Below, piece by piece: positions 1-64,000 of a stretch of 64,000 bases of DNA. Positions within the stretch are counted from its first letter, which is position 1. The number at the start of each line of letters is the position of its first letter. This DNA is from Thiorhodovibrio litoralis. Its GTDB lineage: Bacteria; Pseudomonadota; Gammaproteobacteria; Chromatiales; Chromatiaceae. The stretch spans positions 4,202,501 through 4,266,500 of the forward strand of contig NZ_CP121473.1 in assembly GCF_033954455.1 (NCBI RefSeq), given 5' to 3'. Both the position numbers and the translations under genes were made by a program. The notes beneath the pieces are model-generated. The model saw only the letters and a program-made list of their open reading frames with translations, was not told the DNA's origin and ran no database searches.

Positions 1-306
1 GACCTCGACCAGTGGCGTCGCATCTGCGAGAAGGCGCGAGACGATGCGCTGGCTGGCGATGAAAAAGCGCGGTCCTGGCTGGCGCGGTATCTGGTCGGAG
101 ACCCGAGCGCGAAAGCTCCCGCCACCACCGAGGTAATTATTCAGCAGCTCCTACAGCTCGACCCCGCGCTCGACAAAGCGGCGATGCGACTCGCGGCACC
201 CGAGCTAACCAGTGAAGAGTTTCCAGGACTCGCGGCAAAAGAGCGCCATGAGTCGGTTGTCAGAGCAGAAGCGGCGGCGGCCATCCTCCAGGCGGAGGCG
301 GTCTAG
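1..306 (+). CDS. Partial phage-like hypothetical protein (3' end only)
   Basis: An open frame runs in from the left edge and stops at TAG 304-306, giving the last 101 residues of a protein whose start lies outside the window. The visible part is charged and helical, with a stretch reading RARSWLARYLVG-like (basic/aromatic, then VGDP), an L/D-rich middle and an alanine/glutamate-rich end. I do not recognise a catalytic motif. It is followed after 118 bases by a phage-type helix-turn-helix gene on the same strand, so it is probably part of the same mobile-element remnant. Function unknown; its reality as a gene rests on frame openness, codon use and context. Confidence 0.5.
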   Translation, partial: DLDQWRRICEKARDDALAGDEKARSWLARYLVGDPSAKAPATTEVIIQQLLQLDPALDKAAMRLAAPELTSEEFPGLAAKERHESVVRAEAAAAILQAEAV

Positions 307-424
307 CGGGGCTTACACTAACTGTGGGTCCCTCTGGAGCTTGATGCACCACGGGTTGTTCGAGGCGCGGTGTCTGGCTAGTGACAGGAAAAAAAAACTT
401 GGTTGTTTCTTGAGGATGTTTGAC

Positions 425-826
425 ATGGCAAAGAGCGACAGCACCGACCCGGTCGGTATTGAAGACGGACTCACAGACCAGCAACGACGCGGCGCAGAGC
501 TTGCGGCGGCTGGCTGGTCAGGCGTGGATATTGCCGGAGAGCTTAACGTCAGGCCGGAGACGGTCAGCAGATGGAGAAAGCTCCCGGCGTGGCAGGCGGC
601 TGTCGACGGCATCTTGTCCGAGGCGCGAGCGGTTATCGGGAGTCGCGTTCTAGACTTGTCCGAGCGCGCGCTTGACCAGCTCGAGCTACTGGTCGAATAC
701 CGGCACAACCCGACTATCCGACTCAGAGCTTGCATTGAGATGGTCAGGCTGGCCGGCGTCGGTCGCGCGGTATCGGGTGGCCAGCGGAGCAGCAACCTCC
801 CGACCAGAGCAGCGAGCGGAGAATGA
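425..826 (+). CDS. phBC6A51/terminase-small-subunit-like helix-turn-helix protein
   Basis: A 133-residue protein starting at ATG 425, chosen because GAGG at 412-415 sits 9 bases upstream; an open frame extends further 5' but looks non-coding there. Residues about 18-55 form a helix-turn-helix of the kind seen in phage small terminase subunits and the phBC6A51 family: a QQRRGAELAAAGWSG helix, then DIAGELNVRPETVSRW as turn and recognition helix, then WQAAVD. A helical C-terminal half follows. Such proteins bind phage DNA for packaging or act as regulators. The neighbouring tRNA-Ser supports a prophage-remnant context. No large terminase, portal or integrase is visible, so the role here is unknown. 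Confidence 0.65.
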   Translation: MAKSDSTDPVGIEDGLTDQQRRGAELAAAGWSGVDIAGELNVRPETVSRWRKLPAWQAAVDGILSEARAVIGSRVLDLSERALDQLELLVEYRHNPTIRLRACIEMVRLAGVGRAVSGGQRSSNLPTRAASGE

Positions 827-996
827 GCCGAAAACAGCTCGAGCCGATGCGCGCGGCAGCAGCAACCACCGACACCGCTGTCGACTTCGATCTGCCGACT
901 GACTTCGACTTACCGGCTGACTTCGACTTGCCGACTGACTTCGACATGCCGACTGACTTCGACATGCCAGCACCACCGAAAAAGACCCGGTACTGA
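823..996 (+). CDS. Small DFDLPT-repeat protein, translationally coupled
   Basis: A 57-codon gene whose ATG (823-825) overlaps the TGA (824-826) of the preceding helix-turn-helix gene as ATGA, an arrangement typical of translational coupling. The product begins MSRKQLEPMRAAAATTDTAV, then has five tandem acidic/aromatic hexapeptides (DFDLPT, DFDLPA, DFDLPT, DFDMPT, DFDMP), and ends in a short basic tail, APPKKTRY. Synonymous differences between units (tta/ttg/ctg, gac/gat) suggest the peptide is conserved, although the copy count is too small for a test. No family is recognised. It could be an independent microprotein or the stump of a longer phage protein. Confidence 0.5.
   Translation: MSRKQLEPMRAAAATTDTAVDFDLPTDFDLPADFDLPTDFDMPTDFDMPAPPKKTRY
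883..969 (+). repeat. 18-bp tandem repeat, five units
   Basis: Four full units and one partial unit of an 18-bp repeat (consensus gacttcgacttgccgact) at 883-900, 901-918, 919-936, 937-954 and 955-969. They lie in frame inside the small gene at 823-996 and encode its DFDLPT-like hexapeptides. Confidence 0.85.
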
Positions 997-1078
997 TGCG
1001 CGTTTGTATACCCGTTTGTATACCGGCGGAGATAGTCAAAGAGAAAGGCGAGAAAAAACAGGATATTGAAAACATGAA

Positions 1079-1168
1079 TGGCGGAGAGGGTGGGATTCGA
1101 ACCCACGGACCCCATAAGGAGTCACTTGATTTCGAGTCAAGCCCGTTCGACCACTCCGGCACCTCTCC
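1079..1168 (-). tRNA. tRNA-Ser(CGA)
   Basis: A 90-nt serine tRNA read on the minus strand, including an encoded CCA (TGG at 1079-1081 on the plus strand). The acceptor stem pairs GGAGAGG with CCTCTCC. The anticodon loop CTCGAAA gives anticodon CGA, which reads UCG. A long variable arm and the T-loop GGTTCGAATCC are present, as expected for tRNA-Ser. The 3' end points at the phage-like genes to the left, so this tRNA is a candidate integration site. Confidence 0.95.
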
Positions 1169-1261
1169 GATAATGGAGGTGGGTTTGCAGCTTGGGTTTA
1201 CCCACTCTTTGCATGGTAGGTCGCTGCTGGTCTTGCGCCTATCTTACGATGTGCGGCAGCC

Positions 1262-1290
1262 ATTATACGCGGTTAGAGTGGAGTTGGCAG
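1262..1290 (-). promoter_or_regulatory. Sigma-70 promoter of tRNA-Ser
   Basis: On the minus strand there is a perfect -10 TATAAT (plus-strand ATTATA, 1262-1267) and a -35 CTGCCA (1285-1290; 4 of 6 consensus bases) separated by 17 bp. Transcription would start near 1255, leaving a leader of about 87 nt before the mature tRNA 5' end at 1168. Confidence 0.5.
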
Positions 1291-1326
1291 TTTGGCGGAA
1301 TCGCCAGAGCGCTCCGTCCCCAAGCA

Positions 1327-3012
1327 TCAGGTCTTCGCAGTCTCGTCGATCCGCAGGCTGCGCTGGGCCAGCCACACCAGTAGCAGCACGGGCACGCCGA
1401 TCAGGGTGGTGAACAGGAAGAAGTAGGGATAGCCGATGCTGTCTACCATGGAGCCGGAATAGCCACCAAGGACTTTCGGCAGCAATGTCATAAGGGAACT
1501 GAACAGGGCGTATTGCACGGCGGTGAAGGAGACATTTGTCAGGCTGGAGAGGAAGGCGACGAAAGCGGCACTGGCCAAACCGCCGGCGAGATTGTCGGCC
1601 GCGACCGTGACATAGAGCATAGGTATTTGGTGGCCGACATTGGCCAGCACGATAAAGAGCAGGTTGGTGACGGCGGAGAGCACGGCACCGAGCATCAGAA
1701 TCCGCATCACCCCGAAGCGTGTGGCCATGAGCCCGCCGAGGAATCCGCCGGCGATGCTGACGACCACACCGAAGGTCTTGACCGCGGTGGCGATCTCCGG
1801 CTTAGTGAAGCCGATGTCCTGGTAGAACACGTTGGAGATGACGCCCAGCACGATATCGGAGATGCGATAGAGCCCGACCAGCGCCAGCAGCAACAGCGCC
1901 GTGCGCAGCCCGTAGCGGCGGAAGAAATCCAGCGCAGGTTCGACCCAGGTCGCGCGCGCGATGCGACGATCGACCGCGCCGAGGCGCACCAGCAGCCAGC
2001 CGACGGCGAGCGCACAGGCGACGGCCAGCCCGAAATGCAGGGTCTCGAGCAGGAAGTTCAGAAACGCATCATTGCCGAGCACCTGCTTGATGGCGGTGAA
2101 CCCGGAGCTGCCGGCAAAGAAAGCCGCGACAAAGGCCGCCGCCGAGACCAGAAACACCAGCACCAGGCGCGTGTAATCGAAGGCGCCGCAGCCATCGTCC
2201 AAGCGCACCTGCGCTTCGGGCTCCGACACCACCAGGGTGGTGGCCACGCCAATCAGCATGACGGCAGCCATGACCAGGTAGGTGAGCTGCCAGGCGGTAT
2301 AGGAATACCCCTGTGCGGCGGAGCCAAAGCTAGCGGCCAGGTAGAGCGCGCCAGCGCCGGCGACCACCATGCCGACACGATAGCCAGCGATGTAGGCCGC
2401 AGAAAGCACGCCCTGCATGCGCGCCGGGGCGATTTCGATGCGATAAGCGTCGATGACGATATCCTGGGTCGCGGATGAAAACCCAAGCATTACCGCCGCG
2501 AGCGCCATCATCACCAGCGTCTCGCGCCCCTGGGATGGATCATTCAGCGCCATCAGCACAATGGCGCAGATCACGGCAAGCTGGGCAACCAGTAGCCAGC
2601 CGCGCCGTCGCCCGAGCAGGCGGGTCAGCAACGGCAGCGGAATGCGGTCGATCAATGGCGCCCAGATGAACTTGAAGGAGTAACCCAGCGCTGCCCAGCT
2701 GAAGAAGGTCACGGCGCCACGCTCGACGCCCGCCTCACGCAGCCACAGCGAGAGCGAAGAGAAAATCAGCAGGATCGGCATGCCGGCCGAGAAACCGAGA
2801 AACAGCAAAGCCAGGACCCGCATGTCACCCAAGGCCGAGACAGTCGCCGCGATGAAGCCCTTTTTCGACTCGGCTGCCGAGTCGGCTTCCGAATCAGCTA
2901 CCGGCTCGGCTGTTATCGCGGCTCTTGGCGCGGCCGCCGATCCGGCTCTCGCATTGTCAGGCGGCGCGGTACCTGGCTCGGCTGGCGCCTCAGCTCCCTG
3001 TTGGGCGGTCAT
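1327..3012 (-). CDS. ampG: AmpG-type MFS permease (muropeptide transporter family)
   Basis: A 561-residue inner-membrane transporter of the AmpG/MFS family, which imports anhydromuropeptides released by wall turnover for recycling. After about 50 residues of low-complexity Ala/Ser/Glu-rich sequence, the conserved core begins with the family stretch FSAGMPILLIFSSLSLWLRE, followed by the SFKFIWAPLIDR and ATQDIVIDAYRIE segments diagnostic of AmpG. About 12-14 hydrophobic segments follow to the C-terminus. The N-terminal extension is repeat-like (ADSEADSAAES) and is probably cytoplasmic. The gene stands alone on the minus strand between the tRNA and an orphan plus-strand terminator. Substrate assignment is by family only; no ampC/ampR is nearby. 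Confidence 0.88.
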   Translation of the reverse strand: MTAQQGAEAPAEPGTAPPDNARAGSAAAPRAAITAEPVADSEADSAAESKKGFIAATVSALGDMRVLALLFLGFSAGMPILLIFSSLSLWLREAGVERGAVTFFSWAALGYSFKFIWAPLIDRIPLPLLTRLLGRRRGWLLVAQLAVICAIVLMALNDPSQGRETLVMMALAAVMLGFSSATQDIVIDAYRIEIAPARMQGVLSAAYIAGYRVGMVVAGAGALYLAASFGSAAQGYSYTAWQLTYLVMAAVMLIGVATTLVVSEPEAQVRLDDGCGAFDYTRLVLVFLVSAAAFVAAFFAGSSGFTAIKQVLGNDAFLNFLLETLHFGLAVACALAVGWLLVRLGAVDRRIARATWVEPALDFFRRYGLRTALLLLALVGLYRISDIVLGVISNVFYQDIGFTKPEIATAVKTFGVVVSIAGGFLGGLMATRFGVMRILMLGAVLSAVTNLLFIVLANVGHQIPMLYVTVAADNLAGGLASAAFVAFLSSLTNVSFTAVQYALFSSLMTLLPKVLGGYSGSMVDSIGYPYFFLFTTLIGVPVLLLVWLAQRSLRIDETAKT

Positions 3013-3186
3013 AGAGGGTTCCTGTCGTGAGGCTATCGCGATGCCGGTGGCACGCAGAGCCGGGAAACATTGACACTGAATACCAGATCGACCTTGACAA
3101 GAAGATCGGTATATTAGAAACTATCAATGTACTGATGATCCACTCGATCAGCGGTACACTCCTCCATCCTCCTTTGGTGGTATTTC

Positions 3187-3213
3187 AAGCGCGGCGCCCG
3201 CCGCGCTTTTTTT
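3187..3213 (+). terminator. Orphan Rho-independent terminator (plus strand)
   Basis: A perfect 9-bp stem (aagcgcggc at 3187-3195 with gccgcgctt at 3200-3208), a 4-nt loop, and a run of T to 3213. It has a T tract only in the plus direction, yet the genes on both sides (ampG start and the DUF2845 gene) are on the minus strand. No plus-strand gene precedes it. Confidence 0.75.
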
Positions 3214-3281
3214 ATGCGCGCGGCTCTGGCTTTGGTGCACTCAATCGGCGCCTGATGGCATGCCCGGGGGCTACCTCAGCC

Positions 3282-3635
3282 TCAGTAGCCGTACCCGGCC
3301 GATTCCATCCCGGTGATGACACCGTCGCGCACGGTGATGCGCATCATGAAGCGCTGCGGGCCGAAGTTGTAGGTCCAAATCTCGTAGGGCAGACTTTCGT
3401 ATTCGGTCACATAGCCGCCGACGCCATGGTCGTACACCTGCACCGCCCGGCGCTCCTGGCGCTTTTCAACATCCACGGGCTCGCCGCAATAGCGCGTGAG
3501 CTTAAGCGTGGAGTCCCCCTCCGCAATCAGGTAATTGCCGCAGCGCAGCGCCCAGGCGTCCGCCGTCATGCCCAGACAGAAGGCCAGCAGCAGCCAGGAC
3601 CAGCCGCGCGCAGAACTGCGGTGAGAACCATTCAC
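3282..3635 (-). CDS. DUF2845 family exported protein
   Basis: A small secreted or periplasmic protein of the DUF2845 family, of unknown function. I prefer the GTG start at 3635: it is preceded by AGGA about 7 bases upstream and directly gives a signal peptide (basic NGSHRSSARGW, then hydrophobic WLLLAFCLGM, cleavage after ADAWA). The mature part starts LRCGNYLI and has the family pattern of a second Cys (TRYCGEP), EIWTYNFGP and an R(F)MMRI strand. A longer reading frame reaches ATG 3779, which overlaps the greA stop by 8 bases. That would add 48 residues encoded largely by a 15-bp tandem repeat and would bury the signal peptide. The gene lies downstream of greA and may be cotranscribed with it. 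Confidence 0.75.
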   Translation of the reverse strand: MNGSHRSSARGWSWLLLAFCLGMTADAWALRCGNYLIAEGDSTLKLTRYCGEPVDVEKRQERRAVQVYDHGVGGYVTEYESLPYEIWTYNFGPQRFMMRITVRDGVITGMESAGYGY

Positions 3636-3702
3636 TGCAATCCTGCCCAAGGTTGTCGCGCTCAGCTGGCTGCCGACCCTGTGTCGCCCATGCTGATGGT
3701 TC

Positions 3703-3762
3703 GCAAACATCGGGTTTGCAGACATCGGGTTTGCAGAGATTGGGCTCGCAAACATCGCGTTC
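3703..3762 (-). repeat. 15-bp tandem repeat, four units, in the DUF2845 leader
   Basis: Four 15-bp units on the plus strand: gcaaacatcgggttt (3703-3717), gcagacatcgggttt (3718-3732), gcagagattgggctc (3733-3747) and gcaaacatcgcgttc (3748-3762). They lie between greA and the likely DUF2845 start. If translated from the upstream ATG, they would encode a five-residue repeat of the NPM(S/F)A type. Confidence 0.8.
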
Positions 3763-3771
3763 CCTGTCGAC

Positions 3772-4248
3772 TCATTCATAGCGCACTTCGAGGATCTGGA
3801 ACTCGCGCGCGCCGCCGGGGGCTTCCACCACTGCCTGATCGCCTTCGCTCTTGCCGATCAGGGCGCGGGCGATGGGCGAGCTGATGGAGATCATGCCCTT
3901 CTTGATGTCGGCCTCGTCCTCGCCCACGATGACAAAGCAGTGCTCCTCATCCTTTTCGACCTCAAGCACATCGACGGTAGCACCGAACATGACCTTGCCG
4001 TTCGGCGACAGTTTGGTCACATCAATGATTTCGGCATAGGAGAGCTTGCCTTCAATCTCGCTGATACGACCCTCAATGAACCCCTGCTCCTCGCGCGCGG
4101 CGTGGTATTCGGCATTCTCTTTAAGATCGCCGTGGGCACGGGCCTCGGCGATGGCCTCGATGACACGCGGTCTTTCAATCCGCTTGAGCCGCTCGAGCTC
4201 CTCGCGTAACTGTTCCGCGCCTCTGACCGTCAGAGGGACTTTATTCAT
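3772..4248 (-). CDS. greA: Transcription elongation factor GreA
   Basis: A 158-residue GreA, the full family length. It binds the secondary channel of RNA polymerase and stimulates cleavage of backtracked transcripts. The start [21 protein letters not shown] opens the N-terminal antiparallel coiled coil (about residues 1-75), with the conserved [15 protein letters not shown] and the acidic tip. The FKBP-like C-terminal domain carries [11 protein letters not shown], and [16 protein letters not shown] is the GreA signature. It follows carAB on the same strand after a 233-base gap, the usual carAB-greA order. Its stop overlaps an alternative start of the DUF2845 gene. Confidence 0.96.
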
Positions 4249-4481
4249 GCGCTGTTATCCTCGTCGGTGATTGTTGCGCCGTCTCGAGCCAACCGGCACT
4301 GATCCCGGAGGCGATCCGGTGGATCATCCCATCGCTCACTGCGTTAGGAAGCTCTTTGGGTTGAACCCTTTGGGACCTTCAGGTTTGGGATATGCAGGAT
4401 GGCGGGCACGGCCGGGGGTTATCTTAACCCAAGTGATTGACAGCCTAACCTTAGCGTATGGCGGCCGTAAAGAACCGGTAA

Positions 4482-7688
<3,207 letters not shown>

Positions 7689-7770
7689 GAACTGGCCCTT
7701 GCTGGCACGGCGATGGCGGGTGTGTGAATGGCGCGGGTGGCGGTGACTGAAACAGGCAAAAAGAACCGGA

Positions 7771-9054
7771 TCAAGCGGCGCGGCCTTCGCGCATCAGCTC
7801 GATAAAGTGCGCGAACAGCGGTTCAACATCATGCGGGCCGGGGCTGGCCTCCGGATGGCCCTGAAAGCTAAAGGCCGGGCGCTCACGATGGTGAATGCCC
7901 TGCAGGGAACCATCGAACAGTGAGCGATGGGTGGCCATGACCGTCTCTGGCAGGCTTTGTTCATCGACCGCAAAGCCATGGTTCTGGCTGCTGATCATCA
8001 CCCGGTGGCTGGCGAGATCCTCGACCGGATGATTGGCACCGTGATGGCCAAATTTCATTTTCACCGTGCGCGCGCCGCAAGCCAGACCCAGTAGCTGATG
8101 CCCCAGACAGATGCCAAAGAGCGGCACGCCGGCATCAAGCAGTTCGCGAATCGCCGTGATGGCGTAGTCGCAGGGTTCGGGGTCACCGGGGCCGTTGCTG
8201 AGGAATACGCCATCGGGGTGGAGGGCCATGACTTCCGCTGCGGGCGTTTGTGCCGGCACCACGGTGACCTGACAGCCGTGCGCAACCAGAATGCGCAGGA
8301 TGTTGCGCTTGATGCCGAAGTCGTAAGCCACCACCCGAAAGCTGCTGGCTGGGCCAGTGCCGTTCGCAGCAGCACCGCTTGCAAGACAGCCGCTTGTGCT
8401 ATTGCCGTTCGCACCAGGGTCGACGCGCCCGGCATCGGTTGAATCTCGACCGCCCGAACTCCCCTCCGCACTATCGCGCGGCCCATACCCGTCCTCGCGC
8501 GTCCACACGCCCTGATGCCAATCATAGGCCTCGGCGGTACTGACCTCGCGCGCCAGGTCCATGCCTTTCAGCCCGGGGAAGGCGCGCGCTTGCTCCAGCG
8601 CCGCCTGCTCGTCGATGCCCGCACCAGCCTGCAGGCAGCCATTTTGGGCGCCCTTCTCGCGCAGCAACCGAGTCAGGCGCCGGGTGTCGACATCGCTGAT
8701 TGCGACCACACCCTGCTCGCGCAGGTAGTCACCCAGGTCCTGCTGCCGCCGCCAGTTGCTGGCCAGTGCGGGAAGATCGCGCACAATCAAACCAGCCGCC
8801 TGAACCCCGGGGGATTCTTCATCCTCAGCGTTAGTGCCGGTGTTGCCGATGTGCGGATAGGTCAGAGTCACCAGCTGACGGCGATAGGACGGATCGGTCA
8901 GGATCTCCTGATAGCCGGTCATGGCCGTGTTGAAGACGACCTCGCCGACACTTTCGCCAGACGCGCCAATGGCGGTCCCGCGGAAGACCGAACCATCTTC
9001 CAGAACCAGGACAGCAGCTGATTGCACAGGGGACTCCGAAAACAGAAGATTCAA
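7771..9054 (-). CDS. carA: Carbamoyl-phosphate synthase small (glutaminase) subunit, with an interdomain insertion
   Basis: A 427-residue CarA, about 45 residues longer than usual. It hydrolyses glutamine and channels ammonia to CarB. The N-terminal CPSase domain ([32 protein letters not shown]) is followed by the class I glutamine amidotransferase domain with nucleophile [14 protein letters not shown], plus HP and [11 protein letters not shown] carrying the catalytic His and Glu. The excess length is a Gly/Ser/Ala/Asn-rich, repeat-like segment (roughly residues 195-245, between DGYGPRD and [10 protein letters not shown]) at the domain junction. It should be tolerated as a linker. First gene of carAB. 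Confidence 0.97.
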
Positions 9055-9148
9055 AACACGAAGATGGACGGGGCTAGCGGGCTGCCCTGTCAGGTGACGC
9101 CCGCAAAGGCATCAGGACCGCAGCGCAGCTTAAAGCATCCGACCCGGA

Positions 9149-9178
9149 ATATTACCCGCAAGCCGAGAAGGCTGTCTA
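9149..9178 (-). promoter_or_regulatory. Candidate carAB promoter
   Basis: On the minus strand, -35 TAGACA (plus 9173-9178; 5 of 6 consensus) and -10 TAATAT (plus 9149-9154) are separated by 18 bp. Transcription would start near 9142, about 88 nt upstream of the carA ATG. No attenuator or pyrimidine/arginine operator was identified. Confidence 0.4.
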
Positions 9179-9309
9179 ATGCACCGTCCGCAATTGGGAC
9201 AGGACGCCAAATGGCCACTGGCCTCTTCCCCGGCTCGCGGACACCGGCTTGCTTGCTTGAAAATCGGCCAGGGGCTGCGAGGCTGAGCGGCAGCGGATCA
9301 GTCAATCCG

Positions 9310-9549
9310 TCATACGGCGAGCCGCTGAAGCTCGATTAAGCGATGCTCGTCGGTCACCAGAACGCGAAAATACCCCCTGAGGCCGAAATGATCGATGTAA
9401 CGGCGAAACGCCTCGGCCGGCAGCTCTAGGCGCAGGCCATTGTTGGCCACCACGCTGATGCTGCGCGAGCGGCCTTCATAAAAGGCGAGGAGATCCTCGC
9501 GCGGAATCCGTAGAGAAAATTCGTAAGTCTTCAACGCTTTCGCGGTCAC
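9310..9549 (-). CDS. DUF2835 family protein
   Basis: A small cytoplasmic protein of the DUF2835 family, function unknown. The GTG at 9549 is preferred because GAGG stands 9 bases upstream and it gives a 79-residue product close to family length; an open frame reaches ATG 9612. The family pattern is visible: YEFSLRIPREDLLAFYEG, then a strand with VVANNGLRLELPAEAFRRYI, and the closing GLRGYFRVLVTDEHRLIELQRL. It is monocistronic, on the same strand as the carAB promoter that lies downstream of it. Confidence 0.75.
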   Translation of the reverse strand: MTAKALKTYEFSLRIPREDLLAFYEGRSRSISVVANNGLRLELPAEAFRRYIDHFGLRGYFRVLVTDEHRLIELQRLAV

Positions 9550-9720
9550 CCAGTGCCGCCTCAATGTTCCCCTGGTCTCGCCCCGGTTTGCTGGCGGCAT
9601 TTGTAACCGCATCCGCCACCACCGCTAACCTGGTGCCCATCAAACAACATGGCAGCCGACGCCGCGCAAGGCCGCCGACTGCCGCTCAGGGCTCTAGAGC
9701 CCGACTCAGCCAGTCGACCG

Positions 9721-10569
9721 TCACCGACCGCTGGCGCCAAATGGCGGCTCCGGCAAGGGCGGCAGCGGCGGTAGCTCTGGTAGCTGGGGCGGTGGCGGCG
9801 GCTCTGGCGGCTGCAGAGGCAGCGGCATCGGCGGGGGCACGCCCAACATGGCATCGCGCACATAGCCGGGGAAGTCTGGATTCACCCAGCCATCCCGGCC
9901 AAGCTTCTCGGCAGGCGGGCGCAGGCGGGCAACATAGTCCAGCACCGCGCTTTCTTGTTGCGGCGTGAATCCCTCAATCTGCTTGACCATCTCGGAATCT
10001 GCGTTCTTGCGCGCGCCGCTGCGGATCGCATCGAACTGCCGGATCAGATAATTGAAATGCTGACCTGCAATGGCCGGGATATGGTCCTGCGCATCGCCCT
10101 GCCCGCGCTCTCCGTGGCAATCGACGCAGTTCTCCTGAAAAAGCTGCTCGCCCAAGGCTAGATCGACGCCCGGACCCACGTCATTATGCGGCGTCATCGG
10201 CAATTGCGACACATAGGCGGCGACATCGGCCATTTGCTGCGGCCCACCAAGAATGCGCGGCACCGAAAAGGGATACATCAGCGGATTGCTGCGATTGCCG
10301 GCACGAAAATCCGCCAGTTGCTTGATGATAACGCTTGGCAGCTGACCGGCGATCTGCGGATAGACACCATCGACCGTGCCCCAGCCCTCGGGCCGGTGAC
10401 AAACCGCGCAGGTGAGATAGACCTTGCGCCCGTTCTCCGGGTCGGCCTGTTTCGCCAGCGCCTGCTCGTACTCCGCGAGCGCGGCATCCAGTTCCGCCTG
10501 TCCGGCCAGCACCGGGGTCATCACGCCAGCAAGTGCCAAGCCAAGGCCTAAACGCCCGCAAGTAACCAC
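9721..10569 (-). CDS. Exported diheme cytochrome c (c4-like) with proline-rich tail
   Basis: A periplasmic c-type cytochrome with two heme sites, CAVCH and CVDCH, each starting a cytochrome c domain (MYPFSVPRILGGPQQMADV and ADSEMVKQIEGFTPQQ regions supply candidate axial Met). This two-domain layout resembles cytochrome c4/FCC-type electron carriers. I favour the GTG at 10569, which gives a signal peptide (LGLGLALAGVMTPVLAG). The open frame extends to ATG 10770, but that extra 67 residues contains a 15-bp DNA repeat and would precede the signal. The C-terminal ~50 residues are proline-rich (PPPPPQLPELPPLPPLPEPP), unusual for soluble cytochromes and perhaps a tether or interaction arm. Redox partner unknown. 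Confidence 0.85.
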   Translation of the reverse strand: MVTCGRLGLGLALAGVMTPVLAGQAELDAALAEYEQALAKQADPENGRKVYLTCAVCHRPEGWGTVDGVYPQIAGQLPSVIIKQLADFRAGNRSNPLMYPFSVPRILGGPQQMADVAAYVSQLPMTPHNDVGPGVDLALGEQLFQENCVDCHGERGQGDAQDHIPAIAGQHFNYLIRQFDAIRSGARKNADSEMVKQIEGFTPQQESAVLDYVARLRPPAEKLGRDGWVNPDFPGYVRDAMLGVPPPMPLPLQPPEPPPPPQLPELPPLPPLPEPPFGASGR

Positions 10570-10641
10570 CGCCCGCGAGCCCTTGTGCCAAGCAGTTGGC
10601 GTCTGTCGCGCCCTCTCCACCCGGCTGTCTCGCGTCCATCT

Positions 10642-10701
10642 TGTTCTGATCCCACGTGTTCTGATGCCACGTGTTCTGATCAAGCTCGTTCTGATCACAG
10701 G
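10642..10701 (-). repeat. 15-bp tandem repeat, four units, in the cytochrome leader
   Basis: Four 15-bp units on the plus strand: tgttctgatcccacg (10642), tgttctgatgccacg (10657), tgttctgatcaagct (10672) and cgttctgatcacagg (10687-10701). They lie upstream of the likely start of the cytochrome gene. If translated in the extended frame, they give IRTRG-like pentapeptides. Confidence 0.8.
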
Positions 10702-10863
10702 CAAACTCCTCCATTCCGATCGATCCAGAAATCGGCCCATCAACCGATCCGGAAAAAGTATCGCACCCAAGACCGCGCTTTGTCTCGCACAAAGCCGGCC
10801 GGGTTATGCCAAGGCCCGCCACAAGCGCCAGCGCGGGCCTCGCCTGGGCCTGCAATGCACAGG

Positions 10864-10872
10864 TTATCCACA
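10864..10872 (+). promoter_or_regulatory. DnaA box upstream of nrdA
   Basis: The sequence TTATCCACA is an exact match to the strong DnaA-box consensus (TTATMCACA). It lies 47 bp upstream of the nrdA -35 hexamer. Control of nrdAB by DnaA is known in E. coli; here it is inferred from the site. Confidence 0.6.
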
Positions 10873-10901
10873 GGCTTCACCGGCGCCATCCACCGCCTTA
10901 T

Positions 10902-10949
10902 TCACAATATATTGTGATTTGACAGCCGCCCTGACACTAGATATTGTTT
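10902..10949 (+). promoter_or_regulatory. Paired NrdR boxes and promoter of nrdA
   Basis: Box 1 (10902-10917) is the perfect palindrome CACAATATATTGTG. Box 2 (10934-10949) is acactagatattgttt. Their centres are 32 bp apart, about three helical turns, as expected for cooperative NrdR binding. A promoter lies between and over them: -35 TTGACA (10919-10924, perfect) and -10 TATTGT (10942-10947) with a 17-bp spacer. Box 2 covers the -10, so NrdR binding should repress when (d)ATP is plentiful. Confidence 0.82.
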
Positions 10950-11066
10950 CCACCCACTGGATTTCGCGGCAACTGCGTCCTTGTCTGTAAACCCCAGTGA
11001 ATAAGTCACCCATGGCCCGCCCGGCATTCATTTCACCGCTGACAACCACATCGGAGGACTTCCACC

Positions 11067-14000
11067 ATGGCTAGCACGTCGCCCGCCGCCTCGGCTGAAC
11101 AACACCCATCACAGCCTCCGGTCATCGGTACCCAGCCGACCGCCTCCTCCCAGCCGCCGATCGGGCCAAGGTCCAGCTCCCAGCCCGGCAACCACGCAGG
11201 TTCCGAGCCCGGCACCCAATCCAGCTCCCAACAACGCCCCCAGCACAGCCCCAGACCCGGCGAGCTGCAGGTTATTCGCCGCAACGGCAAGGTCACGCAC
11301 TTCGATCCCAACAAGATCAAGGTCGCCATGACCAAGGCCTTTCTTGCGGTTGAAGGCGGGCATGCCGCGGCCTCGAGCCGGATTCATGATCAGGTCGAGC
11401 AGCTCGCCGAGCAGGTCACGGCGGCCCTGACCCGCCGACTGCCGGGCGGCGGCACCGTGCATATTGAGGACATTCAGGATCAGGTCGAACTGGCACTGAT
11501 GCGGGCCGGCGAGCACAAGGTCGCGCGCGACTATGTGATCTACCGCGATGCCCGGGCGCGCGAGCGCGCGGCCAATGTCCAAGGCTCCGAAGCCGTGCAA
11601 GCCACCCAAGGGCTGAGCGTTACCCTGAGCGACGGGCGCTCGGTTCCGCTTGATCAGGAAAAACTCGCGACCCTGGTCACCGACGTCTGCGCCGGGCTCG
11701 AGGCAGTCGAGCCGCAGTTGGTGCTGGACGACGCCTGCCGCAACCTGTTCGACGGCGTCAAGGAGCAGGATGTCGATCAGTCCTTGATTATGTCCGCGCG
11801 CGCGCTGATTGAGCGCGAACCGGCCTATAGCCAGGTCGCAGCGCGTCTGCTGCTCGAGAGCCTGCGCAAAGAGGCGCTGGGTTTTCTTGGCCTGCCGACG
11901 GCGACCACTGGCAGAACAACTGACCCAATCGCTGGTGAAACAGCCGCCAGCGCCGCGTGCGTGACCGACTGGGCACAGTCCTATGCTGAGTACTTCAGCG
12001 CCTATGTCAAGCAGGGTGCCGAGCTGGAGCTGCTCGACACCGAGCTAACCCGCTACGACCTCGCCCGGCTCGGCGCCGCATTGCAGCCAGAGCGCGACCG
12101 TCAGTTTACCTATCTTGGCCTGCAGACCCTTTACGACCGCTACTTTATCCATAAAAACGGCGTGCGCTTTGAGATGCCCCAGGCCTTTTTCATGCGCGTG
12201 GCCATGGGTCTGGCGATTAATGAGATCGACCGCGAAGCCCGCGCAATCGAATTCTACGAGCTACTCTCGCGCTTCGACTTCATGAGCTCGACGCCGACGC
12301 TATTCAACTCCGGCACCCTGCGTCCACAGCTGAGCTCCTGCTACCTGACCACGGTGCCGGATGACCTTGACGGCATCTATGGCGCCATCAAGGACAACGC
12401 GCTGCTGAGCAAATTCGCCGGCGGCCTGGGCAACGACTGGACTCAGGTGCGCGGCATGGGCGCGCACATCAAGGGCACCAACGGCAAGAGCCAGGGCGTG
12501 GTGCCATTCCTCAAGGTAGCCAATGACACAGCTGTAGCGGTTAACCAGGGCGGCAAGCGCAAGGGGGCAGTTTGTGCCTATCTCGAGACCTGGCACATTG
12601 ATGTCGAGGAATTTCTCGAGCTGCGCAAGAACACCGGCGATGACCGCCGCCGCTGCCACGATATGAACAGCGCCAACTGGGTGCCGGATTTATTCATGAA
12701 ACGCGTCGCCGAGGAAGGCGACTGGACGCTGTTCTCCCCGAATGAAACGCCGGATTTGCATGATCTGACCGGCCAGGCCTTCGAGCAGGCTTATTTGGCC
12801 TATGAGGCGCGCGCGGCGGCTGGCGAAATGAGCGTCAGCAAGACGGTCAAAGCCGTTGACCTGTGGCGCAAAATGCTCGCGATGCTGTTCGAGACCGGCC
12901 ATCCCTGGATTGCGTTCAAAGACCCCTGCAACCTCCGCTACACCAACCAGCACGCTGGCGTGGTGCACAGCTCCAACCTTTGCACCGAGATTACCCTGCA
13001 CACCAATGATCAGGAAATCGCCGTGTGCAATCTCGGCAGCATCAATCTGGCGGCGCATGTGACCGAGCGCGGCCTGGATACCGAGAAGCTGCAAAAGACC
13101 GCGCGCACCGCCATGCGCATGCTCGACAACGTCATCGACTACAACTTCTACAACGTGCCTCAGGCACGCAGCTCCAATCTGCGTCATCGCCCGGTCGGGC
13201 TCGGGCTCATGGGCTTTCAGGATGCGCTCTACAAACTGCGCATGCCCTACACCAGCCAGGAGGCGGTCAGCTTTGCCGACCGCAGCATGGAACTGATCTC
13301 CTATTACGCCATCGAGGCCAGCGCCGACCTGGCGGCCGAGCGCGGCAGCTATACCAGCTTCCCCGGCTCGCTGTGGAGCCAGGGTGTGCTGCCCATCGAC
13401 TCCATCGCACTGCTCGAACAGGGTCGCGGCGGTTATCTGCAAACCAATCGCGACAGCACGCTGGATTGGGACCGCCTGCGCGAGAAAGTCCGCGGCCAGG
13501 GCATGCGCAACTCCAACTGCATGGCCATCGCGCCGACCGCGACCATCAGCAACATCGTCGGTGTGAGCCAGTCCATCGAGCCGACCTACCAGAACCTGTT
13601 CGTCAAATCCAATCTGTCCGGCGAGTTCACCGTGGTCAATCCCTACCTGGTCGCTGACCTCAAGGCGCTTGGCCTATGGGACAGCGTCATGGTCAATGAC
13701 CTCAAGTACTACGACGGCTCGGTGCAGCCCATCGATCGCGTCCCGGATGAGCTCAAGGCGCTCTATGCCACCGCCTTCGAGATCGACCCGCGTTGGCTGG
13801 TCGAGGCCGCCAGCCGTCGGCAGAAATGGCTCGACCAGGCACAAAGCCTGAATCTCTATATGCGCGAGCCCAACGGCAAGAAGCTCGATAACCTCTACAA
13901 ACTCGCCTGGGTGCGGGGGCTGAAAACCACCTACTACCTCCGCTCCATGGGCGCCACCCATGTCGAGAAATCCACCATGAGCGACAGCAGCCGTGCCAAT

Positions 14001-14162
14001 CAGCTAAGCGCCGTCGGCGGCAGTTATCTGGCGGTCAATCGCGGCAAGCCGGATGGCCAGGGCAATGGCGGCCAAGCCAATGCGGGTCATAACAAAGGCA
14101 ATGGCGCCAGCGCCCCGAGCGCCTGTTCCATCGATGATCCCGAGTGCGAGAGCTGCCAGTAG
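11067..14162 (+). CDS. nrdA: Class I ribonucleoside-diphosphate reductase alpha subunit with two ATP-cones
   Basis: A 1031-residue NrdA that reduces ribonucleotides to deoxyribonucleotides. ATG 11067 follows GGAGG (11053-11057). The first ~65 residues are a Ser/Pro/Gln-rich low-complexity tail. An ATP-cone follows (VIRRNGKVTHFDPNKIKVAM), then a second ATP-cone-like domain (about residues 175-275, VTLSDGRSVPLDQEKL). The catalytic barrel has SSCYLTTVPDDLDGI, the NLCTEI radical/acid motif and MAIAPTATISNI. The C-terminal tail ends CSIDDPECESCQ with the redox-relay cysteines. Two cones imply dATP allosteric inhibition. First gene of the nrd operon. Confidence 0.97.
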   Translation: MASTSPAASAEQHPSQPPVIGTQPTASSQPPIGPRSSSQPGNHAGSEPGTQSSSQQRPQHSPRPGELQVIRRNGKVTHFDPNKIKVAMTKAFLAVEGGHAAASSRIHDQVEQLAEQVTAALTRRLPGGGTVHIEDIQDQVELALMRAGEHKVARDYVIYRDARARERAANVQGSEAVQATQGLSVTLSDGRSVPLDQEKLATLVTDVCAGLEAVEPQLVLDDACRNLFDGVKEQDVDQSLIMSARALIEREPAYSQVAARLLLESLRKEALGFLGLPTATTGRTTDPIAGETAASAACVTDWAQSYAEYFSAYVKQGAELELLDTELTRYDLARLGAALQPERDRQFTYLGLQTLYDRYFIHKNGVRFEMPQAFFMRVAMGLAINEIDREARAIEFYELLSRFDFMSSTPTLFNSGTLRPQLSSCYLTTVPDDLDGIYGAIKDNALLSKFAGGLGNDWTQVRGMGAHIKGTNGKSQGVVPFLKVANDTAVAVNQGGKRKGAVCAYLETWHIDVEEFLELRKNTGDDRRRCHDMNSANWVPDLFMKRVAEEGDWTLFSPNETPDLHDLTGQAFEQAYLAYEARAAAGEMSVSKTVKAVDLWRKMLAMLFETGHPWIAFKDPCNLRYTNQHAGVVHSSNLCTEITLHTNDQEIAVCNLGSINLAAHVTERGLDTEKLQKTARTAMRMLDNVIDYNFYNVPQARSSNLRHRPVGLGLMGFQDALYKLRMPYTSQEAVSFADRSMELISYYAIEASADLAAERGSYTSFPGSLWSQGVLPIDSIALLEQGRGGYLQTNRDSTLDWDRLREKVRGQGMRNSNCMAIAPTATISNIVGVSQSIEPTYQNLFVKSNLSGEFTVVNPYLVADLKALGLWDSVMVNDLKYYDGSVQPIDRVPDELKALYATAFEIDPRWLVEAASRRQKWLDQAQSLNLYMREPNGKKLDNLYKLAWVRGLKTTYYLRSMGATHVEKSTMSDSSRANQLSAVGGSYLAVNRGKPDGQGNGGQANAGHNKGNGASAPSACSIDDPECESCQ

Positions 14163-14229
14163 GGGCCTTGTCGATCAGCCCGCCGTCAGCAGAACCCGCA
14201 ACCACGGAACCAAGCCACCGGGAGGCCGG

Positions 14230-14775
14230 ATGAACTACACCGAAGTTCTAAAAGCCCTGAATGAGGCCAGCCTGTTCGACCTCTACCGGTTGAATGCGGC
14301 CATCAACAACCAACTCGCAGACCCAGCCCGACTGGCGGCGGTCAAGCGGGCTTTGGTTCTCGGGCAAAAGCTCCGCTATTTCGATGGCCCCCGCAATCGG
14401 CTGATCGAAGCCACCTTGCTGCGGATTGATCGCACGCGCGCCACGGTCAAGGATGTCGAAGACGGTCAACAATGGCGCATTCCCTTCTTCATGATCGATC
14501 TCGAGGGCAGGGACGTGCAAATCGCCGCCACCAGCAACCGCGGTCTCGACCGCAACAGCCTAAGCGTTGGTGATCGGGTGGCCTTTCAGGACCGCAACGG
14601 TCAGGAGCGCTACGGTGAAGTCATCAAGCTGAACACAAAAACCGCGAGTGTGCTCGTCAAAGGCTCACGCTGGCGCGTCGCTTACGCCTTGCTCTCCCCA
14701 GTGATCGATGGCGACCTCGGCGCACCGGAACCGGAACTGCTTCCTGCTCACCGCCCTGCTCTGAGCGGGTCGTGA
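14230..14775 (+). CDS. Uncharacterised protein between nrdA and nrdB (two small beta-barrel-like repeats)
   Basis: A 181-residue soluble protein starting at ATG 14230 behind GGAGG (14221-14225), 67 bases after nrdA and 208 before nrdB, same strand. The N-terminal ~45 residues are helical (LNEASLFDLYRLNAAINNQL, then a basic KRALVLGQKLRYF). Two similar KOW/Tudor-like strand groups follow: IEATLLRIDRTRATVKD...WRIPFFMID (about 55-92) and LSVGDRVAFQDRNGQE...TASVLVKGSRWRVAYALL (about 115-155). Each consists of a barrel entry, a V-D/K turn and a WR(I/V) closing strand. That suggests nucleic-acid or protein binding. No characterised family is recognised. The position inside nrdAB makes a role linked to ribonucleotide reduction possible but unproven. 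Confidence 0.8.
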   Translation: MNYTEVLKALNEASLFDLYRLNAAINNQLADPARLAAVKRALVLGQKLRYFDGPRNRLIEATLLRIDRTRATVKDVEDGQQWRIPFFMIDLEGRDVQIAATSNRGLDRNSLSVGDRVAFQDRNGQERYGEVIKLNTKTASVLVKGSRWRVAYALLSPVIDGDLGAPEPELLPAHRPALSGS

Positions 14776-14983
14776 GCGGATATTGAACCGACAGACCAAG
14801 ACGGACGACAGGCGCCTGGCGATTAATCATCCAATCCGATGCACCGAGATCAATTTTGGATTCACTGTCACTGCCGCCATTCCGGCACCGCATGCCAGGG
14901 GTCTTTGATCCTCTTCCACGCTGCCGTCGCCTATTCGAGCCCAAAACTACCGACTACTAGCCACTGCCCAGGAGACCCCAACC

Positions 14984-16450
14984 ATGCTGAACTGGGAAGA
15001 CCCCCTTGCCGATCTGAAATCTCAATCAAAACAGAACCCACCGCCCTTCGACGCCGCTTCCTATCCGGATGCGGATATCCCGGCGCGCAGCAAAGATGCA
15101 ACCAGAGAATGGAGTCATGAAGAGAGCTCCCGCAATGGTGAGCGAGAGATCACTTCAGCGGCTCCAACGCCCCGCCCCGGCTTGGGCCTGGTCGAAAACA
15201 GCGCCCTGATGGCCACCGCCGGCGCTGCGCCCGTGGTCAACCCGAATCCGCTTCCGTCCCAAGCCTCCCTGCTACCCGATGAGGATAACAGCGCCTGGCA
15301 GCCCTTGGATGCGCGAGCGGAACAGGAACAATCAGCCGCGCTCGATCCCAACGCAAACCAGGAGCCAAAGGCTGAGACAGACCGGCAACCCGCCGGCGGC
15401 GCCACTGGGCTCGAAGACCTGGAAATGGGGGCCGGCCGCATTCGTGTTGACGACAAGCGCATCATCAATTGCAATGCCGACCTCAACCAGCTCGTCCCAT
15501 TCAAATACGACTGGGCCTGGCAGAAATACCTGGATGCCTGCGCCAACCATTGGATGCCGCAAGAAATCAATATGAACGCGGACATCGCCCTATGGAAAGA
15601 CCCCAATGGTCTGACCGAGGACGAGCGCACCATCATCAAGCGCAACCTGGGCTTTTTCTCGACCGCCGATTCCCTGGTGGCCAACAATCTGGTGCTGGCC
15701 GTCTATCGCCACATCACCAACCCAGAATGCCGGCAGTATCTGCTGCGCCAGGCTTTCGAGGAGGCGCTGCATACGCATGCCTATCAATACGTGGTCGAAA
15801 GCCTGGGGCTGGATGAAGGCGAAATCTTCAATATGTACCGCGAGGTGCCCTCGGTCGCACGCAAGGCCGAATGGGCGCTGCCATTTACCCAGTATCTCGC
15901 CGACCCGCATTTCAAAACCGGCACCCCGGCCAATGATCGCCGTCTACTGCGCGAAATGGTGGCCTTCTATATCATCTTCGAGGGGATTTTCTTCTACGTT
16001 GGCTTTGTGCAGGTGCTGAGCATGGGGCGGCGCAACAAAATGACTGGTACTGCCGAGCAGTTCCAATACATCCTGCGCGATGAATCCATGCACATGAACT
16101 TCGGCATCGACGTAATCAATCAGATCAAGATTGAAAACCCACACTTGTGGACCGAGACCTTCCGCCAGGAACTGAGCGACATGATCACCGAGGCCGTCGA
16201 ACTCGAAGCCCGGTACGCCCACGAAACCATGCCGCGCGGCGTGCTGGGACTCAACGCACCTATGTTCGAGGAATACTTGCACTTCATCGCCAACCGCCGC
16301 TGCGCCCAGATCGGCCTGTCGGAGCAGTACCCAGGCGCCACCAATCCCTTCCCGTGGATGTCCGAAGTGCTGGACCTGAAAAAAGAGAAGAACTTCTTTG
16401 AAACCCGAGTAACCGAATATCAGACCGGAGGCACCCTGTCCTGGGACTGA
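14984..16450 (+). CDS. nrdB: Class I ribonucleotide reductase beta subunit with an expanded N-terminal linker
   Basis: A 488-residue NrdB, which houses the dinuclear metal/tyrosyl radical cofactor. The ferritin-like core starts near residue 145 ([35 protein letters not shown]). Metal ligands lie in the [10 protein letters not shown] and [12 protein letters not shown] helices. Between the conserved [12 protein letters not shown] start and the core lies about 120 residues of low-complexity Pro/Ala/Asn/Gln-rich sequence, making the protein over 100 residues longer than typical. No ATP-cone motif is seen in the extension. The ATG follows GGAGA. The gene is probably cotranscribed with nrdA. Confidence 0.96.
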
Positions 16451-16517
16451 GCTGCCCTGAGATTGAAGGTCATCGGCCGCGACCTCCCTGACAGCGGGAC
16501 GCTCCGAGGAACGGCCT

Positions 16518-16943
16518 TCAATCCACCAGCTTTCGCATCGCCTGCAGCAGATCGCGCCAGGTCAGGATGCCAACCAGAGCATTGTCTTGATCGACTACGG
16601 GCAGGCAGGAGACATGGTGGTCCTCGAACAACCGCAGGGCGTCGCCGATGCCCTGATTCTGCTCGATCACCACCGGTTGTCGGGACATGACCTGATGAGC
16701 TCGGCGCGACAGCCCGGCACGGTCCAGATTGCTCTCCGCTGGCGTGCCGACGCCCGGACTGAGCGCCTTGAACAGGTCGCGGTCTGATAAGACGCCGAAA
16801 ATCCTGCCCTCTTCAAGCACCGCGAGGTGGTGAAAATGGGTGTTGTCAAAGATATTTTTGACCACCCCCAGAGTGTCGTCCATTTCGACAGTCACCACGG
16901 GGGTGGTCATCAGATCTCTGATCTTCTGGTTAGATGCGCGCAT
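16518..16943 (-). CDS. CBS-domain-pair protein
   Basis: A 141-residue cytoplasmic protein made of two CBS motifs forming one Bateman module: VRDLMTTPVVTVEMDD-type first unit with HLAVLEEGRIFGVLSDRDL, then VMSRQPVVIEQNQGIGDALRLF with CLPVVDQDNALVGILTWRDLLQAM. Such modules sense adenosine nucleotides and regulate partner enzymes or channels, but this one stands alone with no fused effector. It is convergent with nrdB (67-base gap). Partner unknown. Confidence 0.88.
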   Translation of the reverse strand: MRASNQKIRDLMTTPVVTVEMDDTLGVVKNIFDNTHFHHLAVLEEGRIFGVLSDRDLFKALSPGVGTPAESNLDRAGLSRRAHQVMSRQPVVIEQNQGIGDALRLFEDHHVSCLPVVDQDNALVGILTWRDLLQAMRKLVD

Positions 16944-17130
16944 GGGTTAAGAAACCGCTTGGAGTCACCGGGAGATGAAACGGGCAAAGTTGCATGACGG
17001 GAATCTAGGTTGCATAACGGGCATTTCGCGCCTGCTTGACTCGACCCCACCCTCTTGTCCGCTCTGACGCCTAGTATTCTGGCTCCAAATGAAGCTAGGT
17101 ACCAGCCCGCGACGCACCCGGAGCGCCGGC

Positions 17131-18390
17131 TCAGGTTTCTTGATTCAACGCCTTGAGCTGAAATCCTGCCTGCTCGACGGCTTCGCGCAGGGCGTCAGCA
17201 CGCACCCCTTCGGCGGCCCGGAGCCTCACGCGCCCTGAACTCAGCTCCGGTATCGCTTCTTCCACCTGATCAACAGCCTCAAGGGCGTTTTTCACGCTCG
17301 CCACGCAATGCCCGCAAGTCATACCGCCGACCTGCAACACCATGCCGCCCTGATTTCCACTTTCAACGCGAGCTGCGGCTTCTCGCTCCATCTGACGCTG
17401 GCGCTGGCGTCGAAATTCAAGAAACCCGAGCAGAGCCAGCAGCAAAATTGCAGAAAGATAGTTAAGCCAACCACCATGCTCGCCATGCGCATGGCCGGCG
17501 CCAAGGTCGACACTCAGCAACTGATCGAACATCAGCCCGAAGCCCAGGCTGGAGAGAATCACAGTCGCCAGATAGATGGTGATCACGCGCGGCCCCAGTG
17601 TGCGATAGACGGCGCCAATGGTCGCGACATTGGTTGCCGGTCCGGCCATCAGAAACACCAACGCTGACCCGGCCGGCAAGCCCGCTGCAATCAGAGAAGC
17701 GGCAATGGGCACCGAGGCGGTGGTGCAGACGTAAAGCGGCAGCGAGATCGCAAGCACCACCAGCATGCCGAGCAGGCCGCTCGACCATGCCTGGCTGGCA
17801 AAGAAGTCTTCGGGAGTCAGTGCCGTCACCAAGGCAGCGGCGAGAATGCCAAAAATCAGCCATCTGTCGATCGCGCCAAGCAGATCAAAGACCGCATAAC
17901 GCACCGCACCCCACAAACCGCGCGTCTTGCCATCCTGTGCACCACACTGGCTATCTGCCTCGCTCTCAGGCCCAAGACCATCCCGTCGGGGCACCAAGCG
18001 ATTGGTCAGCACGCCACCCGCGATGCCAGTCACGAAAGCCGCAATCAACTTGAAGATGGCAAAGGGCCAACCAAGAAAAGCAGCACTGACCAGAATCGCA
18101 TCAACGCCCGTCTGCGGCGTACTGATCAGGAAGGATGTTGTGGCGCCAGGAGATGCACCCTCCTTGCGCAGACCGAGGGCGGTTGGAATGACGCCACAGG
18201 AGCAAAGAGGCAGCGGAACACCAATCAGCGAGGCCCGGGTGACGCTGCGCCAATCGTTTCCACTCAATCCACGATGAACGAACCCATCGGGCATATAGGC
18301 ATGCATTAACCCCGCAATGAGCAGCCCGAGCAACAGCGACGGGGACAGCTCAAGCAGGATCTGCCAAAGTATCTGGAGAAAACTCAGCAT
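17131..18390 (-). CDS. Metal efflux permease fused to HMA domain (SO_0444-like Cu/Zn family)
   Basis: A 419-residue protein. Residues about 1-320 are a DUF318/YraQ-type permease with about 8-10 membrane spans and the repeated LPLCSCGVIPTALGLRKEGAS and LYVCTTASVPIAASLI stretches, whose CSC and CTT motifs are the expected metal-handling sites. A charged cytosolic linker (RRQRQRQME) leads to a C-terminal heavy-metal-associated domain (about 352-415) with the MTCGHC metal-binding motif. The architecture matches the SO_0444-type Cu/Zn efflux proteins. The HMA domain probably delivers or senses metal. No metal regulator gene is adjacent. Confidence 0.85.
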   Translation of the reverse strand: MLSFLQILWQILLELSPSLLLGLLIAGLMHAYMPDGFVHRGLSGNDWRSVTRASLIGVPLPLCSCGVIPTALGLRKEGASPGATTSFLISTPQTGVDAILVSAAFLGWPFAIFKLIAAFVTGIAGGVLTNRLVPRRDGLGPESEADSQCGAQDGKTRGLWGAVRYAVFDLLGAIDRWLIFGILAAALVTALTPEDFFASQAWSSGLLGMLVVLAISLPLYVCTTASVPIAASLIAAGLPAGSALVFLMAGPATNVATIGAVYRTLGPRVITIYLATVILSSLGFGLMFDQLLSVDLGAGHAHGEHGGWLNYLSAILLLALLGFLEFRRQRQRQMEREAAARVESGNQGGMVLQVGGMTCGHCVASVKNALEAVDQVEEAIPELSSGRVRLRAAEGVRADALREAVEQAGFQLKALNQET

Positions 18391-18527
18391 GCCGACTCAT
18401 TCCCAAGGCAAGCGCCCCAGCGCCTGTTATCGACACATCCGCAACACGGATCAGAAGGCTTTGGGGTCTCCAAAGGCCTTGGGGTCAGAAGGGTCAGACC
18501 AGAAGGTAGACCCTCACCGAACAGCAT

Positions 18528-18821
18528 TTAGCCCCGCGGTCCCCGATAGGGTTGCTGCTGGTAGCGAGGCGGCGGCGGCCTTCTATGGGTGCTCCTTTGA
18601 TCAGCATCATACATGGCGCCTCCGAGAGCGCCGATGCCGGCTCCGATCGCGGCGCCCTTACCTGCATTGGCACTTTCCGACCCTACTGCAGCACCGGCCG
18701 CTGCGCCCAGTGCAGCCCCACCAAGAACACGTTCTCCGCTGCGTGGGCCGGCGCAGCCTGCCAGCACCAGCGTCAAGACGGCGATGGTTGCGAGCAAAAA
18801 TTGGTTTTTTCGAATTCCCAT
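18528..18821 (-). CDS. Glycine-zipper lipoprotein
   Basis: A 97-residue lipoprotein precursor with a hydrophobic signal ending in lipobox LVLAGC (Cys23). The mature part is a glycine zipper (GGAALGAAAGAAVGSE...GKGAAIGAGIGALGGAMYD) of the YMGG/OmpA-like type found in outer-membrane-associated lipoproteins. A Pro/Arg/Gln-rich tail (PPPPRYQQQPYRGPRG) ends it. It is followed upstream by a second, related glycine-zipper lipoprotein, so the pair probably arose by duplication. Function unknown; envelope integrity or stress is the usual guess. Confidence 0.8.
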   Translation of the reverse strand: MGIRKNQFLLATIAVLTLVLAGCAGPRSGERVLGGAALGAAAGAAVGSESANAGKGAAIGAGIGALGGAMYDADQRSTHRRPPPPRYQQQPYRGPRG

Positions 18822-18945
18822 AAAAACCTCGTCAGTTTGGAGACATCTTCAAGCAAAGAAGCACGAAAACAGTTGCGCAACGGAAACTGCTGCAGTGGTA
18901 TCAGCCAAGAGTAACGCCTGCGACTAAAACTCGCAGGCATCACAT

Positions 18946-19182
18946 TTAGTCGATATAGCCTTTCTCGTGCTGATCGTAGAGGTAACCACCGAGCGCACCG
19001 GCACCGGCACCGATGAGCGCGCCCGCACCCGCGTTCGCGGACAGCGAACCAACCAGAGCACCACCTGCCGCGCCCATGAGCGCGCCACTGCCAGCTCTCG
19101 AGCCGGTGGTGGTACCACAGCCCGACACCGATACACCAATTGCCAGGACTGCGGTCACAGCAATCAAAGAAGACTGTTTCAT
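18946..19182 (-). CDS. Glycine-zipper lipoprotein (paralogue)
   Basis: A 78-residue lipoprotein with signal peptide and lipobox VSVSGC. A glycine zipper (SGALMGAAGGALVGSLSANAG, then GAGAGALGGYLYD) follows, ending HEKGYID. It shares the SANAG(K/A)GA core with the neighbouring lipoprotein 124 bases downstream but lacks the proline-rich tail. Same strand, likely the same transcript or a tandem duplicate. Confidence 0.8.
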   Translation of the reverse strand: MKQSSLIAVTAVLAIGVSVSGCGTTTGSRAGSGALMGAAGGALVGSLSANAGAGALIGAGAGALGGYLYDQHEKGYID

Positions 19183-19403
19183 TCTCTTGCTACCTCGTGT
19201 GAATCGCGCCTAAGCCAGCCGCGATCAATCAATAAATTACCTTTACTTTCGCACAGACCCCAGCACCCCGGGGGCAAACCGCCATTTGCGAATCTATCGC
19301 CCGACGGCCCGTTTTCGGTGCAGAAAAATGCGGGTCTGAGCCTTGCTAACCGTCATGGTGCGGCACCATCCCGGAGGATGACGCTGCTGTTTCACCGCAA
19401 GGG

Positions 19404-19805
19404 CTATGGGCAAGGGTAAGCCTGCGAGAGTGAGCGCATCAAACCGACGACTGGCTGCTCTTTTCTCAGTTTCTTATCCTTCCGATTCTTTGCGCCCCAT
19501 TCGATGAAGACCTGGCGGGCGTCTTCAATGGTGACAGTCTCGTTGTAACAGACGAGTCGTTTCAGATTCTGGCGGTCGACGACTTCATCGTGGTACTGCA
19601 CAGTCGCCTCGATAAATGCCCGGCAAGCCAGTGCGGCCGGCACATGCTCGGGCACATCCACAGGAGTTGAGCAGACTTCGTACAAATCTTCCGTTGTGTC
19701 GAACCCAAAGTCCTCTGGATCGGTTGCCAAGACCGCTTGAGAGGATAGCAACAAGACCGCGGCGACAGCCGTGGCAGCATGCAGTGAGTAGAACGAAATC
19801 TTCAT
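19404..19805 (-). CDS. Rap1a/Tai-like exported protein
   Basis: A 133-residue secreted protein with a signal peptide (AVAAVLLLSSQAVLA). The mature domain has four cysteines at positions expected for the Rap1a/Tai immunity fold: YEVCSTP, LACRAFIEA, LVCYNETVT and a C-terminal AYPCP. It also has the family's ARQVFIEW segment and the near-terminal L-x(4)-A-(Y/F)-P-C ending. Characterised members neutralise periplasmic T6SS amidase effectors. No effector or T6SS gene lies nearby, so it may be an orphan immunity protein or a housekeeping relative. Family assignment is by pattern. Confidence 0.6.
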   Translation of the reverse strand: MKISFYSLHAATAVAAVLLLSSQAVLATDPEDFGFDTTEDLYEVCSTPVDVPEHVPAALACRAFIEATVQYHDEVVDRQNLKRLVCYNETVTIEDARQVFIEWGAKNRKDKKLRKEQPVVGLMRSLSQAYPCP

Positions 19806-19997
19806 GGTTTAGTTCCTTAAAAGTAAGGTTAGGACATCAGCATGGACCAGAGTATCCGTGACCATCGACGATCAAGCACAGACGCTCATAAATAGTCGGG
19901 ATCGCGAGGCGAGTCTAACAATCCCGTCCCGCTTGCGGTAGTGCCAAAGCGAGCAAGCATCTGTAACCGCGATGCTGTTCGCAACTCAGCATTGTTG

Positions 19998-20936
19998 TCA
20001 CGCGGCCCGCACTTCAGCCAAGCCAGCGGCGAGATCAGGGTAGCGCAAAATAACCCCGAGCTCCTCGCGCAAGCGCCTGTTGTCGAGCCGCCGCGACTCG
20101 CGCAAATAGGAGAGCATGCCTGGTGAAAGCTGGCCATCGCTTTCTTGCAAATCAATCTGCGGCGGTGGCGGAAGACCAGCGGCCTGTGCCACGCGTAAAA
20201 AGTAATCCGTCATGGTGCTCGGATGCCCGTCACACACGTTATATATCGCACCGGCGGGAGCACGCCCTGCAGCTGCCAGGCAAACGGCGACGAGATCGGC
20301 GGCATGGATGCGATTCGTCCAGGGTGCCTGTTCTGGCTTGACCACTGGCGCGCGCTGGCGGATGCGCTCAAGCGGCAGACGATCGGCCGCGTAAATCCCG
20401 GCAACGCGAAGAATGATGAGGTCAGCCCCGCTCGCCTTGGCCCAAACCTGCAACTGCTGCTCGGCATGGACGCGCCGCTGCGAGCGCGCTGCGCCCGGCC
20501 GCAAAGGCCAGGCCTCATCGACCCATTGCCCCTGGCAATCGCCATAGACGCCAGTGGTGCTAATGTAGATCAGGCGCCGCGGATGTCCGTGATGCGCGAA
20601 ATGCTCAATCAAGCGCGCGGTGCGGGGGTCTTCCTCACCATCCGGTGGTGGAGGGATGAAATGAAACACCAGCGCCCCCTTGGTGGGGAGGGAGTCAAGC
20701 GCTTGCTTATCCAGATCAGCATTCGGATCGAGATCCAGGTCAAGCTGCAACGGCTGGCCTCCCGCCGCTGCGATTGCCGCCAGAGTATCCTTGCATCTCG
20801 CCACACCGATTATGCCCTGGTCTGGCGTTCGTTCACTTTCGCCTATCGCCTGATCAGGTGCGACCAGAGAGCGCAGCAGCCGTTGGCCAACATAACCGCA
20901 ACCGAGAATGATCGTCCGCTCCAAGTTTTCCCCCAC
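19998..20936 (-). CDS. NAD(P)-dependent SDR epimerase/dehydratase (YeeZ-like)
   Basis: A 312-residue extended SDR protein. The N-terminal Rossmann loop is IILGCGYVGQRLL (GxGxxG). IYISTTGVYGD contains the catalytic Ser/Thr and Tyr, although the YxxxK lysine is not obvious after it (YGDCQG). RVAGIYAADRLPLERI and NRIHAADLVAVCLAA are typical of the YeeZ/SDR_a family. The substrate is not predictable. The gene precedes (in transcription order follows) a phosphotransferase and a glycosyltransferase on the same strand, suggesting sugar or lipid-sugar metabolism. Confidence 0.8.
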   Translation of the reverse strand: MGENLERTIILGCGYVGQRLLRSLVAPDQAIGESERTPDQGIIGVARCKDTLAAIAAAGGQPLQLDLDLDPNADLDKQALDSLPTKGALVFHFIPPPPDGEEDPRTARLIEHFAHHGHPRRLIYISTTGVYGDCQGQWVDEAWPLRPGAARSQRRVHAEQQLQVWAKASGADLIILRVAGIYAADRLPLERIRQRAPVVKPEQAPWTNRIHAADLVAVCLAAAGRAPAGAIYNVCDGHPSTMTDYFLRVAQAAGLPPPPQIDLQESDGQLSPGMLSYLRESRRLDNRRLREELGVILRYPDLAAGLAEVRAA

Positions 20937-21031
20937 TCTATCGAGACCACTGGTTAACAGATCGGAGCTGTTGCGCGAAACCCAAGGCGCACCCCGGGTC
21001 TTTTAAGGGTCGGCTAATAAATCTCGGCAGG

Positions 21032-22207
21032 TCAAGGTCGGCTAGCATCAGCATCGAAACAGCGTCCGAGATCGCGCAACTGCTTCTCTTGACGCTCAAT
21101 GTCAGCCACCAGCGCCAGTTGCGCCTTGGCTTTCTCAAGATTCTCGCCGCGATAACGTACCCGAAAGTAGCGATCACCGCGCAGGTGATCGACCAGAAAA
21201 CGGATGCTGAGCTCCAGCGGGATGAGTCGCACCGCGTCGAACAGAAGCTCGATCTCGCTCTTGCGAAGCAGGCCTGGGGCCGCCTCGGCATAACCGCGAA
21301 GGAGCGCTGCGGCAAGGTGTGCATCGAAGCTGACCTGCCCTGGACGACTGCTCTCGCCGGCGGGATTACAGCAGGAGCGCAAACAATCACCGATATCGTG
21401 CAAAATGAGTCCAGGTTGGACCGTATCGAGGTCGATCAGACAAAGAGCCTGGCGTCCCTCGGCATCGAACAGCACATTGTCCCGCTTCGGGTCGCCATGA
21501 ACCAGAGTGTTGTGGATCAGTCCGGCATCGCGCGCGTCACGCAAACACCCCAGCACCGGGTCGCGCGCGCGCACTTGGTCAATGAGTGCATCGAGGCCGG
21601 GGATTGCATCCAGACCAGCCGCCACGGCATCACCGCCAGGGGCAAAATCCGGCGCAGCGGCAAGCGCAGCGTCCAATGCTGATCGATAACCAAGGGTGTC
21701 ATGGGACTGCGGCAGAGTGATGTGAAAATCCGTCACCGCGAGATCAGCGCCAAAACGGTGAAAGACCCCGAGGACGCGGCCAATCGAGGCTGCCTGCGCA
21801 GGGTTTTCCACGCGCGTAAGCGGAACGCCATGCTCAATGCGCTCCATTAACCGCCAGTAATGCCCATCTCGATCCCGCGCACAAAGCGATCCGTTGCCAG
21901 GCTGAAAGAGGCGCGGCAGTCGCGGCGCCGAAAGACCTGATTCCATCGCTGCGTGTTGCAAGCGTGCCAGATTCGCCATGATCAGAGGCGGATTGGGGAA
22001 TACCGCTGAGTTGATTCGCTGAAGAACAAAATGCCCACCGCGGGCCTGCACCGCGAAGGTGGCATTGATCAGCCCGTTCCCAAGCGGATTCACAGCCTGA
22101 ATCTGCTGACACACCGGGAACTGAACCGCCATGTCCTTCGCTAGCGCAAGGGCTGAATCAAGAGCCGACCCGGACTCAGTCCGGCCTGTGACCTGATCCT
22201 CCGTCAT
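21032..22207 (-). CDS. Aminoglycoside-phosphotransferase-fold kinase
   Basis: A 391-residue APH-family small-molecule kinase. The ATP-binding lobe starts LGNGLINATFAVQARGGHFVLQRIN. The catalytic loop is HGDPKRDNVLF (HxDxxxxN) and the metal-binding aspartate lies in LIDLDTVQPGLILHDIGD. This layout is close to sugar kinases of the N-acetylhexosamine kinase/EcdYL type rather than to resistance enzymes. It is flanked by a GT4 glycosyltransferase and an SDR protein on the same strand (gaps of 48 and 95 bases), which fits a role in amino-sugar or glycan metabolism. Exact substrate unknown. Confidence 0.8.
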   Translation of the reverse strand: MTEDQVTGRTESGSALDSALALAKDMAVQFPVCQQIQAVNPLGNGLINATFAVQARGGHFVLQRINSAVFPNPPLIMANLARLQHAAMESGLSAPRLPRLFQPGNGSLCARDRDGHYWRLMERIEHGVPLTRVENPAQAASIGRVLGVFHRFGADLAVTDFHITLPQSHDTLGYRSALDAALAAAPDFAPGGDAVAAGLDAIPGLDALIDQVRARDPVLGCLRDARDAGLIHNTLVHGDPKRDNVLFDAEGRQALCLIDLDTVQPGLILHDIGDCLRSCCNPAGESSRPGQVSFDAHLAAALLRGYAEAAPGLLRKSEIELLFDAVRLIPLELSIRFLVDHLRGDRYFRVRYRGENLEKAKAQLALVADIERQEKQLRDLGRCFDADASRP

Positions 22208-22255
22208 CGCCGCTGCCTCGCAGTGGTGGACAGCTGATGCCTTATCACTGATGCA

Positions 22256-23446
22256 TCAACCAACGGGCACCTCCCCGGCGGATCGAGCGGCATTGCGCGC
22301 TTCAATCACCCGTCCATAGAAGGCGAGCATGCGCCTTGCCATCGCCGGCGCGGACCAGTCCTTCGCGTAAGCGACCGCGCGCTTGCCGAGCGTTGCCCGC
22401 AGTTCGGTGTTTGTGAGCAGCCGCACCACCTGGCGCGCAAAGGCGTCCTCGTCCTCTTCGGCGATCAGGCAACCTTCACCATCGCGCAACACCTCGGCGC
22501 TGCCCATGACGGCCGTTGAAACCACGGGGGTGCCAAGAGCCATGGACTCCAGTAGCACCAGTCCTTGGGTCTCTGTCCGCGACGCGAAAACAAAGACATC
22601 TCCGGCACAATAGCAGTCCTCCAGCGAGCCATCGCGCTGCAGGTAGCCAACAAAGCGAACCTGATCGGTCAAACCCAGTTTCCGCGTCAGTGCCTTGAGC
22701 ATATTTCTTGCCGGCCCCTCGCCCGCAATGGCCAGCAGCGCATCGGGACAGTGCTGTTTGATCCTTGCCATCGCATGCAGCAGAAACTCGACATTTTTCT
22801 CGAATGCGAGACGCCCGACATGCACCAATAACGGCTGCTCGGCTGGAATGCCGTGCTGACGCCGGAACCGACTCCCGTCGCCCTGGCTAAACTGTTGCAG
22901 CTCGATGCCGGTGGGCACAACCTCGGCTTGGGTTTCAATTCCGTAACTGCGCAACACCTTCAGCATCGCCTGCGACGGCACGGCCAGCCCATCGACATCC
23001 CTGCACTGACTGCTCGAGAAGCGCCGCGCGGCATGACGCAGCCAGGCACCCGGAACCAACGGGACATACTTGTCCAGATATTGCTCGAAGAAGGTGTGAT
23101 AGCTCTCGATCACCGGCACACCCAGGCGCCGTGCGAGAGCCAAGCCGGCATAGTGGGCGACGAACGGCGTGTGAACGTGCAGCAGGTCGAAGCCTGCCTG
23201 AATCAGCATGGGCTCATGCGCCCGCAGTCGGCCCCAGCGCAGAATGCGGTCCTCAGGGTCAAACGGCAGATAGCGCGACGGAATGCGAATCACCTCGAAA
23301 GGTTCGCTGCCCTGCGCGCCATAGTCTGGCGCGATCAAGGTCACCTGGTGGCCAGCGGCGGAGAATTCCCGCGCAAAGGTCTGGATGGACGTCGAGACCC
23401 CGTTGATCCGAGGGAAATAGACATCCGAAATCATCAAAACGCGCAT
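22256..23446 (-). CDS. GT4 family glycosyltransferase
   Basis: A retaining GT-B glycosyltransferase of about 396 residues. The start at 23446 gives the standard MRVLMISDVYFPRINGVSTS opening; a longer frame adds 18 residues with no support. The C-terminal nucleotide-sugar domain has LVHVGRLAFEKNVEFLL and the GT4 E-x7-E motif in SRTETQGLVLLESMALG. Family members of this shape add mannose or glucose to lipids or polysaccharides. It is cytoplasmic or membrane-peripheral. It is upstream of the kinase and SDR genes and probably heads their transcript. Confidence 0.87.
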   Translation of the reverse strand: MRVLMISDVYFPRINGVSTSIQTFAREFSAAGHQVTLIAPDYGAQGSEPFEVIRIPSRYLPFDPEDRILRWGRLRAHEPMLIQAGFDLLHVHTPFVAHYAGLALARRLGVPVIESYHTFFEQYLDKYVPLVPGAWLRHAARRFSSSQCRDVDGLAVPSQAMLKVLRSYGIETQAEVVPTGIELQQFSQGDGSRFRRQHGIPAEQPLLVHVGRLAFEKNVEFLLHAMARIKQHCPDALLAIAGEGPARNMLKALTRKLGLTDQVRFVGYLQRDGSLEDCYCAGDVFVFASRTETQGLVLLESMALGTPVVSTAVMGSAEVLRDGEGCLIAEEDEDAFARQVVRLLTNTELRATLGKRAVAYAKDWSAPAMARRMLAFYGRVIEARNAARSAGEVPVG

Positions 23447-23536
23447 GGCCCGGCTCAGACTCCGTCCTAAATCAGAAATGACACCACAATGAATGCTCAA
23501 TTTCCATCATCACCTGCGTCCGCCCCGCGCCAGCCG

Positions 23537-23569
23537 TCGTCATCATTTCGCAACATTTCAGTCATAAAA
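23537..23569 (+). promoter_or_regulatory. Candidate Pho box (three 11-bp direct repeats) before pstS
   Basis: Three consecutive 11-bp units, TCGTCATCATT, TCGCAACATTT and CAGTCATAAAA, match the PhoB direct-repeat pattern CTGTCATAWAT. The first and third match best and the middle one is poor. The array ends about 70 bases before the pstS start, the usual position for phosphate-starvation activation. Confidence 0.5.
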
Positions 23570-23638
23570 TCGCCATCTCCGACCGCCACAATGCCTGCTG
23601 CTTTTGTCAACTGGCTCACGGAGCTCATGGAGTAAATG

Positions 23639-24685
23639 ATGAAAAAGACTCTGATCGCAGCAAGTATTGCAGGTGCAATGGCCGTTTCCTCGCAGGCGAT
23701 GGCGGCGCGCGACTACATCTATATCGTCGGTTCCTCGACGGTCTTTCCCTTCGCGACCGTGGTCGCCGAGACCTTCGGCAAGAAGACCAACTTCAACACC
23801 CCCAAGATCGAGTCCACCGGCTCCGGCGGCGGCATGAAGCTGTTCTGCGAGGGCGTGGGAGTCGAGCATCCGGATATCACCAATGCCTCGCGCCGCATGA
23901 AGGTCTCTGAGTTCGAGAAGTGCCAGGAAAATGGCGTCGCGGACATCACCGAGGTAGTCATTGGCTATGACGGCATCGCCATTGCCAACGCCAAGAGCGC
24001 CCCTGAGTTTGATCTGACCCTGCGCGATATCTACCTGGCGCTGGCAAAGGACGTTCCGAACCCCGAGAACGAAGAAGAGTTGATCGCCAACCCTTACAAG
24101 ACCTGGAAGGACGTCAACCCTGATCTGCCCGATGTCGAGATCGAAGTGCTGGGTCCGCCGCCAACGTCTGGCACCCGCGATGCCTTCGCCGAACTGGCAA
24201 TGGAAGGTGGCTGCAAGACCTTCGACTCCATCAAGGCGATGAAGAAGGAAGACAAGAAAAAGTACAAGGCGGTCTGCCATGGCATCCGTGAAGACGGCGC
24301 CTATGTCGAGGCCGGCGAGAATGACAACCTGATCGTGCAGAAGCTCGAAAAGAATCCAGACGCACTGGGCGTCTTCGGCTTTAGCTTCCTGGATCAGAAC
24401 GCCGACAAGGTCAAAGGTGCCAAGATTGACGGCATCGAGCCGACCTTCGACACCATCTCCGATGGCAGCTACCCGGTCTCGCGCTCGCTCTACTTTTATG
24501 TCAAGAACGCCCATGTTGGGACCATTCCTGGCATTGAGGAGTACGTGACCGAGTTCACCAGCGACACCGCCTGGAGCGAGGACGGTTACCTGGCGGACAA
24601 GGGTCTGATTCCGCTACACGATGACATGCGCGGCGAGATGGCCAAGAACGCCCAGAGCCTGACGCCCATGTCGAGCCCGGAATAA
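23639..24685 (+). CDS. pstS: Phosphate ABC transporter substrate-binding protein
   Basis: The periplasmic phosphate-binding protein of the Pst system, 348 residues from ATG 23639 (GGAG six bases upstream; an in-frame ATG three bases earlier is too close). Signal peptide: KKTLIAASIAGAMAVSSQAMA. Phosphate-contact segments are visible: VGSSTVFPFATVVAE, STGSGGGMKLFCEG, ITNASRRMK and PPTSGTRDAFAELAM. It also contains an acidic PNPENEEEL insertion and KKEDKKK. First gene of pstSCAB, preceded by a candidate Pho box. Confidence 0.96.
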   Translation: MKKTLIAASIAGAMAVSSQAMAARDYIYIVGSSTVFPFATVVAETFGKKTNFNTPKIESTGSGGGMKLFCEGVGVEHPDITNASRRMKVSEFEKCQENGVADITEVVIGYDGIAIANAKSAPEFDLTLRDIYLALAKDVPNPENEEELIANPYKTWKDVNPDLPDVEIEVLGPPPTSGTRDAFAELAMEGGCKTFDSIKAMKKEDKKKYKAVCHGIREDGAYVEAGENDNLIVQKLEKNPDALGVFGFSFLDQNADKVKGAKIDGIEPTFDTISDGSYPVSRSLYFYVKNAHVGTIPGIEEYVTEFTSDTAWSEDGYLADKGLIPLHDDMRGEMAKNAQSLTPMSSPE

Positions 24686-24744
24686 GGGCTGCCCGAGCGG
24701 ATGCAGTCCCGGAGTCGGTTGAAGAATCTTCGCCAGGCCCGGGA

Positions 24745-24821
24745 GCTGAGCACGAAAACCCTTTCGCGCTCAGCATCCGCAGTTGATTGACACCGGCGCG
24801 GCCGGCGACCCCAAGGTCGCC
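24745..24821 (+). other. Two intercistronic hairpins between pstS and pstC
   Basis: Hairpin 1 (24745-24774): GCTGAGC pairs with GCTCAGC, and after one mismatch CGAAA pairs with TTTCG around a 4-nt loop. Hairpin 2 (24804-24821): GGCGACC pairs with GGTCGCC around CCAA. Neither is followed directly by a T run, so they look like mRNA-stabilising or processing stems rather than full terminators. That could leave pstS more abundant than the permease genes. Confidence 0.55.
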
Positions 24822-24856
24822 AGTCGCGTCCTTATTTTTAGCCGCACCCAACAGCC

Positions 24857-26248
24857 ATGACCCTGCCCCTGCTTCTACTGCTGATCCTCGTCGCCATGGC
24901 GCTGGCCTATCACCTGGTGCGCAAACAGGCCATTCAGAGAGTCGGGGGCGTCAGCGGCATCAAGCAGCTCCATTCCCTGCCGGCCTACTATGGCTATTAC
25001 GCGGCGTTCTGGGTCGGCATCCCGGCGCTGTTGATTCTGCTGGCCTGGTTCGGCTTGCAGGATCGCATCATCACCGCGCTGATGATCGACCATCTGCCAG
25101 ACTCCATCACCGCTGGACAGTCGAGCGGTCAGATCAGCTTGATTATCAACGACATCAAGAACCTGGCTACCGGGAACATTACCTCCGGCACCATCACCGA
25201 GGACATCCAGGCTGCCGCCGATCACTACGCGCGCCTGCAGGGCATCGCGAAAATGTCGCTCTGGGTGCTGATCCTGGCTGCCGCGCTGGCCGGCATGTCC
25301 CTGGCCTGGCGCCGCGCCAAGCCGGATTTCCGCGCCCGCAATCGGGTCGAGAATGCCGTGCTGGTGGTCATGATCGTATTCTCGTCCATCGCCATCATCA
25401 CCACCCTTGGCATCGTGCTCTCGGTGCTTTTTGAGTCCATTCTGTTTTTCCAGGAAATCCCCTGGACGCAATTTTTCTTTGGCACCGAGTGGAGCCCGCA
25501 GATCGCACTGCGCGCCGATCAGGTTGGCGCATCCGGGGCCTTTGGTGCCATTCCACTATTCACTGGCACCCTGCTGATTTCCGCCATTGCCATGCTGGTC
25601 GCCGTGCCAATCGGCCTGTTCTCGGCCATTTACCTGTCGGAATACGCCGCCCCCGCCGTGCGCGGCATCGCCAAGCCGCTGCTCGAAATTCTGGCTGGCA
25701 TCCCGACCGTGGTCTATGGCTTTTTTGCGGCGCTCACGGTGGCGCCCTACATCCGTGAACTGGGCGAAAGCATGGGGCTGAACGTTGCCTCAGAAAGCGC
25801 CCTGGCCGCTGGATTGGTCATGGGCATCATGATCATCCCCTTTGTGTCATCGCTTTCTGATGACGTAATCAACGCCGTGCCCCAGTCGATGCGCGACGGC
25901 TCCCACGCGCTGGGCGCGACCCAGTCCGAGACCATCCGCCGGGTCATTTTCCCCGCCGCCCTGCCCGGCATTGTCGGCGGCGTTCTGCTGGCCGTTTCCC
26001 GCGCCATCGGTGAGACCATGATTGTGGTCATGGCCGCCGGCCTGGCGGCCAACCTGACGGCCAATCCGCTCGACAGCGTCACCACGGTCACGGTGCAGAT
26101 TGTCACCCTGCTGACAGGTGATCAGGAATTCGACAGCGCCAAAACCCTGGCCGCCTTTGCTCTAGGACTGACGCTCTTCGTGGTCACCCTGGCGCTCAAT
26201 GTCATCGCCCTCCATATCGTGCGCAAATATCGCGAGCAGTATGAATAA
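24857..26248 (+). CDS. pstC: Phosphate ABC transporter permease PstC
   Basis: A 463-residue inner-membrane permease, longer than E. coli PstC because of an extra N-terminal membrane region (LPLLLLLILVAMALAYHLV and AFWVGIPALLILLAWF) and a soluble loop (about 70-130). The conserved core carries FFFGTEWSP, ISAIAMLVAVPIGLFSAIYLSEYA, the EILAGIPTVVYGFFA segment and the EAA-type coupling loop (DGSHALGATQSETIRRVIFPAALPGI). It forms the translocation channel with PstA. Its last codons overlap the pstA start by 8 bases. Confidence 0.95.
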   Translation: MTLPLLLLLILVAMALAYHLVRKQAIQRVGGVSGIKQLHSLPAYYGYYAAFWVGIPALLILLAWFGLQDRIITALMIDHLPDSITAGQSSGQISLIINDIKNLATGNITSGTITEDIQAAADHYARLQGIAKMSLWVLILAAALAGMSLAWRRAKPDFRARNRVENAVLVVMIVFSSIAIITTLGIVLSVLFESILFFQEIPWTQFFFGTEWSPQIALRADQVGASGAFGAIPLFTGTLLISAIAMLVAVPIGLFSAIYLSEYAAPAVRGIAKPLLEILAGIPTVVYGFFAALTVAPYIRELGESMGLNVASESALAAGLVMGIMIIPFVSSLSDDVINAVPQSMRDGSHALGATQSETIRRVIFPAALPGIVGGVLLAVSRAIGETMIVVMAAGLAANLTANPLDSVTTVTVQIVTLLTGDQEFDSAKTLAAFALGLTLFVVTLALNVIALHIVRKYREQYE

Positions 26249-27947
26249 TCCATCTTCCAGACCGGATGCCGGAAACGGCCCCGCTGCGCCTCGGCCCATC
26301 GACATTGTCAATGCGAGCCTCAAGCGACGCTATGCCGCCGAGCGACGATTTCGGGTCATGGGTGCCATAGCCGTCGCACTTGGGTTGCTGTTCGTTGCCA
26401 TTCTCTTTGCCAGCATCATCGGCAATGGCTACACGGCCTTCCAGCAAACCTACGTCGAGCTGCCGGTGTCGTTCGACGCCGAGGCCATCGATCCCGATGG
26501 TCTGATCCGCGCTGGCAAACTGACTCCGAATGAGATCAACAAAGCGCTGATTCGAGTCAATTTCCTCAAAATCGCGCGGGATGCGCTAACCGCCACATTC
26601 CCCGAGGTAAAGGGCCGCTCGGCCAAGCGCAAACTCTACGGCCTGTTGAGCCCCGGCGTGCCGCAGCAGTTGCGCGAGATGATCACCCGCCATCCCCAAT
26701 GGATCGGCGAAGAACGCAAGGTCTGGCTGATCGCCAATGATGACCTGGATATGTTGATGAAAGGCCGCTCGACGCCGATCAAGCACCTGCAAACCAGCGG
26801 TCGTGCGACTGTCACCGCTGACGCTGACATGAGCGAGCTACAAATCACCTCCGACGGGTCTGACTTCAGCATCGTGCTGGATGCCCTGCACGCCCAATCG
26901 CTCGACAAGGGCGCCAAGACCGAACAACACCTCGCCGATTCGGAACCATCCCTAGCCGATACCGCGGGAAGTCGCGAGACGCTCGACGCCGAGATGCCCA
27001 GCTATCTGGTCGCCATTAATGGCGGGCTGGTGAAGGTCGAATCCATTAGCGACCGCGAAGTGACCGGCAAGATTCTGCGCCCCTTGACCAGCGAAGCGCC
27101 TTCCGCGCCCGGCACCTGGGAGCTGCTCGAACTCACCAACCCGCAAGGCGCGCGCCGGTTGAAAGATCAGGAAATCGCCTGGGCGCTGTCGCTGAAAGAT
27201 GCCGGCGCGCTGAAAAAGCGCTTCAACAGCCTGTTCTTCACCCAGGGCTCCTCGCGCGAACCCGAACTGGCCGGCATTGGCGGCGCCTTTATGGGCTCGC
27301 TCTTCACTCTGACGCTGACCCTGCTGTTCTCCTTCCCCATCGCCGTCGGCACCGCGATTTATCTGGAAGAATTCGCGCCCAAGAACCGCTGGACCGACCT
27401 GATCGAAATCAACATCAATAACCTGGCAGCTGTGCCATCCATTGTTTTTGGCCTGCTTGGGCTGGCAGTCTTCATCAATTTCTTCGGCGTGCCGCGCTCC
27501 ACGCCGCTGGTCGCCGCCATGGTGCTAACGCTCATGACCCTGCCGACCATTATCATCGCCAGCCGCGCGGCGCTGAAATCCGTGCCGCCGTCCATCCGCG
27601 AAGCCGCGCTGGGCGTGGGTGCCTCGCCGCTGCAAACGCAGTTCCATCATGTGCTGCCGCTCGCCATGCCTGGCATGCTGACCGGCACCATCATCGGCAT
27701 GGCTCAGGCGCTCGGCGAGACAGCCCCGCTGCTGATGATTGGCATGATCGCCTTCATCGTCGACATTCCCGGCGGCTTCACCGACCCATCCACGGTGCTG
27801 CCAGTGCAGATTTTCCTCTGGGCCGACAGCCCCGAGCGCGGCTTTGTCGAGCGCACCTCGGCAGCCATCATGGTGCTACTGGGTTTTTTGATCATGATGA
27901 ATCTGCTCGCGGTGCTGTTGCGACGTCGCTTTGAGCGGCGTTGGTAA
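26241..27947 (+). CDS. pstA: Phosphate ABC transporter permease PstA, long form
   Basis: A 568-residue permease starting at ATG 26241 inside the pstC end (TATGAATAA), so translation is probably coupled. After one N-terminal span (VMGAIAVALGLLFVAILFASI) there is a soluble, probably periplasmic, region of about 280 residues, as in long PstA proteins with a DUF3333-type domain. The canonical permease core follows: FSFPIAVGTAIYLEEFAP, NNLAAVPSIVFGLLGLAVF, and the coupling loop REAALGVGASPLQTQFHHVLPLAMPGML. It pairs with PstC and is driven by PstB. Confidence 0.95.
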   Translation: MNNPSSRPDAGNGPAAPRPIDIVNASLKRRYAAERRFRVMGAIAVALGLLFVAILFASIIGNGYTAFQQTYVELPVSFDAEAIDPDGLIRAGKLTPNEINKALIRVNFLKIARDALTATFPEVKGRSAKRKLYGLLSPGVPQQLREMITRHPQWIGEERKVWLIANDDLDMLMKGRSTPIKHLQTSGRATVTADADMSELQITSDGSDFSIVLDALHAQSLDKGAKTEQHLADSEPSLADTAGSRETLDAEMPSYLVAINGGLVKVESISDREVTGKILRPLTSEAPSAPGTWELLELTNPQGARRLKDQEIAWALSLKDAGALKKRFNSLFFTQGSSREPELAGIGGAFMGSLFTLTLTLLFSFPIAVGTAIYLEEFAPKNRWTDLIEININNLAAVPSIVFGLLGLAVFINFFGVPRSTPLVAAMVLTLMTLPTIIIASRAALKSVPPSIREAALGVGASPLQTQFHHVLPLAMPGMLTGTIIGMAQALGETAPLLMIGMIAFIVDIPGGFTDPSTVLPVQIFLWADSPERGFVERTSAAIMVLLGFLIMMNLLAVLLRRRFERRW

Positions 27948-28143
27948 CGGGCGCAGCATACCGGACGTCCATGATCCCGGCCTTCCCAGAGTATGAAAAC
28001 GGCTGTTTCATGGTAGACACAACCACCATGATTGAACCTTTAACGAGACCAAAACTCACGGATTGCCTCAATCCTCCGATCCACCACGGGCGATACCCCT
28101 TATCCACCTCCCTTGGCAATGCGCAAGGCAAGGATACTCACTG

Positions 28144-29124
28144 ATGAGTGATAATCCTCCCAGGAAAATGCCAAGCGATGTTTCCGAGGCGATCATGGAT
28201 AATGCGCCGAAAGAGCATGACTCGAGAGAGTTCGCGATGAATACCTCCGCAGCCGCGGCCATTCAGGCCTCCGACTTTCCACGGCAAGACACCAAAGCCT
28301 CCGCGGCCCCCGTCAGCCGTGATGCAAGTCACGCCTTTTCCGAGACCCTCGGCGACATCAGCTGCCCCAGCCCGCGCATGCAATGCCGCGGTGTCGACGT
28401 CTGGTATGCCGACAAACAGGCCATTAACAACGTCAGCCTCGACATCGGCCGCAACGAAGTCGTCGCAATGATTGGCCCCTCCGGCTGCGGAAAATCCACC
28501 TTTCTGCGTTGTCTCAATCGCATGAATGACAGCATCCCCATTGCCCGGGTGACGGGTTCGATTAAAATCGACGGGCAGGAAATCCTCGCCAAGCACATCG
28601 ATGTGGTCCCTCTACGCGCGCGGGTCGGCATGGTGTTCCAAAAGCCCAACCCCTTCCCCAAGTCCATCTACGAGAACATTGCCTATGGGCCGCGCATTCA
28701 TGGTCTGACCAATCACCGCGCCGAGCTCGACGAACTTGTTGAAACCAGCCTGCGCAAGGCCGGCTTGTGGGAGGAGGTCAAGGATCGCCTCGACCAACCC
28801 GGCACGGGGCTCTCAGGTGGTCAGCAACAGCGCCTGTGCATCGCCCGCACCATCGCCGTCTCGCCCGAAGTCATACTGATGGACGAACCCTGCTCGGCAC
28901 TCGATCCCATTGCCACCGCGAAGGTCGAGGAACTGATCGACGAGCTGCGCGCCAATTACAGCATCGCCATCGTCACCCACTCCATGCAGCAGGCCGCGCG
29001 CGTCTCCCAGCGCACGGCGTACTTTCATCTCGGCGATCTAATCGAAGTCGGCACCACCGAGCAGATATTCAACCAGCCCCAGCACCGACTGACAGAGGAC
29101 TACATCACCGGCCGCTTTGGTTAG
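28144..29124 (+). CDS. pstB: Phosphate ABC transporter ATPase PstB
   Basis: A 326-residue ATPase, about 60 longer than usual because of a polar N-terminal extension before [19 protein letters not shown]. Walker A is GPSGCGKST, the ABC signature [14 protein letters not shown], Walker [13 protein letters not shown], and the switch histidine lies in [13 protein letters not shown]. It powers PstCA on the cytoplasmic face and usually takes part in PhoR/PhoU signalling. The ATG at 28144 has an AGGA-like site upstream; a downstream in-frame ATG (MNTSAAAA) is an alternative. No phoU follows in this window. It lies 196 bases after pstA. Confidence 0.95.
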
Positions 29125-29152
29125 AGGCTTTCCCGACCCGCTTATGGGCAAG

Positions 29153-29198
29153 GGCGTCTGGGAATAAGGGCGACGGGACAAGCGGCGACTGGACAAGT
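29153..29198. repeat. 15-16-bp tandem repeat downstream of pstB
   Basis: Two close 15-bp units, ggcgacgggacaagc (29169-29183) and ggcgactggacaagt (29184-29198), preceded by a degenerate 16-bp unit (29153-29168). They occupy the gap between pstB and the DUF423 gene. Confidence 0.6.
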
Positions 29199-29224
29199 GA
29201 CAGCGTTGCACGGATCATTCCCCC

Positions 29225-29659
29225 ATGACTGTGCCGCCCAAACCCCAAGTTGCTAGCTCCCTGTTGTCACGACGCATTGGCATTGCCGGTGCCCTGCTTG
29301 CAGGACTTGCGGTCGGGCTTGGCGCCTTTGGTGCCCATGGACTCAAGGGTCAGGTATCGCCCGAACATCTCGCCGTGTGGAACACCGCAAGCGACTACCT
29401 TGCCTGGCATGGTGTCGCGCTGCTTGCGCTCGCCGCCCTCTTCCGCAGCAACGCTGACCTGGCTCTGGCGCCTTTTGCCCGCATCGCAGCCTATCTGCTG
29501 CTGGCCGGCATCCTTGTTTTCAGCGGCAGCCTCTTCCTTCTGGTGCTGACCGGTGTGGGTCTTTGGGGTGCCGTCACGCCCCTTGGGGGTAGCGCGCTGA
29601 TCCTCGGTTGGCTGGGGCTCGCGTTTGCAATTTGGCGGTGCGAAGTCAACCAGAACTGA
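29225..29659 (+). CDS. DUF423 family membrane protein (YgdD-like)
   Basis: A 144-residue inner-membrane protein with four predicted spans: GIAGALLAGLAVGLGAFGAH, YLAWHGVALLALAALF, IAAYLLLAGILVFSGSLFLLVL and ALILGWLGLAFAIW. The GAFGAHGLK and LVFSGSLFLL stretches are diagnostic of DUF423. Function unknown. It sits 10 bases upstream of rsmE and is probably cotranscribed with it. Confidence 0.87.
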   Translation: MTVPPKPQVASSLLSRRIGIAGALLAGLAVGLGAFGAHGLKGQVSPEHLAVWNTASDYLAWHGVALLALAALFRSNADLALAPFARIAAYLLLAGILVFSGSLFLLVLTGVGLWGAVTPLGGSALILGWLGLAFAIWRCEVNQN

Positions 29660-29669
29660 GCCCAGGCCA

Positions 29670-30431
29670 ATGTCACAAGAGCGTCTCTCCCGTGTTTACA
29701 CAAACCGCTCCTTGGCGGCCAACACCGAGATTGAGCTCCAACCAGGCGCGGCAAAACACCTGCAACATGTCTTGCGCCTGCGCCGAGGCGATCGCTTTAT
29801 TTTGTTTGACGGACACGGCCACGACTTTGCGGCGGAAATCCGAGACCTGCGCGGCACCAACCTAATCGCCTGCGTCGGCGCCGCCGGACCGCCCGAGCCG
29901 GCACCGGCGCTGCGGATTCATCTCGGCATCGGCGTCTCCAAGGGGGAGCGGATGGAGTTTGCCATTCAAAAAGCGGTCGAACTGGGCGTGACAGAACTCA
30001 CCCCGCTCTGGACTTGCCGCGGAGTGGTCAAGCTGGACGGCGAGCGGCTCGCGCGCAAAGTCACGCGCTGGCAGAGCATCATCATCTCCGCCTGCGAGCA
30101 GAGCGGCCGTCGCGTCCTGCCGCGACTGCATCAGCCAGTCAAGCTCGCCGACTGGCTCGCGCACGACCACCCCGGCGGTGTGTTGCTGGATCACCGGGCC
30201 GAGGCGACACTCGATCGGCTCTCAGCGCCCCACGCGGACACACCGATATCTCTGGCCATCGGCCCAGAGGGCGGACTCTCCAAGGATGAGCGCGCGCTTG
30301 CGACCGCAAAAGGGTTCACTCCCGTGCGCATGGGTCCGCGTGTGATGCGCACAGAAACGGCGCCACTTGCCGCTATCGCCGCAATGCAAGCCCTGTGGGG
30401 CGATTTTCGCACTGAGACCGACAGATGCTGA
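29670..30431 (+). CDS. rsmE: 16S rRNA (uracil1498-N3)-methyltransferase RsmE
   Basis: A 253-residue SPOUT methyltransferase that methylates N3 of U1498 in 16S rRNA. ATG 29670 gives the standard start (MSQERLSRVYTNRSL). The N-terminal PUA-like domain has HLQHVLRLRRGD. The trefoil-knot part has KGERMEFAIQKAVELGVTEL and IGPEGGLSKDE, and ends RMGPRVMRTETAPLAAI, the SAM-binding knot signature. Its stop overlaps the next gene's start by 7 bases. Confidence 0.95.
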   Translation: MSQERLSRVYTNRSLAANTEIELQPGAAKHLQHVLRLRRGDRFILFDGHGHDFAAEIRDLRGTNLIACVGAAGPPEPAPALRIHLGIGVSKGERMEFAIQKAVELGVTELTPLWTCRGVVKLDGERLARKVTRWQSIIISACEQSGRRVLPRLHQPVKLADWLAHDHPGGVLLDHRAEATLDRLSAPHADTPISLAIGPEGGLSKDERALATAKGFTPVRMGPRVMRTETAPLAAIAAMQALWGDFRTETDRC

Positions 30432-30955
30432 ATGCCAGGCCATCACATCCGCCGCCCGAGACTCGCAGCATCCGTCGCTACAGCGCGTTTTTTCGCACCT
30501 GGGCACAAGCCTTCGGCGAACATGAGCTGATTGAGGACCCGGATAACGCATTGCGCTGGCTGATCGGCCCCAACCAACTCGGGTTCATTTTAAACACGAG
30601 CCTTCGCCGTCAGCTCTATGCCCTGCTGCTTGGACGCCATGCCCACCCACCACCACGGCTGAGACTCACTAGAGAGTCCCTGCAACTCGGCCAACACTAT
30701 TGGATGCCCGCACGGGCGCCAGAACCCGTTTACCAGCTGCTGCAGCGGATACTCGCCAACAAAGGAGCACTGCATTTGTTTCAGAGCTACCATCTGATCT
30801 TCCCGGCTGGCACCCGCATCCTAACACTCAGTCAACAGGCACCCATGCCATTGATCTACCGGGAAATCGCCGCCGTTGAACTGGAAGTCGACGCAGGGCT
30901 GTTGGGCGGCGTAACAGACGCCGCAGCGGTGGAATCGCCCGGTCCATCAGACTGA
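30425..30955 (+). CDS. Uncharacterised protein overlapping rsmE
   Basis: A 176-residue soluble protein whose ATG lies inside the rsmE end (AGATGCTGA), implying coupling. It is Arg/Leu/Pro-rich, with no signal peptide or membrane span. Recognisable blocks are RWLIGPNQLGFILNTSLRRQLYAL, LGQHYWMPARAPEPVYQLLQ and FPAGTRILTLSQQ. I recognise no family. Its last ~100 bases overlap, tail to tail, the 3' end of the SanA-like gene on the other strand; both frames stay open there, so one or both C-termini may be recent extensions. Confidence 0.6.
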   Translation: MLNARPSHPPPETRSIRRYSAFFRTWAQAFGEHELIEDPDNALRWLIGPNQLGFILNTSLRRQLYALLLGRHAHPPPRLRLTRESLQLGQHYWMPARAPEPVYQLLQRILANKGALHLFQSYHLIFPAGTRILTLSQQAPMPLIYREIAAVELEVDAGLLGGVTDAAAVESPGPSD

Positions 30956-31794
30956 TTTTCCGCTGCATGCGGCAGAGCGCCAGTGGCGTCGTCAGCCTGC
31001 CGATCCGCAACCTCCGGCTGACCACCGGTCGTCGCGTCAGACCGCGTACTCGGCATCCCGGATTCAGAGCCCTGACTATCGACAGGGTCCGCCTTGACCT
31101 TCACCGGCTCGGGCTCGCCGAGAAACTTCGGTTCGCGCCCGCTCAGCACATCCCAGATCGCCACCACGCGCGCGCCAATCTCCCGCAGCCGAACCCGAAA
31201 ACCGGCCGCACCACCAGGGTCTTCGGCCGCATAGCCATAGGCGTCAATCCCATGCGCCCGGGCGATGAACACACCACGCTCGACATGATAGCTCTGACTG
31301 ACGATCAAAAACCGCTCCAAGCCAAACACCCGCTTGGCCCGCACTACCGAGTCGAGCGTGCGAAACCCGGCATAATCCAGCGTGACATGCGCGTCCGGAA
31401 CACCCAGTGCAATCAAATCCCGACGCATGGCCTCGGGCTCGTTGTAGTACCGCGAGCCATTGTCGCCGCTCACCAGAATACCCTGCACCCGGCCTTGATG
31501 GTAAAGCGCGGCGGCTGCCTCGAGCCGCGCACGATAGAATTGATTGGGCCGCCCACGATGCGTGCGGCGCGCCGTACCAAGAACCAAAGCCACAGGCATT
31601 GGCTCTACCTGCGACAAATCGCGCGCGACCCAGGGCGCAGTCCGCCAAGAGACCCACAAGTCGCCAATTAACGCGGCAGCAACCAGCGCCGCAGCAAGCC
31701 CGACTGCGCCCAGCCCAAGCCTCCGCCAAAGCTTCCAGCGGCGCGGAACAACCGCCCTGTCGGCTGATCCGGTTGCACAAGTTTGCTGCTCCAT
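30856..31794 (-). CDS. SanA/YdcF-like DUF218 membrane protein with C-terminal extension
   Basis: A 312-residue protein with one N-terminal span (LGAVGLAAALVAAALIGDLWVSW) and a periplasmic DUF218 domain: ALVLGTARRTHRGRPNQFYRARLEAA, ILVSGDNGSRYYNEPEAMRRDLIALG, LDYAGFRTLDSVVRAK and FLIVSQSYHVERGVFIARAHGIDA. This is the SanA subgroup, linked to envelope barrier function. The last ~75 residues (from VKVKADPVDSQG) are Ser/Thr/Ala/Gly-rich and absent from typical members, and they overlap a plus-strand gene. Confidence 0.85.
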   Translation of the reverse strand: MEQQTCATGSADRAVVPRRWKLWRRLGLGAVGLAAALVAAALIGDLWVSWRTAPWVARDLSQVEPMPVALVLGTARRTHRGRPNQFYRARLEAAAALYHQGRVQGILVSGDNGSRYYNEPEAMRRDLIALGVPDAHVTLDYAGFRTLDSVVRAKRVFGLERFLIVSQSYHVERGVFIARAHGIDAYGYAAEDPGGAAGFRVRLREIGARVVAIWDVLSGREPKFLGEPEPVKVKADPVDSQGSESGMPSTRSDATTGGQPEVADRQADDATGALPHAAENQSDGPGDSTAAASVTPPNSPASTSSSTAAISR

Positions 31795-31985
31795 TCAGAC
31801 TCCAGGTTAAACTCCCGGCCAGACGCCCGATCACGTCGGGTCAGACTGCAAGAAGACTCCGATCAGGCTATCGCCGCAGCGACCGAAGCAACATTCAGCT
31901 CCTCCACCAGCGCCAACCCCACTCACCCAAGACATCATCGTGCCGCGCAGTCACTGCGCACGCGTCTCAGTCATATCCAATCACC

Positions 31986-33914
31986 ATGACCGCATCCGGC
32001 ATTCTCCGCTACCGTGTCGCCAGTCGACGGCCACACGCGCATCTGTTCGATCTGACCCTGTCCATTCCAGAACTGCCACAGCCTTCAGCATTGCGAGACG
32101 AAGAAGCAAATGCGCAAAGTTCAGACAAGAGCGCAGGCGGCGAGATCAAGCAAGCACGTCCGCTGACATTCAGCCTGCCAGCCTGGATTCCCGGCAGCTA
32201 CATGATCCGCGATTTTGCGCGCCATCTGATGAAAGTGCACGCGCAAGATGCGACCGGTCCGGTAGTGATCGAAAAACGCGACAAGCAGACCTGGCACCTG
32301 CCCGCCGCCCGCGGGACCGTCAGCCTGAGCTACCAGGTCTACGCTGGCGATCTCAGCGTGCGGGGGGCTGATCTGGATCATACCCATGGTTATTTCAACG
32401 GCGCCTGCCTGTTTCTGCAAGTCGCCGGGTGCGAAAACTGGCCTTGCGAGCTCAACATCGAACGCCCGGCGGACCCCTGCGCAACCGATTGGCGTCTCGC
32501 CACCAGCATGCCCAGCGCCGGGGCTTCAGCTTGGGGATTTGGACGCTACCGCGCGGAGAACTATGCCGAACTGATCGACCATCCGGTGGAAATGGGCCGG
32601 TTCGCACTGGTGGAATTCAAGGTCCACGGCATTCCGCACACCATGGCAATCAGCGGCCATCAGCGTGCTGATCTTGAGCGCATGGGCCGCGACCTCACCC
32701 GAGTTTGCGAACAGCAAGCCGCGCTCTTCGGCGAGCTACCCATCGATCGCTACCTGTTCCTCACCCAGGTGGTGGGCGACGGCTATGGCGGCCTCGAGCA
32801 CCGCGCCTCATCCAGTCTGATCTGCAAGCGCGACGACCTGCCCGCGCCGGGCGAGAGCGAGATTTCTGAAGGCTATCGGCGGTTTCTCGGGCTGTGCAGT
32901 CATGAGTATTTTCATCTGTGGAACGTCAAGCGCATTCGCCCGCATGTCTTTGCCGAGCAGGGGCTTGAGCGTGAAGTCCATACCCGGCTGCTGTGGGCCT
33001 TCGAAGGCATCACCTCCTATTACGACGATCTGGCCCTGGCGCGCAGCGGCCTGATCAGCCCGAAGGAATACCTTGGCCTGCTGGCCAACAGCATCAGCCG
33101 CGTGCTGCGCGACCCCGGGCGCCTGCGCCAGACGGTGGCCGAGTCGAGCTTCGACGCCTGGACCAAATTCTACAAACAAGACGCCAACGCCCCCAATGCC
33201 ATCGTCAGCTATTACGTCAAGGGGGCGCTGATTGCGCTGGCGCTTGATCTGACCATACGCCATCGCACGGACGGCCACCAGAGCCTCGACGATGTGATGC
33301 GCGCGCTCTGGCAACGCAACGGCCGCAGCGACATCGGCGTGCCCGAGCGGGAACCCGAGCGCCTCGCCATGGAGGTCACCGGACTCGACCTGCAGAGCTT
33401 TTTTGCCCAAGCGCTCGATGACACCCAAGACCTCGACCTGACGCCGCTGCTGGCGTCCGTCGGTGTGACCCTGCATCTGCGACCGGCCAAGCATGACAAG
33501 GACCTCGGCGGCGCCAGCGACCAACCAACGCCGATCGAGCCGATCCCGTCCATCGGCGCGCGTCTGCAGGCACAGGGCACGGAAATCAAGCTCGCCGCCG
33601 TCATCAACGACCGTCCGGCCGAGCGAGCCGGCCTGGCGCCCGGAGATATGCTGGTGGCTATCGACGGCCTGCGTGTCGATGCCGATACCATCAAGACCCA
33701 ACTCGCCCGTCTTCCGATCGGAAAGCCGGTGACCGTGCACGCCTTTCGCCGCGATGAGCTGCACGTTTTCGAGCTCGTCCCAGAGCCCGCACCGGCGGAG
33801 ATCTGCGAGCTGATCCTGTTGCCGGACCCGCCGGCCACCGACTTGGAGGCCAGTGCCGCCTGGCTCCATCTCCAATCGCCTGGCACGCGCATTCCTGACC
33901 GCCCCAAGCAATGA
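31986..33914 (+). CDS. M61 family metallopeptidase with PDZ domain
   Basis: A 642-residue peptidase of the glycyl-aminopeptidase (M61) family. ATG 31986 was chosen because the family N-terminal domain begins at once (LRYRVASRRPHAHLFDLTL; LPAWIPGSYMIRDFARH). The zinc site is HEYFHLWNVKRIRP with the downstream glutamate in LWAFEGITSYYDDL. A C-terminal PDZ domain (DRPAERAGLAPGDMLVAIDGLRV) completes the usual architecture. No signal peptide is evident, so it is probably cytoplasmic. It overlaps birA by ATGA. Confidence 0.93.
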   Translation: MTASGILRYRVASRRPHAHLFDLTLSIPELPQPSALRDEEANAQSSDKSAGGEIKQARPLTFSLPAWIPGSYMIRDFARHLMKVHAQDATGPVVIEKRDKQTWHLPAARGTVSLSYQVYAGDLSVRGADLDHTHGYFNGACLFLQVAGCENWPCELNIERPADPCATDWRLATSMPSAGASAWGFGRYRAENYAELIDHPVEMGRFALVEFKVHGIPHTMAISGHQRADLERMGRDLTRVCEQQAALFGELPIDRYLFLTQVVGDGYGGLEHRASSSLICKRDDLPAPGESEISEGYRRFLGLCSHEYFHLWNVKRIRPHVFAEQGLEREVHTRLLWAFEGITSYYDDLALARSGLISPKEYLGLLANSISRVLRDPGRLRQTVAESSFDAWTKFYKQDANAPNAIVSYYVKGALIALALDLTIRHRTDGHQSLDDVMRALWQRNGRSDIGVPEREPERLAMEVTGLDLQSFFAQALDDTQDLDLTPLLASVGVTLHLRPAKHDKDLGGASDQPTPIEPIPSIGARLQAQGTEIKLAAVINDRPAERAGLAPGDMLVAIDGLRVDADTIKTQLARLPIGKPVTVHAFRRDELHVFELVPEPAPAEICELILLPDPPATDLEASAAWLHLQSPGTRIPDRPKQ

Positions 33915-34990
33915 GTCCTGCTGATTCTCGGCAACAGCCCGCCACCTTGGTCCGCAACGGAACGCGAGGGACCCTGGACACCGGAGCCAATCTGATCCGT
34001 CGGCTCGCCGACGGACAGCGTCACTCAGGCGCAGCCCTGGCCAGCGAGCTCGGCATCAGCCGCGCCGCGGTCTGGAAGGCCGTTCGCCGCACCAGCCAGC
34101 GCTTCGGCCTCGAGATTCTCGCCACCAGGGGGCAAGGCTACCAACTTGCCACCCCGCTTGAGCTACTCAATGCCGAACGAATTGACGCCACACTCTCGCC
34201 AGCGGTCCGGGAGCGGGTTGGACCAATTCACTGCTTTGCAGAGCTCGATTCCACCAACACCTGGCTACTCGAACAGGCCGCTGAGGGCGCTCCGAGTGGC
34301 ACCTGCGTGCTGGCGGAACGTCAAACGGCTGGGCGCGGCCGCCGCGGACGCAACTGGCATTCTCCGTTCGCAGCCAACCTCTACCTATCCATCCTCTGGC
34401 GTTTCGACACCGGACCCGCTGCACTCGGCGCCCTCAGCCTGGCCGCGGGTGCCACTGTCGCACAAGCCGTTGAAGCCTTTGGCGTCAAAGGCGTGCAACT
34501 CAAATGGCCCAATGACATCCACTGGCAGGAACGCAAACTGGGTGGGCTACTGATCGAAGTGGCCGGCGAAACCCAGGGCCCCAGCCGCGCAGTCCTTGGT
34601 CTGGGACTCAACCTCAATATGCCCGCTACCGCAGGCAACAGCATCGACCAGCCTTGGGTCGACGTGCGCGAGGCATGCGAGGGCCAGTCACTGGAGCGCA
34701 ATACCATCGCCGCCGCTTGCATCGAGCGACTGACAACACTGCTCGCTTCCTTTCTGCATCAAGGCCCCAAACCCTTCATCGACGCCTGGCGGCGTTTCGA
34801 CGGCTATCGAGACCAACCCGCGAGCCTGCACTGGAGCGAGCACCAGGTCCAAGGTATCTATCGCGGCATCGACGATCATGGCGCCCTGCTGCTGCAAGTC
34901 GGCACCGAAACCCGCCATTTCGCCGCCGGCGAGTTCAGTCTGCGCCCGACCCGCGCAGCGGCCAACAACTCCGACACCCAGCCTCGTTAG
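33911..34990 (+). CDS. birA: Biotin--[acetyl-CoA-carboxylase] ligase / biotin operon repressor
   Basis: A 359-residue BirA. The N-terminal winged helix (about 25-85: LIRRLADGQRHSGAALASELGISRAAVWKAV) is followed by the ligase domain with AERQTAGRGRRGRNWHSPF (biotin/AMP loop), LKWPNDIHW and GLLIEVAGE, then a C-terminal SH3-like domain. It activates biotin and transfers it to carboxylases, and the wing suggests it may also repress bio genes. The ATG overlaps the M61 stop (ATGA), and coaX follows 46 bases later, the common birA-coaX order. Confidence 0.95.
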   Translation: MSPADSRQQPATLVRNGTRGTLDTGANLIRRLADGQRHSGAALASELGISRAAVWKAVRRTSQRFGLEILATRGQGYQLATPLELLNAERIDATLSPAVRERVGPIHCFAELDSTNTWLLEQAAEGAPSGTCVLAERQTAGRGRRGRNWHSPFAANLYLSILWRFDTGPAALGALSLAAGATVAQAVEAFGVKGVQLKWPNDIHWQERKLGGLLIEVAGETQGPSRAVLGLGLNLNMPATAGNSIDQPWVDVREACEGQSLERNTIAAACIERLTTLLASFLHQGPKPFIDAWRRFDGYRDQPASLHWSEHQVQGIYRGIDDHGALLLQVGTETRHFAAGEFSLRPTRAAANNSDTQPR

Positions 34991-35036
34991 CCATTGATAA
35001 TTCGGAAAAAAACCAAGCAGTCCTCCAAATTCGACC

Positions 35037-35768
35037 ATGCACCTGATCATTGACATCGGTAACACGAGCATAAAATGGGCCCTGTGGGACGGAACCGCCC
35101 TGTCCGACATGCAGCGCGCCCGCCATCACGGCGCCCTGCCTATCGACCTGCTCGCCGCTTGGGAGTCGCTCGAAGGCGTGACGGCGGTTCGCGCCAGCAA
35201 CGTCGGCCCGGCAGCGGTCAAAGAAGCCGTCGCCAACATCTGCCAGACCCTGTGGCAGCAATCGCCGCAGTTCATCAACATCGACCCAGCCCGTTCACCG
35301 GTGCGCATCGCCTACCCCGACCCCAGCCGGCTCGGCGTCGACCGCTGGCTATCGCTCTGCGCCGCCCATCGCCTCTACCCCGGTCCCAAGCTCATTATGC
35401 ACATCGGCACCGCCATCACCTTCGACGCACTACTCGAGGACGGACAACATCTCGGCGGCCACATCCTCCCCGGCATCGAAGCCTTGCGCGCCACACTCTT
35501 CAGCACCACCCAAATCCCGCCCGAGGACAGAACCGACCCGGACAATACCCTCTGGGGCACCAACACCGGTCAATGCATCGCCGCCGCCTGCCTCCACGCC
35601 CCCGCCGCCCTCGCCGACCGTCTCTGGCACCAACTACGCAAGCAAACCGCAACCACCCCCCGCCTGCTCATCACCGGCGGCGACGCCGAACGCCTGAGCC
35701 CCCTGCTCACCCACCCCAGCTTTCACCACCCCGACCTAGTCCTCCAAGGCATCGTCCAGCAACCCTGA
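35037..35768 (+). CDS. coaX: Type III pantothenate kinase
   Basis: A 243-residue CoaX that phosphorylates pantothenate in the first step of CoA synthesis. The ASKHA-fold start MHLIIDIGNTSIKWALWDG has the phosphate-1 motif. SRLGVDRWLSLCAAH and IGTAITFDALLEDGQHLGGHILPG are the substrate and phosphate-2 regions, and LLITGGDAERL the adenosine motif. This form is not feedback-inhibited by CoA in characterised homologues. Confidence 0.95.
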   Translation: MHLIIDIGNTSIKWALWDGTALSDMQRARHHGALPIDLLAAWESLEGVTAVRASNVGPAAVKEAVANICQTLWQQSPQFINIDPARSPVRIAYPDPSRLGVDRWLSLCAAHRLYPGPKLIMHIGTAITFDALLEDGQHLGGHILPGIEALRATLFSTTQIPPEDRTDPDNTLWGTNTGQCIAAACLHAPAALADRLWHQLRKQTATTPRLLITGGDAERLSPLLTHPSFHHPDLVLQGIVQQP

Positions 35769-35842
35769 AAACATCCGCTCGCCACAACTCATCCAAACGA
35801 AGAATTGCGAAAACCCACTTCCAGACCCGGCCCCCTTTCGAC

Positions 35843-35848
35843 TAGAAT
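35843..35848 (+). promoter_or_regulatory. Possible -10 element of tRNA-Thr
   Basis: TAGAAT (5 of 6 consensus) lies about 70 bases upstream of the tRNA. The matching -35 region (TCCAGA, 17 bp away) is weak, so this is only a candidate. Confidence 0.3.
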
Positions 35849-35919
35849 CATCCCCACGGGAAAGACGCACCAGTGCGCATCAGCCGCCACCCACCCCAGG
35901 CGTCCCCTCCCCGCCCAAC

Positions 35920-35995
35920 GCTGGCGTAGCTCAGTTGGTAGAGCAGCTGATTTGTAATCAGCAGGTCGTCGGTTCGAATCCGTCCGCCAGCTCCA
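35920..35995 (+). tRNA. tRNA-Thr(TGT)
   Basis: A 76-nt tRNA with encoded CCA (35993-35995). The acceptor stem pairs GCTGGCG with CGCCAGC. The D-arm contains AGCTCAGTTGGTAGAGC. The anticodon arm CTGAT-TTGTAAT-CAG places anticodon TGT, reading ACA threonine. The T-loop GGTTCGAATCC is canonical. Confidence 0.95.
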
Positions 35996-36003
35996 TTAAA
36001 AAC

Positions 36004-36038
36004 AAGGGTTTGCGTTATTCCGCAAACCCTTTATTTTT
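36004..36038 (+). terminator. Rho-independent terminator of tRNA-Thr
   Basis: A perfect 11-bp stem (AAGGGTTTGCG 36004-36014 with CGCAAACCCTT 36021-36031), a 6-nt loop, then TATTTTT. It lies 8 bases after the tRNA. Confidence 0.85.
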
Positions 36039-36572
36039 GCCTTCACCATTGCTGGTAGCCGTTTGTCGCTGGCTAGGACCAGGAAATTTCCTCGGTAGCC
36101 TTTGGACGACCAGGGACTCGAGCCATCCCGGGGACGCTGCGGAGCGTTGGCCATCCCGGTAGACCGAACGACCCCCGAGCGGAATTCGCCTGCGATCCAC
36201 GGTGCCATGCGCAGGCCAGCCGCAAGGATCATGCATTTTTTCCCGGCGCGAAGTTCGCTCTTCCGATCAATTGTCGGGCTCTGTATTCGCGCCAGCCAAG
36301 CTCCCTGATCACCGCGCAATCGGCGGACGCATCAGGAACTCGACTGCATGCGCACCCTCCTTGGCTTCATCTCTTGGCATCCCTTACGAAGCGGGTTCAA
36401 CTGCCGCAGCCGATCAGAATCAGTATCTGAGTTTAGGACTCCAAGGGAGCATTTCCACCAGCAACAGAGGCCGCTTGATGATGGCCCGCTTGATCGGCGC
36501 GACTCGGCACGTTAGTGTGAGAGTGAAGCGCTTTGTCGAACCGATTCACGTCCATCCAATTGCGAGATCAAT
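36039..36572. other. Gene-free stretch between tRNA-Thr terminator and molybdenum hydroxylase operon
   Basis: No convincing gene is seen in 534 bases. Open frames cross it on both strands, but they lack ribosome sites, recognisable motifs and coding-like composition, and the sequence looks eroded. It should hold the promoter of the following operon; I could not identify clear -35/-10 elements, a molybdate operator or a Moco riboswitch fold by eye. Confidence 0.4.
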
Positions 36573-37037
36573 ATGATCACATTAACCGTCAATGGCGAGC
36601 AAAGAGAGATCGAGGTCGATCCGCAGACACCGCTGTTGTGGGTCTTGCGCGATCACCTCGGGCTGACCGGCACCAAGTTTAGCTGCGGGATCGCCCAGTG
36701 CGGGGCTTGCACTGTGCATGTCGACGGTGTCGCCACCCGCTCCTGCTCCACGCCGGTGTCGGCGGTGGCTGGGCGCGAGATTGTCACCATTGAGGGCCTA
36801 TCGGAGAACGCCGATCACCCGGTGCAGCGGGCCTGGGTGGAGCTGGACGTGCCGCAGTGTGGCTTTTGCCAGTCCGGTCAGATCATGGCTGCGGCCTCGC
36901 TGCTGGAGAATAACCCGAAACCATCCGATGCGGACATCGACCAGGGCATGGGCGGCGTTCTGTGCCGCTGCGGAACCTATAACGACATCCGCGCCGCTGT
37001 GAAGCGTGCCGCTGAGATCGCGAGCGAGGAGGCCTGA
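36573..37037 (+). CDS. (2Fe-2S) subunit of a molybdenum hydroxylase (IorA/CoxS-like)
   Basis: A 154-residue iron-sulfur subunit of the xanthine oxidase superfamily. The N-terminal plant-type ferredoxin cluster uses CGIAQCGAC and the later RSC. The C-terminal helical domain holds the second cluster ([10 protein letters not shown] and CRCGTY). Electrons pass from the molybdenum centre through these clusters. The two-subunit layout without an FAD subunit resembles isoquinoline 1-oxidoreductase and related aldehyde dehydrogenases, which pass electrons to a cytochrome. It is three bases upstream of the large subunit. Confidence 0.93.
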
Positions 37038-37039
37038 TC

Positions 37040-39169
37040 ATGGAAATGACACGACGTACTTTTCTGCGCACCAGTCTGCACGCCAGCGCCCTAGCCGGCG
37101 GCGGTCTGCTGATTGGCTTCCGCATCCCCGCCGCTGAGGCCGCCACCGCGCCGGTGGCCGATGATGAGTTTGCGCCCAACGCCTGGGTGCGTATTGCTCC
37201 TGACGGCAAGATCACCGCCGTGGTCGGCAGTTCCGAGATGGGCCAAGGCGTGATGACCGCTATTCCGATGCTGTTGGCCGAGGAGCTGGATGCCGACTGG
37301 CAAGCGGTGCGGGCCGAATTCGCCCCCGCTGACGCGGCCTACACCAACCCCATCATCGGCCAGCAGCTCACCGGTGGCAGCACGGCGGTGCGCGGCTTCT
37401 GGACGCCGGTGCGCGAGGCCGGCGCGGCGGCGCGCATGATGCTGCTGGCGACCGCAGCCAAGCGCTGGGGTGTCGATGAGAACGCCTGCACCGCCCGCAA
37501 CAGCGAAATTATCCATGAGGCGAGCGGGCGCCGTCTCAGTTACGGCGCGTTGGCCACAGACGCCGCCAAACAGCCTGTGCCGAACTCGGCCTTCCTCAAG
37601 GATCCCAGCGATTTCACCTTGCTCGGCACGCGCCAGAAGCGCCTGGATACACCGGCTAAGTGCGATGGCAGCGCACTCTTCGCGCAAGACATCCAGCGCC
37701 CGAAGATGCTGACGGCGGTGGTTCAACGCTGCCCTGTCTTCGGCGGCAAGCGCACGGGTTTCGATGCCGAGAGCGCGCGCCGAGTCCCCGGGGTGGTGGA
37801 TGTGCTGCCGCTGCACGAGGATGCTGTGGCCGTGGTGGCCGAGGGCTGGTGGCCGGCCCAGCAGGCGCGCGGCAAGCTGCGCATCGACTGGGATTTCGGC
37901 GACCATGGCGCACTTTCCAGCGCGACCATTACGCGCCAGTTCGAGCAGGCGGTCGACAGCGGCATCAATGCCCGCAGCGAGGGGGATGTCGCCCAGGCGC
38001 TCAAGGACGCGCCCAAGACTCTGGAGGCGACCTACGAGGTGCCTTACCTGGCGCATGCCTGCATGGAGCCCATGACCTGTGTCGCTGAGATTAGCGAAAC
38101 TGGCTGCGATGTCTGGGTCGGCACCCAGGCGCAGACCCGCACCCAGCAGACGGCGATCGAGATCACCGGGCTGCCGCAAGAGAAGGTGTGGGTGCACACG
38201 CTCTTTCTTGGCGGTGGTTTTGGGCGCCGCTCGGAGCAGGATTTTGTGCGCGATGCGGTCAGTCTGGCCAAGCAGACCGGGCGCCCGGTCAAGGTCATCT
38301 GGAGCCGCGAGGACGACATCCAGCACGACTATTACCGCCCCGCGACCTACAACCGGCTCGCTGCCGCGCTGGACAGCGACGGCAAGCCGCTGGCCTGGCG
38401 TCATCGCATCGCCGGGCCTTCGATTCGCGCGCGCAACTCCGCGCAAGTGCGCGAGAGTGGCATGGACGGCTCCTCGGTGGAGGGAGCTAAGAACCTGCCC
38501 TACGCCATCGACAATCTGGAAGTGACCTATGCGATGGTCAATCCGCCGGTGCCAGTCGGCTATTGGCGCTCGGTCGGCAGCTCGCAGAATGCCTTTGTCA
38601 CCGAAGCCTTCTTCGACGAACTGGCGCGCGCGGCCGGTCGCGATCCCTACGAACTGCGCCTTGAACTGCTGGCCAAGCAGCCCCGCCATCTCGGTGTCCT
38701 CAAGCTGGCGGCGGAGAAGGCCGGCTGGGGTGCGCCCTTGCCGGACGGGCGCGCGCGCGGCATCGCGGTGGCCGAGGCCTTCGGCAGCTACTGCGCCGAG
38801 GTGGCGGAGGTCGAGCTTGAGGACAAGACCGTGAAGGTCAAGCGGGTGGTCTGCGCCATCGACTGCGGTCAGATCGTCAATCCGGCCATCATCGAGGCGC
38901 AGATGGAGAGCGCCATCGCCTATGGCCTGAACGCTACCCTGAACGGCGAGATCACCATCGGCAATGGCCGCGTTCAGCAGGGCAACTTCGATGACTACCC
39001 GCTGATCAACATCGCCGAGATGCCGGCGGTCGAGGTGCATATCGTCAAGTCTGACGCCTCACCGGGCGGCGTCGGCGAGCCGGGCACACCGCCGATTGCC
39101 CCGGCGGTTGCCAATGCCCTGCTGGCGCTGACCGGCAAGCCGGTGCGCCGGCTGCCGATCCGCCTGTGA
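37040..39169 (+). CDS. Molybdopterin-binding subunit of a xanthine dehydrogenase-family oxidoreductase (IorB-like)
   Basis: A 709-residue large subunit with a Tat signal ([20 protein letters not shown]...AEAA) directing it folded to the periplasm together with its small subunit. Cofactor-binding blocks include [52 protein letters not shown] and [20 protein letters not shown]-terminal [18 protein letters not shown] carries the glutamate of the active site (GEPG). Substrate is unpredictable (aldehyde or N-heterocycle). The electron acceptor is probably a periplasmic cytochrome. Confidence 0.92.
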
Positions 39170-39239
39170 TGATCCTATCCAGTGACCATCGCCATTCGGC
39201 GATGATCCGATCCGGTGATGATCTGGTCATGGCCGCGTG

Positions 39240-40319
39240 ATGATCCCGGCGGATCAGGCGATCCTGGAGGCCGCCGTCGACTGGCTGAATGCCGGTCGCA
39301 GCGTCCATCTGGTCATGGTGCTGCGCACTTGGGGCTCCTCGCCGCGACCAGTCGGCTCACTCTGGGCGCTTGCCGACGACGGGGCCAGCGTCGGCTCCAT
39401 CTCGGGTGGCTGCCTTGAGGAGGAAGTGACGCGGCGGCTGCGCGAAGCGCCCCCCCTGCCCCGGCCGGAAATCCTGCGCTACGGCGTGACCGCTGACGAG
39501 GCACGGCGCTTCGCGCTGCCCTGCGGTGGACAGGTCGAACTGCTCGCCGAGCGGCTCACCGATCCGCAACCGCTTCAAAGCATCCTCGACATCCTCTGCG
39601 AGCGTCGGCGCATCGCCCGGCGGATCGACCTCGCGGACGGTGCGACCCGCTTGATACCGGCCACGCGCGACACGGCAGCGGTGCAACGAGAGGAAGGCGC
39701 CGTGGTGCGGCTGTTCGGTCCCGTGTGGCGGCTGCTGCTAATCGGCGACGGCGCCATCGCCCGGCTGGTGGCGGAGATGGCACAGGCGCTGGATATCGAG
39801 GTGATCCTCTGCGATCCGCGCATCGAGGACCCGGCGAGCTGGTCGCTGCCCGGCGTGCGGCTTGAAACCGCCATGCCCGACGATGCGGTGCTCGCACAGG
39901 CGACCGATCCCCGCAGCGCGGTCATGACCCTGGCGCATGACCCGCGCCTGGACGACCTGGCCCTGCTCGAAGCCTTGCAAGCCGACACCGGCTATGTCGG
40001 CGCCCTCGGCTCCCGTGCCAGCAACGCCCAGCGGCGCGAGCGACTCGCCACGCTCGGCGTGCCGGAACATCGATTGGCGCGCCTGCGTGGCCCCATCGGC
40101 TTGGGCATTGGCGGGCGCACCCCGGCTGAGATCGCTATCTCCGCCATCGCCGAGCTGGTCGCGGTGCGCAATGGCTCGCCACTGGCACAACGCGAACGAG
40201 ACCCTGCCGATAAGGATCGGGATGGGTCTGCGGATACGGCTTCAGCTGCTGCGGCTTCAGCTGCTGCGGCGGCGGCTGCTGCGGCTGCGGCTGCGGCTGG
40301 CACAGCAGCCCAGGCCTGA
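39240..40319 (+). CDS. XdhC/CoxI family molybdenum-enzyme maturation protein
   Basis: A 359-residue XdhC-type chaperone that binds and sulfurates Moco for xanthine dehydrogenase-family enzymes. The N-terminal XdhC_CoxI domain has VMVLRTWGSSPRPVGSLWAL and GSISGGCLEEEV (with the conserved Cys). The C-terminal Rossmann domain has LLIGDGAIARLVAEMA, VMTLAHDPRLDDLALLEAL and YVGALGSRASNAQRR, with PIGLGIGGRTPAEIAISAIAEL. The GTG at 39237 is a possible start one codon earlier. The C-terminus ends in an Ala-rich run encoded by a simple gctgcggct-type repeat (about 40240-40310). Confidence 0.92.
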   Translation: MIPADQAILEAAVDWLNAGRSVHLVMVLRTWGSSPRPVGSLWALADDGASVGSISGGCLEEEVTRRLREAPPLPRPEILRYGVTADEARRFALPCGGQVELLAERLTDPQPLQSILDILCERRRIARRIDLADGATRLIPATRDTAAVQREEGAVVRLFGPVWRLLLIGDGAIARLVAEMAQALDIEVILCDPRIEDPASWSLPGVRLETAMPDDAVLAQATDPRSAVMTLAHDPRLDDLALLEALQADTGYVGALGSRASNAQRRERLATLGVPEHRLARLRGPIGLGIGGRTPAEIAISAIAELVAVRNGSPLAQRERDPADKDRDGSADTASAAAASAAAAAAAAAAAAAGTAAQA

Positions 40320-40322
40320 CGC

Positions 40323-40859
40323 ATGCCGGTCGGCGTCCTGCTTGCGGCAGGCAGCAGCCAACGTTTCGGCAGCGACAAACGGCTGCATCGGCTCCCGGAC
40401 GGCACGCCTATGGCGGTGCAGTCCGCACGCACCCTGCAACGCGCACTACCCCGGGTGCTGGCCGTGGTGCGGGAAGCCGACGAGGTCGCAGACCGATTGG
40501 CCGCCGAGGGACTCGAAGTGATCCTCTGCCCGGCGGCCATCAATGGCATGGGTCACAGTATCGCCTGCGGCGTCGCGGCGAGCGCTGACGCCGACGGCTG
40601 GCTGATTGCGCTCGCGGATATGCCTTGGATCCAACCGCAGAGCATCACCGCCGTCGCGACGGCCTTAGCTGAAGGTGCCGCCATCGCACGCCCGGTCTAT
40701 GCCGGTCAACAAGGTCACCCCGTTGGCTTCAGCGCCGCTTTCGGTCCCGCACTGCAAGGCTTGCAGGGCGACCAAGGGGCGCGCCACCTGCTGCGCAGGG
40801 CAGCGCTGACCGAAGTCCCTTGCCCAGACCCAGGTGTCCTTCGCGACCTCGACCGATAG
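40323..40859 (+). CDS. MocA-like molybdenum cofactor nucleotidyltransferase
   Basis: A 178-residue NTP transferase of the MobA/MocA group. The N-terminal signature LLAAGSSQRFGSDKRLHRL binds the nucleotide. ADMPWIQPQSI carries the metal-binding Asp, and GQQGHPVGFSAAFGPAL is typical of MocA-type CTP:molybdopterin cytidylyltransferases. It is three bases after xdhC. Together these suggest the hydroxylase carries molybdopterin cytosine dinucleotide. MocA versus MobA is by pattern only. Confidence 0.85.
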   Translation: MPVGVLLAAGSSQRFGSDKRLHRLPDGTPMAVQSARTLQRALPRVLAVVREADEVADRLAAEGLEVILCPAAINGMGHSIACGVAASADADGWLIALADMPWIQPQSITAVATALAEGAAIARPVYAGQQGHPVGFSAAFGPALQGLQGDQGARHLLRRAALTEVPCPDPGVLRDLDR

Positions 40860-41040
40860 AATGGGTGGTCGATGGGCTGATTATTGAGCCGATACGCCAA
40901 CACTGGACGTAGAAAGGTTTGCATGACATCAGGCGAGGATGTTCAGGGTTGCACTCGATAGCCAATATCCGAGGCGGCGCGTTTTGCGCAATGAGAGGAT
41001 TGCTCCCAATCGGCACCCCACTGCCCTAGGAGGAAATACC

Positions 41041-41667
41041 ATGACGTCGTCATCTGCTGCGGACAAACCCAAACCCCCAATCGCCGTCTACGGCGCCATG
41101 GCGGCGAATGGCGTGATCGCGGTTGCCAAGGGCGTCGCGGCCCTCTTTACCGGCAGCTCGGCGATGTTCTCGGAGTGCATTCATTCGCTGGTCGATACCG
41201 CCAATGAGGGGTTGCTGCTCCATGGCATGAAGCGCTCTGCGCACAAGCCGGACCAAGCGCATCCCTTCGGAACGGGCAACCCGATCTGGGACGGCATCGC
41301 TTCCATGATGATTGGTTTGACCCTGGCCAGCGTTGCGCTCATCCTCGCTTACGAGAGCCGTAGCCTGTTGATCGGCGAAGCGGCGGACCCATTGGTTATC
41401 GACAGCATTCGCCAACTCGCCCGCGAAGACGCGGACGTGGTCGAAGCTGGTCGTCCGCTGACCATGCATTTGGGACCCGATGAGGTTCTGCTGAATCTGG
41501 ATGTCCGGTTCCGCTCCAGCCTGTCGTCTGAGACTATCATGGCCGTGGTGGACCGGCTGGAACGTGGCATTAGAGAACGCCATCCGGAGATCAAACGCAT
41601 CTTCATCGAGGCCGAGTCATTGCGTCGGGAAGGCGCTGGTGCTGTTAGCGGCACTCCCCCCGTCTGA
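41041..41667 (+). CDS. Internally deleted cation diffusion facilitator (CDF) protein
   Basis: A 208-residue CDF relative starting at ATG 41041 (AGGAGG site at about 41028-41034). Residues about 13-60 give TM1-TM2 with the first metal site motif HSLVD. After HPFG the frame jumps directly to GNPIWDGIASMMIGLTLASV, the last membrane span, then SRSLLIGEAADP and the cytoplasmic ferredoxin-like domain. Compared with the family (about 310-330 residues), roughly 100-120 residues are missing, including TM3-TM5 and the second HxxxD metal site, without breaking the frame. It is unlikely to transport; it is probably a decaying gene, or a remodelled protein. Confidence 0.75.
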   Translation: MTSSSAADKPKPPIAVYGAMAANGVIAVAKGVAALFTGSSAMFSECIHSLVDTANEGLLLHGMKRSAHKPDQAHPFGTGNPIWDGIASMMIGLTLASVALILAYESRSLLIGEAADPLVIDSIRQLAREDADVVEAGRPLTMHLGPDEVLLNLDVRFRSSLSSETIMAVVDRLERGIRERHPEIKRIFIEAESLRREGAGAVSGTPPV

Positions 41668-41764
41668 GCCGGGCGCTCCGCTACCCGATCACCGCATCAA
41701 GCGAGCGCCCGATCATCCGCTGACAATCCTCATAGCTGACAACGCGTGACACGCAGGAGCAAGC

Positions 41765-42757
41765 ATGGAATACACCAAATTGGGCAGCAGCGATCTGACC
41801 GTCTCTCGAATCGGACTGGGCACCTGGGCCATCGGCGGCTGGATGTGGGGCGGCACGGACGAGGACACCTCCATCGAAACCATCCGCCATGCCGTCGAGC
41901 TCGGCGTGACCTTGATCGACACCGCGCCGGTCTACGGCATGGGTCGCTCAGAAGAAATCGTCGGCAAGGCCATCGCCCGCCACGGACTGCGCGATCAGGT
42001 GGTGCTAGCGACCAAATGCGCGCTGAACTGGTCCGACGACGAGACCAAGGTCTGGCGCGAAGCCACGCGCGCGCGCATTGAGCGCGAAGTCGAAGACTCA
42101 CTGCGCCGCCTGGGCACCGACCGCATCGACCTCTATCAGATCCATTGGCCGGATGCGAAAACGCCCATGGAAGAGACCGCGCGCGCGATGGACGACCTCC
42201 ACAGCGCCGGCAAGATCCGCGCGATCGGCGTCTCCAATTTCTCTCCTGAGCAGATGGACGCCTTCCGCGCGTCCGCCCCACTGCACGCGAATCAACCCCC
42301 TTACAATCTATTTGAACGCGAAGCGGGCGATGCCGTGCTGCCCTATTGCGCGCGCCACGACATCGGCACCCTCACCTACGGCGCGCTCTGCCGGGGACTG
42401 CTCAGTGGAAAGATGACGCGCGAGCGCCAATTCGGCGGCGACGATCTGCGCCGGAACGACCCGAAATTCCAACAGCCGCGCTTCGATCAGTACCTGGCCG
42501 CGGTCGCGGCGCTTGAGCATTTCGCTCGCGAGCACTGCGACAAGGACGTCATGGCACTGGCCCTGCGCTGGCTGCTCGACCAACCCGGTCACAGCGTCGC
42601 CCTCTGGGGCGGGCGCAGCCCCGAGCAGATGGACCCGGTCAACATCATCGACGGCTGGAGCCTCGACCGTCAGGCGCTCGATGCCATCGACCAAATCGTG
42701 CGGGAGCATGTCACCGACCCCGTGGGGCCGGAATTCATGGCGCCACCGACTCGCTGA
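41765..42757 (+). CDS. Aldo/keto reductase
   Basis: A 330-residue NADPH-dependent AKR (beta/alpha barrel). The start MEYTKLGSSDLTVSRIGLGTWAIGG is standard. The catalytic tetrad is visible as Asp and Tyr in LIDTAPVYGMGRSE, Lys in VLATKCAL and His in LYQIHWPD. Nucleotide-binding blocks are GVSNFSPEQM and ALALRWLL. The substrate is unknown; it groups with general-stress/sugar-aldehyde AKRs. It stands alone between two decayed genes. Confidence 0.92.
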   Translation: MEYTKLGSSDLTVSRIGLGTWAIGGWMWGGTDEDTSIETIRHAVELGVTLIDTAPVYGMGRSEEIVGKAIARHGLRDQVVLATKCALNWSDDETKVWREATRARIEREVEDSLRRLGTDRIDLYQIHWPDAKTPMEETARAMDDLHSAGKIRAIGVSNFSPEQMDAFRASAPLHANQPPYNLFEREAGDAVLPYCARHDIGTLTYGALCRGLLSGKMTRERQFGGDDLRRNDPKFQQPRFDQYLAAVAALEHFAREHCDKDVMALALRWLLDQPGHSVALWGGRSPEQMDPVNIIDGWSLDRQALDAIDQIVREHVTDPVGPEFMAPPTR

Positions 42758-42785
42758 TCAGGCGTGGAAGCTGTCCGGTTGCGAT

Positions 42786-43146
42786 GAACTGGGCGAGGTT
42801 CTCCCGGAGCGCATCATCGATATTGCTGAGCGCAACGGCCTGGTCAATGCCATCGGCGACTGGGTTCTGCGACCTGCCTGCCGCCAGGCCCGGCAGTGGC
42901 TCGACCGCGAGCTCAAATTCGGGCGCATCGCGGTCAACCTCTCTGGTCAGCAGATTCGCGGCAGTGACTTTGACACCCATCTCAGCGCCATTGTGAACGA
43001 AACGGGCCACCCCGGCCCAGTTTCGCCTGGTGGCCGAAGGGGTCGAGACGGAGACCCTGATGGACCTTAGCCGCACCGTCGGTTTCACCCACGCTCAAGG
43101 CTACCTGATTGCACGGCCGTCGCCGTCGTTGTCGCCGACAAGCTGA
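42786..43146 (+). pseudogene. EAL-domain (c-di-GMP phosphodiesterase) remnant
   Basis: Two pieces of an EAL domain in different frames. The first (about 42786-43000) reads LGEVLPERIIDIAERNGLVN, AIGDWVLRPACRQARQWL and FGRIAVNLSGQQIRGSDF, typical of the domain's middle. The second (about 43020-43146) reads FRLVAEGVETETLMDL...GFTHAQGYLIARP, the C-terminal signature. The part between, including the catalytic DDFGTG region, is missing, and so is everything before ExxLRW. No start exists. It is therefore a truncated, frameshifted relic with no activity expected. Confidence 0.8.
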
Positions 43147-43190
43147 ACCCGCACCTTACCTATCCGCCAGAAGCGACCACCGCACATCGG

Positions 43191-43208
43191 AAAGCAAGGT
43201 TTTGCTTT
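43191..43208. promoter_or_regulatory. Inverted repeat upstream of the phytochrome gene
   Basis: A perfect inverted repeat, AAAGCAA (43191-43197), 4-nt spacer, TTGCTTT (43202-43208), sits about 73 bases upstream of the phytochrome ATG. It could be an operator or a weak terminator for read-through from the EAL relic; only a single following T supports the latter. Confidence 0.3.
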
Positions 43209-43280
43209 TGTGTTATTCTAGCCTTCGATTCTTGAGGCTTCGCCACCAACACTGAGTACTCAAAGATCAAGAGGTTTGTC

Positions 43281-46112
43281 ATGGCAGCAAATCCTAACGC
43301 CACGCCTGTGCTTCCCGACCTCAGTCAATGCGAGGCCGAGCCGATTCATCTCTCAGGCGCCATTCAGCCGCATGGGGTCCTGCTCGCCCTGCACGGGCCA
43401 GATTGGCGGATTGTCCAGACCACCGCCACCTGCCGCGAGTTGCTCGGCATCGCCGCAGAGGACTTGCTCGAGCAAACGCTGGAACAAGCCCTGGGCGCAG
43501 CGCTGGTCAGCGCCGTGCAAGACGCCTTGGCGGGTTACCAGGCACAACCTAGCGCCCCCTATTCGTTTCAGTGGCCCTCGCCGCTGGATGCCCGCGCCCT
43601 GACCGGCTATGTGCACGAGTCCGACGGCCTGGTGCTGCTGGAATTGGAGCCGGAACTGCCCGCCGGCGCCGTCCCAGGCGATCTGCTCGCCATGGCCGTG
43701 CGCGGGCTCAACCCGATCCGCGCGCAAAAAGACCTGACGGCAAAGCTGCACAACGCCGCCGCCTTGTTGCGTGATCTGACCGGCTACGACCGGGTGATGA
43801 TCTACCGTCTCGACCCGGTGGATTGGCATGGCGAGGTGGTCGCCGAATCGCGTCGGGACACCCTGGAGCCCTATCTGGGGCTACACTATCCGGCCTCCGA
43901 CATTCCGTTGCAGGCCCGGCAGCTGTATTTGATCAACCGCACCCGGGCGATCGTCGATATCGACTATGTCCCAGTGCCGCTCACGCCGGCGCTCAATCCC
44001 CTCAGCGGCCAGCCGCTCGACCTCTCGCACAGCCTGCTGCGCAGCGTCTCGCCGGTGCATGTGGAATATCTGCGCAACATGGGCGTGCGCGCCACCTTGA
44101 CGCTATCGCTCTACCGCGAAGATCAGCTATGGGGACTGATCGCCTGCCACCATCAGACACCCTATCTGGTCTCAGAGAAGCTCCGCCGGGTCATGGACTG
44201 GATGGCGCAAGATCTGGAGACGCAGATCCAACTCGCCGAAGACGCTTGCCATCGCCGCGCGGAACATGACCTGAAAACCTGCCGCGAGCGCGTGGTAGCC
44301 GCTATGCGCCAAGGTGCACGGCTCTCCGCCTTGCTTGAGGATCCGCATCAGTCTGACCTGCTCGGCGCGGTCGGAGCCGAAGGTGTCGCACTCATCGTTG
44401 GCGAGCATGTTCACACCGGCAGCGAGACACCGGATGCTGCGCGCATCGCCGCGCTGGCTGCCGAGCTGTGCGCGCGCACCAGCGCTGACAAGGCCCCGGT
44501 CTTCGCCACCGATTGTCTGAGTGACCACATCCCCGACACCCGAGACCTAGGGGCTACGGCGGCCGGCCTGGTCTTCCTGCGCTTGACCTCGGCGCCGGAT
44601 CTTGCGCTGCTCTGGTTTCGCGCCGAGCAGGTGCGCCACCTCAGCTGGGGCGGCGATCCCAACAAGCCGGTCACCATCGAGACGGATGGTCGCATTAGTC
44701 CGCGCAAGTCATTCGCGGCCTGGACGCAGACGGTGCATTTGCATAGCTGGCGCTGGAGCGACGAGGAACTGGCATCGGCGAGCAAGCTGGGCGCCTTGAT
44801 CGATATCGAGCTGCGCTATCAGGCCGAGGCAGCGCGCAGCCAGACACAAGCGGAGCTAATCGACGCCAAGGAGCGGGCCGAGGCCGCCAGTCGGGCCAAG
44901 TCCGAGTTCCTGGCCAACATGAGCCACGAAGTCCGCACGCCCCTCAACGGCGTCATGGGCTATCTCCAGCTCATGGAGATGTCGGATCTGGATGAGGAAA
45001 TGGCCGAATATGTGAAATCGGCGAAGGCGTCCTCCCAGAGCTTGCTGACCGTAATCAACGACATCCTCGACTTTTCCAAGATCGAGGCCGGCATGTTGTC
45101 CATCGCGCGCGAACCTTTTACCTTGGGCGCCCTCTTGGAACAGATCAAAGCGGCCTTTGGGCCGCAGGTCGCGGCCAAAGGCATCGCGCTGCACTCACAC
45201 ATCGCCCCCGAGGTGCCCGCGGAATTGATCGGCGACGCCGCGCGGCTGCGCCAGGTGCTATTCAACCTGGTTGGCAACGCCGTCAAGTTCACCGTCAAGG
45301 GAGAGGTGCGCTTGGACGCCCGGGTACTCGAGCCGAGCGAAGCCGGGAGCCTGCGTCTGCAATGCGCGGTGACCGATACGGGCGTCGGCATCGCTGCGGA
45401 CAGAATCGACGAGTTGTTCGAGCCCTTCACCCAGGTCGATAGCTCCTCCATTCGGCGTTTCCAGGGCACGGGTCTGGGTCTATCCATTGTCAAACGACTG
45501 GTTGGCCTGATGGACGGGCAGGTCGCCATTGAAAGCGCCCTGGGCCAAGGAACCACCGTGCGGTTCGATATCGCGGTGGGCATCCTCGCCGCAGAACCGA
45601 CCGCCCGCGAGCCGGCCATCACCGAGGCGAACATCACAGAGCCGGTCACCACCGAGCCGACTATCCCAGGGCCAACTATCCCAGAGCTGGCCCAGGCAAC
45701 GCCCCAGAGCGCGGAGCCGTCCTCGACCAAGCGTCTGCGCATCATGATCGTCGAGGACGACCCGACCAGCTCGCAGATCATGGCGATGTTGCTGGAGCGC
45801 TGGGGGCATCGCGTCTGCACAGCCTTCAATGGCCTCCAGGCACTGGAAGCCATGTCGGGGCAGGCGTACGATCTGGTGTTCATGGACGTGCAGATGCCGG
45901 AGATGGATGGCATCGCGGCCACCCGGCACATCCGGGAGAACCGCAACGGCGACATCGATCCCTCGGTCACCATCATCGCCATGACGGCCCATGCCCTGAA
46001 GGGCGATCGGGAGACCTGTCTCGCCGCTGGCATGGATGACTATCTGTCCAAACCTGTTGACGCGCAGGCCCTGCGGGCAGTGCTGGACCGGTGGGCTACC
46101 CAGAACGAGTGA
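43281..46112 (+). CDS. Bacteriophytochrome hybrid histidine kinase
   Basis: A 943-residue red/far-red photoreceptor kinase: PAS (about 10-115), GAF (about 135-310), PHY (about 320-500), HisKA/HATPase (about 535-760), linker and receiver (about 820-940). The bilin-attachment Cys17 lies in [19 protein letters not shown], so biliverdin is the expected chromophore. PASDIP is at 204-209, and the PHY tongue has PRKSF near 473. The H-box [12 protein letters not shown] has His549, the G-box is [12 protein letters not shown], and the receiver phosphoacceptor is Asp869 ([12 protein letters not shown]). AGAGG upstream supports ATG 43281. No heme oxygenase is adjacent. Output partner unknown. Confidence 0.94.
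45609..45683 (+). repeat. 15-bp tandem repeat encoding the kinase-receiver linker
   Basis: Five in-frame 15-bp units starting at 45609, 45624, 45639, 45654 and 45669 encode [20 protein letters not shown] and GPTIP. They form a Pro/Thr-rich flexible linker between the ATPase and receiver domains. Confidence 0.75.
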
Positions 46113-46264
46113 AGAGGCCGTGCGCGCCCTCCCCATCTCGCGCAAGCCACTGTGGTCTGGTTGTTGTACCCTGAACCCTTTTAACCTGCTGAATCCCCAG
46201 CGTCCCGCCGATCCAAATCAGGCTCTGGACGCCCGACAGAGGCTAAACACCATGCCTGGCTCCC

Positions 46265-47122
46265 ATGCATGATCCTTACGTACTCTTCCACCTGAGCGAC
46301 ATCCATTTCGGGCTTGAAGACCCGCGCGCGCTCGACTGGGTAAAGCAAGAAATCTCCAAGAAGCGTCCCGATGCGGTGGCGATCACCGGCGATCTGACGA
46401 TGCGCGCCAGGCTGCGCGAGTTCGACGCGGCCTGCGCCTGGATTCGCGCGCTCGATGCCCCAGTCACCGTCGGGGTGGGCAATCACGACCTGCCGTATTT
46501 CAACCCGATCCAGCGCTTTTTCGACCCTTACCAGCGGATACAGGCGATCGCGGACAAGGTGGAGGTGGACATCAACTTACCCGGGCTTGCCATCGTGCCG
46601 CTCAAGACGGTGGCCCGCTGGCAACCGCGCCTGAACTGGTCGAAAGGCTGCGTGACCGACGCGGCGCTCGCGCATTGCCTCGCAGCGCTCGATGCGCTGC
46701 CCAAGGGGACCTGCGCACTGATAACCGCCCACCATCCCCTGCGTGAAGTGGGCACCAAAGGCACCGCGCTGACCATAAACGGCCAAAAATCCCTGACGGA
46801 GCTTGCCAAGCGCAAGGTACTTGCCGTGCTCTCGGGCCATGTCCATGACGCTTTCGACCTCACCGAGCAGACAGCGCAGGGGCCGGTGCGTATGATCGGC
46901 GCCGGCACCTTGTCGCGGCGCCTGCGCTCAACCCCGCCGAGCTTCAACGAGCTGCGCTGGGATGGCGAGCAGTTGAGCGTCACTGTGCGCAATCTCGGGG
47001 ACCACGCCACGCCCGACATGATGATCGGCGATGTTCCCGAGGACGCGACACCTCCACGCAGTCCGCTCGAGCCGGTCGCCCCGGTCGAGCAGGTCCCGGA
47101 TATCAAGCCGCCGGTGCATTGA
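46265..47122 (+). CDS. Calcineurin-like metallophosphoesterase
   Basis: A 285-residue soluble phosphoesterase. The five family motifs are present in order: HLSDIHFG, AITGDLT, VGNHDLPYF, ITAHHPL and LSGHVHDAF, which bind the two metals. A Pro/Asp-rich C-terminal tail (VPEDATPPRSPLEPVAPVEQ) is extra. It lacks a signal peptide. Substrate (cyclic nucleotide, nucleotide or lipid phosphate) cannot be told from the motifs. It lies before the lipid-kinase-family gene, 111 bases away. Confidence 0.88.
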   Translation: MHDPYVLFHLSDIHFGLEDPRALDWVKQEISKKRPDAVAITGDLTMRARLREFDAACAWIRALDAPVTVGVGNHDLPYFNPIQRFFDPYQRIQAIADKVEVDINLPGLAIVPLKTVARWQPRLNWSKGCVTDAALAHCLAALDALPKGTCALITAHHPLREVGTKGTALTINGQKSLTELAKRKVLAVLSGHVHDAFDLTEQTAQGPVRMIGAGTLSRRLRSTPPSFNELRWDGEQLSVTVRNLGDHATPDMMIGDVPEDATPPRSPLEPVAPVEQVPDIKPPVH

Positions 47123-47233
47123 TCATGCTTGAGCAAAGGGTCGTGCAATGTCCATTAATCAAGCGCCAGATCTGATGATCGCCGACAGCATCGCCCCCCG
47201 CGCGCGACCTGACCCACGCGGCCACTCTGAGCA

Positions 47234-48268
47234 ATGAATCAGGCAGGATCTGACAACGAAAGCAACAGGACGGCGAACCAGCCAGTGCCTGGGCGCAAGG
47301 TGACGCCGGGTGATGACCAGAGCGCATTCTGGTCCCGGAACGACGCAGGTGGTTCCCGCAAGAGGCGGGTACTGGCGGTCTTCAACCCCGCCGCCGGCGA
47401 TGTGCCCGCCGCACGGGACGCCCAGACCGCCCTGCTCAGTCGGTTGCAGGCGGGCCTGGCTGCGCATGGTCTGCAACTGGAGCGAATCGCCTTCAACCCA
47501 GAGCGTTTTTCGCAAGTCCTGCAAGAGCGTCTGGGCGATGACCTGTGCGCCATTTTCGTCCTCGGCGGCGATGGCACCGTGCTGGCCGTGGTTGAGGCCT
47601 TGCATGGCGCTCAGATACCGGTAGGCATCCTGCCCGGCGGCACCATGAATTGGCTTGCGCGCGATTTGGGACTTCCTCCCGATCCCGAGCAGGCGCTAAC
47701 AGCGCTGTTGAACCCCGCCTTGCGCCAGATCGATCTTGGCCGGGTCAATGGCCACCCATTTCTCTGTGCCTGCATGGTCGGGGTCGCCGCACTGCTCGCG
47801 CGCTACCGCGAACGCCATCGTCAGCAACCGCGCTGGCGGCGCTGGCCGGGATTGTTCTTGAGCGCACTGAAGTTGTGGGGGCGTTATCCGCATCTGCGCA
47901 TGAGCTTGGTGACGAATGGTCAAATCCACCGGCTGCGCTCGCGCACTCTGGTGGTGGTCAACAACCGCGTGGAACCAGCGGTGCGTCTCATCCCAGGTCG
48001 CCCGCGTCTGGACGAGGGCGTGCTGGCGCTCTATGCCATGCGCCGCGCGACCCTGCCGCGTTTGCGCTCCCTGCTCGCGCGCTTGATGTCCGAGGCCTGG
48101 AGCATCGAGGATGTGCTTCTGACCGAGACGGGCACGAGCCTGTGCGTCGAGCTGCCCGGCATCAAAACCTTGCCGGTGCTGTTGGATGGCGAAATCCGGC
48201 GGCTGCAGGCGCCATTGCAGTTCAGTATCGAGGCCCGCGCAGTGCCGGTGCTTGTCCCGGCCAATTAA
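47234..48268 (+). CDS. Diacylglycerol/sphingosine kinase-family protein (YegS/BmrU-like)
   Basis: A 344-residue DAGK catalytic-domain protein. RRVLAVFNPAAGDVPAARDAQ opens the domain after a ~40-residue polar N-terminus. FVLGGDGTVLAVVEAL is the GGDGT ATP-binding motif. LPGGTMNWLARDLGLP is the matching GT(x)N segment, and IPGRPRLDEGVLALYAM belongs to the second domain. Members phosphorylate lipids such as diacylglycerol. The substrate here is unknown. Confidence 0.87.
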   Translation: MNQAGSDNESNRTANQPVPGRKVTPGDDQSAFWSRNDAGGSRKRRVLAVFNPAAGDVPAARDAQTALLSRLQAGLAAHGLQLERIAFNPERFSQVLQERLGDDLCAIFVLGGDGTVLAVVEALHGAQIPVGILPGGTMNWLARDLGLPPDPEQALTALLNPALRQIDLGRVNGHPFLCACMVGVAALLARYRERHRQQPRWRRWPGLFLSALKLWGRYPHLRMSLVTNGQIHRLRSRTLVVVNNRVEPAVRLIPGRPRLDEGVLALYAMRRATLPRLRSLLARLMSEAWSIEDVLLTETGTSLCVELPGIKTLPVLLDGEIRRLQAPLQFSIEARAVPVLVPAN

Positions 48269-48345
48269 CCGTAGGCAATACAGCCCTGCGCATCATCGCA
48301 CCCTTGGGATGGGTCTGCCGCTGACGGCAACATCCTCGCCAGCCA

Positions 48346-49500
48346 TTAGGCTGCTGTCGACACAATCTTCCTGATCTTCGCGGAATGTTCCAGCGCGCAG
48401 GTCCACTGATAGGCTTGTCGCAGACTCTCGCCCCAAGCATAGACCCCATGCGTCGCCACCATCGCAACCGGGGATGTGCCGAGCGCTGCGGCGACTCGCT
48501 CAGGCACCAGTGCGCAGTAGGCCTCGAAGCTCTCTGGAATGGGCACGATCGGCACCTGCGAAAAATAGTGCCGCCCTTCAAAATCGGCTGGCTCGAATGA
48601 CTTGCCCGCGCAACTCGCGGCAATCGAATAGGCACCATGGCTGTGCAGGATGCCCTGCGCCTGCGGTTGACTTCGATACACCGCCTGATGCAATCCGGCA
48701 TCGAAGGATGCGCCCGCGGGGATAGGTCCTTCCACCGAACAGGGCAGCAGGTCCTCTGGCCTTAGATCATCCCCACCGGCGCCGCTTGGCGTGATCAAAA
48801 ATCCGGTATCCGTGCGAACTGAAGCGTTGCCAGACTGCGCATCATTAAAGCCGTAACGGCGCAGTAGGCGGTAGTAAAACACAAGCTGCTCGCGCAAGTC
48901 GCGCGGCGGCAGCCCGCCACCGCAGCCATGATCGGCGTGCCGGCCCCTTGCCATCGGTCCCTGTGCGGCTATTCCGATACGCGGGTTTTGGAGAAGAAAA
49001 TCGGCAATTGCCTCGGGCTGGTTCAACGGCAACAGCGGCAGATTCACCGGCACCTGATCGGGAGCATCGCTCGCTACCGCAATCAGATCGGGATCATCGA
49101 AGTTTGAAAACGCGCAGCCTGAAGCGAGCCGATGCACTGCAATGCGCGGAAAGGAGGCCCCATGCCAGCCCTCGATCAGGATCAGGTCGGTCAATTCCGG
49201 GTCAAAGTGCGACAGCAAAGCCTCGAAACCCGGAGCACCCGTCTGCTGACCTGACGCGAAACCTTCCTGCAACAGTGCCCAGCGTTGGGATGAAGCGATA
49301 AGCACAGAACCTGCGCCGGCCGCACGCAGCCTGAAGCTGTCCTTGCCGGGCACATCCAGGTCGAAGCCATGATGGGCGTGCTTAAGATAACCCAGCCGCA
49401 GACCGCGGGCGCGCAGCACCGGGACCAGTTGCGCCAGCAGGGTTGTCTTTCCGGTACCGCTGGGTGCCGCGAATCCGACATGCGCAATGCCATGAGTCAT
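48346..49500 (-). CDS. MobB-class II aldolase fusion protein
   Basis: A 384-residue two-domain protein. ATG 49500 gives the MobB-type start (MTHGIAHVGFAAPSGTGKTT; P-loop PSGTGKTT). The MobB part runs to about 185 with LGYLKHAHHGFDLDVPGKDSFRLRAAGA and LILIEGWHGASFPRIAVHR. After a Gly/Arg-rich linker, a class II aldolase/adducin domain (about 200-380) has FYYRLLRRYGFNDAQSGNAS, the zinc ligands in ILHSHGAYS and in ATHGVYAWG, and EGRHYF. MobB binds GTP in bis-MGD synthesis; the aldolase half resembles sugar-phosphate aldolases/MtnB-like enzymes. The joint function is unknown. A longer frame reaches 49542 without added domain sequence. Confidence 0.85.
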   Translation of the reverse strand: MTHGIAHVGFAAPSGTGKTTLLAQLVPVLRARGLRLGYLKHAHHGFDLDVPGKDSFRLRAAGAGSVLIASSQRWALLQEGFASGQQTGAPGFEALLSHFDPELTDLILIEGWHGASFPRIAVHRLASGCAFSNFDDPDLIAVASDAPDQVPVNLPLLPLNQPEAIADFLLQNPRIGIAAQGPMARGRHADHGCGGGLPPRDLREQLVFYYRLLRRYGFNDAQSGNASVRTDTGFLITPSGAGGDDLRPEDLLPCSVEGPIPAGASFDAGLHQAVYRSQPQAQGILHSHGAYSIAASCAGKSFEPADFEGRHYFSQVPIVPIPESFEAYCALVPERVAAALGTSPVAMVATHGVYAWGESLRQAYQWTCALEHSAKIRKIVSTAA

Positions 49501-49651
49501 GGCTTCGGGCCTCTGGCCATGCTTTTCCGCACGATAAAACACAGCCAGTTAAAGGGATACAAAATCAGTTTTCGGTTTTGGAACGAAATCCCTTGGCTGC
49601 TCTGCTCGAGATATGCGACGCCTTGAGCTCAGGCCGCACACTCGTAATCTG

Positions 49652-52060
49652 TTAACCGCCAGCCATTTCACCTTTGAGGATTTTGGGCGTCACGAAGATT
49701 AGCAGTTCCGTGTTAGATTCTGCTCGAGCCGTGGTCTTGAACAAATTCCCCAGCACCGGCAGGTCGCCAAGCCAGGGCACCTGCTCGCGACTGTAGGTCT
49801 TGGTCCCGTCAAATACGCCTCCTAGCACGATGGTCTCACCATTGTTCACTAGCACTGACGTCTCGACAGATCGCGTGTCGATCGGCGGGGTGCCCAGCAC
49901 CTCCCGCGTCCAGTCCGGGTTATCCTTGTTCACGGCAAGGTCCATGATGATCCGATCGTCAGGTGTAATCTGCGGTGTCACGTCCAGTTGCAATAGCGCT
50001 TCTTTGAAGCTTACCGTGGTTCCACCGCCAAGTCCGCCAGCAGCCGATTGGTAGGGGATTTCCTGGCCCAGCTTGATGGTGGCCTGATGCCCATCCGAGG
50101 TGACCACCCGAGGTGCTGAAACAATCTCGCCGCGGCCTTCTTTCTGCATTGCCGAAAGCTCAAGCTGCAACAAATGGGAGCCGACTTTTCCGAGCAGGAA
50201 ATTCACAGCGCCCGATGGGGTGTTTGCTGGCAGATTAACCAGTAGTGCCTCGGCACCACCCAAGTCAAGCCCGGAGTTATACGGAGCCTGCGGATTGGCT
50301 GCATTCGGTGACGGTGGATTCGTGGATGGGTTCTGATAAAAGCTGGTGTCATAAACCCCCATGAAAGGTCCCTTGTCGATCGTTTCAGAGCCTTCCAAAT
50401 GACCATCCTGACCACCCGCGACAAGCAACTCATTGCTGCCTGATTCGCCCATTGAACCCGATATCCCAAAGCGCACGCCGAGATCCCGAGAGAAATTATT
50501 ATCCGCAATCACCACGCGCGACTCCACCAGCACCTGTCGCACTGGGATATCGAGACGCAGCACCAGCGAGCGGATTTCTTCCAGTTTGTTTCCAGTATCC
50601 TGGACCAGCAAAGTATTGGTGCGCTGATCGACAGTCACTGCACCGCGCTCGGAGAGCAGGTTATTCCCCTCGGATTTGATCAGGGATGCCAGATCCGCTG
50701 CCTTGGCATAGTTGACCTGAATGAACTCAGAGCGCAGCGGAGCAAGCTCCTCGATCTGCTGCTGGGACTCAAGCTCAAGTTTCTCCTGTGCGGCGATTTC
50801 CTGCGTGGGCGCGACCATGACCACATTACCGGTCTGGCGCATCGACAGGCCCTTGGTTTTGAGCACGATATCCAGCGCTTGATCCCAAGGGACATTCTGC
50901 AGCCGCAGCGTGATGTTGCCGCGCACGGTATCACTGGCGACCAGATTCAGGCCGGTGAAGTCGGCGAGTAGCTGAAGCACTGCGCGCACTTCAATATCCT
51001 GGAAGTTCAGCGACAGTCGATCACCGTCGTAAACGATTTTTTCCCGCTCGAGTTGTTCTTTTTCGGCCGGTGTCAAGGCGCGAAACTCAACGGTGAACAG
51101 GTTATCGCTCTGGTAGGCCAAATAGTCGTAGTCTTCGGTCGTGTCGATCTTGACCTGGATATCCTCGCCTTCGGCACGCGACTCTACCGCGACCACGGGC
51201 GTGGCGAAGTCAACCACGTCAAGCCGGCGAAACAGCCGTTGCGGAAGCTGGGTGTTGCCGATATCAACCATCACCGAGGTGCCTTGCTCGCGCACATTCA
51301 CGGGCGTGGTACTGGAAGGCAGGCTGATGATCACCCGCCCGGCGCCATCGGCACCGCGACGGAAATCGATATTCTTCAGTGCCGCGCGGCGGTTCGCGGT
51401 TGCCGAGCGCCCGAAGCGCGAGGTGCGCACGGCACCAATCTGACGCGGCATTTCAGCCGCGGTCGCAGCCGGCGGGATAGTTTCGCTGGCGGACTCACTG
51501 GCACCGGTGGGCTGCGCGGCCACCTCTGGCGTCGCGGCCGGCTCTTCCCCGGCAGCGCCTGGCCGCAGATCTTCCTCGGCGACATCTTCCGCCGTGATCA
51601 CATTCGCTGGCGGCAGGTTCAGGCCGACGATGATGCGGTTGCCCTCAGTTCTCAACTCGTAGGGGACGGAATCGGCGAGGTTCAGCACCACTCTAGTGCG
51701 GCTACCGGCCTGAATGGCGTTCAAGCTCTGCGCCACGCCGATCTCGATCGGCAACTCCTTACTGGCAAGCTCGGTATTCACATCCGGCAGGTCGATGGCA
51801 ATGCGCGCCGGATTGTCCGTCGCGAAATCCGTTGCCGTTGGCGGCGTGCCCGAGAAGATCAAATCCACCTCGACCGCATTCCCCGGCAAGGAGGAAAACT
51901 CGACGTCTTTGAGCACAGTGGCCGCTGCGGCTTCCAACGGCCACAGGAGGCCCACCAACAGAATCGGACCACAGCGTCTGCCAAGCGCCACGGCGGCGCG
52001 TCGAAACAGCCGCAGGTTGCACCCGCGGATAGCGTAATGATCTGGCGTGCGTCTGGTCAT
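49652..52060 (-). CDS. pilQ: Type IV pilus secretin PilQ
   Basis: The outer-membrane secretin through which the type IV pilus passes, 802 residues. ATG 52060 has GGAG 9 bases upstream and leaves a 19-base gap from pilP; a longer frame would overlap pilP. Signal peptide: GPILLVGLLWPLEAAAA. Two AMIN domains (VLKDVEFSSLPGNAVEVDLIF; ALKNIDFRRGADGAGRVIISL) bind peptidoglycan. The STN/N0-N1 modules follow (RLSLNFQDIEVRAVLQLLADFTGLNLVASD), and the secretin core ends in VPWLGDLPVLGNLFK and LLIFVTPKIL. Last gene of pilMNOPQ. Confidence 0.96.
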   Translation of the reverse strand: MTRRTPDHYAIRGCNLRLFRRAAVALGRRCGPILLVGLLWPLEAAAATVLKDVEFSSLPGNAVEVDLIFSGTPPTATDFATDNPARIAIDLPDVNTELASKELPIEIGVAQSLNAIQAGSRTRVVLNLADSVPYELRTEGNRIIVGLNLPPANVITAEDVAEEDLRPGAAGEEPAATPEVAAQPTGASESASETIPPAATAAEMPRQIGAVRTSRFGRSATANRRAALKNIDFRRGADGAGRVIISLPSSTTPVNVREQGTSVMVDIGNTQLPQRLFRRLDVVDFATPVVAVESRAEGEDIQVKIDTTEDYDYLAYQSDNLFTVEFRALTPAEKEQLEREKIVYDGDRLSLNFQDIEVRAVLQLLADFTGLNLVASDTVRGNITLRLQNVPWDQALDIVLKTKGLSMRQTGNVVMVAPTQEIAAQEKLELESQQQIEELAPLRSEFIQVNYAKAADLASLIKSEGNNLLSERGAVTVDQRTNTLLVQDTGNKLEEIRSLVLRLDIPVRQVLVESRVVIADNNFSRDLGVRFGISGSMGESGSNELLVAGGQDGHLEGSETIDKGPFMGVYDTSFYQNPSTNPPSPNAANPQAPYNSGLDLGGAEALLVNLPANTPSGAVNFLLGKVGSHLLQLELSAMQKEGRGEIVSAPRVVTSDGHQATIKLGQEIPYQSAAGGLGGGTTVSFKEALLQLDVTPQITPDDRIIMDLAVNKDNPDWTREVLGTPPIDTRSVETSVLVNNGETIVLGGVFDGTKTYSREQVPWLGDLPVLGNLFKTTARAESNTELLIFVTPKILKGEMAGG

Positions 52061-52079
52061 GGCGAAAATCTCCGGTCGA

Positions 52080-52616
52080 TCATTCGCTGAGCTTGATCGA
52101 TGCTTGGCGTTCAACCCATTCGTTCAAACCCTCGTTGACGAGTTCCGTCAACTGGATTCCCTGTTGATTAATGCTGGTCACGACACCGTAGTTGCGGCCC
52201 ATGTAATTGCCGACCGTCACCCGGTGCAGAATGCCATCAGGGGATGTGATCAGCCCCCAGATGGTGTCGTTCTGATCTAAGGTCCCGACCATGCGCAATG
52301 AATCGAGCGAGTACTGCTCAAGAACTTCCTTGCGTCTCAGTGGGTCCGGCGCCAGCCCGCTGTCGCCAGCTGATTCGGGCGTGATCGCATCGACGCTCTG
52401 CTCGTCCATTTCAAACGGACTGCGCCGGCCGTCGTCCTCGTAAATAAAATTATCGATTTGCTTCATCTGCGGCACCGGTTCCAAGGGTGCCGGCCGACGT
52501 TCCTTGACGTCCTGGACGAAGTCTTGAAGCTCATTCATACGCGCATCACCACAGCCGCCGAGTCCGACTGCCGCAGTCAGCGCAATGGCAGACACCTGGC
52601 GGACTGAGATACTCAT
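52080..52616 (-). CDS. pilP: Type IV pilus lipoprotein PilP
   Basis: A 178-residue inner-membrane lipoprotein with signal and lipobox VGLGGC. It has a flexible region (KERRPAPLEPVPQMKQIDNFIYED) and a C-terminal beta domain (LDSLRMVGTL, GLITSPDGILHRVTVGNYMGRNYG) that contacts PilQ. PilP links the PilNO inner-membrane complex to the secretin. Its ATG overlaps the pilO stop (ATGA). Confidence 0.95.
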   Translation of the reverse strand: MSISVRQVSAIALTAAVGLGGCGDARMNELQDFVQDVKERRPAPLEPVPQMKQIDNFIYEDDGRRSPFEMDEQSVDAITPESAGDSGLAPDPLRRKEVLEQYSLDSLRMVGTLDQNDTIWGLITSPDGILHRVTVGNYMGRNYGVVTSINQQGIQLTELVNEGLNEWVERQASIKLSE

Positions 52617-53236
52617 TGCAGTGTATTCTCTTCTAGGTAGCGATAAGTCTTGACGGTTGCATCCAGCGTGAGCGAATCACCTGGCCCCGCAGCGGCGCCG
52701 CGCCCGCGCCCGCCACCGTTATCACCCTGGATGGCGATGTTGTGGATCGTCACGATGCGCGGCAAGGCCGCCAAGCCGCTGACAAACTCCCCAAACTGAT
52801 GGTACTGGCCCGTCACGCGGACCTTGATCGGATATTCCGCGTAGAAATCTCGCGCTTGCTCACCCGTGGGCTGGAACAGCTCGAACTCAAGTCCGGATGC
52901 GAGCCCTGTCTGAGACACATCGATCAGCAAATCATCGACCTCGGTCTGATTGGGCAAACGCTTCAGCATGGCGCCAAAGGACTCATCCATGTCAGCCAAC
53001 TGCTGCTTGTAGGCATCCAGATTGGCAGCTTTCTTTTGCTTGGTCTCAAATGTTTGTTTCAGCTCGGTCTCTTTGCGCTCTGCCGTCTTCAGTTGCTCGA
53101 TCTGCTTGCTGGTACTGAAGTGATACCAGCCATAGCCCACGGCCGCGCACAGGAGCAAAATGATCACTGCCTTGACCGGAACCGGTGCTTCGCCAAGATT
53201 ATTGAAATCGAGCTCGTTCAGTTGATTGAGATCCAT
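52613..53236 (-). CDS. pilO: Type IV pilus alignment protein PilO
   Basis: A 207-residue bitopic protein: short cytoplasmic N-terminus (MDLNQLNELDFNNLGEAP), one span (VKAVIILLLCAAVGYGWYHF), a coiled coil rich in K/E/Q (about 45-90) and a periplasmic ferredoxin-like domain (LPNQTEVDDLLIDVSQTGLASGLEFELF). It dimerises with PilN. A Gly/Arg-rich loop (GGGRGRGAAAG) near the C-terminus is unusual. It lies 93 bases after pilN. Confidence 0.95.
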   Translation of the reverse strand: MDLNQLNELDFNNLGEAPVPVKAVIILLLCAAVGYGWYHFSTSKQIEQLKTAERKETELKQTFETKQKKAANLDAYKQQLADMDESFGAMLKRLPNQTEVDDLLIDVSQTGLASGLEFELFQPTGEQARDFYAEYPIKVRVTGQYHQFGEFVSGLAALPRIVTIHNIAIQGDNGGGRGRGAAAGPGDSLTLDATVKTYRYLEENTLQ

Positions 53237-53329
53237 GCTGTTTCTCGATGCAATTTTTCTGGAATCTTGGCTGCTGAAATCGTGGGGGCTGCTGTCTTGG
53301 GCAATTGAACCCGCTGCAATGTCTCTGAT

Positions 53330-53908
53330 CTAACCCGCTTCGCCCTGCCCGTCCTGATCGTCTTTTTTCTTGCGCTGCTGCTTGAAGCTCAGGCGAAAAT
53401 GCGAAAGGCCCGTGCCGGTCTGGTCTTTGTTCTCAATGACCAGCAGTTGCGGCGAGCCGATCCATTCGGAATCCTCAATATTGCGCATCAGCGCCGAGAC
53501 CCGCGCGTTCGACTGGGCGCGCCCCTGAACCGTGATATTGCCGTCGTTTTGCTTAAGGTCGACCAGAAAGACCCCTTCTGGTATGGCGCGGACCAACTCA
53601 TCGAACAGACGAACGATCTCGGGCCGACTCTCCTGCAGGGTTTGGATGATCTTCATCCGCGCAAGCAGGTCTTGCTTGCGGGACTCCAGCCGATCGATCT
53701 CCTTGATGATCTCGTCGAGCTTGCGAATCTCTTCCGTCAGATACTCGTTGCGCCGGTTCTGACTGTCGATCATGCTGGAAAACTGCATTTGCACGGCGAA
53801 GCCGGCAAGCAGGGTTACGACCACGCCCGCGATGATGGCCGAGACGAAGTCACGCTGGCGGCGCTGGCGGCGCTCTTCGCGCCACGGCAGGAGATTGATT
53901 CTGGCCAT
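53330..53908 (-). CDS. pilN: Type IV pilus biogenesis protein PilN
   Basis: A 192-residue bitopic protein opening with the conserved MARINLLPWREERRQRRQRDF, which docks onto PilM. One span (SAIIAGVVVTLLAGFAVQM), a coiled coil (about 45-85) and a periplasmic domain (VRAIPEGVFLVDLKQNDGNITVQGRAQSN) follow. The tail is lysine/aspartate-rich. The pilM stop and pilN start share a base (TAATG). Confidence 0.95.
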   Translation of the reverse strand: MARINLLPWREERRQRRQRDFVSAIIAGVVVTLLAGFAVQMQFSSMIDSQNRRNEYLTEEIRKLDEIIKEIDRLESRKQDLLARMKIIQTLQESRPEIVRLFDELVRAIPEGVFLVDLKQNDGNITVQGRAQSNARVSALMRNIEDSEWIGSPQLLVIENKDQTGTGLSHFRLSFKQQRKKKDDQDGQGEAG

Positions 53909-55002
53909 TAGTTAAACCCTCGCAGCGCAAGCCCGACAGCAATCATCATGCCGGGTGCGGCCCGCTCGAGGCCGTTGCGATCGACGTTCCGCGCCAGCAC
54001 CATATCCTCGAACGGATTCGCCACTTGCACCGGAAAACCGAGCCGCTGCTCGACCAGGTCCGCGATGTCCGGCAAGCGCGCTGCGCCTCCGGCGAGGATG
54101 AGCTGGTCGGTGCGACCGAAACTACTCGCGGAGTAGAAGAACTGCAGCGCGCGACTGACCTGCTGCGCCAACGCCTCCTTGAACGGACCTATGACTTCGG
54201 TCTGGGCATTTTCCGGCAGCCCGCCTTCCGACGACGGCAAATCCAGCTGATTCAGCCCCGCCAGCGCCTGCTCGCGCGAGAGGTCGTAGCGGCGCTCCAG
54301 GTCGTCAAGCAACTGATTGCCACCGAAGTTCTGCTCACGCGTATAGACGATGGTGCCGCCATTGAGCACATGCAGGGTGGTGGTGGTGGCGCCGACATCG
54401 GCCACCGCGATGGTCTTGGATTCGAGCGCCTCGTCGATGTTCGCTAACTGCAGCGCGCAGGCGTTCTCCATCGCGTAGGTCTCGATATCCACCACCTGGG
54501 CTGTAAGCCCGGCCAATTCGAGTGCCGCGACCCGGTTATCGACATTCTCGCGCCGTGAAGCGGCGAGCAGCACATCGACCATGTCCGCCGAAATAGTGGA
54601 AGTTCCCAGCACATCGAAATCCAGGTTAACTTCCTCAAGCGGATAAGGGATGTACTGATCGGCCTCGAGCTGAATCTGTGCTTCCATTTCGCTTTCAGAC
54701 AGCGCCGAGGACATGGCGATGGTCTTGGTGATGGCTGCCGATGCCGGCACGGCTACTGCCGCCAGCTTGGTTTTCGAGCGCGAGCGGGCCAAGGCTTTTT
54801 CGACGGCTGCGCCGACCACTTCGACATCGGCGATTTTCTTTTCCGTCACCGCGCCGGCTGGCAACGGCTCCTGCGAGAAAGCCTCCACGCGATACATGCC
54901 GGCCGAGTAACTGCCGGTGCGCGTCAACTCGACCAGCTTGATTGAGGTGGAGCTGATGTCGATGCCGAGAATGGACTGTTTCTTGCGGCCTAAATTGAAC
55001 AT
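53908..55002 (-). CDS. pilM: Type IV pilus assembly ATPase-fold protein PilM
   Basis: A 364-residue cytoplasmic actin-like protein. FNLGRKKQSILGIDISSTSIKLVELT is the conserved start with the phosphate-1 loop. Further ASKHA blocks are IAVADVGATTTTLHVLNGG and LILAGGAARLPDIADLVEQRLG. It binds the PilN N-terminus and forms the cytoplasmic ring of the pilus machine. First gene of pilMNOPQ, divergent from an uncharacterised plus-strand gene. Confidence 0.96.
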   Translation of the reverse strand: MFNLGRKKQSILGIDISSTSIKLVELTRTGSYSAGMYRVEAFSQEPLPAGAVTEKKIADVEVVGAAVEKALARSRSKTKLAAVAVPASAAITKTIAMSSALSESEMEAQIQLEADQYIPYPLEEVNLDFDVLGTSTISADMVDVLLAASRRENVDNRVAALELAGLTAQVVDIETYAMENACALQLANIDEALESKTIAVADVGATTTTLHVLNGGTIVYTREQNFGGNQLLDDLERRYDLSREQALAGLNQLDLPSSEGGLPENAQTEVIGPFKEALAQQVSRALQFFYSASSFGRTDQLILAGGAARLPDIADLVEQRLGFPVQVANPFEDMVLARNVDRNGLERAAPGMMIAVGLALRGFN

Positions 55003-55055
55003 GGCATGCAGCGGCGCTGAGAATCGCAGACTTTGAAAGGTTGTTTCGAGTTTAG

Positions 55056-55061
55056 ATTATA
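55056..55061 (-). promoter_or_regulatory. Possible pilMNOPQ -10 element
   Basis: On the minus strand a perfect TATAAT (plus ATTATA) lies about 54 bases before the pilM ATG. No good -35 is found at 16-18 bp (AGTGCA at 17). The rest of the 302-base gap to the divergent gene holds no gene. Confidence 0.35.
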
Positions 55062-55304
55062 AAAGCGTCTTAAACAAGTGCACTAGCTGGACTTTTTTTC
55101 TTGTTGGTTCGAGTATAGACCAAGTTCAGAAGTCTGTAAGGCTTGATCGGAACCCGCTGTTTCTGGCCCACGAGCGCGACAGCCCTGCCTCCCAAGCCGG
55201 GTTTCGGCTTGCGCGCCGCCGCCGCTCGGTGCAGGATGCTGCTTGAGCCAACCAGATCAGCCGCGCGAGCTGACACTGTCGCGACAACACCAGCGCGATG
55301 CACC

Positions 55305-55973
55305 ATGCCCCGAAAGCACTCCCACAAACGCCAAGCGCAGCCGCAGCCTGCCGGCAAGAGCACCCGCCGACAGTCACCCCAACTGGCGGCCCAACGCCAG
55401 CAGCTTGCCTACGCAGCGGCGCGGATTATGGTGGACGAGCATATCAGTGCTTTCGAGCACGCTCGACGCAAGGCAGCCGAGCGCATGGGCATCAGCAACC
55501 GACGGCTGTGGCCCGACAACGAAGAGATTCAACAACGGCTGTTGGAGCAGCAGCGGCTCTTTGGTCGGGAATCGCACCAGCGCGAATGGCGCGAGTTGCT
55601 GCAGCAGGCGCTGAACGCGATGCGGCTGTTCGATGCGTTCAGCCCCCGCCTGGTCGGACCCGCCCTGGCTGGCACCGCGACTCGCGCACAAGGCATCGAA
55701 TTACAGGTGTTTGCCGAGAGCACCGAAGAGGTGATATGGACCTTGATTGATCGGCAGATACCCTGGAGCCCGGATCAGGCGCAGTTTCGTTACGCTGGCA
55801 ATCAGCGCCTGGACCACCCCATTGTGCGCTTCGTGGCGGGAGCAGTGCCGATCCAGGTCGATGTGCTGCCGCCAAACGCCAGACGCAATCCGCCACTCGA
55901 CCCTGTCTCCAACCGGCCTCAACGCGGCGCGAGCCACAGCGAAGTTGAGACACTTCTGGACGAAATTCCATAA
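55305..55973 (+). CDS. Uncharacterised protein, possibly nucleotidyltransferase-like
   Basis: A 222-residue soluble protein starting at ATG 55305. A very basic Gln/Arg/Lys-rich N-terminus (KHSHKRQAQPQ) leads to a helical domain (AAARIMVDEHISAFEHARRKAAERMGI), then a mixed alpha/beta domain: LFDAFSPRLVGPALAGTATRAQGIELQVFAESTEEVIWTLIDR and VRFVAGAVPIQVDVLPP. The G-x(3)-GTA(T) stretch and alternating strands are reminiscent of nucleotidyltransferase-fold proteins, but the catalytic acidic pair is not clear. Function unknown. It is divergent from pilM. Confidence 0.65.
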   Translation: MPRKHSHKRQAQPQPAGKSTRRQSPQLAAQRQQLAYAAARIMVDEHISAFEHARRKAAERMGISNRRLWPDNEEIQQRLLEQQRLFGRESHQREWRELLQQALNAMRLFDAFSPRLVGPALAGTATRAQGIELQVFAESTEEVIWTLIDRQIPWSPDQAQFRYAGNQRLDHPIVRFVAGAVPIQVDVLPPNARRNPPLDPVSNRPQRGASHSEVETLLDEIP

Positions 55974-56004
55974 GATTCAGCGAATCACACAGAAGGACAT
56001 CAAG

Positions 56005-56619
56005 ATGCGAAACACCAGAACCCTGCAAACCCTTTGCGCTCTGCTGATGCTCCTCGGCGCCGTGACTCCCGGTGCGGCAGATCCGGTGACGGACCAAATC
56101 GACGCTGCTTTGCAGGCCTATCGCGAGGGCGAGTCCAGGATCGCCATTCAGGCGTTGCAATTTGCCGCCGCGCAGATCGAGGAGCAACTGGCCGAGCAAC
56201 GCGCCCTGCTGTTACCTGAGCCACTCAAAGGCTGGAGCGCGGAAGCGGCGGACAGTACTTCCGGGGGGCTCATTGGTCTGTTGACCGGTACCAGCATCTC
56301 TCGCAGTTATCGCCAGGACGAGAGCAGCGCACGCGTTGGCATCACAGTCACGGCCGACTCGCCGCTGTTGGCGATGATGAACATGCTGATGGCCACCCCC
56401 ATGTTGATGCAGGCGGAACCCGGCACCAAGCCCTACAGCTTCGGCGCCTATCGCGGCATGCTGCAGACGGACAGCAATGGCGACGCTCAGCTATCCCTGA
56501 TGCTTGGCACCCGCATCTTGCTGCAACTTGACGGCAGCGGCGGAGCCACGAAAGATATGCTTGAGGCCTATCTGAAAGCCATTGATCTCAAAGCGCTGGA
56601 AAAAGCGCTGATCGGCTGA
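56005..56619 (+). CDS. Uncharacterised exported protein
   Basis: A 204-residue secreted protein starting at ATG 56005 behind AGAAGGA (8 bases). The signal peptide is LQTLCALLMLLGAVTPGAA. The mature part begins with a helical region (VTDQIDAALQAYREGESRIAIQALQFAAAQIEEQLA), then a Gly/Ser loop, and beta-rich sequence (RVGITVTADSPLLAMMNMLMATPM). It ends LLQLDGSGGATKDMLEAYLKAIDLKALEKAL. No family is recognised. It follows the preceding gene by 31 bases and may share its transcript. Confidence 0.7.
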   Translation: MRNTRTLQTLCALLMLLGAVTPGAADPVTDQIDAALQAYREGESRIAIQALQFAAAQIEEQLAEQRALLLPEPLKGWSAEAADSTSGGLIGLLTGTSISRSYRQDESSARVGITVTADSPLLAMMNMLMATPMLMQAEPGTKPYSFGAYRGMLQTDSNGDAQLSLMLGTRILLQLDGSGGATKDMLEAYLKAIDLKALEKALIG

Positions 56620-56684
56620 GTACGGGGCAGCAGCAGCCCTAGGCCCAGGCCCACTTTGCGATCAAGCAGCCCGGAGCCTGCACG

Positions 56685-57560
56685 TCAGGAAATCAAGCGC
56701 TTGAGATACTTGGCAAACTCTTCGCCCAACTCGGGATGCTCGAGCGCCAACTCGACCGTTGCCTCGAGGTAACCCTGCTTGCTGCCGCAGTCGTAGCGCT
56801 TGCCGACAAAGGGATGGGCAACGACGAGTTCCTTTTCGAGCAAACGCGCGATCCCGTCGGTAAGCTGAATCTCACCGCCAGCACCAGCCTCGGTCGCCTC
56901 CAGCTCGGCAAAGATCGTCGGGTTGAGCAGATAGCGGCCGACCACCGCGAGATTGGACGGCGCGCGAGAAGGGTCCGGCTTCTCGACAATTGACGTGACC
57001 CTGAGCGATCCATCCGCCTGACGCTCGGTCTCGACGATACCGTATTTGTTGGTCTCGCTCGGCGGGACCTCCTCCACGCTCAGCACGCTCGCTCCGGTGC
57101 GCGCGTGAACCTCGGCCATCTGCTCGACCACACCCGGGCCGCCCGGATTGCGGATCAGGTCGTCCGCCAGCACCACCGCGAAAGGCTCATTGCCAACCAC
57201 GGGTTTGGAACAAAGCACCGCATGCCCCAGGCCCAAAGCCTCTGCCTGGCGCAGGTAGATGCAGTCGACATGGTCCGGCAACACGCTCTGGACAATTTTC
57301 AGCAGCTTGGTCTTCCCCGCCCGCTCGAGCTCGATTTCCAGTTCATAGGCCTTGTCGAAATGGTCTTCGATCGAGCGCTTGCTGCGCCCGGTGACAAAGA
57401 CCAACTGCTCGGCACCGGCTGCTTCCGCCTCCTCGGCGGCGTATTGAATCAAAGGCTTATCGACAACCGGCAGCATTTCTTTGGGGCTCGCCTTGGTTGC
57501 CGGAAGAAAGCGGGTTCCAAGCCCCGCTACTGGAAATACCGTCTTGCCAATGGTTGCCAT
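56685..57560 (-). CDS. galU: UTP--glucose-1-phosphate uridylyltransferase
   Basis: A 291-residue GalU making UDP-glucose for glycan and osmolyte synthesis. Nucleotide-binding start: [44 protein letters not shown] holds the metal-binding Asp, and [32 protein letters not shown] and [14 protein letters not shown] are substrate-binding blocks. Full length. It is convergent with the exported-protein gene and 51 bases downstream of lapB. Confidence 0.96.
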
Positions 57561-57611
57561 AATGACTCCTGAAATCTGTTACAAATGGGCTGCTGCCATT
57601 GAATTCGTATT

Positions 57612-58811
57612 TTATGCGATGCGGCGTTGTCGCAGCGGTGCCGCATCAGTGACCAAAGGGTCAGGTTCGACCGCTTTGATACTCCCCCAATGCTTGCAAC
57701 TCGGGCACTGCCAGTGCAGTGCCCGCGCCTCGAAACCGCAATGATCGCACTGATAGGCTGGTCGCGCGGAGAGCAAATGCCGCACCACACCGAGCACGAT
57801 TTCCGCGCTCGAATCGACCGCCCCACCCTGCTCACGCTGCTGACGAACCCGCAGCTCAAGCAAACGCTCGGCACCGGCCAGATCGGCATGCTCGCGCAGG
57901 TAATGGATTAAGAAAGCCTCCGCGGCCCCGGCGCCCTGCTCACGCTCGAGCGCCTCGGACAATTCCAGCATCAGCGGCGGGCTGGGTTGTGCCTGGAACA
58001 ATTCGCTAAGCTCGTCTGCCACGCGTTCATGGCCAAGCTGGTGATAGCAGTCAAGCAAACCTGGCAGCATGGCCGGCACATAGCGAGGACCGCGTTCGAC
58101 GACGCGCGCATAGAGGCCGAGCGCCGCCTTCGCATCACCACTTGCCATGTCCATCTCGGCCTGAAGCAGACTCGCGCGGATGCAGTCCGGATCAGCTTGT
58201 TGGGCGTCAGTTAAATGCCGTCGCGCCGAGCGACTATCCTGCTCGCGCAGGCATTGTTCGGCCAATTCGCAGTGGAACTGCGCAATCTCACCGCGCAACG
58301 GGGTCTCGCCGGCCGCTTCGAGCTGCTGTGCGGTTTCAAGACAGCGCTGCCAGTCCTTTTCTTGCTGGTAGATGTCGATGAGCGCTCGCAGCGCCGGGCG
58401 AACCTGCAGTTGGGTTTCCGCAAGTTCCAGAAAGAGACTTTCCGCCCGGTCCAGCAGACCGGCGCGCATATAGTCCAGCCCCAACTCGTAGAGTGCAAAG
58501 GCACGCTGCTGAGCGGTCAGCTTGGGTCGCGCGACCAGATCCTGATGAATGCGAATCGCGCGATCGACTTCACCGCGGCGACGAAAAAGTGCCCCCAGCG
58601 CCAGATGCGTTTCGGCCGTTTCGCGGTCAACCTCGGCCAGCTCGAGAAAAACATCGATCGCCTTATCCGGCTGCTCGTTGAGCAGGTAATTCAGGCCTCG
58701 GAAGTATTCCGGGCCCGGACCACAACCCGCTGCGCGCTTCCCGTCGCCACGCCGTCCAACCCACCAACCAGAGGCGGCGGCAACCGGCAATAGCAGAAAC
58801 AACCATTCCAT
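57612..58811 (-). CDS. lapB: Lipopolysaccharide assembly protein B (TPR protein, rubredoxin-like C-terminus)
   Basis: A 399-residue LapB/YciM homologue. ATG 58811 gives the standard start with an inner-membrane anchor (MEWLFLLLPVAAASGWWVGRRG); the longer frame adds 28 unsupported residues. PEYFRGLNYLLNEQPDKAIDVFLELAEVD opens a run of tetratricopeptide repeats (about 40-340). A C-terminal zinc ribbon has CDHCGF and CPSCKHWG. LapB adapts LpxC to FtsH for LPS control. The usual lapA and pyrF neighbours are absent; galU follows. Confidence 0.93.
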   Translation of the reverse strand: MEWLFLLLPVAAASGWWVGRRGDGKRAAGCGPGPEYFRGLNYLLNEQPDKAIDVFLELAEVDRETAETHLALGALFRRRGEVDRAIRIHQDLVARPKLTAQQRAFALYELGLDYMRAGLLDRAESLFLELAETQLQVRPALRALIDIYQQEKDWQRCLETAQQLEAAGETPLRGEIAQFHCELAEQCLREQDSRSARRHLTDAQQADPDCIRASLLQAEMDMASGDAKAALGLYARVVERGPRYVPAMLPGLLDCYHQLGHERVADELSELFQAQPSPPLMLELSEALEREQGAGAAEAFLIHYLREHADLAGAERLLELRVRQQREQGGAVDSSAEIVLGVVRHLLSARPAYQCDHCGFEARALHWQCPSCKHWGSIKAVEPDPLVTDAAPLRQRRIA

Positions 58812-59082
58812 CAATAAACCCCGGCGGCAGTGGTCGAACCCCGCCCGCAAAACCCGCGTTGCCCGTATAATACAGGCAAGCGCCCGAGGTCGCATCGCCG
58901 TTTCCGAATCTCTTTAAGAAAACGTTGCTCCTCAAACGAAAAACCCAGTCCACCTCCAACCGGCTCTTGGCGCCAACCGCGACCAACTGCTTCACGGCGG
59001 TTTTTTCGCCTTCTTTAGATTTGGCTGCAAACTCCAGTTGCTGGCCTGTGTTGATGATTCCGCCCGCATGGAGGCACGCTCG

Positions 59083-60924
59083 ATGCCGACCTCTACCAGA
59101 CAATTTCATTGGTCCGTTAATTGGTCCGTTCTTTGGCCCTTCGCCCGCTGGCTGCCGCAGGTAACGGCGCAGGATCTGCGCGCCGATATGCTCGCCGCGC
59201 TGACCGGAGCCATCATCGTGCTGCCGCAGGGCGTCGCCTTCGCTACCATCGCCGGCATGCCGCCGGAGTATGGGCTCTATGCCGGCATGGTGCCCGCCAT
59301 CATCGCCGCCTTTTTTGGCTCGTCCCGTCATCTCGTTTCAGGGCCCACCACAGCGGCATCGGTGGTGCTGTTTTCTTCGCTGTCACTGATGGCGGCGCCA
59401 GGCACGCCGGATTATGTCGCTCTGGCGCTCACGCTCACTTTCATGGTCGGGGTGATCGAGCTCGCCCTCGGCTTCGCCCGCCTTGGCGCACTGGTGAATT
59501 TTATTTCCCACTCAGTGGTGGTCGGGTTTACCGCTGGCGCTGCGTTTTTGATCGCGGCCAAGCAGTTGAAGCATTTCTTTGGCATCGAAATGGACAGCGG
59601 CGGCCATTTCCACGACATCCTGATCGAGTTCGGCCGCCATGCGGTGGACATCAATCCCTATGCGACTCTGGTTGGGGTGATCACACTTGCGGTCGGAATC
59701 CTGGTGCGGCGATGCATACCGAAGTTCCCGTACATGATCGCGGCGATGCTGTGCGGGAGTGTCGCGGCTGTGCTCTTCGATCTCGTACTTGGCCCCGAGT
59801 ACACGGGCATCGCCACCGTCGGTGCCTTGCCAGCAAGCCTGCCGCCACTGTCGACACCGGACTTCTCACTCAACCATATCAAAGAGCTCGCCCCTACCGC
59901 ACTCGCGGTGACACTGTTTGCGCTGACGGAGGCTGTTTCCATCGGCCGCTCTCTGGCTGCTCGCGGTGGCTATCGGATCGACGGGAATCAGGAGTTCATT
60001 GGGCAGGGGTTGTCGAACATTGCCGGGGCGTTTTTCTCGGGTTATGTGGCGACCGGTTCGTTCAATCGCAGCGGCGTGAATTTCGAAGCAGGCGCGCGCA
60101 CCCCGCTAGCTGCGGTATTCGCGGCACTCTTGCTGATGGTGATCGTCCTGCTGGTGGCCCCGCTGGCCAGTTACCTGCCCAAGGCGGCCATGGCCGGCGT
60201 GCTCTTCCTGGTGGCCTGGGGGCTGATCGACCGCAAGGAAATCCGCCACATACTGCATGCTTCCCCGCGCCAGACCGCGGTGGTGGGCGTGACCTTCTTC
60301 TCGGCGCTCTTCCTGGAGCTTGAATTCGCGATCTTTGCCGGTGTGCTGCTCTCGCTGGTGCTTTACCTTGAGCGCACATCCAAACCGCGCATCGTCACCC
60401 TGGCCCCCGATCCGCGTCTGCCCAAGCGTGCATTCTCCGATGAGAACGAAGTAGTCCAGTGCCCACAGGTGAGGTTTATTCGCATCGACGGCTCGCTGTT
60501 TTTCGGCTCGGTCGCGCATGTGGAGCGGGCTTTCGACATTCTGCGGGCACGTTTCTCTGACCAGAAGCATCTCGCCATCATGGCCGACGGGATCAACTTC
60601 GTCGATCTCCAGGGCGCGCAGACACTGCTTGATGAGGCGGACAGGCGGCGTCAGGCAGGCGGCAGCTTGTATTTAATCAACGTCAAGCCCGGCTTGTGGG
60701 AGAGGCTCGATGCCGCGGGCTGTCTCGACGCCATTGGGGTTCGCAATGTTTTTCAGTCGAAGGAGGCTGCCGTTCGGGGCATCTATCAGAAGCTAGATCG
60801 CACCCTTTGCGAGACCTGCGAGAAGCGGATTTTTATTGAATGTGGGCCACCGCATCATTTCTTAGTCCCGGCGGCCAAGGGTAAGACACCAAGCAGTGGT
60901 GGCGGCACGACAAGCATGACCTAG
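59083..60924 (+). CDS. SulP family anion transporter with STAS domain
   Basis: A 613-residue SulP transporter (sulfate/bicarbonate-type anions). ATG 59083 is preferred; an upstream frame adds 15 residues. A short HWSVNWSVLWP repeat precedes the core, which starts DLRADMLAALTGAIIVLPQGVAFATIAGMPPEYGLYAGMVPAIIAAFFGSS. Other blocks are LVSGPTTAASVVLF and NIAGAFFSGYVATGSFNRSGVNFEAGARTP. About 12-14 spans precede a C-terminal STAS domain (VRFIRIDGSLFFGSVAHVE, MADGINFVDLQGAQTLLDEA). After it comes a cysteine-bearing tail, LCETCEKRIFIECGPP, beyond the usual domain. Confidence 0.92.
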   Translation: MPTSTRQFHWSVNWSVLWPFARWLPQVTAQDLRADMLAALTGAIIVLPQGVAFATIAGMPPEYGLYAGMVPAIIAAFFGSSRHLVSGPTTAASVVLFSSLSLMAAPGTPDYVALALTLTFMVGVIELALGFARLGALVNFISHSVVVGFTAGAAFLIAAKQLKHFFGIEMDSGGHFHDILIEFGRHAVDINPYATLVGVITLAVGILVRRCIPKFPYMIAAMLCGSVAAVLFDLVLGPEYTGIATVGALPASLPPLSTPDFSLNHIKELAPTALAVTLFALTEAVSIGRSLAARGGYRIDGNQEFIGQGLSNIAGAFFSGYVATGSFNRSGVNFEAGARTPLAAVFAALLLMVIVLLVAPLASYLPKAAMAGVLFLVAWGLIDRKEIRHILHASPRQTAVVGVTFFSALFLELEFAIFAGVLLSLVLYLERTSKPRIVTLAPDPRLPKRAFSDENEVVQCPQVRFIRIDGSLFFGSVAHVERAFDILRARFSDQKHLAIMADGINFVDLQGAQTLLDEADRRRQAGGSLYLINVKPGLWERLDAAGCLDAIGVRNVFQSKEAAVRGIYQKLDRTLCETCEKRIFIECGPPHHFLVPAAKGKTPSSGGGTTSMT

Positions 60925-60981
60925 CCGCCGACTTTACGCAGACTGATCCTATGCAAGGGGGCGCCGGAGTTTCACTGCCGT

Positions 60982-62016
60982 ATGACTGACGAAGGATCAT
61001 CGAATATGCTGCAACCGTGCGGTGTTAGAGGGCTTTCCATCGCCCCGATGCTGGATTGGACTGACCGGCATTTTCGCTTCTTTGCTCGACTGATCAGTCG
61101 GCATGTCTGGCTCTATTCAGAGATGGTAACGACCGGGGCGCTGATTCATGGGGATCGCGCCCGGTTTCTGCCCTTCGATGCGACGGAGCATCCGGTTGCA
61201 CTGCAGCTTGGGGGCTCTGATCCAGCCGATCTGGCACGTTGCGCGCGCTTGGGGGCGGACTGGGGCTATGACGAGATCAATCTGAATGTCGGTTGTCCGT
61301 CGGATCGGGTTCAGAATGGACGCTTTGGCGCTTGCTTGATGGCGGAGCCCGGACTGGTGGCGGATTGTGTCGCGGCGATGAAGGATGCTGTGTCGGTGCC
61401 GGTTTCAGTGAAGACACGTATTGGCATCGATGACCGCGACAGCTACGACGAACTGGCCGATTTTTCCGGCAAGGTCAGGGCTGCGGGCTGCGATTTGCTG
61501 ATTTTGCATGCGCGCAAGGCCTGGCTGCAGGGCTTAAGTCCGCGTGAGAATCGGGAGGTGCCGCCGTTGCGCTATGACGTGGCGGTGCGGCTGCATTCAG
61601 ATTTCCCTGATCTGCCGCTGGTGCTGAATGGCGGCATCACCACGCTTGAACAGGCGCGGCATTGGTGCGAGCAGCTTGATGGGGTGATGATTGGGCGCGA
61701 GGCTTATCAGAACCCCTGGTTGCTGGCGTTGGCGGATCGGGAGTTGTTTGCTGATCCGCATCCGCTGCCGAGTCGCCATCAAGTCTTGGAGCAGTTCTAT
61801 CCCTATGTGGAGCGGTGCCTTGCCGAGGGCGTGCCTTTGAACAGCATCAGCCGACATCTGCTCGGGCTCTTCAACAGCTGTCCGGGCGCGCGGCGCTGGC
61901 GGCGGGTGCTGAGTGAGCAAGCGCATCGGGCCGGCGCCGGCGTGGAGGTGCTGAGGCAGGCCGCGGCGCAGGTGGTTGAGCCTGAGGAGCATGCTGCGGC
62001 GGCCGCAGCCGGCTGA
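60982..62016 (+). CDS. dusA: tRNA-dihydrouridine(20/20a) synthase DusA
   Basis: A 344-residue flavoenzyme reducing uridines in the tRNA D-loop. Family start LSIAPMLDWTDRHFRFFARLISRHVWLYSEMVTTGALIHG is DusA-specific. INLNVGCPSDRVQNGRFGACLM contains the catalytic Cys, VKTRIGIDD and LILHARKAWLQGLSPRENREVPPL bind substrate, and VLNGGITTLEQARHW and GVMIGREAYQNPWLL bind FMN. A later in-frame ATG (61006) is possible. The C-terminus ends in an Ala-rich run. Confidence 0.94.
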   Translation: MTDEGSSNMLQPCGVRGLSIAPMLDWTDRHFRFFARLISRHVWLYSEMVTTGALIHGDRARFLPFDATEHPVALQLGGSDPADLARCARLGADWGYDEINLNVGCPSDRVQNGRFGACLMAEPGLVADCVAAMKDAVSVPVSVKTRIGIDDRDSYDELADFSGKVRAAGCDLLILHARKAWLQGLSPRENREVPPLRYDVAVRLHSDFPDLPLVLNGGITTLEQARHWCEQLDGVMIGREAYQNPWLLALADRELFADPHPLPSRHQVLEQFYPYVERCLAEGVPLNSISRHLLGLFNSCPGARRWRRVLSEQAHRAGAGVEVLRQAAAQVVEPEEHAAAAAAG

Positions 62017-62126
62017 ATGACTCCGCTGGCAGGTGGCGGTCTGCACTGGTTGCGGGAATAGTTACCTGAATTGCATGGAATTCCGGCTCATCTTTAGTCG
62101 CTCTGCAATCGTCATCACCAAGCGCA

Positions 62127-62642
62127 ATGACCCAGTATCTCGAAGGCTTTCCGCCGATCCTCGGCCCTGTCCCGCAGGTGCTGGTGTTGGGTTCGATGCC
62201 GAGTGCGGCATCGCTGCGGGAGGGGCAATATTACGGCCACCCGCGCAACGCATTCTGGCCCGTCATGGCGCGACTGTTTGGCTGGCCGAATGATCTGCCT
62301 TATGCGAAACGCTGCGCGGCGCTGGCCGCGCGCGGGGTGGCGCTTTGGGATGTGATTGGCCGTTGCGCGCGCAAGGGCAGCGCCGACGCGGCTATTGAGC
62401 CTGACAGTATTCTGGTCAATCCAATCGCTGGCTTGATCGCGGATCAGCCCAGCTTAAAAGCAGTGATTTTCAATGGTGGCACCGCGGCACGCGAGTTCAA
62501 CCGGCGCGTTCGGCCCGCGCTGGCGCATCAGGCATTGCCACACTATCAGCTGCCGTCGACCAGTCCGGCAATGGCGCGCCTCACCCTGGAGGGGAAAGTC
62601 GAGGCCTGGCGCATTCTGCGCGATCTCCTCGCCGACAACTGA
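62127..62642 (+). CDS. DNA-deoxyinosine glycosylase (UDG superfamily)
   Basis: A 171-residue UDG-superfamily enzyme of the deoxyinosine/hypoxanthine glycosylase type. VLVLGSMPSAASLREGQYYGHPRNAFWPVMARLFG is the signature (GSMPS and YYGHPRNAFW). GVALWDVIGRCARKGSAD and VIFNGGTAAREFNR follow, and LPSTSPAMARLTLEGKVEAW is the C-terminal motif. It removes deaminated purines in base excision repair. It lies 110 bases after dusA. Confidence 0.9.
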   Translation: MTQYLEGFPPILGPVPQVLVLGSMPSAASLREGQYYGHPRNAFWPVMARLFGWPNDLPYAKRCAALAARGVALWDVIGRCARKGSADAAIEPDSILVNPIAGLIADQPSLKAVIFNGGTAAREFNRRVRPALAHQALPHYQLPSTSPAMARLTLEGKVEAWRILRDLLADN

Positions 62643-62679
62643 GTGCGTTATGCCGGCGCGTGGAGTACGTTGGCCGCTG

Positions 62680-63648
62680 CTACCTGACCTGCCCGCTGCG
62701 CACAAAGGGCGAGAGTGCGAGCAGCGCATGCGCTTGGCTGACCGCCTCCTGCTTGACGGGACGCTTGAGATGCCGGCTCCAGCGCACCGGAATTGCTGCT
62801 GGCCCGTGCAGCGCGCCAGCGATCATGCCGACGATGGCGCCCGTGGTGTCGGCATCGCCGCCGCGGTTGACGGCTTCGATCAGTGCACTCTCGAAACTGT
62901 CGGTGGCGAACAGCGCTTGAAAGACGACCTTGAGCGTGTCGACGATATAGGCACTGGGGTTTTCGAGCCGTTTGCGCTCAAAGCCGAAACGGCGCTCCTG
63001 CGCCACCAACGACTCGGCCAGCAGCTTGAGCCCGGTCTTGTCGCCGCCAAGGATCGCTGCCTGCACCATGCGGATGACGCACAGGGTGCCGGCATCGGAG
63101 AGGATGTGATGGTGGGTGACATGAGCCTGGATCCGATTGGCCTGATCGACCGCTTCGATATCGGCACCGAGCGTCGCCAAGGCGATCGGCAGACAGCGCA
63201 TGCAGGCGCCATTGCCGGCGTCGTAGTCGTTCTCGGGCATTTCGGTTTCGCCGGTTTGGCGAAAATGCGCGATACCGCGGCGCACGGTGTTGCCAATGTC
63301 GACCGGCTTGGTGCTCATCCAGTCGCTGAACGCCTCGGCGGCAGCGGTTGCATCGACACGGCCCGCCTGCACGATGCTGCGTCCAAGCGCCAGGGCCATT
63401 TCGGTGTCGTCGGTGACCTGCCCTTTGCGCAGCTTCAGCCAGCCGCCGCCGATCATCTCCTGATGCACGCGATATTCGGCCTGAATTTCCCGCGGCATCA
63501 TGAACTCCACGGTGGCACCAAGCGCATCACCTACGGCCAGGCCGAGATAGGCGCCGACCGCGCGACGGCGGATCAGCTCGCCAGAGTCAGCCTTGGCGAG
63601 GAACAGGGCTTCAGGATCAAGGACCGAAACAAGCATGATAGTCGACAC
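62680..63648 (-). CDS. draG: Dinitrogenase reductase-activating ADP-ribosylglycohydrolase
   Basis: A 322-residue DraG that removes ADP-ribose from nitrogenase Fe protein (NifH) to restore activity after ammonium or darkness switch-off. Family blocks: RRRAVGAYLGLAVGDALGATVEFM, KGQVTDDTEMALALGRSI (metal-binding Asp/Glu), YDAGNGACMRCLPIAL and NRGGDADTTGAIVGMIAGAL (second metal site), then IPVRW. ATG 63648 overlaps the nifQ end by 32 bases; the in-frame ATG 63636 is an alternative. No draT is in the window. Its presence implies the host fixes nitrogen. Confidence 0.93.
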   Translation of the reverse strand: MSTIMLVSVLDPEALFLAKADSGELIRRRAVGAYLGLAVGDALGATVEFMMPREIQAEYRVHQEMIGGGWLKLRKGQVTDDTEMALALGRSIVQAGRVDATAAAEAFSDWMSTKPVDIGNTVRRGIAHFRQTGETEMPENDYDAGNGACMRCLPIALATLGADIEAVDQANRIQAHVTHHHILSDAGTLCVIRMVQAAILGGDKTGLKLLAESLVAQERRFGFERKRLENPSAYIVDTLKVVFQALFATDSFESALIEAVNRGGDADTTGAIVGMIAGALHGPAAIPVRWSRHLKRPVKQEAVSQAHALLALSPFVRSGQVR

Positions 63649-64000
63649 ACTCCCCGCAACTTGGCGCGCGACAGGTGTAGATACCCTCGGACTCGCACAA
63701 CTGTTTGTAGAGAAAGCGTTTCCACTTCATATCCTTGATGTTGCGCGCAGCCAGACCAGGAAAGTTGCGCTGCATCAAGGCTGTTAGCTCGGAGCGATCC
63801 CACAGCCCCAGATCCTGCCACAGGTGATCGTCCCCGCAGCAGCCAACGGCGACGATGTGCGCCATCCACACCTCGGAGGGTGAGTCGCCGGCTTTGTCCA
63901 TCAACAGGATGCGCACCAGATCGGCGACTTCATCGAACCGCTCCGGTGCCAGGCGCGCGCCTGTCGCGACTGCCCCGCCAAGCTCCACGCCGGGAAAATG
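63617..64000 (-). CDS. nifQ: NifQ, molybdenum donor for FeMo-cofactor synthesis (partial)
   Basis: The C-terminal 127 residues of NifQ; the frame continues off the right edge and the GTG at 63988 is not the true start. NifQ carries a Mo-Fe-S cluster and supplies molybdenum to NifEN/NifH. Family blocks: SEVWMAHIVAVGCCGDDHLWQDLGL, LMQRNFPGLAARNIKDMKWKRFLYKQLCESEG, and the C-terminal CRAPSCGECVDYHAC (C-x4-C-x2-C-x5-C cluster motif) ending FGP. It is immediately upstream of, and overlaps, draG. Confidence 0.93.
   Translation of the reverse strand, partial: HFPGVELGGAVATGARLAPERFDEVADLVRILLMDKAGDSPSEVWMAHIVAVGCCGDDHLWQDLGLWDRSELTALMQRNFPGLAARNIKDMKWKRFLYKQLCESEGIYTCRAPSCGECVDYHACFGP

Follow-up and report, generated by a model that had tools for sequence, protein, structure and literature searches.

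A fusion of MobB with a class II aldolase in the Chromatiaceae, and loss or decay of its aldolase half

The window analysed here is a 64,000-nucleotide stretch of the Thiorhodovibrio litoralis genome. On its reverse strand, positions 48346..49500 hold one stop-free frame of 384 codons (P0001), in which two Pfam domains were identified: MobB (PF03205) at residues 8–145 (E 6.5e-39, 133.3 bits against a curated cut-off of 26.6), and Aldolase_II (PF00596) at residues 205–376 (E 4.7e-34, 118.3 bits against a curated cut-off of 22.2). The Pfam scan found no third domain above cut-off, and as neither MobA nor MoeA passes its Pfam cut-off, P0001 lies outside the MobA-MobB and MoeA-MobB type of fusion. 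An earlier note on this DNA had described the gene as MobB joined to a class II aldolase, and the single frame, with both domains well above their cut-offs, bears this out. Elsewhere in the window, a 943-residue phytochrome-like hybrid histidine kinase with a receiver domain was recognised by eye on the forward strand (43281-46112).

The MobB half (residues 1–172, 48985..49500, reverse strand as for all features of the gene), which has the E. coli MobB structures 1np6 and 1p9n among its structure matches, possesses the Walker A motif S14-G-T-G-K-T19 (49444..49461), identified from the translation and a motif alignment, and an intact PGKDS motif at residues 51–55. A linker follows (residues 173–199, 48904..48984), modelled with low confidence and variable in sequence and length among relatives, and then the class II aldolase half (residues 200–384, 48349..48903), for which the nearest structure is 2fk5. 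Alignment places its metal ligands at H286-S-H288 (48637..48645) and at H351 (48448..48450) of the motif T350-H351-G352, so the HxH and THG ligands are intact, as had been claimed. With these three histidines, its score and its predicted fold, the half agrees with the PF00596 superfamily. Aligned with family sequences, D267 (48700..48702) takes the position of the catalytic Glu73 of E. coli FucA. An SD-like AGAGG (49510..49514) is found 9 bases 5' of the ATG at 49500. A further AGGGA-ccg-ATG, with a 3-nt spacing (48952..48962), makes M183 in the linker a possible internal start, from which free aldolase could possibly be produced; the linker has no methionine in the relatives G001 and G019, and G006 has one elsewhere than M183.

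In the 5.47-Mb, single-contig source genome, PF03205 and PF00596 each have one match, the fused gene, which is the sole MobB and the sole class II aldolase of this genome. The earlier note had raised the question of a standalone mobB, and PF03205 gives none. Three matches to PF00384, the family of bis-MGD-type enzymes, are present; this family also takes in NuoG.

An AlphaFold model of P0001 (27 sequences) has a mean pLDDT of 88.6 and a pTM of 0.59. Each half is folded in the model, confidence being weak at residues 80-82 and 189-192, and because of the low pTM their mutual placement does not appear fixed. The aldolase half, the only part covered by the VIA-align rows, matches T. thermophilus 2fk5 with a Z score of 27.4 (rmsd 1.6 over 181 residues, 35% identity), E. 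coli FucA with 24.5 (mutants up to 24.9), DrdA 6btg with 24.8, AraD 1jdi with 21.8, pyruvic oxime dioxygenase 8ix6 with 21.6 and human APIP/MtnB 4m6r with 21.4. The matches, which include an epimerase, a dehydratase, a decarboxylase and an Fe(II) dioxygenase, share the class II fold, and likeness to the predicted structure does not settle the reaction. MobB is recovered by Foldseek with an rmsd of about 9-10, a value that arises from the alignment extending across both halves.

P0001 scores 112 bits on the MobB model TIGR00176 (cut-off 76.2). It resembles E. coli MobB (1np6, 1p9n; PRK10751, TIGR00176) in the P-loop, PGKDS and EG motifs, with 38-42% identity in Foldseek, but differs from it in possessing a C-terminal aldolase, and obtains 143 against a cut-off of 204 on the E. 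coli-type model PRK10751. MobB is likewise merged with another protein in the MobB-MobA and MobB-MoeA fusions (PRK14489, PRK14490, PRK14491); however, those partners are cofactor enzymes whereas that of P0001 is an aldolase, and P0001 is far below the cut-offs of these three models. A MobA-MobB fusion is reported in Geobacter (PMC2700814) and MoeA-MobB fusions in gammaproteobacteria (PMC13197769). The latter paper presents E. coli MobB as a non-essential GTP-binding helper, and Methylorubrum MobB as essential for a tungsten FDH, with MoeA1-MobB proposed as a platform (PMC13197769). A search of open-licence PMC papers found no description of a MobB-aldolase fusion, which agrees with the view that an aldolase is an uncommon partner for MobB.

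The aldolase half is less readily named. Its closest solved structure, the T. thermophilus 'L-fuculose-1-phosphate aldolase' 2fk5/2flf (E 1.5e-24), differs in having Glu at the D267 position and a chain without MobB. The top curated aldolase model for P0001, NCBIfam PRK08660, is named 'aldolase', which gives no substrate, and scores 108 bits, below its cut-off of 203. FucA models reach 38-54 bits against cut-offs of 250-400, and no Ald2/DrdA model is found among the best 25 of 43 NCBIfam rows for P0001.

To establish the distribution of this architecture, P0001 was searched in 55 relatives and in the 155 genomes of an order sample, all of which belong to one family of purple sulfur bacteria, the Chromatiaceae. 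Among named relatives, the best matches come from Rhabdochromatium marinum (L022, 69% identity) and a Thiorhodovibrio MAG (L023, 56%). Checked ORF by ORF, a joined MobB and aldolase frame is present in 18 Chromatiaceae genomes from 9 genera (G000, G001, G006, G019, G017, G066, G070, G093, G106, G112, G117, G126, G143, G151, G164, G168, G169 and G170); at least 17 of the 155 order-sample genomes carry it, and G019 is an extra one from the relatives sample. Within the genomes surveyed here, the fusion is found only in Chromatiaceae. The earlier note had also considered that two separate proteins might have been joined by a frameshift, but the recurrence of the joined frame in these 18 genomes of 9 genera excludes an artefact of this kind or of assembly, whose residual probability is practically nil. 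Many Chromatiaceae also contain a weaker PF00596 match within frames of ∼650-720 residues, apparently another aldolase fusion of a different family.

In other genomes of the family the two genes are separate. They are neighbours in five genomes (G012, G031, G011, G027 and G171), with gaps of 43, -50, 14, -22 and -56 nt when ORFs are taken from the first possible start, and lie 1.9-2.6 kb apart in seven, namely six of genus g4 and G018. In genus g4, the molybdate transporter genes modB-modC (identity checked for G157) lie between the two on the opposite strand (L112:7251-9010, L113, L114, L106), while a different ORF separates them in G018. An aldolase is present in G016, where mobB is absent from the stretch examined. 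The gene order in unfused genomes is cheB-motA/B-like-parA-like-cheW-like-(DUF4197)-mobB-aldolase, placing the pair at the end of a chemotaxis/flagellar operon; a methyltransferase-like gene in convergent orientation often follows. The DUF4197 and methyltransferase domains were checked by domain search; the motA/B-like, parA-like and cheW-like genes are presumed to be such from their sequence. Among the fused genes, that of G151 remains at the chemotaxis/flagellar locus, where CheB was verified. Those of G000 and G001, as well as the MobB-only gene of G002, adjoin a run of genes that I take to be pilMNOPQ-like, and the remaining fused genes are at other genomic locations.

A MobB tree of 42 rows was rooted at its midpoint, so that "clade" designates one side of a branch. 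A split (98/98) separates all 12 unfused pairs, the fused G151 and G117 and four solo MobBs on one side from 16 fused proteins and eight solo MobBs on a second side. On this tree, a single clade of fused proteins was rejected (AU p 1.2e-9); the aldolase tree, from a quick search, has many open forks and supports no claim made here. Either fusion occurred more than once or losses were many, and the aldolase half has been lost or has decayed. The simplest account of the MobB tree is that the fusion apparently arose at least twice, and the second side may reflect a single old fusion, after which the aldolase was lost several times, or else additional gains. It may be instead that one very old fusion was repeatedly split back into two genes, but G151 speaks for a fresh fusion, having kept an intact SD and start. 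There, the fused frame runs through GGAGGAG and the former ATG of the aldolase (L123:7170-7260). To judge from this sequence, the mechanism of fusion is seen here as read-through into the downstream aldolase start, and with so strong an internal SD and ATG, G151 may make both the fused and the free aldolase. The opposite process is seen in G002, a congener nested among fused proteins as the sister of G001 (100/96), with its MobB at the same pil-like locus. PF00596 has no match in this genome, and tblastn for an aldolase remnant downstream of its mobB gave only E 3.4 at best; this is a clear loss of the aldolase with MobB retained.

Decay is also apparent within the fused proteins. All three zinc-ligand histidines are present in 11 of the 18, while at least one is missing in seven (G017, G070, G126, G143, G168, G169 and G170), and two or three in six of these. 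The earlier note had regarded loss of key residues across homologues as a sign against its proposal; this sign is present in the seven but absent in the remaining 11. In G070 the change is a single H288Y, which may be an error, the assembly being highly fragmented (∼1,890 contigs). G112 and G164 have the three histidines intact but carry changes at other positions that are usually conserved. The three histidines are retained in all 13 unfused aldolases examined from Chromatiaceae (12 of pairs, and that of G016). On the MobB side, 17 of the 18 fused proteins retain the SGxGKT, PGKDS-type and EG motifs, the remaining one, G164, being truncated by a contig end; G106 has C at the H44 position. This makes the suggestion of a repurposed P-loop domain unlikely, and nothing in the sequence suggests that the MobB of P0001 has a role other than that of the predicted bis-MGD helper.

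Genus g69 (G143, G168, G169 and G170; L166, L167, L168 and L120) is among the decayed cases, its zinc site being gone. The motif sites read VGAR and GQG in three proteins and HLSS and GRG in one, the D267 position is Glu in all four, and these aldolase halves are candidate pseudoenzymes. I compared substitution in the two halves; dS approaches or reaches saturation in several pairs, which leaves only the contrast in pN and a rough ratio usable. For G000/G001, with an intact zinc site, pN/pS is 0.155/0.551 in MobB and 0.196/0.636 in the aldolase; similar purifying selection on both halves is indicated for G000, G001 and G006. For the g69 members G143, G168 and G169, the pairwise values are 0.175/0.461 (G143/G169), 0.250/0.430 and 0.280/0.559 in the aldolase half, and 0.154/0.390, 0.185/0.437 and 0.194/0.375 for the same pairs in MobB.

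Such values are of interest for a reading in which the aldolase half is kept as a tetrameric fold that clusters MobB, and thereby its MobA and MoeA partners, its chemistry being secondary and lost in some genera. Although g69 has lost the zinc site, pN remains below pS in its aldolase half, not far from the MobB half, and the G143 aldolase half continues to be recognised by Pfam as Aldolase_II (E 5.3e-19) and is predicted to fold with a block pLDDT of 81-96, except for one loop block at 59, and a Z score of 21.5 to 2fk5. The DrdA paper (PMC6079011) describes the class II fold as tetrameric. However, the G143 fold may be over-confident, as active homologues were included in its alignment; the G126 aldolase half has diverged at ∼2.5 times the rate of MobB (pN 0.31-0.34 versus 0.12-0.14); and G002, with no aldolase half, is joined by seven other solo MobBs that group with fused ones. 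I consider this reading unlikely, and quite unlikely the more specific proposal that the aldolase was recruited as an oligomeric platform of bis-MGD assembly, the two activities at first sharing a chain and one genus then losing the metal site while the fold stayed under selection. Adducin has an aldolase-like head that is inactive, and the platform, if true, would be its bacterial counterpart.

The aldolase also occurs outside the Chromatiaceae. With the 191-residue C-terminal part of P0001 as query (E <= 1e-22), the family was found in 48 of 303 gammaproteobacterial genomes in a class sample, the source genome included, and the other matches are 40-53% identical. A family alignment of 64 fused and unfused sequences, in which one contig is represented twice, shows hardly any variation at the three histidines and at E371, and 63 of the sequences have Asp at the D267 position. 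I then gathered 40 regions, of 3-19 kb with five below 12 kb, from 40 of the 48 aldolase-bearing genomes, all outside Chromatiaceae. In 22 of the 40 loci, a thiD-family gene lies no more than five genes downstream in the same orientation, often after a gap of 275-533 nt, and two more have a hemL-family gene without thiD. The pair metK-ahcY is found in four of these regions, and also in L024. For one locus, L148, the assignments of thiD, thiE, hemL, metK and ahcY were verified against NCBIfam, the thiD of this locus scoring 204.5 bits against a cut-off of 204.95. The aldolase is thus a stand-alone gammaproteobacterial family, often located 5' of thiD-thiE-hemL, an association on which nothing was found in open-licence PMC literature when class II aldolase was searched together with thiD and thiE. 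One region (L143; G229:C76, 7226 bases) carries an identical copy of the aldolase at each end, the two facing opposite ways, and is probably an assembly palindrome.

This gene order bears on two further readings. The first, close to what the earlier note had hinted at, would have the aldolase act upon, or provide, some component of molybdenum cofactor handling, which the fusion would then channel. Unfused genomes retain the order mobB-aldolase, and the pair apparently became fused at least twice; such recurrent fusion is expected under functional coupling too, and to that extent counts against independent halves. In addition, modB-modC lie between the pair in genus g4, and in G444, of another family, the aldolase is upstream of modB-like and what I take to be cysM- and modA-like genes on the same strand (L137:5829-9467). 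Nevertheless, a mobB-like ORF is found in none of the 40 outside regions, and a general molybdenum link by gene order was rejected on these grounds; the g4 modB-modC genes are on the opposite strand; the seven fused proteins without full zinc ligands have an intact MobB; and G002 lives on MobB alone. A joint function in cofactor handling and C-C lyase chemistry therefore gains little from these data, and I regard it as very unlikely.

The second reading is that the aldolase is kept close to the sources of 5'-deoxyadenosine. The pathways of thiD-thiE (through ThiC) and of mobB (through MoaA) use radical SAM enzymes, and metK-ahcY are tied to SAM. The thiD-family genes in 22 of 40 loci, the two more with hemL and the four with metK-ahcY would fit such an arrangement. 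According to PMC6079011, 5'-deoxyadenosine is released by radical SAM enzymes, and a class II aldolase carries out the last step of the 5-deoxyribose pathway. On the other hand, no radical SAM gene is among those identified in these loci, the gaps to thiD are often as long as given above and thiD-thiE-hemL may be plain synteny, which leaves the reading rather improbable.

As to the reaction, I infer that the aldolase half would cleave a ketose 1-phosphate into dihydroxyacetone phosphate and an aldehyde, from the class II fold, the three-His metal site and the SGN motif of the phosphate pocket. Its substrate is, tentatively and with somewhat less than even odds, 5-deoxyribulose 1-phosphate or 5-methylthioribulose 1-phosphate. 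These are the substrates of the aldolases DrdA and Ald2 (6btd, 6btg), which have the class II fold in common with P0001, and the proposed likeness is a role after an MtnA-type isomerase. Identity to the P0001 aldolase is only 19-20%, and mtnA of the source genome is away from the fused gene. The catalytic, metal-displaced Glu of these enzymes (FucA Glu73; DrdA Glu76, according to PMC6079011) is Asp in P0001, where Asp267 aligns with the FucA Glu, and this counts against a salvage substrate.

The distribution of MtnA was used to evaluate this proposal. Of the 48 aldolase-bearing genomes, 44 have MtnA (all but G229, G339, G348 and G459), against 138 of the 255 without the aldolase (Fisher p 2.5e-7, ignoring shared ancestry and genome reduction). 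MtnA was present in all 14 genomes first tested, above cut-off in 13. Within the Chromatiaceae, where any PF00596 match occurs in 111 of 155 genomes, co-occurrence is uninformative because 149 of the 155 have MtnA. The methylthioribulose-1-phosphate dehydratase MtnB (TIGR03328) belongs to the same superfamily as the P0001 aldolase, which scores 59.4 bits on its model against a cut-off of 137, and would draw on the same substrate pool. Among 182 MtnA genomes, 44 have the aldolase, 55 MtnB and 5 both, the co-occurrence being lower than the 13.3 expected (p 0.0013, phylogeny and genome reduction ignored). The other 88 have neither MtnB nor a P0001-type aldolase at the thresholds used, and MtnA is therefore no specific partner of the aldolase. 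The five genomes with both enzymes count against a salvage substrate, as does the fact that genomes with an inactive or missing aldolase (G002, G143 and G170) still have MtnA. An MTAP-family protein is found in 22 of 22 genomes tested, with nine, the source genome not among them, above the family cut-off. Beside mtnA in the source genome is a TRZ/ATZ hydrolase, similar to MtaD/5'-deoxyadenosine deaminase; it scores 333 bits against a cut-off of 522 on the 5'-deoxyadenosine deaminase model PRK07228, and, among the best 25 of 28 models, is above cut-off only on the general PRK09045. The MtnA, MTAP and deaminase-like genes fit a DHAP shunt (PMC10986504, PMC6079011).

Taken together, I favour, with a probability of about 0.6, a true fusion of two ordinary neighbouring modules, a MobB for bis-MGD and an aldolase, that work independently. 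In a Chromatiaceae ancestor, the aldolase gene would have been placed directly 3' of mobB, and loss of the stop codon between them, apparently on at least two occasions, would have joined the frames. The linker is flexible and unconserved and, several relatives having lost the aldolase half or its active site, the halves most likely work independently: the N-terminal half as a GTP-binding MobB helper in maturation of the bis-MGD cofactor, and the C-terminal half perhaps as the last step of a salvage route, on a substrate derived from 5'-deoxyadenosine or methylthioadenosine through MtaD/MtnP-type enzymes and then MtnA. In one genus, g69, the inactive but still constrained aldolase half may have taken on a structural role. 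That the class II fold serves other chemistry counts against the proposed reaction.

The fusion adds an unexpected and evolutionarily persistent partner to MobB, a protein whose role is still unsettled. Within one bacterial family, the Chromatiaceae provide a natural series of separate genes, adjacent genes, a fresh read-through fusion, a fixed fusion, a dead half and a lost half, useful for understanding how adjacent genes become fused and how such fusions break down. Finally, an uncharacterised aldolase family, often located 5' of thiD-thiE-hemL, may end the salvage of 5'-deoxyadenosine or MTA.
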